This document shows, piece after piece, positions 1-14,656 of a DNA stretch of 14,656 nt. The DNA is taken from positions 1 to 14,656 of the forward strand of contig JADHWW010000052.1 in the NCBI GenBank assembly GCA_016783285.1. Reading direction: 5' to 3'. The first letter of the stretch is position 1. Every line of letters starts with the position of its first letter. Below the pieces are notes generated by a model. It was given only the letters and a program-made list of their open reading frames with translations, ran no database searches and was not told the DNA's origin. The stretch is from Anaerolineae bacterium (GTDB lineage Bacteria > Chloroflexota > Anaerolineae > B4-G1). The position numbers were made by a program, and so were the translations under genes.

Positions 1-140
1 TTAAGACAGCGATACCCCACGTTATTGAGAAGATACTGGAAACTGACCGCCACGCTCAGGTCGAAACGGACTGGCTCAACCACCGTCGTCGCCGCGCGCG
101 CTTCGCCGTCCACGAACCAAATCTGGCTATTGGGTTTCAT
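1..140 (-). CDS. N-terminus of unknown protein, cut by left edge
   Basis: An open frame of 46 residues starts at an ATG (minus strand, base 140) and runs off the left edge. It reads MKPNSQIWFVDGEARAATTV, followed by a segment with alternating hydrophobic residues (VRFDLSVAVSFQYLLNNVGY) that looks like real beta-rich protein sequence. I do not recognise the family. The GAGG just before the ATG is too close to be a good ribosome site. The frame overlaps by 14 bases the end of the small membrane-protein frame upstream. The two could therefore be separate coupled genes, or one gene split by a frameshift, with the upstream part supplying the membrane anchor. Without the sequence beyond base 1 I cannot decide. 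Confidence 0.4.
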   Translation of the reverse strand, partial: MKPNSQIWFVDGEARAATTVVEPVRFDLSVAVSFQYLLNNVGYRCL

Positions 141-390
141 CCTCGTGCTGCGTCTGCACCAGCCCTTTCAACTCCACCAGACTGGCAGCGTCGGCGAAGG
201 CGACGAAGCCAAAGAGCCAGGAACTTGAGCACAGTACGAGAGGAACGCCAAGCAGCAAGGTGATAACAGTGCGGCGCCGGGTACGGAAGAAAGCAGAGTG
301 TTTCAGCCGTGCACCGAATGACTGAGTAGTGTGCGCTCTGACAGATGACTTCTGGGCAGGCGTGGGATGATTGTCTTCCGGGGTCTTCAC
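127..390 (-). CDS. small putative membrane-anchored protein (87 aa)
   Basis: This 87-residue frame starts at a GTG (base 390). A GGAGG sits almost on top of the start, so translation initiation is uncertain. The N-terminal 40 residues are polar and basic and end in FRTRRR. One strongly hydrophobic stretch follows (TVITLLLGVPLVLCSSSWLF and a few more residues) that would cross the membrane with an N-in topology. The tail reads ADAASLVELKGLVQTQHEDE and then stops. The arrangement is that of the N-terminus of an anchored extracytoplasmic protein, and the stop comes just where another plausible frame begins (base 140). A frameshifted single gene is a live alternative. No family is recognised. The 28-base repeated sequence at 422-449 lies just upstream. 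Confidence 0.38.
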   Translation of the reverse strand: MKTPEDNHPTPAQKSSVRAHTTQSFGARLKHSAFFRTRRRTVITLLLGVPLVLCSSSWLFGFVAFADAASLVELKGLVQTQHEDETQ

Positions 391-421
391 CTCCGATTGG
401 ATGTTGTGTACGAACCCCTTT

Positions 422-449
422 CGGTCTCATTATCATTTGACTTGACACG
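422..449 (-). repeat. 28-bp dispersed repeat, intact copy
   Basis: On the minus strand this 28-base stretch begins CGTGTCAAGTCAAATG and ends ATAATGAGACCG. The same sequence occurs on the plus strand at 12750-12768 plus 12915-12923, where it is interrupted by a 143-bp inverted-repeat element. The copy here is therefore the equivalent of an empty site. It lies just after the histidinol phosphatase stop codon and before the small membrane frame. Its role is unknown. A 19-base exact match on both sides of a 14.6-kb window is not expected by chance. Confidence 0.7.
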
Positions 450-457
450 CCGCGCGA

Positions 458-1258
458 TCATATCTTCCACCACGAAACCCGCCGCCGCTCAAACCGCGCC
501 AGATGTGTGAACCCCACCGCCCGCGCCATCTCTAGCGCCACGTCAAAATCCGCGCCAACGTCCTCCGGCCGGTGGGCGTCGGAGCCAAAGGTGAGAATCT
601 CGCCGCCCAGTTCACGATACCAGCGTAGTATCTCCAGCGACGGGCAGGGTTCCGCTTGTCCCCGGCACAGTGGCGAGGTGTTGATCTCGATCCCCTTGCC
701 CCGGACGACGAGAGAGCGCAGCGCGGTGCGGATCATCTCCGCATAAGGCCCTGGCCCGTCGTAGGCCTTGCCAAACTTGCGCGCATCCCGCTTGACCAGG
801 TCCAGGTGGCCTAGTACGTCAAAGTCCCCTTCCGCAGCCAGGCGCACCACCTGCCGGAAGTAAGCCTCGTAGGCCTGGCGCAGCGGCTGCTCAAAGAAGG
901 GCGCTTTCCAGGCCGCCTGCATCCCGTCGGCGTAGTGGGCCGAGCCCAGGACAAAGTCAAAGTCGCCCAGGGCCAGCACGGCCGCCGTCTGGCGGGGAAA
1001 GAGGTGCGGCTCGCCCACCTCCACCCCCGCGCGGATGGTCAGCCGGTCACCGTAGATGGCCCGACAACGCTCGATTTCGGCCAGGTACTCGACCGGGCGG
1101 AAGTAGCCGTGTGCGTCGTCCGGGCCAAAGTCGAGGTGGTCGGTGAAGGCGATCTCGCTCAGGCCGCGTCCGATGGCCGCCTCGCAGGCTGCCGCCATCT
1201 CCGCGTCGCTATCGCAGGAAAAGTTGGTATGGATGTGGTAATCCCGAAGAGGGGTCAT
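458..1258 (-). CDS. hisK: PHP-family histidinol-phosphatase (HisJ/HisK type)
   Basis: This 266-residue protein of the PHP metal-dependent phosphoesterase family most likely removes phosphate from L-histidinol phosphate, the penultimate part of histidine synthesis, in the cytoplasm. The metal-binding motifs are all present: HIH at residues 8-10, TDH at 39-41, a GVEVGE glutamate near residue 80, GSAHY, GHLD, INTSP and the final GSDAHRP. The length matches the family (about 260-275). The ATG overlaps the TGA of lpdA by four bases (ATGA), so translation is probably coupled to it. No other his gene is in the window. Some PHP relatives act on other phosphoesters, so the exact substrate is inferred from overall similarity. 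Confidence 0.85.
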   Translation of the reverse strand: MTPLRDYHIHTNFSCDSDAEMAAACEAAIGRGLSEIAFTDHLDFGPDDAHGYFRPVEYLAEIERCRAIYGDRLTIRAGVEVGEPHLFPRQTAAVLALGDFDFVLGSAHYADGMQAAWKAPFFEQPLRQAYEAYFRQVVRLAAEGDFDVLGHLDLVKRDARKFGKAYDGPGPYAEMIRTALRSLVVRGKGIEINTSPLCRGQAEPCPSLEILRWYRELGGEILTFGSDAHRPEDVGADFDVALEMARAVGFTHLARFERRRVSWWKI

Positions 1259-2697
1259 AAGTGAATCGCCTTCCCAAACACCCCGTGCGCGGCCTCCATC
1301 AGCACCTCGCTCAACGTGGGATGAGCGTGCACGCTGCGGGCGATCTCATCCGGCGTTAGTTCGCAGTTGCGGGCCAGCACCAGTTCCGGTAGTAACTCTG
1401 TCACCTCCGGGCCGACCAACTGGGCGCCCAGTATCTCGCCGCTGGTCTCGTCGGCCACGATCTTGACAAAGCCATCGCGGTCGCCCAGCGCCAGAGCCTT
1501 GCCGCTGGGGCGGAAGGGGAACTTGCCCACTTTGACCTCGTAGCCACGCTCGACCGCCTGCGCTGCGGTGAGGCCGAAACTGGCTACCTGCGGCTGACAG
1601 TAGGTGCAGCGCGGCATAGCGTCATAGTCCAGCGGGCGCGTCTCCACCCCGGCGATGGTCTCGACCGCGACGATGCCCTGGGCCGAGGCGACGTGGGCCA
1701 GCGGCAGTTTCCCGGTCACGTCGCCGATGGCGTAGACGCCGGGCACGTCAGTGCGCAAGTATTCGTCCACGACGATGGTTCCCCGCTCCACCCGCACGCC
1801 GATTTCCTCCAGGCCCAAGTTTTCGCTGTTGGGCCGCACGCCGATGGCGATGAGCACCCGTTCGGCTTCCAGCACTTTTTCGCCTTTCTCGTCCGCCACG
1901 CTCACTCGCACGCCGTCGTCAGTCGTCTCCACTCCCTGCACGCGCGTAGAGGTCAGCAGATGCACCTTGCGCCGCTTGAAGGCCCGCTCCACCTCTGCGC
2001 TAACCTCCTCGTCCTCCAACGGCAGCGCGCGCGGCAGCATCTCGACGACGGCTACCTCGGCGCCGTATGTGCGCCAGATGTGGGCGAACTCCATCCCAAT
2101 CGGCCCGGCCCCGACGATGATGACCGAAGCGGGCAACTCGCGGAGGACGATGGCCTCGCGGGAGGTCAACACGCGCTCGCCGTCGGGGGTGATACCGGGG
2201 ATGGTGCGCGCTCGCCCGCCGGTGGCGACGATGACGTTGCGCGTTTGCAGCGTGCGCGTACCGCCCGCGCCTGTCCTGAGCGCTTGCCCTGAGCGAAGCC
2301 GAAGGGAAGCCGAAGGATTCAGCGTTACCTCGACCGTGTCAGGTGATTTCAGCGCCGCGCATCCCTCGACTACCTCGACGCCGTTTTTGCGCATCAGCAT
2401 GCCGACGCCCTTGACCAGCCGCCCGGACACCTTGCGGCTGCGGGCCACCGCCGCGCCGTAGTCGGCCTCGAACCCCGTGACGGTGAAGCCGAACTCTTTG
2501 CCTCGCCTCAACAGGGAGACGACCTCGGCGTTGCGCAGAAGGGCTTTCGTCGGGACGCAGCCCCAGTTGAGGCACACACCCCCCAGGTGCTCCTTCTCGA
2601 CCAGGGCGACCTTTAGCCCCAGTTGGGCGGCGCGGATGGCGGCCACGTAGCCGCCCGGCCCCGCGCCGATGATTGTGACGTCATAAGTTTGTTCCAC
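1255..2697 (-). CDS. lpdA: dihydrolipoyl dehydrogenase (E3)
   Basis: This flavoprotein reoxidises dihydrolipoamide on 2-oxoacid dehydrogenase or glycine cleavage complexes using NAD+. Residues 11-16 form the FAD-binding GAGPGG. Cys42 and Cys47 in GGVCLNWGC are the redox pair. A second dinucleotide fold starts at VIIVGAGPIG. TDVPGVYAIGD is the second FAD motif, and HAHPTLSE near the C-terminus carries the His-Glu pair. I chose the GTG at 2697 because GGAGG lies nine bases upstream; an ATG at 2715 has no ribosome site. About 18 extra residues (roughly 126-143, SASLRLRSGQAL and flanks) are encoded by an inserted repeat. E1 and E2 partners are absent from the window. The gene heads a two-gene unit with hisK. 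Confidence 0.95.
   Translation of the reverse strand: MEQTYDVTIIGAGPGGYVAAIRAAQLGLKVALVEKEHLGGVCLNWGCVPTKALLRNAEVVSLLRRGKEFGFTVTGFEADYGAAVARSRKVSGRLVKGVGMLMRKNGVEVVEGCAALKSPDTVEVTLNPSASLRLRSGQALRTGAGGTRTLQTRNVIVATGGRARTIPGITPDGERVLTSREAIVLRELPASVIIVGAGPIGMEFAHIWRTYGAEVAVVEMLPRALPLEDEEVSAEVERAFKRRKVHLLTSTRVQGVETTDDGVRVSVADEKGEKVLEAERVLIAIGVRPNSENLGLEEIGVRVERGTIVVDEYLRTDVPGVYAIGDVTGKLPLAHVASAQGIVAVETIAGVETRPLDYDAMPRCTYCQPQVASFGLTAAQAVERGYEVKVGKFPFRPSGKALALGDRDGFVKIVADETSGEILGAQLVGPEVTELLPELVLARNCELTPDEIARSVHAHPTLSEVLMEAAHGVFGKAIHL
2271..2323. repeat. in-frame interspersed repeat inside lpdA
   Basis: This short GC-rich repeat contains two CCTGAGCG units followed by two AAGCCGAAGG units, all inside the lpdA frame. 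It encodes the low-complexity peptide SASLRLRSGQALR between DTVEVTL and TRTLQTRNV, where E3 proteins normally run straight on. Its internal repetition and its position in a surface turn of the FAD domain suggest insertion of a mobile extragenic repeat. The frame is preserved, so the protein is probably still functional. Confidence 0.7.
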
Positions 2698-2751
2698 TGT
2701 GTTATTCCTCCGCATCAAGATGATATGTTGAACGTAAAACGTGACCAGATG

Positions 2752-2780
2752 AGTGTACCACGAATGGAGAGACAGGGCAA
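2752..2780 (-). promoter_or_regulatory. predicted sigma-70 promoter for lpdA-hisK
   Basis: On the minus strand TTGCCC (2780-2775) is separated by 17 bases from TACACT (2757-2752). This is an acceptable -35/-10 pair (4 of 6 matches in each box) about 55 bases upstream of the chosen lpdA start. The gap between the GT39 gene stop and lpdA is short, and this is the only clear promoter-like pair in it. Confidence 0.45.
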
Positions 2781-2790
2781 GCGTGAACGG

Positions 2791-4773
2791 CTATCGCGCG
2801 GGCACGACCTCGACATCGCATAGAACGACGTGATCGCCACCGGTGGTTACGGGCAATCGCTCACCGCTGGCGATGTGGTATAGGCCAACGATGAGGGTGT
2901 AGCGGCCAGGCGGCAGGTCGGGCGGGAGGGGAATGCCGTAGCGGTCGGTCAGGATTTGGGCCGGCTGCCAGGTGGTGGTCGGCGCCAGGCCATCGCCGGG
3001 CTCCGTGTCAACCTGGGCGACGAGTTGCCCCGCGCCGTCGAGCAACTGGACGGTGACCTTGTACCGTTCGACGACGGGGGCCTGGGTTTCCCAGAACAAT
3101 GTCACGGGCAGGATGTCGCTGGGGCTGAGGGCGGTATCGTCCAGCGCGTAGCCGTGCAGGCGGATGCTTTCACCGAAGCGGGCGTCCAGCGGGACGGTGG
3201 GCTGCTCCGGCAACGGAGCCACGCCGTAAGTCGCCAGGCGCACGCGGCCATACCAGCGGTCGCCGGCCTTGTAAGCGTGGGCCGCCAAATACGTCTCAAT
3301 GAATCGCCGGGGGTCAGATTCGGCGTCGCCCCAGTAGAGCACGAACAGCCGTCGGTACTGTCCGAAAAGTGGGGCCAGGAACGCTTCGACCTCGGCCGGG
3401 TCGGGCCTGTAGGGGGCCGGGTAGACGTCCCGGTCGGGGTAGTAGTAGGTGAAGACCTCCCATTGGTTGGGAGCGTTGAGGATGACGGCGTCACCGGGGC
3501 GCAGGGCGGCGGTGATGTCAGCCCCGATCTGGCGGTAGTCGTCGCGGGCGTAGGCGGGGTCAAAGTAGAGGTTGTGGAGGGAGGGGATGGTGGTGATGAC
3601 AAGAAAAGCGATGGCGAGGAGGCGGATGGAGGATGAAGAATGGAGAATGGAGAATGGAGGATGGAGGATGGAGAGTTGGGCCAGGTTTTCGATGCCGTGG
3701 GCGACGAGGAGGTGGAAGGGAGGGAGGGCGACGACGAGGAACTTGAGCCAGGCCGGTTTGTAGAGACCAAAGCAAAAGATGAGGGCGATGGGGAGCAGCA
3801 GGTAGAGGGCGACGCTGGTCACGCCAAACCAGCCCTGAGGCCGCGCCGCCCTGAAGAGGCGGCGCTGGGAAGAGTCATCCAGTTCCGGCTCTTCAGGCCG
3901 GAGCGGCGACGGCCATAATCCCGCGAGCAGCAGAACCCCGGCGCCAACGAGCAACCCCGTGGCTTCCTCAATCGGCAATGTGATGCCGGCACTGAGCACG
4001 CGCAACACGTCCAGGAGCGCACGCCCCAGTTCGTACTCTCCCCCGGCGGCCGACCAGCCGGTGACGCTGCCCAGCGCGATGGGCAGCCACGGCAGGTAGA
4101 GGACGACGATAGCCACCTGTGCCCCGGCCCACAGCAGCAGCCAGCGCCAGCAATGCTCTGACCGGCGCGCCACGATCAGCCACCACAGGCCAAAGATGAT
4201 GTTGTTGACGAGCAGGATGAAGGGGAAGGCGTAGTGGGTGTAGAGGCCAGCGGCGGTGGTGAGGATGTAGGCAGCGAAGGAATGGAGAATGGAGAATGGA
4301 GAATGGAGATTTGCAGATTGCAGGGTGCGGATGGCGAAGAAGGTGGAGGCGACGGAGAGGGCGGCCAGGAGGGCATACATGCGCGCCTCCTGCGAGTAGT
4401 AGATGGCAAAGGGAGAGATGGCCGCCAGGAAGGCTGCCATCAGGCCGGTGACCGCGCCGAAGAGGCGCCGGCCCAGTAAGTAGGTAAAGATGATGAGCAC
4501 CAGTCCGGCCACGACGGAAAGGGAGCGCAGCGCGAACTCGCTCTGGCCGAACAGCGCTCGCCAGTAGTGGAGCAGCAGGTAATAGCCGGGCGGGTGGATG
4601 TCGCCCGCGGCTCCTTCCAGGATCAGGTCGAGCGGCCGCTCGGCGATGCGGGCCGAGTTGCCCTCGTCGTTCCAGAAGGACTGGGCGTCGAGGCGGTAAA
4701 AGCGCAGGACCGCCGCGAGGAGCAGGATGGCGAGAAGCAGGAAACGGGAAGCGGGCTGTTTTGCTGTCTTCAT
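2791..4773 (-). CDS. GT39/ArnT-like membrane glycosyltransferase with C-terminal soluble domain
   Basis: This 660-residue multi-pass membrane protein belongs to the dolichyl/undecaprenyl-phosphate sugar glycosyltransferase superfamily. After a first membrane helix (residues 11-27) comes the loop signature WNDEG (Asp36-Glu37), then GDIHPPGYYLLLHYW near 58-71 and YYSQEARMYAL near 125-135. These are typical of GT39/PMT-like enzymes that take sugars from a lipid carrier outside the membrane. About ten helices follow, then a soluble C-terminal part of about 260 residues ending in a beta-sandwich-like region (LFWETQAPVVERYKVTVQLL, YTLIVGLY). I start it at the ATG at 4773, which overlaps the upstream glycosidase stop by four bases; the longer frame to 5133 only reads antisense-like, Arg-rich residues. 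Three repeat stretches are embedded in frame. Acceptor and sugar are unknown. Confidence 0.85.
   Translation of the reverse strand: MKTAKQPASRFLLLAILLLAAVLRFYRLDAQSFWNDEGNSARIAERPLDLILEGAAGDIHPPGYYLLLHYWRALFGQSEFALRSLSVVAGLVLIIFTYLLGRRLFGAVTGLMAAFLAAISPFAIYYSQEARMYALLAALSVASTFFAIRTLQSANLHSPFSILHSFAAYILTTAAGLYTHYAFPFILLVNNIIFGLWWLIVARRSEHCWRWLLLWAGAQVAIVVLYLPWLPIALGSVTGWSAAGGEYELGRALLDVLRVLSAGITLPIEEATGLLVGAGVLLLAGLWPSPLRPEEPELDDSSQRRLFRAARPQGWFGVTSVALYLLLPIALIFCFGLYKPAWLKFLVVALPPFHLLVAHGIENLAQLSILHPPFSILHSSSSIRLLAIAFLVITTIPSLHNLYFDPAYARDDYRQIGADITAALRPGDAVILNAPNQWEVFTYYYPDRDVYPAPYRPDPAEVEAFLAPLFGQYRRLFVLYWGDAESDPRRFIETYLAAHAYKAGDRWYGRVRLATYGVAPLPEQPTVPLDARFGESIRLHGYALDDTALSPSDILPVTLFWETQAPVVERYKVTVQLLDGAGQLVAQVDTEPGDGLAPTTTWQPAQILTDRYGIPLPPDLPPGRYTLIVGLYHIASGERLPVTTGGDHVVLCDVEVVPAR
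3625..3673. repeat. heptanucleotide tandem repeat (RATGGAG)n in coding sequence
   Basis: Seven tandem heptamers of the form AATGGAG/GATGGAG (one is GATGAAG) lie inside the GT39-like gene, giving the protein segment LSILHPPFSILHS. They fall in a loop between predicted membrane helices. The same heptamer recurs at 4281-4308. A heptamer copy change would shift the frame unless three units change together. Confidence 0.85.
3838..3905. repeat. paired palindromes (REP-like) inside the GT39-like gene
   Basis: Two hairpins lie in opposite orientation. GCGCCGCC-ctgaaga-GGCGGCGC is at 3843-3865 and CCGGC-tcttcag-GCCGG at 3885-3901; the second loop is the complement of the first. The stretch encodes the charged segment RPEEPELDDSSQRRLFRAAR between two hydrophobic helices (about residues 290-312). 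The paired, mirrored loops suggest an inserted extragenic palindrome rather than ordinary coding sequence. Confidence 0.65.
4281..4308. repeat. second AATGGAG heptamer array in the same gene
   Basis: Four perfect AATGGAG units encode SPFSILHS near residues 155-165 of the GT39-like protein, in a loop after the EARMY segment. The unit and orientation are the same as in the array at 3625-3673, which points to a shared origin. Confidence 0.85.
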
Positions 4774-6464
4774 CGCCGGCGCAGGACGACTAAAGTCGTC
4801 ACTACGAGCAAGACGAGCAAGCCAACGAGCCAGTGGGAAGGAGACCACGGGCGTTGGACGATGAGGCCATCTATGCTGACCTCCCCTGCGACGGCGGTCA
4901 GCGTGACCTCGTGGCGCTTCTGCCACCAATCTCGTACCAGCCGCACCGGCCGCTCGTCGAGCGAGACGCGCCGGGGCGCGTTGCCATCCACGCTCACCTC
5001 GACCTCGCCTGCGCCTGGGCCGGGCGCCAGTGTCAGAGAAGCGCCCTCGAACGTGAAGCGCAGTGTGGCGCCAGGCGTGGTCGTCCGCCGGTAGGCCCCC
5101 AACGTCGCTGCCGTGTCGCGTATCGTCTCCCAATTTCCTGCGCCTGCACTGAGCGGGGTCGAAGTGTACTCCAGCGCCCAGTGGTCCTCCTGGTGGGCGC
5201 CGGGGTAGAGGGTCGGCGTGAGGCTGGCCGTGTACTCTCGCATGGCCTCGTAGACCGGCAGGGGACTAAAGTCCGGCTCGACCATGCGGAAATAGTACCA
5301 CGACTGATTCCGCTCGGTATCGTCAGCACGCTTAAAGAACCAAAAGTTGACCACGCCCATCCAGGGCCATTCCTCCATCGCCCGCTGGTAGGCCAACACC
5401 GCGTAGCGTGCCTGCTGCTCCGGCGTCACTTGCCCGAAGCGTATCCAATCCTGGATGTTCGGATCGTTGGGCACGGCGTTAGAGTTCATCTCGCTGATCC
5501 ACACGGACTTGGCCGCGTCGCCGTTGGCGACCATGATGTCGCGGATGTAGACCGGGCGGGCAAAGTTGATGTTGAGCGGCCGCATACGGTGGTCGGTGGG
5601 GCCAGACCAGAGCATGTAGTCGTTGACAGAGAGGATATCGAAGCAGTCGGCGGCGCCGGCATCGTACATGCGCTGGAGGAAGACAAAGTCGTTCAAGCCT
5701 GTCCCCGGCCCAGGGCCAAGATGGAGCGAGACGGTGGGAGCCAACGCGCCGCCGATGATGACCGCGTCGGGGTCGGCCTCCTTGGCGCGGCGGTATCCCT
5801 CGCACAGGAGGCGGGTGTAGCCCTCCGGGTCCACCGGCTGCTCGCCCCATTCGGGATAGATGTTGGGCTCGTTCCACAGTTGGTAGTAGCGCACCCGCCC
5901 CCGGTAACGCGAGACGACGGCATAGACGTAGTCGCCCCAGTCGGCCAGGTCGTCGGGGGGGGCGTGGGTTCCGATAGTGTTGGTCAGCGCGCGGGTCCAG
6001 GCGGGCGGATTGCTCAAGCGGGCGATGATCTCCAGGTCGTACTGGTCGGCCAGGCTCACAATGTGGTCGTACTTGGCCCAGGCATCAATTCCGGCCGGGT
6101 CGTTCCGCCGATCCACGAAATCTCCCTGGCCGTGAATCTCAATATCTTCCCAGGTGAACCCCTGGCGAATCCAGTGGAAGCCAGCGTCGGCGACCATCTG
6201 TAACGACTTTTCACGCTTCCACTCCTCCACCTCCTGTTCCAAGAAGACGTTGATGCCGAAGGGGTTGAGACCAGCGTGGGCCATTGGCACGTCGGGAGCC
6301 GTACGCGGCTGGGGGTGGAGGAGGTTGGCTGCCAGTTGGGCCATTCCGCGCACCTGGCGCGGCCAATCCTCCTCTCCCGTGCAGTCGAACATCCAATTGG
6401 AGAGGGATGCATGGCAGGCGGTTAAAGTCAGCAACATCAGGACGGCCAAGCCTACATTTCGCAC
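4770..6464 (-). CDS. clan GH-A glycoside hydrolase, lipoprotein with C-terminal membrane anchor
   Basis: This secreted (beta/alpha)8-barrel glycosidase (GH39/GH5-like) is about 564 residues long from the GTG chosen here. The N-terminus is a lipoprotein signal with lipobox LTAC (Cys17). The barrel begins at NPFGINVF. LWNEPN carries the predicted acid/base Glu199 and VWISEMNSN the predicted nucleophile Glu325. After residue 430 comes a beta-rich accessory region (GASLTLAPGPGAGEVEVSVD), then one membrane helix (HWLVGLLVLLVVTTLVVL) and RRR, so both ends appear anchored. An in-frame ATG at 6626 would add 54 residues, but an inverted-repeat element lies between the two starts and the signal peptide only works from the later one. 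The gene overlaps the GT39 gene by four bases (ATGA). The glycan substrate is unknown. Confidence 0.8.
   Translation of the reverse strand: MRNVGLAVLMLLTLTACHASLSNWMFDCTGEEDWPRQVRGMAQLAANLLHPQPRTAPDVPMAHAGLNPFGINVFLEQEVEEWKREKSLQMVADAGFHWIRQGFTWEDIEIHGQGDFVDRRNDPAGIDAWAKYDHIVSLADQYDLEIIARLSNPPAWTRALTNTIGTHAPPDDLADWGDYVYAVVSRYRGRVRYYQLWNEPNIYPEWGEQPVDPEGYTRLLCEGYRRAKEADPDAVIIGGALAPTVSLHLGPGPGTGLNDFVFLQRMYDAGAADCFDILSVNDYMLWSGPTDHRMRPLNINFARPVYIRDIMVANGDAAKSVWISEMNSNAVPNDPNIQDWIRFGQVTPEQQARYAVLAYQRAMEEWPWMGVVNFWFFKRADDTERNQSWYYFRMVEPDFSPLPVYEAMREYTASLTPTLYPGAHQEDHWALEYTSTPLSAGAGNWETIRDTAATLGAYRRTTTPGATLRFTFEGASLTLAPGPGAGEVEVSVDGNAPRRVSLDERPVRLVRDWWQKRHEVTLTAVAGEVSIDGLIVQRPWSPSHWLVGLLVLLVVTTLVVLRRR
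4785..4800. repeat. perfect palindrome encoding the C-terminal anchor end
   Basis: GACGAC-TAAA-GTCGTC is a perfect palindrome followed by ACTACGAG. On the coding strand it gives TTLVV, the last part of the membrane anchor of the glycosidase, and it lies just before the overlapping stop/start of the next gene. It could act as a coupling hairpin, or be a REP-type repeat captured as coding sequence. Confidence 0.5.
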
Positions 6465-6592
6465 CCTGCGGTGACAATGGATGCGCCAACTTGTTGGCGT
6501 CTTTGGCAAGCACGAACCGTATCTGCACAACTGGCACTTGCGCCAGAGCCACCGAAACAAGTTTCGGCTTCCATTCCAACCGGAAAAGTGCG
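6460..6592. mobile_element. 133-bp inverted-repeat element at the glycosidase N-terminus
   Basis: The two ends form imperfect inverted repeats of about 40 bases (about 27 matches with one gap). Both begin CGCAC and share AATGGA and then AACTTGTT. In each arm the AACTTGTT is the centre of a hairpin whose stem differs between arms but stays paired (CCGAAAC/GTTTCGG at 6552-6567 and CGCCAAC/GTTGGCG at 6483-6498). No transposase is encoded. No convincing target duplication was found. It separates the ATG at 6626 from the lipoprotein signal of the glycosidase. Confidence 0.5.
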
Positions 6593-6635
6593 GAAAACAG
6601 GCCAAGATGAGAGTCAGTTTACGCATTGCGCCGCG

Positions 6636-6641
6636 ATTATA
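6636..6641 (-). promoter_or_regulatory. TATAAT -10 box upstream of the glycosidase
   Basis: A perfect TATAAT on the minus strand lies nine bases before the ATG at 6626. No good -35 box lies 16-18 bases upstream (GCCTGA at the 17-base position). Transcription from it would start almost at that ATG, giving a nearly leaderless message, or a leader of about 160 bases if the GTG at 6464 is used. Confidence 0.35.
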
Positions 6642-6658
6642 CCCCGCCCTTACTCGCA

Positions 6659-7018
6659 TCAGGCCGGTTGCTCGAGCAGCGCGGCTATGGGCTCGGTGAG
6701 TTCGTCGGAGGCCAGGTAGTCCCGCACCTCCTCGCGGGCTTGCTCGAACAGGCGGAGTGCTTCCTTGTCGGAGCCCTTGAAGCCGCCGACGGTGCGTCGG
6801 GCGCACGTGCAGCAGCCCAACGAGGCGCGGTAACTGTCCAGGTCGCAGGTGAGGCAACTCGCCATTTTGATTATCATCAACGAAAAGCCCAACACGTCCT
6901 CGTGGCCGTCGGGGAGTGCGGTGATGTGGTCAACCAACTCGGCCCACTCGGAGCCGCGCAGGTCACGCAGTTGCGGGATACAACGGGAGGGAAAGAGGAT
7001 TTCGCTTTCAGGGTACAT
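6659..7018 (-). CDS. small Cys-rich conserved-looking protein of unknown function (119 aa)
   Basis: This soluble protein of 119 residues has no signal or membrane segment. The central part has a dense cysteine cluster (MASCLTCDLDSYRASLGCCT, then CARR), six cysteines within about 20 residues including a CxxC, followed by a charged, probably helical tail (KEALRLFEQAREEVRDYL). The spacing suggests a metal or Fe-S site. It starts at the ATG at 7018. Before the element at 7040-7180 inserted, that ATG lay only nine bases after the reconstructed stop of the histidine kinase, so the two were probably co-transcribed and may be functionally linked. I do not recognise a named family. Confidence 0.7.
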   Translation of the reverse strand: MYPESEILFPSRCIPQLRDLRGSEWAELVDHITALPDGHEDVLGFSLMIIKMASCLTCDLDSYRASLGCCTCARRTVGGFKGSDKEALRLFEQAREEVRDYLASDELTEPIAALLEQPA

Positions 7019-7029
7019 TTTTACATCTT

Positions 7030-7190
7030 ATCTCTCTTCTAATGTCATCAAGTTAAGGATAGGCCAGACTTCGGAAGTCTCTGAGGTGCTCTACCCAACG
7101 GCTTTTGATGCAATTTCAGGCTGATTTTGCCTTCAAAATCTCCGACGGCAGACTTCCGAAGTCTTAATTTAATGACATTGATCTCTCTTC
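7030..7190. mobile_element. 141-bp MITE-like element flanked by a 10-bp target duplication
   Basis: The direct repeat ATCTCTCTTC occurs at 7030-7039 and 7181-7190. Between them lies a 141-base element whose ends are inverted repeats (AATGTCATCAAGTTAAG against AATGTCATTAAATTAAG, 15 of 17). Inside each end is a 15-base near-palindrome, AGACTTCGGAAGTCT on the left and its complement AGACTTCCGAAGTCT on the right. There is no coding capacity for a transposase. The right end supplies the last five codons and stop of the histidine kinase. Confidence 0.8.
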
Positions 7191-8294
7191 AGCCGCCGGC
7201 AGCCGAATGGTGACGGTACTGCCTACGTCAAGTTCGCTTTCCACTGTGATTTCACCGCCGTGCAGAAGGACCAACTCCCGGGTGATGGCCAGCCCCAGGC
7301 CGACTCCCTGTTGCTCCATCTTTTCCCTATCAATCTGCCGGAATCGCTCAAAGAGGTGAGGTATGTCTTCGGGAGAGATGCCCACTCCGTGGTCTGCCAC
7401 GGCTATTTCCACCCAGTCATACACGGCCTGGGCGCTCACCGTTACCTGCTTCCCCTCGCCCCGGGAGAACTTTATGCCGTTGTCCACCAGCCGTTTTAGA
7501 GTGTCCACGAAGAAGGGCTCGTACAGCCGCACCGGGGGTAGGTTGGGCTCCACTATTGTCTTCAACGTCACGCCGCAGGCCGTCGCCTGCTCCTCGTGCT
7601 GCTGGACTGTCTGCTCCAGGATTGCATCCAGGTTGTGGTGCACACAGGCCAGACGATTGAACTCTTGCTCCGCCTGGCCGGTGTCTATCCGGATCAGGAA
7701 TAAAAAGTCCTCCACCAGCCGAGTCAGCCGGTCGGCGCCCCGTCTGATCCCCAACAAAAAATCCTGGAGAGCGTCGGGAGGGAGAGATGAGATATCGTCC
7801 AGTGCCAGTTCGGTGTAGCCACGGACGTAAGTGAGGGGGGTGCGCATTTCGTGGCTCAAGGTGGTGATGATCTGCTGCTTGAGTTGGTCAATCTCCGTTT
7901 CCGTGACCTGCCGAACAGCCCGGGCCCGCTCAAGCCGTGCGTGGACCGCGATCAGCAGTTCCTGGGGATCAAAGGGCTTGGTGATATAGTCCTCGACTCC
8001 CAGGTGCTTCCCTCTCAATATGTCCTCTTGGTTCGCCTTGGCGGTCAGGAAGATGAAGGGGATAGGCACCCACTCTGGCCGGGAGCGGACTGCTTCACAG
8101 AAGGCAAACCCATCCATTCTGGGCATCATGATGTCCGCCACGATCAGGTCAGGGCACATCTCTTCCATTGCCTCAAGTCCCTTTATCCCGTCGGTGGCGG
8201 TGGAGACGGTGTAGCCCTCCGTCTCCAAGATATCGTGAACGCCGGCCAGAAGGGGTTCGTGATCGTCTACGACCAAGATGCGCTGTTTACTCAT
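7164..8294 (-). CDS. soluble receiver-histidine kinase hybrid
   Basis: This 376-residue cytoplasmic signalling protein has an N-terminal receiver followed by a kinase core. The receiver has Asp10-Asp11, phosphoacceptor Asp54 (VADIMMP), Thr84 and Lys106 (YITKPF). A short coiled linker leads to the dimerisation helix with His148 (LSHEMRTPLT). The ATPase part has the N box (LKRLVDNGIKFS), G1 (ADHGVGI), F box (LFERFRQ) and G2 (GVGLGLAI). There is no sensor or membrane domain, so the input probably comes by phosphotransfer to Asp54 from another kinase. AGGAGGT sits six bases before the ATG. The gene follows the LCP gene by 34 bases. Its last five residues (SMSLN) come from the inserted element; the ancestral end was AAEER. 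Confidence 0.93.
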   Translation of the reverse strand: MSKQRILVVDDHEPLLAGVHDILETEGYTVSTATDGIKGLEAMEEMCPDLIVADIMMPRMDGFAFCEAVRSRPEWVPIPFIFLTAKANQEDILRGKHLGVEDYITKPFDPQELLIAVHARLERARAVRQVTETEIDQLKQQIITTLSHEMRTPLTYVRGYTELALDDISSLPPDALQDFLLGIRRGADRLTRLVEDFLFLIRIDTGQAEQEFNRLACVHHNLDAILEQTVQQHEEQATACGVTLKTIVEPNLPPVRLYEPFFVDTLKRLVDNGIKFSRGEGKQVTVSAQAVYDWVEIAVADHGVGISPEDIPHLFERFRQIDREKMEQQGVGLGLAITRELVLLHGGEITVESELDVGSTVTIRLPAAEERSMSLN

Positions 8295-8328
8295 GCGTCT
8301 ACCTCCTATTACCTTGCTCTTTTACTCT

Positions 8329-9801
8329 CTAGGGGCTGCGGCAGGTCTGGTAGTCGGCGCCGACGATGAGGCGGTACTGCACTGCGCTGTTGGGATCGGG
8401 CGCAGATATGACGTTGCTGGCCGAGACGTTGAACATCCACTGTAGATAAGGTATGGCGCTCCCCTTGGTCGTGGATGTAAAGTCAATCAATTGTGTCTGG
8501 AGGTAATCCCTCCGGTCGGGCTGGCCGATGACGGCGATAAAGCCCTGGCGAAAGAGCCGGTCGGTGGCCAGTTGGTCCCAGTCTGCGTTGGGCGTCCCGT
8601 TCCACACCTCCACTGTCTGAAGCGTCCGCCACAGCCGGCCCTCCGGCACCGGCCCCAGCGCCTCGCTCACCACCGGCTCAATCTCCTCCCAGTTGGGCAA
8701 AAAGACCGAGCCTCCCTTGGGGGTTGTCCAGGGGATGACGTGTTGGTAGCCGATGTTGCGGAAGCGCACGTTCTGCTCGTCGAGCCGGAAGGCCACCTCG
8801 GCCAGCATTAGCACGTCGCCAAACTCGAGGTCGGTGACGACCATACTCCGGAATTGCTCCCACAGTTCGGGGAGGCGGGGTAGAAGGTCGAGGTTGCGCG
8901 CCTGGCGCCAGATCGCTTGCAGCACCTGCTGTTGGCGTCGCTCGCGCGCAAAGACGCCGCCGCCCCGCGGCCCCAAGCGCGAGCGAGCGTACCACAGCGC
9001 CGTTTCGCCGTCCATGTAATGCACCCCTGGCTCCAGTGTTTTCGTGATGTACTCGCCCGCCTCGTTGGGATAGGGCCAGTAGTCTTGCAGGCTACAGTGC
9101 ACCGGGATTTCCACGCCGCCCATCGCGTCCACGATGCCGATTAGGCCATCAAAGTCAGTGCGCACGTAGTGGTCTATCGGGATGCCCAGGTTGTAGAGCA
9201 GCGTCTGCTGGAGCAGCACCGGCCCCCCACCTTCGTATTCGTACAGTTCGCCGTACATATCGGCAAAGTTGACGCGGCTCATCCAAAAGTCGGGGATGTA
9301 GACGTAGAGGTCACGCGGGATGGAGAGCACAGTCACGGCTGGCATCAGCGGCTGGATGGAGACGATCTGGATGACGTCGGTATGCCAGTCGTCCCAATCG
9401 GGGCGACGGTCGCTGCCCAGGACGACGATGTTGATGGCGCCGGGAGCCATCTCTGCTACCGACACGGGCGTGGGGATGGCGGTCGTGTCGGAGAGAGTGG
9501 GCGTCACGCCGATCAGCACCGGTTCGGCGAGCGAAAAGGGAGTCGGGGTGAACGTGGGGGTGGGCGTTTCGGTGGGGCTGGGGGTGAAAGTGGCCGTCGG
9601 GTCAGGCGTTGGCGTTGGGGTGAGGGGGGGGGGAGGTGTGGCGGTAGGTGTGGCGGGATGCAATGTGGGGGACGAGATGGTAGGGACCAGCGTAGGCAGC
9701 GCAAAGATGGACGCCGGGTTGCCGGTGATCAGCAACATAATCAGCGTCGTCCCCAAGGCCACGAACGTCAGAACAAGGGTTATCTGTTTACCGCGAGTCA
9801 T
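8329..9801 (-). CDS. LytR-CpsA-Psr (LCP) family cell-envelope glycopolymer ligase
   Basis: LCP enzymes transfer lipid-linked anionic polymers to peptidoglycan outside the cell membrane. In this 490-residue protein residues 7-29 form one membrane helix. A long Thr/Pro linker (about 35-95, PTPTPDPTATFTPSPTETPT type) then spans the wall. The LCP core starts at INIVVLGSDRRPDW and includes VTVLSIPRDLYVYIP, the YNLGIPIDHYVRTDFDG segment and the Arg-rich DGETALWYARSR...FARERRQQQ region that binds the pyrophosphate lipid. The end (VEVWNGTPNADWD onward) is a LytR_C-type domain. The ATG follows the HicB stop with no gap (TAA ATG) and has no ribosome site, so translation likely depends on reinitiation. 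Confidence 0.92.
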   Translation of the reverse strand: MTRGKQITLVLTFVALGTTLIMLLITGNPASIFALPTLVPTISSPTLHPATPTATPPPPLTPTPTPDPTATFTPSPTETPTPTFTPTPFSLAEPVLIGVTPTLSDTTAIPTPVSVAEMAPGAINIVVLGSDRRPDWDDWHTDVIQIVSIQPLMPAVTVLSIPRDLYVYIPDFWMSRVNFADMYGELYEYEGGGPVLLQQTLLYNLGIPIDHYVRTDFDGLIGIVDAMGGVEIPVHCSLQDYWPYPNEAGEYITKTLEPGVHYMDGETALWYARSRLGPRGGGVFARERRQQQVLQAIWRQARNLDLLPRLPELWEQFRSMVVTDLEFGDVLMLAEVAFRLDEQNVRFRNIGYQHVIPWTTPKGGSVFLPNWEEIEPVVSEALGPVPEGRLWRTLQTVEVWNGTPNADWDQLATDRLFRQGFIAVIGQPDRRDYLQTQLIDFTSTTKGSAIPYLQWMFNVSASNVISAPDPNSAVQYRLIVGADYQTCRSP

Positions 9802-10053
9802 TTATCGAGCACACTTTTTGTTTGGAGGAAGCGTCAATGCTTCCTCCTCCGCTTTCTGTAGAACAGATCGAGGTACCGCCAGACAGCCGACTATAGCATC
9901 CGTGATGTTGGTCAGGGCTTCGTCCACTGTCTCTCCCTGCGACCAGCAACCCCTTAGGGTCGGGCAGTGGGCGACGTATCCCCCGTCCTCCTCGTCCGGC
10001 TCAATGGCTACGATGAACTTTAGTCCGTGGGCCTCAACTGTTTCGCGCTTCAT
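9802..10053 (-). CDS. hicB: HicB-like protein, no HicA partner nearby
   Basis: This is an 83-residue HicB-type domain: LKFIVAIEPDEEDGGYVAHCPTLRG, then the CWSQGETVDEALTNITDAI helix, the family signature of the partial RNase-H fold. In toxin-antitoxin pairs HicB neutralises the HicA mRNA interferase, but no HicA frame is adjacent on either side and no DNA-binding tail follows the fold. It is therefore an orphan, possibly domesticated. I start it at the ATG at 10053, which has GAGAGG upstream; a TTG at 10068 is less likely. It has its own promoter (10107-10135). It shares the transcript with the LCP gene, whose ATG abuts its stop. Confidence 0.85.
   Translation of the reverse strand: MKRETVEAHGLKFIVAIEPDEEDGGYVAHCPTLRGCWSQGETVDEALTNITDAIVGCLAVPRSVLQKAEEEALTLPPNKKCAR
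9824..9847. repeat. hairpin at the hicB 3' end
   Basis: GGAGGAAGC-gtcaat-GCTTCCTCC is a perfect 9-bp stem within the last hicB codons, 23 bases before the LCP start. No T-run follows on the minus strand, so it is not a terminator. Its core AAGCGTCAATGCTT nearly repeats the palindrome in the hicB promoter. Confidence 0.6.
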
Positions 10054-10106
10054 TTCATTGCCTCTCAAACTTGATCGGTCGAACAGAGTACTGTAGGCTG
10101 GCTTTT

Positions 10107-10135
10107 ATTGTACCGCCATTTGGCAAAAGCGTCAA
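10107..10135 (-). promoter_or_regulatory. strong predicted promoter for hicB-LCP with overlapping palindrome
   Basis: On the minus strand TTGACG (10135-10130) and TACAAT (10112-10107) are spaced by 17 bases, five of six consensus matches in each box. The -35 overlaps the stop codon of the NTPase gene. It is embedded in the palindrome AAGCGT-CA-ACGCTT (10127-10140), a natural place for a repressor to act. Confidence 0.65.
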
Positions 10136-10653
10136 CGCTTGAGCCACTCGACGACCCGCTCTGCCATCTCGTCCCGATTCCCCATTGTCACTCCCCACAC
10201 CTCGACCTGTGGCAGCACTTTGAGGGCGTCCACCCAGGGGTTGGGCTTGCTCATCACGGTCGCTACCACCGGCCTGGGGCCGCTGACTGCCTGGAGCACC
10301 ACGTCGCGGAACTGACCTGAGAAGAGTTCCATCTTGCCGATTTCGTCCACGATGATGACTTGACAGTCGGTCATGGCCCGGCGCAGCGCGGTCACCCCTA
10401 CGCGGTCAATTGCTTCCACGTCCACCCCGTAGCGGCTCACGCGGGGCCGGCCCCCTCCGCGCAGGTTCACGTGGGCCATCACCGTCTTCTGTCCATCGAG
10501 TGTCACCATCCGAAAGCCCTTGCGCCCGCCGGGGCCGCGGATTTCCTCGGTGTAGAAGCCACCCACGCACTCCCCCAGCGCCTCGGCGACCGCCTTGATG
10601 ACGGTAGTCTTGCCCACGCCCGGCCGCCCGGTCAGCAACAGCGTGCGTCCCAT
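10132..10653 (-). CDS. THEP1-type nucleoside-triphosphatase
   Basis: This is a 173-residue P-loop NTPase of the THEP1/NTPase_1 family. The Walker A motif GRPGVGKTT is near the N-terminus and Walker B VIIVDEIGKMEL in the middle. GGFYTEEIR after the first helix and KPNPWVDAL toward the end also fit the family, as does the length (about 170-190). Known members hydrolyse several NTPs and dNTPs slowly; the cellular role is unclear. I chose the ATG at 10653, which gives the usual short lead-in MGRTLLLTG. The GTG at 10668 has no spaced ribosome site. It begins within 20 bases of the upstream ATPase stop, so the two are probably one operon. Confidence 0.9.
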   Translation of the reverse strand: MGRTLLLTGRPGVGKTTVIKAVAEALGECVGGFYTEEIRGPGGRKGFRMVTLDGQKTVMAHVNLRGGGRPRVSRYGVDVEAIDRVGVTALRRAMTDCQVIIVDEIGKMELFSGQFRDVVLQAVSGPRPVVATVMSKPNPWVDALKVLPQVEVWGVTMGNRDEMAERVVEWLKR

Positions 10654-10671
10654 TCTTGCCGCCTGCACTCC

Positions 10672-12501
10672 TCACTCCGGCAACAGCAGCGTCTCCAACA
10701 GTGTCGCCAGCGCGTTGAACTGGGCCACGTCGGAGCGCAACACGTCTCGTTCCGCCAGCAACGCTTCCGCCGGCGTGGTGAACCCTGTCCGTGAGACCGT
10801 CCACAGCACCGGCTGCTCGTAGCCGTACTCCGCCGCCACTTGAGCAGCCTTTTCCACGAACGCTTCTGCCTCCCCTTCTTCCATCGGCTCCTTCCGGTAC
10901 TTTACCTCCACCAACCAGACCTGTTCTCTCTCTCCCAGCACGTCAATCTCCAGCGGACGGCCGTCGCGCACCGTCCCACCCCGCATCCGCACCTCGGCGA
11001 AGGACGGCAGCCTCACCTGTCCCGCCACGCCGAAATACGTCTCCCCGTCCACCTCCCGCCCGTCGAAATGGCGCATCAGTTCCCACACGTATCCCTCGGC
11101 CACCCGGCCTTTGAAATAGTTGGTCTGCCCCATCAGTTCATAGTACCGCTGCCGCCAACTGTCCTCAATCTTTCGCTCACTCCAGCGCAGGATGTCGCGG
11201 TAGTAGTTGCGGTGGATGAACTCGCTCATCACGGGGTCTTTCAATCCCTGGTAGCCGTGTATCCCCACTCCCTTCTCCAGCAGGTCTATCTCGTACAGTT
11301 CGCGCATCTTTTCCGCCACCTGCCGCTCGCTGACCTGGTCGAAGCGGTTGGCGCGCAGGAGGGGTACCAGTTTGTAGGGCGTGGCCTCCCCTTCGATCTT
11401 TTCGCTGGCGATCCAGTACAGGATCGCCTCGCCCAATCCCTCGGAATTGACCCGCGCCAGATGGTCCTGAAAGTTCTCCACCCAGTATCCCTGCATCCTC
11501 CCGTGACGGTGGCCCATCTCGAACTGGAGCACCCGGTCGAGGCTGGCCAGAGAAGTCAACTCCTGCGGGCCGGTGAGACTGTTGATGATGGCCCACACGT
11601 AAAAGGGGTGGCCGCCGGTGCGGGTGACGATGGCATCGGCCACTTCGGGGCTCACGGGCACGTCGTACATTTGGCTGAGATGGGCGACCAACTCGTGGGT
11701 CTCGTCCGGTTCCAGTTCGTACAGGTAGTAGGGTGCAAATCGCCGCGCTAGTAGGCCCTTCATTACCACTTTGGTCACCAGGCTGACGATGCTGCCGGAG
11801 ACGATCAGCGGGGCCCACTTGGCCTCCGCCACCGGCTGAAAGTTCTCCTTGATTGTCGTCACGTGTTGCCTGTCGTCGGTGTAGATGCCGTGCGTGACCT
11901 GGAACTCGTCTATCATGTACACGTGAGGCTCTTTCAGCCTGTAGGCCCGCATCGTGGGCCACGTCAGGATGTCGGGCAACAAGTACCTTCCACTCTCGAG
12001 TTGGCGGTTGATGCTGACAGTCTCCCTCACCAGATCTGTTTGTCCCCTCTCCTCGGCCAGAGCCAGCAACTCCTTGAGCGGCAAATCCTTTCGTTGCATC
12101 AATTCCGCATCCTCCGTGCGGTAGGCCAGCAGGTGATGCAGGTAAGTCCTGACGTAGAGTTCGCAGAACTCCCGGATCGTCAGTTTGGGGATGATCTGGT
12201 CTTCGCGTCTCTCGGGCCGGTGCTCGGCCAGCGAGAGGTAGATGGGCGCCACGCCAAAGTCACGGTCGAAAAAGATCAGGTTGAAGAAACGCTGCATCAG
12301 CGCGGTCTTGCCCATCCCCTTGCGGGCGATGATGGCGATGCTGTAGGCCAGGCGCCGGGGCGCCCGCCCGATGATGCGGTGCAGGAACGCCAATTCCTCC
12401 CGCCGCCCCACGAACTCGTCCCCCACGATCTCTGGCAGCGCATAGCGCACCGGCTCATTTTCGCCCTCATTCTCGTCTTTATGATCGTAAACGTCGCGCA
12501 T
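10672..12501 (-). CDS. AAA/STAND-type ATPase with C-terminal nuclease-like domain
   Basis: This is a 609-residue protein of the archaeal-type ATPase_2 group. FVGRREEL (30-37) is the typical entry motif. Walker A is ARKGMGKT (59-66, with Ala in place of the first Gly) and Walker B is VYMIDEFQ near 198. TGGHPFYVW follows, then a winged-helix-like region. The C-terminus carries EID (Asp520) then VEVK (Glu532, Lys534), the pattern of a PD-(D/E)xK restriction-like fold, as in DUF234-type proteins. The ATG has GGAGGTGAGAA directly upstream. Such proteins are mostly uncharacterised; some are linked to mobile elements or defence. It is transcribed together with the THEP1-like NTPase. Confidence 0.85.
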   Translation of the reverse strand: MRDVYDHKDENEGENEPVRYALPEIVGDEFVGRREELAFLHRIIGRAPRRLAYSIAIIARKGMGKTALMQRFFNLIFFDRDFGVAPIYLSLAEHRPERREDQIIPKLTIREFCELYVRTYLHHLLAYRTEDAELMQRKDLPLKELLALAEERGQTDLVRETVSINRQLESGRYLLPDILTWPTMRAYRLKEPHVYMIDEFQVTHGIYTDDRQHVTTIKENFQPVAEAKWAPLIVSGSIVSLVTKVVMKGLLARRFAPYYLYELEPDETHELVAHLSQMYDVPVSPEVADAIVTRTGGHPFYVWAIINSLTGPQELTSLASLDRVLQFEMGHRHGRMQGYWVENFQDHLARVNSEGLGEAILYWIASEKIEGEATPYKLVPLLRANRFDQVSERQVAEKMRELYEIDLLEKGVGIHGYQGLKDPVMSEFIHRNYYRDILRWSERKIEDSWRQRYYELMGQTNYFKGRVAEGYVWELMRHFDGREVDGETYFGVAGQVRLPSFAEVRMRGGTVRDGRPLEIDVLGEREQVWLVEVKYRKEPMEEGEAEAFVEKAAQVAAEYGYEQPVLWTVSRTGFTTPAEALLAERDVLRSDVAQFNALATLLETLLLPE

Positions 12502-12528
12502 TTCTCACCTCCGTCTGTCTACTGCATC

Positions 12529-12557
12529 ATTGTACCACAGGCTGGGCCATTGCCCAA
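12529..12557 (-). promoter_or_regulatory. predicted promoter of the AAA ATPase-NTPase operon
   Basis: On the minus strand TTGGGC (12557-12552) and TACAAT (12534-12529) are 17 bases apart and end about 27 bases before the ATG, with GGAGGT between. The -10 is good; the -35 matches three of six. Confidence 0.45.
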
Positions 12558-12565
12558 ATCCGCAA

Positions 12566-12694
12566 GTGAGTGTAAAATGGCTCCACGTGGCGGGCTGGCT
12601 GTATGCCAGCGACCCGGCGTACCCTTTTGTGGCCTCGCTGGCGCTGATCCCGGTCGCGTTGGTGCTGGTGATTGTTGGACTACCCTGCTCCTGA
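12566..12694 (+). pseudogene. possible C-terminal remnant of an MFS-type transporter
   Basis: The plus strand reads 42 residues ending in a stop. The part WLHVAGWLYASDPAYPFVAS followed by LALIPVALVLVIVG resembles the last two helices of a major facilitator permease (loop with D-P, then a hydrophobic helix). Nothing upstream in this frame continues the protein, and no start with a ribosome site is seen. It would be the only plus-strand coding trace in the window. The identification rests on hydrophobic pattern alone and is weak. Confidence 0.35.
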
Positions 12695-12765
12695 CTGCTG
12701 GCCCAAGCCGCCGCCTTTGCCCTGGCTGAAGAGCGTGGTGTTTCTACGCCGTGTCAAGTCAAATG

Positions 12766-12914
12766 ATATACTGAACGCACTTTGATTTTGTGAAAATGGA
12801 GTCGAGGCTTCAGCCGGATTTGCCCGATTTTGCCCGGCTAAAGCCTCGACTCCGGCCTCCACGAGTGATTTCTAGATTAATCAATTTCACAAATCTGATT
12901 TGCGCTCAGTAATA
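12766..12914. mobile_element. 143-bp inverted-repeat element with 3-bp target duplication
   Basis: The element spans 12769-12911 and its ends are inverted repeats: TACTGAACGCA...TTTGTGAAAATG on the left and TACTGAGCGCA...TTTGTGAAATTG on the right, aligned without gaps over 31 bases. Inside lies a further 20-bp stem (12798-12817 with 12834-12853, one mismatch; GGAGTCGAGGCTT core). ATA is duplicated at both borders. Removing the element and one ATA restores the 28-bp sequence found intact at 422-449. No transposase is encoded. Confidence 0.85.
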
Positions 12915-12994
12915 ATGAGACCGGCCGGGGAACGCCGATCGTGGTCTGGGGAATGTGATCTCAAGCGGCACACGGCGGTTCGCAAAACCACAAC

Positions 12995-13027
12995 ACCCGA
13001 AGGGTCGGCGAGACCCTTTGGGTTTTT
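12995..13027 (+). terminator. rho-independent terminator (first of two)
   Basis: ACCCGAAGGGTC pairs with GACCCTTTGGGT around the loop GGCGA (12 pairs, one G-U) and is followed by TTTTT. The U-run is on the plus strand, yet no plus-strand gene precedes it apart from the transporter remnant. Confidence 0.75.
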
Positions 13028-13045
13028 GCCAGGCACAGAGACAAG

Positions 13046-13084
13046 AGCCCCTGGTCTGTTTCGAGGCCAGGGGCTTTTTGTTTT
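13046..13084 (+). terminator. rho-independent terminator (second of two)
   Basis: AGCCCCTGG pairs with CCAGGGGCT, extended by three inner pairs around a GTTTCG loop, and is followed by TTTTTGTTTT. It is a very strong plus-strand terminator 20 bases after the first. On the minus strand the hairpin is followed only by CTTGTCTCTG, so it would be a weaker terminator for the aldolase-Fae gene. Confidence 0.8.
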
Positions 13085-13106
13085 ACCCAGTTATTTGCTC
13101 AGAACG

Positions 13107-13137
13107 ACCAATCTACCAATCTACCAATCTACCAATT
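13107..13137. repeat. octamer tandem repeat (ACCAATCT)n
   Basis: Three perfect ACCAATCT units and a partial fourth lie in the spacer just beyond the aldolase-Fae stop codon. It is a simple repeat with no coding role visible. Confidence 0.85.
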
Positions 13138-13144
13138 TCCCAAC

Positions 13145-14617
13145 TCACGGCGCGTAGCGGAAGGGGTGCCGCGCCGCCGCCTTCTCGCTGATCAATTCCT
13201 TCACCGTCGGGCGGCCCTCCAGTGCCTTGCGGATGGCGTGGCGCGTGGCCTTGTAGTTGTTGAACTCGACCCGCTTGGCGATGGAGGCGGCCGGGTGCAC
13301 AAAGACGTTGGCGATGAGCACCACGTCGTCCAGGATTCCCTCGGGCAAGAAGCCATCCTCAATGCTCAACCGGATCCCTAAGTTGACTCCCTCGGCGGCG
13401 TGCTCGTAGAAGAGACGGCGCTGCTTGGCCGTGCGGATGGTTATGGTCGGCACCAGCAGCGTACGCGGCCGCTCGTTGATGATGCGCAGCCCTCGCTCCT
13501 CCCCCCATCCTTCCATTGAGCGGACGATGGCCCGCCCCACAGGGCCGTCCTTCAGGCCCAACAGCAGGTCCACGTGCGCCAATTCCTGGAACGGCGGGCC
13601 GGCGAACCCCTCGCCCACCTTTAGCGTAAAGCCAGAGATGGTGCGCGGCGTCTGCGGCGTGGCCGCGACCTGCGTCTCCACCTGCTTGTCGCCCAGATCG
13701 TAGAGCACATTGACCGGGGCGATCTTGCCCAGGGCTTCCAGTTGCAGGCGCAACTCGCCATAGTCCTCCCGCCCAAAGCCGCCGCCGGGCATCACGGGGT
13801 GGCGCGAGTCGCCGATGGGCAGCCCCATCATGCGCAGCCCCTCTTTGACCGCCTGGGTGGAACTGCAACGCACGACGATGCGCACAAGTTTCTGCACCTT
13901 TTGTTGCCACTCCTGCGCCGTCGCCAGATCACCCTCCAGCGTGGCGCGGTAGACCCGCTGCCACACGTCGGGGATGAGGTTGGCGCTGGCCAGGATGGCC
14001 CCGTCGGCGCCGGCCGCCAGCGCGGGTTGCACCACCTCGTCGTGGCCGACAAAGATGGACACCTTCCCCTTCACCTTCTCGAACATGGCCTCCATGAAGG
14101 GCAGGTCGCCGGAGGAATCCTTGATGCCGATGCTGTTGTCGAAATCGAGAGCCATGCCCTCGGCGGTCCACCACTTGAAGTGCGTGCCGGCGCACTGCGG
14201 GATGTTGTAGAGGATGATCGGCAGCCCCACTTTGTCAACTGCCCGGAAGTGGTCGTAGACCTCGTTAAAGGTGGGCTTGAGGAAATAGGGGGCGACGACC
14301 AGCGCGCCGGACACACCTGCATCCCGGCTCCACTTCGTCAGCGCTACCGTCTCGCGGGTGGAGGTGCAGCCGGTTCCGGCCACCACCGGCACGCGCCCGT
14401 TCACCTCGTCCAGGCAAACCTCGGTGGCCCGCTTGCGCTCCTCCAGCGTCATGTACGAGAACTCGCCGGTCGTGCCGCAGGGTACCACACCGTTCACGTG
14501 GGGCAGCACGAAGCGGATCAGTTCGCGGTAGGCCGCCTCGTCCAGTTTGTCGTCCGCTGTGAAGGGCGTCACCAGTGCGGGAAAAATCCCTTTGAACCAG
14601 TCAGTTTTGTATCCCAT
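13145..14617 (-). CDS. fusion: DapA-superfamily aldolase + formaldehyde-activating enzyme (Fae)
   Basis: This is a 490-residue two-domain protein in one uninterrupted frame. Residues 1 to about 300 are a class I pyruvate-type aldolase barrel: GTTGE (48-52), APYF (Tyr111), LYNIP (Tyr137) and Schiff-base Lys166 in IGIKDSSGD. The carboxylate-binding Arg of true dihydrodipicolinate synthase (after LYNVPS) is replaced (LYNIPQCAG, Cys142), so DHDPS activity is unlikely. Residues about 329-490 match Fae, which joins formaldehyde to tetrahydromethanopterin: GEGFAGPPFQELAHVDLLLG with the catalytic-type His348, GPVGRA, LLVPTITI, NVFVHP, NNYKATRHAIRKAL and the terminal HPF. The ATG has AGGAGG at ideal spacing, overlapping the stop of the upstream gene. 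By inference, the aldolase may release or use formaldehyde next to the Fae site. Confidence 0.9.
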   Translation of the reverse strand: MGYKTDWFKGIFPALVTPFTADDKLDEAAYRELIRFVLPHVNGVVPCGTTGEFSYMTLEERKRATEVCLDEVNGRVPVVAGTGCTSTRETVALTKWSRDAGVSGALVVAPYFLKPTFNEVYDHFRAVDKVGLPIILYNIPQCAGTHFKWWTAEGMALDFDNSIGIKDSSGDLPFMEAMFEKVKGKVSIFVGHDEVVQPALAAGADGAILASANLIPDVWQRVYRATLEGDLATAQEWQQKVQKLVRIVVRCSSTQAVKEGLRMMGLPIGDSRHPVMPGGGFGREDYGELRLQLEALGKIAPVNVLYDLGDKQVETQVAATPQTPRTISGFTLKVGEGFAGPPFQELAHVDLLLGLKDGPVGRAIVRSMEGWGEERGLRIINERPRTLLVPTITIRTAKQRRLFYEHAAEGVNLGIRLSIEDGFLPEGILDDVVLIANVFVHPAASIAKRVEFNNYKATRHAIRKALEGRPTVKELISEKAAARHPFRYAP

Positions 14618-14628
14618 GATGTTCCTCC

Positions 14629-14656
14629 TTATGCAAACGTCTGCGCCAGCGCCTGG
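14629..14656 (-). CDS. C-terminal end of upstream gene (cut by right edge)
   Basis: The minus strand reads QALAQTFA then TAA, in frame from the window edge. The TAA overlaps the AGGAGG ribosome site of the aldolase-Fae gene and lies 11 bases before its ATG, so the two genes are very likely one operon. Eight residues are too few to name it, but its identity would say most about the pathway. Confidence 0.6.

Follow-up and report, generated by a model that had tools for sequence, protein, structure and literature searches.

What does a protein do that joins a DapA-type aldolase to a formaldehyde-activating enzyme (Fae)? This question is raised by a gene, here termed B, at one end of a 14,656-nucleotide stretch of DNA from an Anaerolineae bacterium, the whole of which is referred to as the window. 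Synthetic methylotrophy aims to bring formaldehyde into pyruvate-based metabolism and so far leans on promiscuous aldolases to this end (PMC8879981). A natural aldolase joined to a formaldehyde-binding enzyme, kept in Anaerolineae and Asgard-type archaea, would be a purpose-built formaldehyde-entry enzyme. In archaeal Fae-HPS, Fae is combined with an aldolase that frees formaldehyde, and the role proposed in PMC5241800 is the capture of the released formaldehyde. The original prediction knew of no described DapA-Fae fusion; likewise, we found no account of one in the open literature, which leaves out most subscription papers. Sequence databases already hold these proteins, with both domains marked, under the name 4-hydroxy-tetrahydrodipicolinate synthase.

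Gene B encodes an aldolase and a Fae domain in one frame

The minus strand of the window contains an open reading frame exactly at positions 13145-14617, which starts with ATG, encodes 490 amino acids and has no internal stop codon. Pfam assigns residues 8-277 to PF00701 (DHDPS; 238.7 bits versus a cut-off of 22.1) and residues 334-486 to PF08714 (Fae; 102.8 bits versus a gathering cut-off of 27), both far above the thresholds, so that the predicted fusion in one uninterrupted frame is real. An HPS domain was not found by Pfam, which gives DHDPS and Fae only. The motifs named beforehand were all located in the translation, namely His348, which is invariant across an alignment of 56 fusions, NVFVHP (residues 437-442), YKAT (455-458) and the terminal HPF (484-486). 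The features are as follows:

13145..14617, minus strand: gene B, fusion of a DapA-superfamily aldolase and Fae, 490 amino acids (open reading frame, PF00701 and PF08714)
13787..14596, minus strand: class I pyruvate-aldolase (DHDPS-like) domain, residues 8-277 (Pfam; in fold, the model comes closest to DHDPS and NAL)
14120..14122, minus strand: Lys166, Schiff-base lysine position, equivalent to Lys161 of 3pud/E. coli DapA (alignment columns; invariant in 56 fusions)
13619..13786, minus strand: linker, residues 278-333, with a predicted helix (283-295) and a predicted strand pair (301-307 and 312-318) (AlphaFold2 model, mean pLDDT 84.6)
13160..13618, minus strand: Fae domain, residues 334-486, lacking the PN loop and the GPAQ motif (Pfam; column table against 1y5y)
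13574..13576, minus strand: His348, position of the Fae catalytic histidine (alignment with 1y5y)
14629..14655, minus strand: C-terminus of paralogue A, last 8 codons (QALAQTFA) and stop codon (translation; 40 A proteins compared at their C-termini)

The stop codon of A and the ATG of B are separated by 11 nucleotides containing GGAGG, and the body of A lies outside the window. When the model of gene B was used in a structure search, the matches listed corresponded to the aldolase domain, with no Fae chains among them. At positions 13043-13078, between B and the next gene, the plus strand has a strong terminator-like stem that comprises 15 pairs and is accompanied by a T-run.

The fusion recurs in Chloroflexota and in Asgard-type archaea

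The original prediction would have been refuted by a frameshift or assembly join between residues 300 and 330. Both Pfam domains are present in all 120 relatives listed (of 5,454 matches), among which the 119 outside the window's own cluster show 76-93% identity. Moreover, relatives were found at 18 loci of public MAGs, the titles of which all name Chloroflexota groups (Anaerolineae, Ardenticatenales, Thermoflexia, Anaerolineales, Chloroflexi/Chloroflexota). Since the same full-length two-domain architecture recurs in all 120 listed relatives, which come from several sources, and at the 18 public loci, a join between residues 300 and 330 is ruled out, and we reject an assembly artefact or chance fusion as having a negligible probability. 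Far from being singular, the architecture is widespread, and it likewise occurs in archaeal-type proteins.

A search with an archaeal-type Fae query gave 680 matches, and 119 of the 120 listed contain both domains. Source names are attached to 23 of the listed matches; 20 of these are Asgard archaea (Promethearchaeota, Heimdall-, Hod- and Thorarchaeota) and the other three are an Anaerolineales, a Nanopelagicaceae and a metagenome. As most rows of the listing carry no organism, we refer to this group as archaeal-type. Sequences with Asgard source names thus include a fuller version of the fusion, encoded by a single gene, which hints at a formaldehyde enzyme not yet described.

Within the class, 396 evenly sampled genomes yielded Fae matches in 43: 40 encode a complete or partial fusion, two a stand-alone Fae and one a fragment below the cut-off; in a sample of the phylum, a Fae match was present in 7 of 400 genomes. 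Other Chloroflexota genomes encode short unfused Fae-like proteins (L095-L098) that are 28-32% identical to the archaeal-type query by BLAST. Furthermore, a fragment labelled Candidatus Hadarchaeum (P0171) carries a B-type Fae domain with 63% identity, which could reflect transfer or a misbinned contig. A match on a plasmid of Microvirga sp. VF16 that seemed to span both domains was rejected, being a plain DapA of 299 amino acids followed by a separate gene, where the tblastn piece had crossed a stop codon. Viral contigs gave no match to the archaeal-type single fusion P0241, and three candidate stretches but no confirmed one for alignment A1.

Two paralogous fusions are arranged in tandem

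In Anaerolineae, two paralogous fusions form a pair, with gene B in second place. Two Fae matches above the cut-off were detected in each of the 18 genomes of the loci, and at all 34 loci where both frames are present, A lies upstream of B in the same orientation. At 33 of these the genes overlap or are less than about 510 bases apart, the distance being 2,510 bases in L014; in some genomes (G424, G547, G429 and G460) A and B are separated by about 30 kb or found on different contigs. When 58 Fae rows were placed in a tree, A (20 rows; support 100/99) and B (21 rows; 100/100) each formed one clade, and every fusion fell on one side of three stand-alone rows, with the caveat that this outgroup is small and that the program warned of long branches. 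A Promethearchaeota fragment (P0227) is placed at the base of the B clade (93/74).

A and B retain different parts of the Fae domain

The Fae domains of 40 A, 41 B and 22 archaeal-type rows were compared column by column with Fae of Methylobacterium extorquens (1y5y), two short rows having been dropped. The catalytic histidine, which we take to be numbered His17, is conserved in all 41 B and all 22 archaeal-type rows and in 2 of the 40 A rows, the residues at this position in A being Gln (32), Gly (3), His (2), Arg (1), Lys (1) and Ser (1). N133, P149, H163 and P164 are present in 41/41 B rows and lost in A; the C-terminal HPF/NNYKA block is kept in every B row and the C-terminus of A is lost entirely. 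The reverse applies to the PN loop and the GPAQ motif: P57 is kept in 40/40 and N58 in 24/40 A rows, both being gapped in all B rows, and G84, P85 and Q87 are each present in 40/40 A versus 0/41 B rows. The 120 close relatives of B show the same pattern (His in 120/120, Q87 in none and G84 in two).

The window protein scores 113.0 with the Fae equivalog-domain model TIGR03126 (NCBIfam), just below the cut-off of 118.05, and two A proteins are likewise below it (105.9 and 113.0). The Fae domain had been described as complete in the original prediction; this holds for the Pfam match, His348 and the C-terminal motifs but only in part for the domain as a whole, because the PN..KP loop and the GPAQ motif of 1y5y are missing in B. 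Archaeal-type fusions reach 183.3-186.9 with the same model, and the stand-alone protein L094 252.2; thus, the ancestral-looking form of the fusion is a good Fae. Among the residues presumed to contact the pterin (D19, L48, K66, T68 and Q83, a list of which the spacing agrees with 1y5y), D19 (41/41) and T68 (39/41) are kept in B, and L48, K66 and Q83 are not. Relative to 1y5y, the positions of L48 and K66 are changed in all three groups (A, B and archaeal-type), which may point to another carrier.

Do A and B complement each other in what they have lost? Intact Fae has 40 conserved sites, of which A has lost 14 and B nine, with three in common, a degree of complementarity no greater than expected by chance (P = 0.617). 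The paralogue-specific losses are sorted along the sequence according to a runs test that was chosen post hoc (P = 0.036). Segment profile scores show opposite trends in the two paralogues: they are 40.1 for A, -5.5 for B and 120.4 for intact Fae over residues 57-92, and -38.4, 104.0 and 171.2, respectively, over residues 116-166. Fae is a homopentamer that binds the pterin between adjacent subunits, which makes it attractive to consider, from the residue pattern, that A and B could share one Fae site. If this is true, the pair would clearly illustrate how duplicated genes can divide an enzyme site between them.

The aldolase domain lacks a hallmark of lysine biosynthesis

The aldolase domain resembles DapA in its fold and in most catalytic residues. 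The catalytic set of the PF00701 superfamily is present in the window protein as K166, Y137 and T49 (equivalent to Lys161, Tyr133 and Thr44), and the equivalents of Lys161, Tyr133, Thr44 and Thr45 are kept in A, in archaeal-type rows and, where no gap intervenes, in B. In DapA, Arg138 serves the carboxylate of the aldehyde substrate. This residue is present in both DapA references, from E. coli and Acinetobacter, and is missing from each group of fusions: the position is occupied by Cys in 39/41 B and 22/22 archaeal-type rows (Cys142 in the window protein) and by Val, Thr or Ala in 40/40 A rows. It is Leu in E. coli YagE, YjhH and NanA. The position of Gly140 is Asp in 39/40 A rows. Tyr107 of DapA is the proton relay residue contributed by the neighbouring subunit; the corresponding residue is Phe in the window protein (Phe112), in 94 of 120 close B relatives and in 38/40 A rows, with Tyr found in 36/41 B rows of the wider set versus 26/120 of the closest B relatives.

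These residues bear on whether the proteins are bona fide 4-hydroxy-tetrahydrodipicolinate synthases with an odd extension. The dapA model TIGR00674 is the best NCBIfam aldolase model for them, its cut-off is exceeded by archaeal-type and some A rows, and in 11 of the 18 relatives A and B are the sole matches to it, a further match above the cut-off being present in two (G014 and G015). Against this, the window protein scores 200.3, below the cut-off of 206.15, and Arg138 is absent in every group. Moreover, dapB (DapB_C) was detected in none of the 18 relatives, the control being positive in 11 of 14 named genomes; genome completeness is not stated for these relatives, here and below, so that single gene absences mean little. 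LysX scored above the cut-off in 7/18 relatives, which suggests another route to lysine in those seven. The replacement of Arg138, the absence of dapB and the presence of LysX make a role in lysine biosynthesis very unlikely in the relatives, and the fusions being true DapA enzymes is correspondingly a highly improbable explanation. Given that dapB is absent from all 18, the database name is very probably wrong in these bacteria, and our analysis corrects it.

Most fusion genomes show no H4MPT marker genes

In archaeal Fae-HPS the formaldehyde is handed to tetrahydromethanopterin (H4MPT); the original prediction had proposed to look for genes of this pathway. Both mch and ftr were found in the same 4 of the 18 relatives, and RFAP synthase was above the cut-off in one, with weak sub-threshold matches in four more. 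FolD was above the cut-off in 16/18, and missing sequence alone is thus a poor explanation for the absence of mch. In the class sample, mch was present in 22 of 396 genomes, more often in genomes with a fusion (8/40) than in others (14/356; Fisher P = 0.0006, kinship uncontrolled). Hence, there is some association of the fusions with H4MPT, yet 32 of the 40 fusion genomes have no mch match, and where mch does occur in a fusion genome it is never on the contig of the fusion (0/8). The stand-alone canonical Fae proteins of two 9-Mb genomes (G648 and G670; loci L046 and L047), which score 242.8 and 238.8 bits, have mch about 20 kb away on the same contig. An H4MPT cluster occurs in this phylum, with mch, ftr and RFAP synthase within about 5 kb in a Chloroflexota MAG (G003:C85; loci L028 and L089).

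A formaldehyde-linked aldolase is the leading explanation

The fusion resembles archaeal Fae-HPS in that Fae is joined to an aldolase-type enzyme which releases or fixes formaldehyde (PMC5241800 and PMC7495880). The partner differs, being HPS there and a DapA-type class I aldolase here, and Fae is C-terminal in gene B and N-terminal in the HPS fusion model. The bifunctional Fae-HPS model PRK13307 matches the window protein in its Fae part only (first 161 positions; 78.2 versus a cut-off of 274). Compared with stand-alone Fae of M. extorquens, the Fae fold is recognisable by sequence and B has the catalytic His and the C-terminal block; the PN loop and GPAQ are missing from B, the His (38/40) and the C-terminus from A, and both are fused to an aldolase. 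YagE and YjhH are further pyruvate aldolases of the DapA superfamily in E. coli, which have Leu in place of the Cys of B at position 138 and no Fae domain. PMC13279387 lists them among the aldolases deleted in E. coli against turnover of 2-oxo-4-hydroxybutyrate to pyruvate and formaldehyde. The original prediction, which held a reaction between formaldehyde and pyruvate to be chemically fitting, hence has a precedent in the superfamily, and such a reaction is plausible for gene B.

Putting together the Fae-HPS model and the link of YagE/YjhH to pyruvate and formaldehyde (PMC5241800 and PMC13279387), we favour, with less than even confidence, the reading that A and B constitute a formaldehyde-linked class I pyruvate aldolase with a possibly shared Fae site, and not a lysine DapA. 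The two proteins would work together: the aldolase domain would make or break a C-C bond that joins pyruvate to formaldehyde or a small aldehyde, as in 4-hydroxy-2-oxobutanoate, and the Fae part would hold formaldehyde or hand it on. In Chloroflexota there is perhaps one Fae site, to which A and B would each supply one part.

The explanation that we rank next, as possible but less probable, is that the Fae domains of Chloroflexota are non-catalytic and serve assembly or ligand sensing, the aldolase acting without formaldehyde on another 2-oxo acid of the sugar-acid type. Sugar-acid substrates are indeed numerous among DapA-superfamily aldolases, and a non-catalytic role is consistent with the loss of parts of canonical Fae from both A and B, with their scores below the equivalog cut-off, with the changes at the presumed pterin positions L48 and K66 in all three groups, and with the lack of mch/ftr in 14 of 18 relatives. 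However, the retention of His17 and the HPF/NNYKA block in 41/41 B rows despite wide divergence would be strange for a domain without a site, and none of the full-length A or B rows examined has dropped Fae. An H4MPT-dependent capture as in archaeal Fae-HPS, in which the aldolase releases formaldehyde and Fae converts it to methylene-H4MPT, ranks third and appears unlikely to us: the good Fae scores of the archaeal-type fusions and the higher frequency of mch in fusion genomes, kinship being uncontrolled, speak for it, but most fusion genomes show no mch, which the frequency of FolD makes hard to ascribe to missing sequence, and mch is never on the fusion contig, unlike in both genomes with stand-alone Fae.

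The formaldehyde-linked aldolase can be specified further, at the cost of confidence. A and B would then be an obligate hetero-oligomer with a Fae site rebuilt between the subunits, where B, judging from the residues retained, might give His17 and the C-terminal part and A the PN/GPAQ part. The site would be coupled to a pyruvate-formaldehyde aldolase, would use a C1 carrier other than that of mch/ftr, and would derive from the Asgard-type single-gene version. This undescribed enzyme for C1 entry or detoxification is, taken as a whole, an improbable proposal.

Genes in the neighbourhood of the pair

No neighbour besides A and B themselves is common to most loci. A protein of about 320 amino acids, here termed X, is encoded upstream of A, adjacent to it or within about 1 kb, at 14 loci, and 13 aligned X rows (e.g., L013:4999-5976) are 74-89% identical. 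X has no family above any cut-off, with a faint Pfam match to Peptidase U32 (E 0.035), and no convincing solved relative in the PDB. Close X proteins, defined by at least 54% identity to the query, a threshold set after the list had been seen, occur in 26 of 40 fusion genomes versus 13 of 356 others (kinship uncontrolled); together with more distant X-like proteins, X is present in 78 of 396 genomes. Thus, X and the fusions co-occur strongly. Near A, a TAL_FSA-family protein is encoded in seven genomes, and CTP synthase, named by eye, together with the beta subunit of indolepyruvate oxidoreductase in six.

Two further reading frames of the window, both on the minus strand and named by eye, deserve mention. 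An LCP (LytR-CpsA-Psr)-like frame at 8329-9801, several genes away from B, clusters with frames that lie beside B in G454, G515, G532 and G547. A dihydrolipoamide-dehydrogenase-like frame at 1255-2718 contains, in frame, SASLRLRSGQALRTG, which resembles an inserted repeat.
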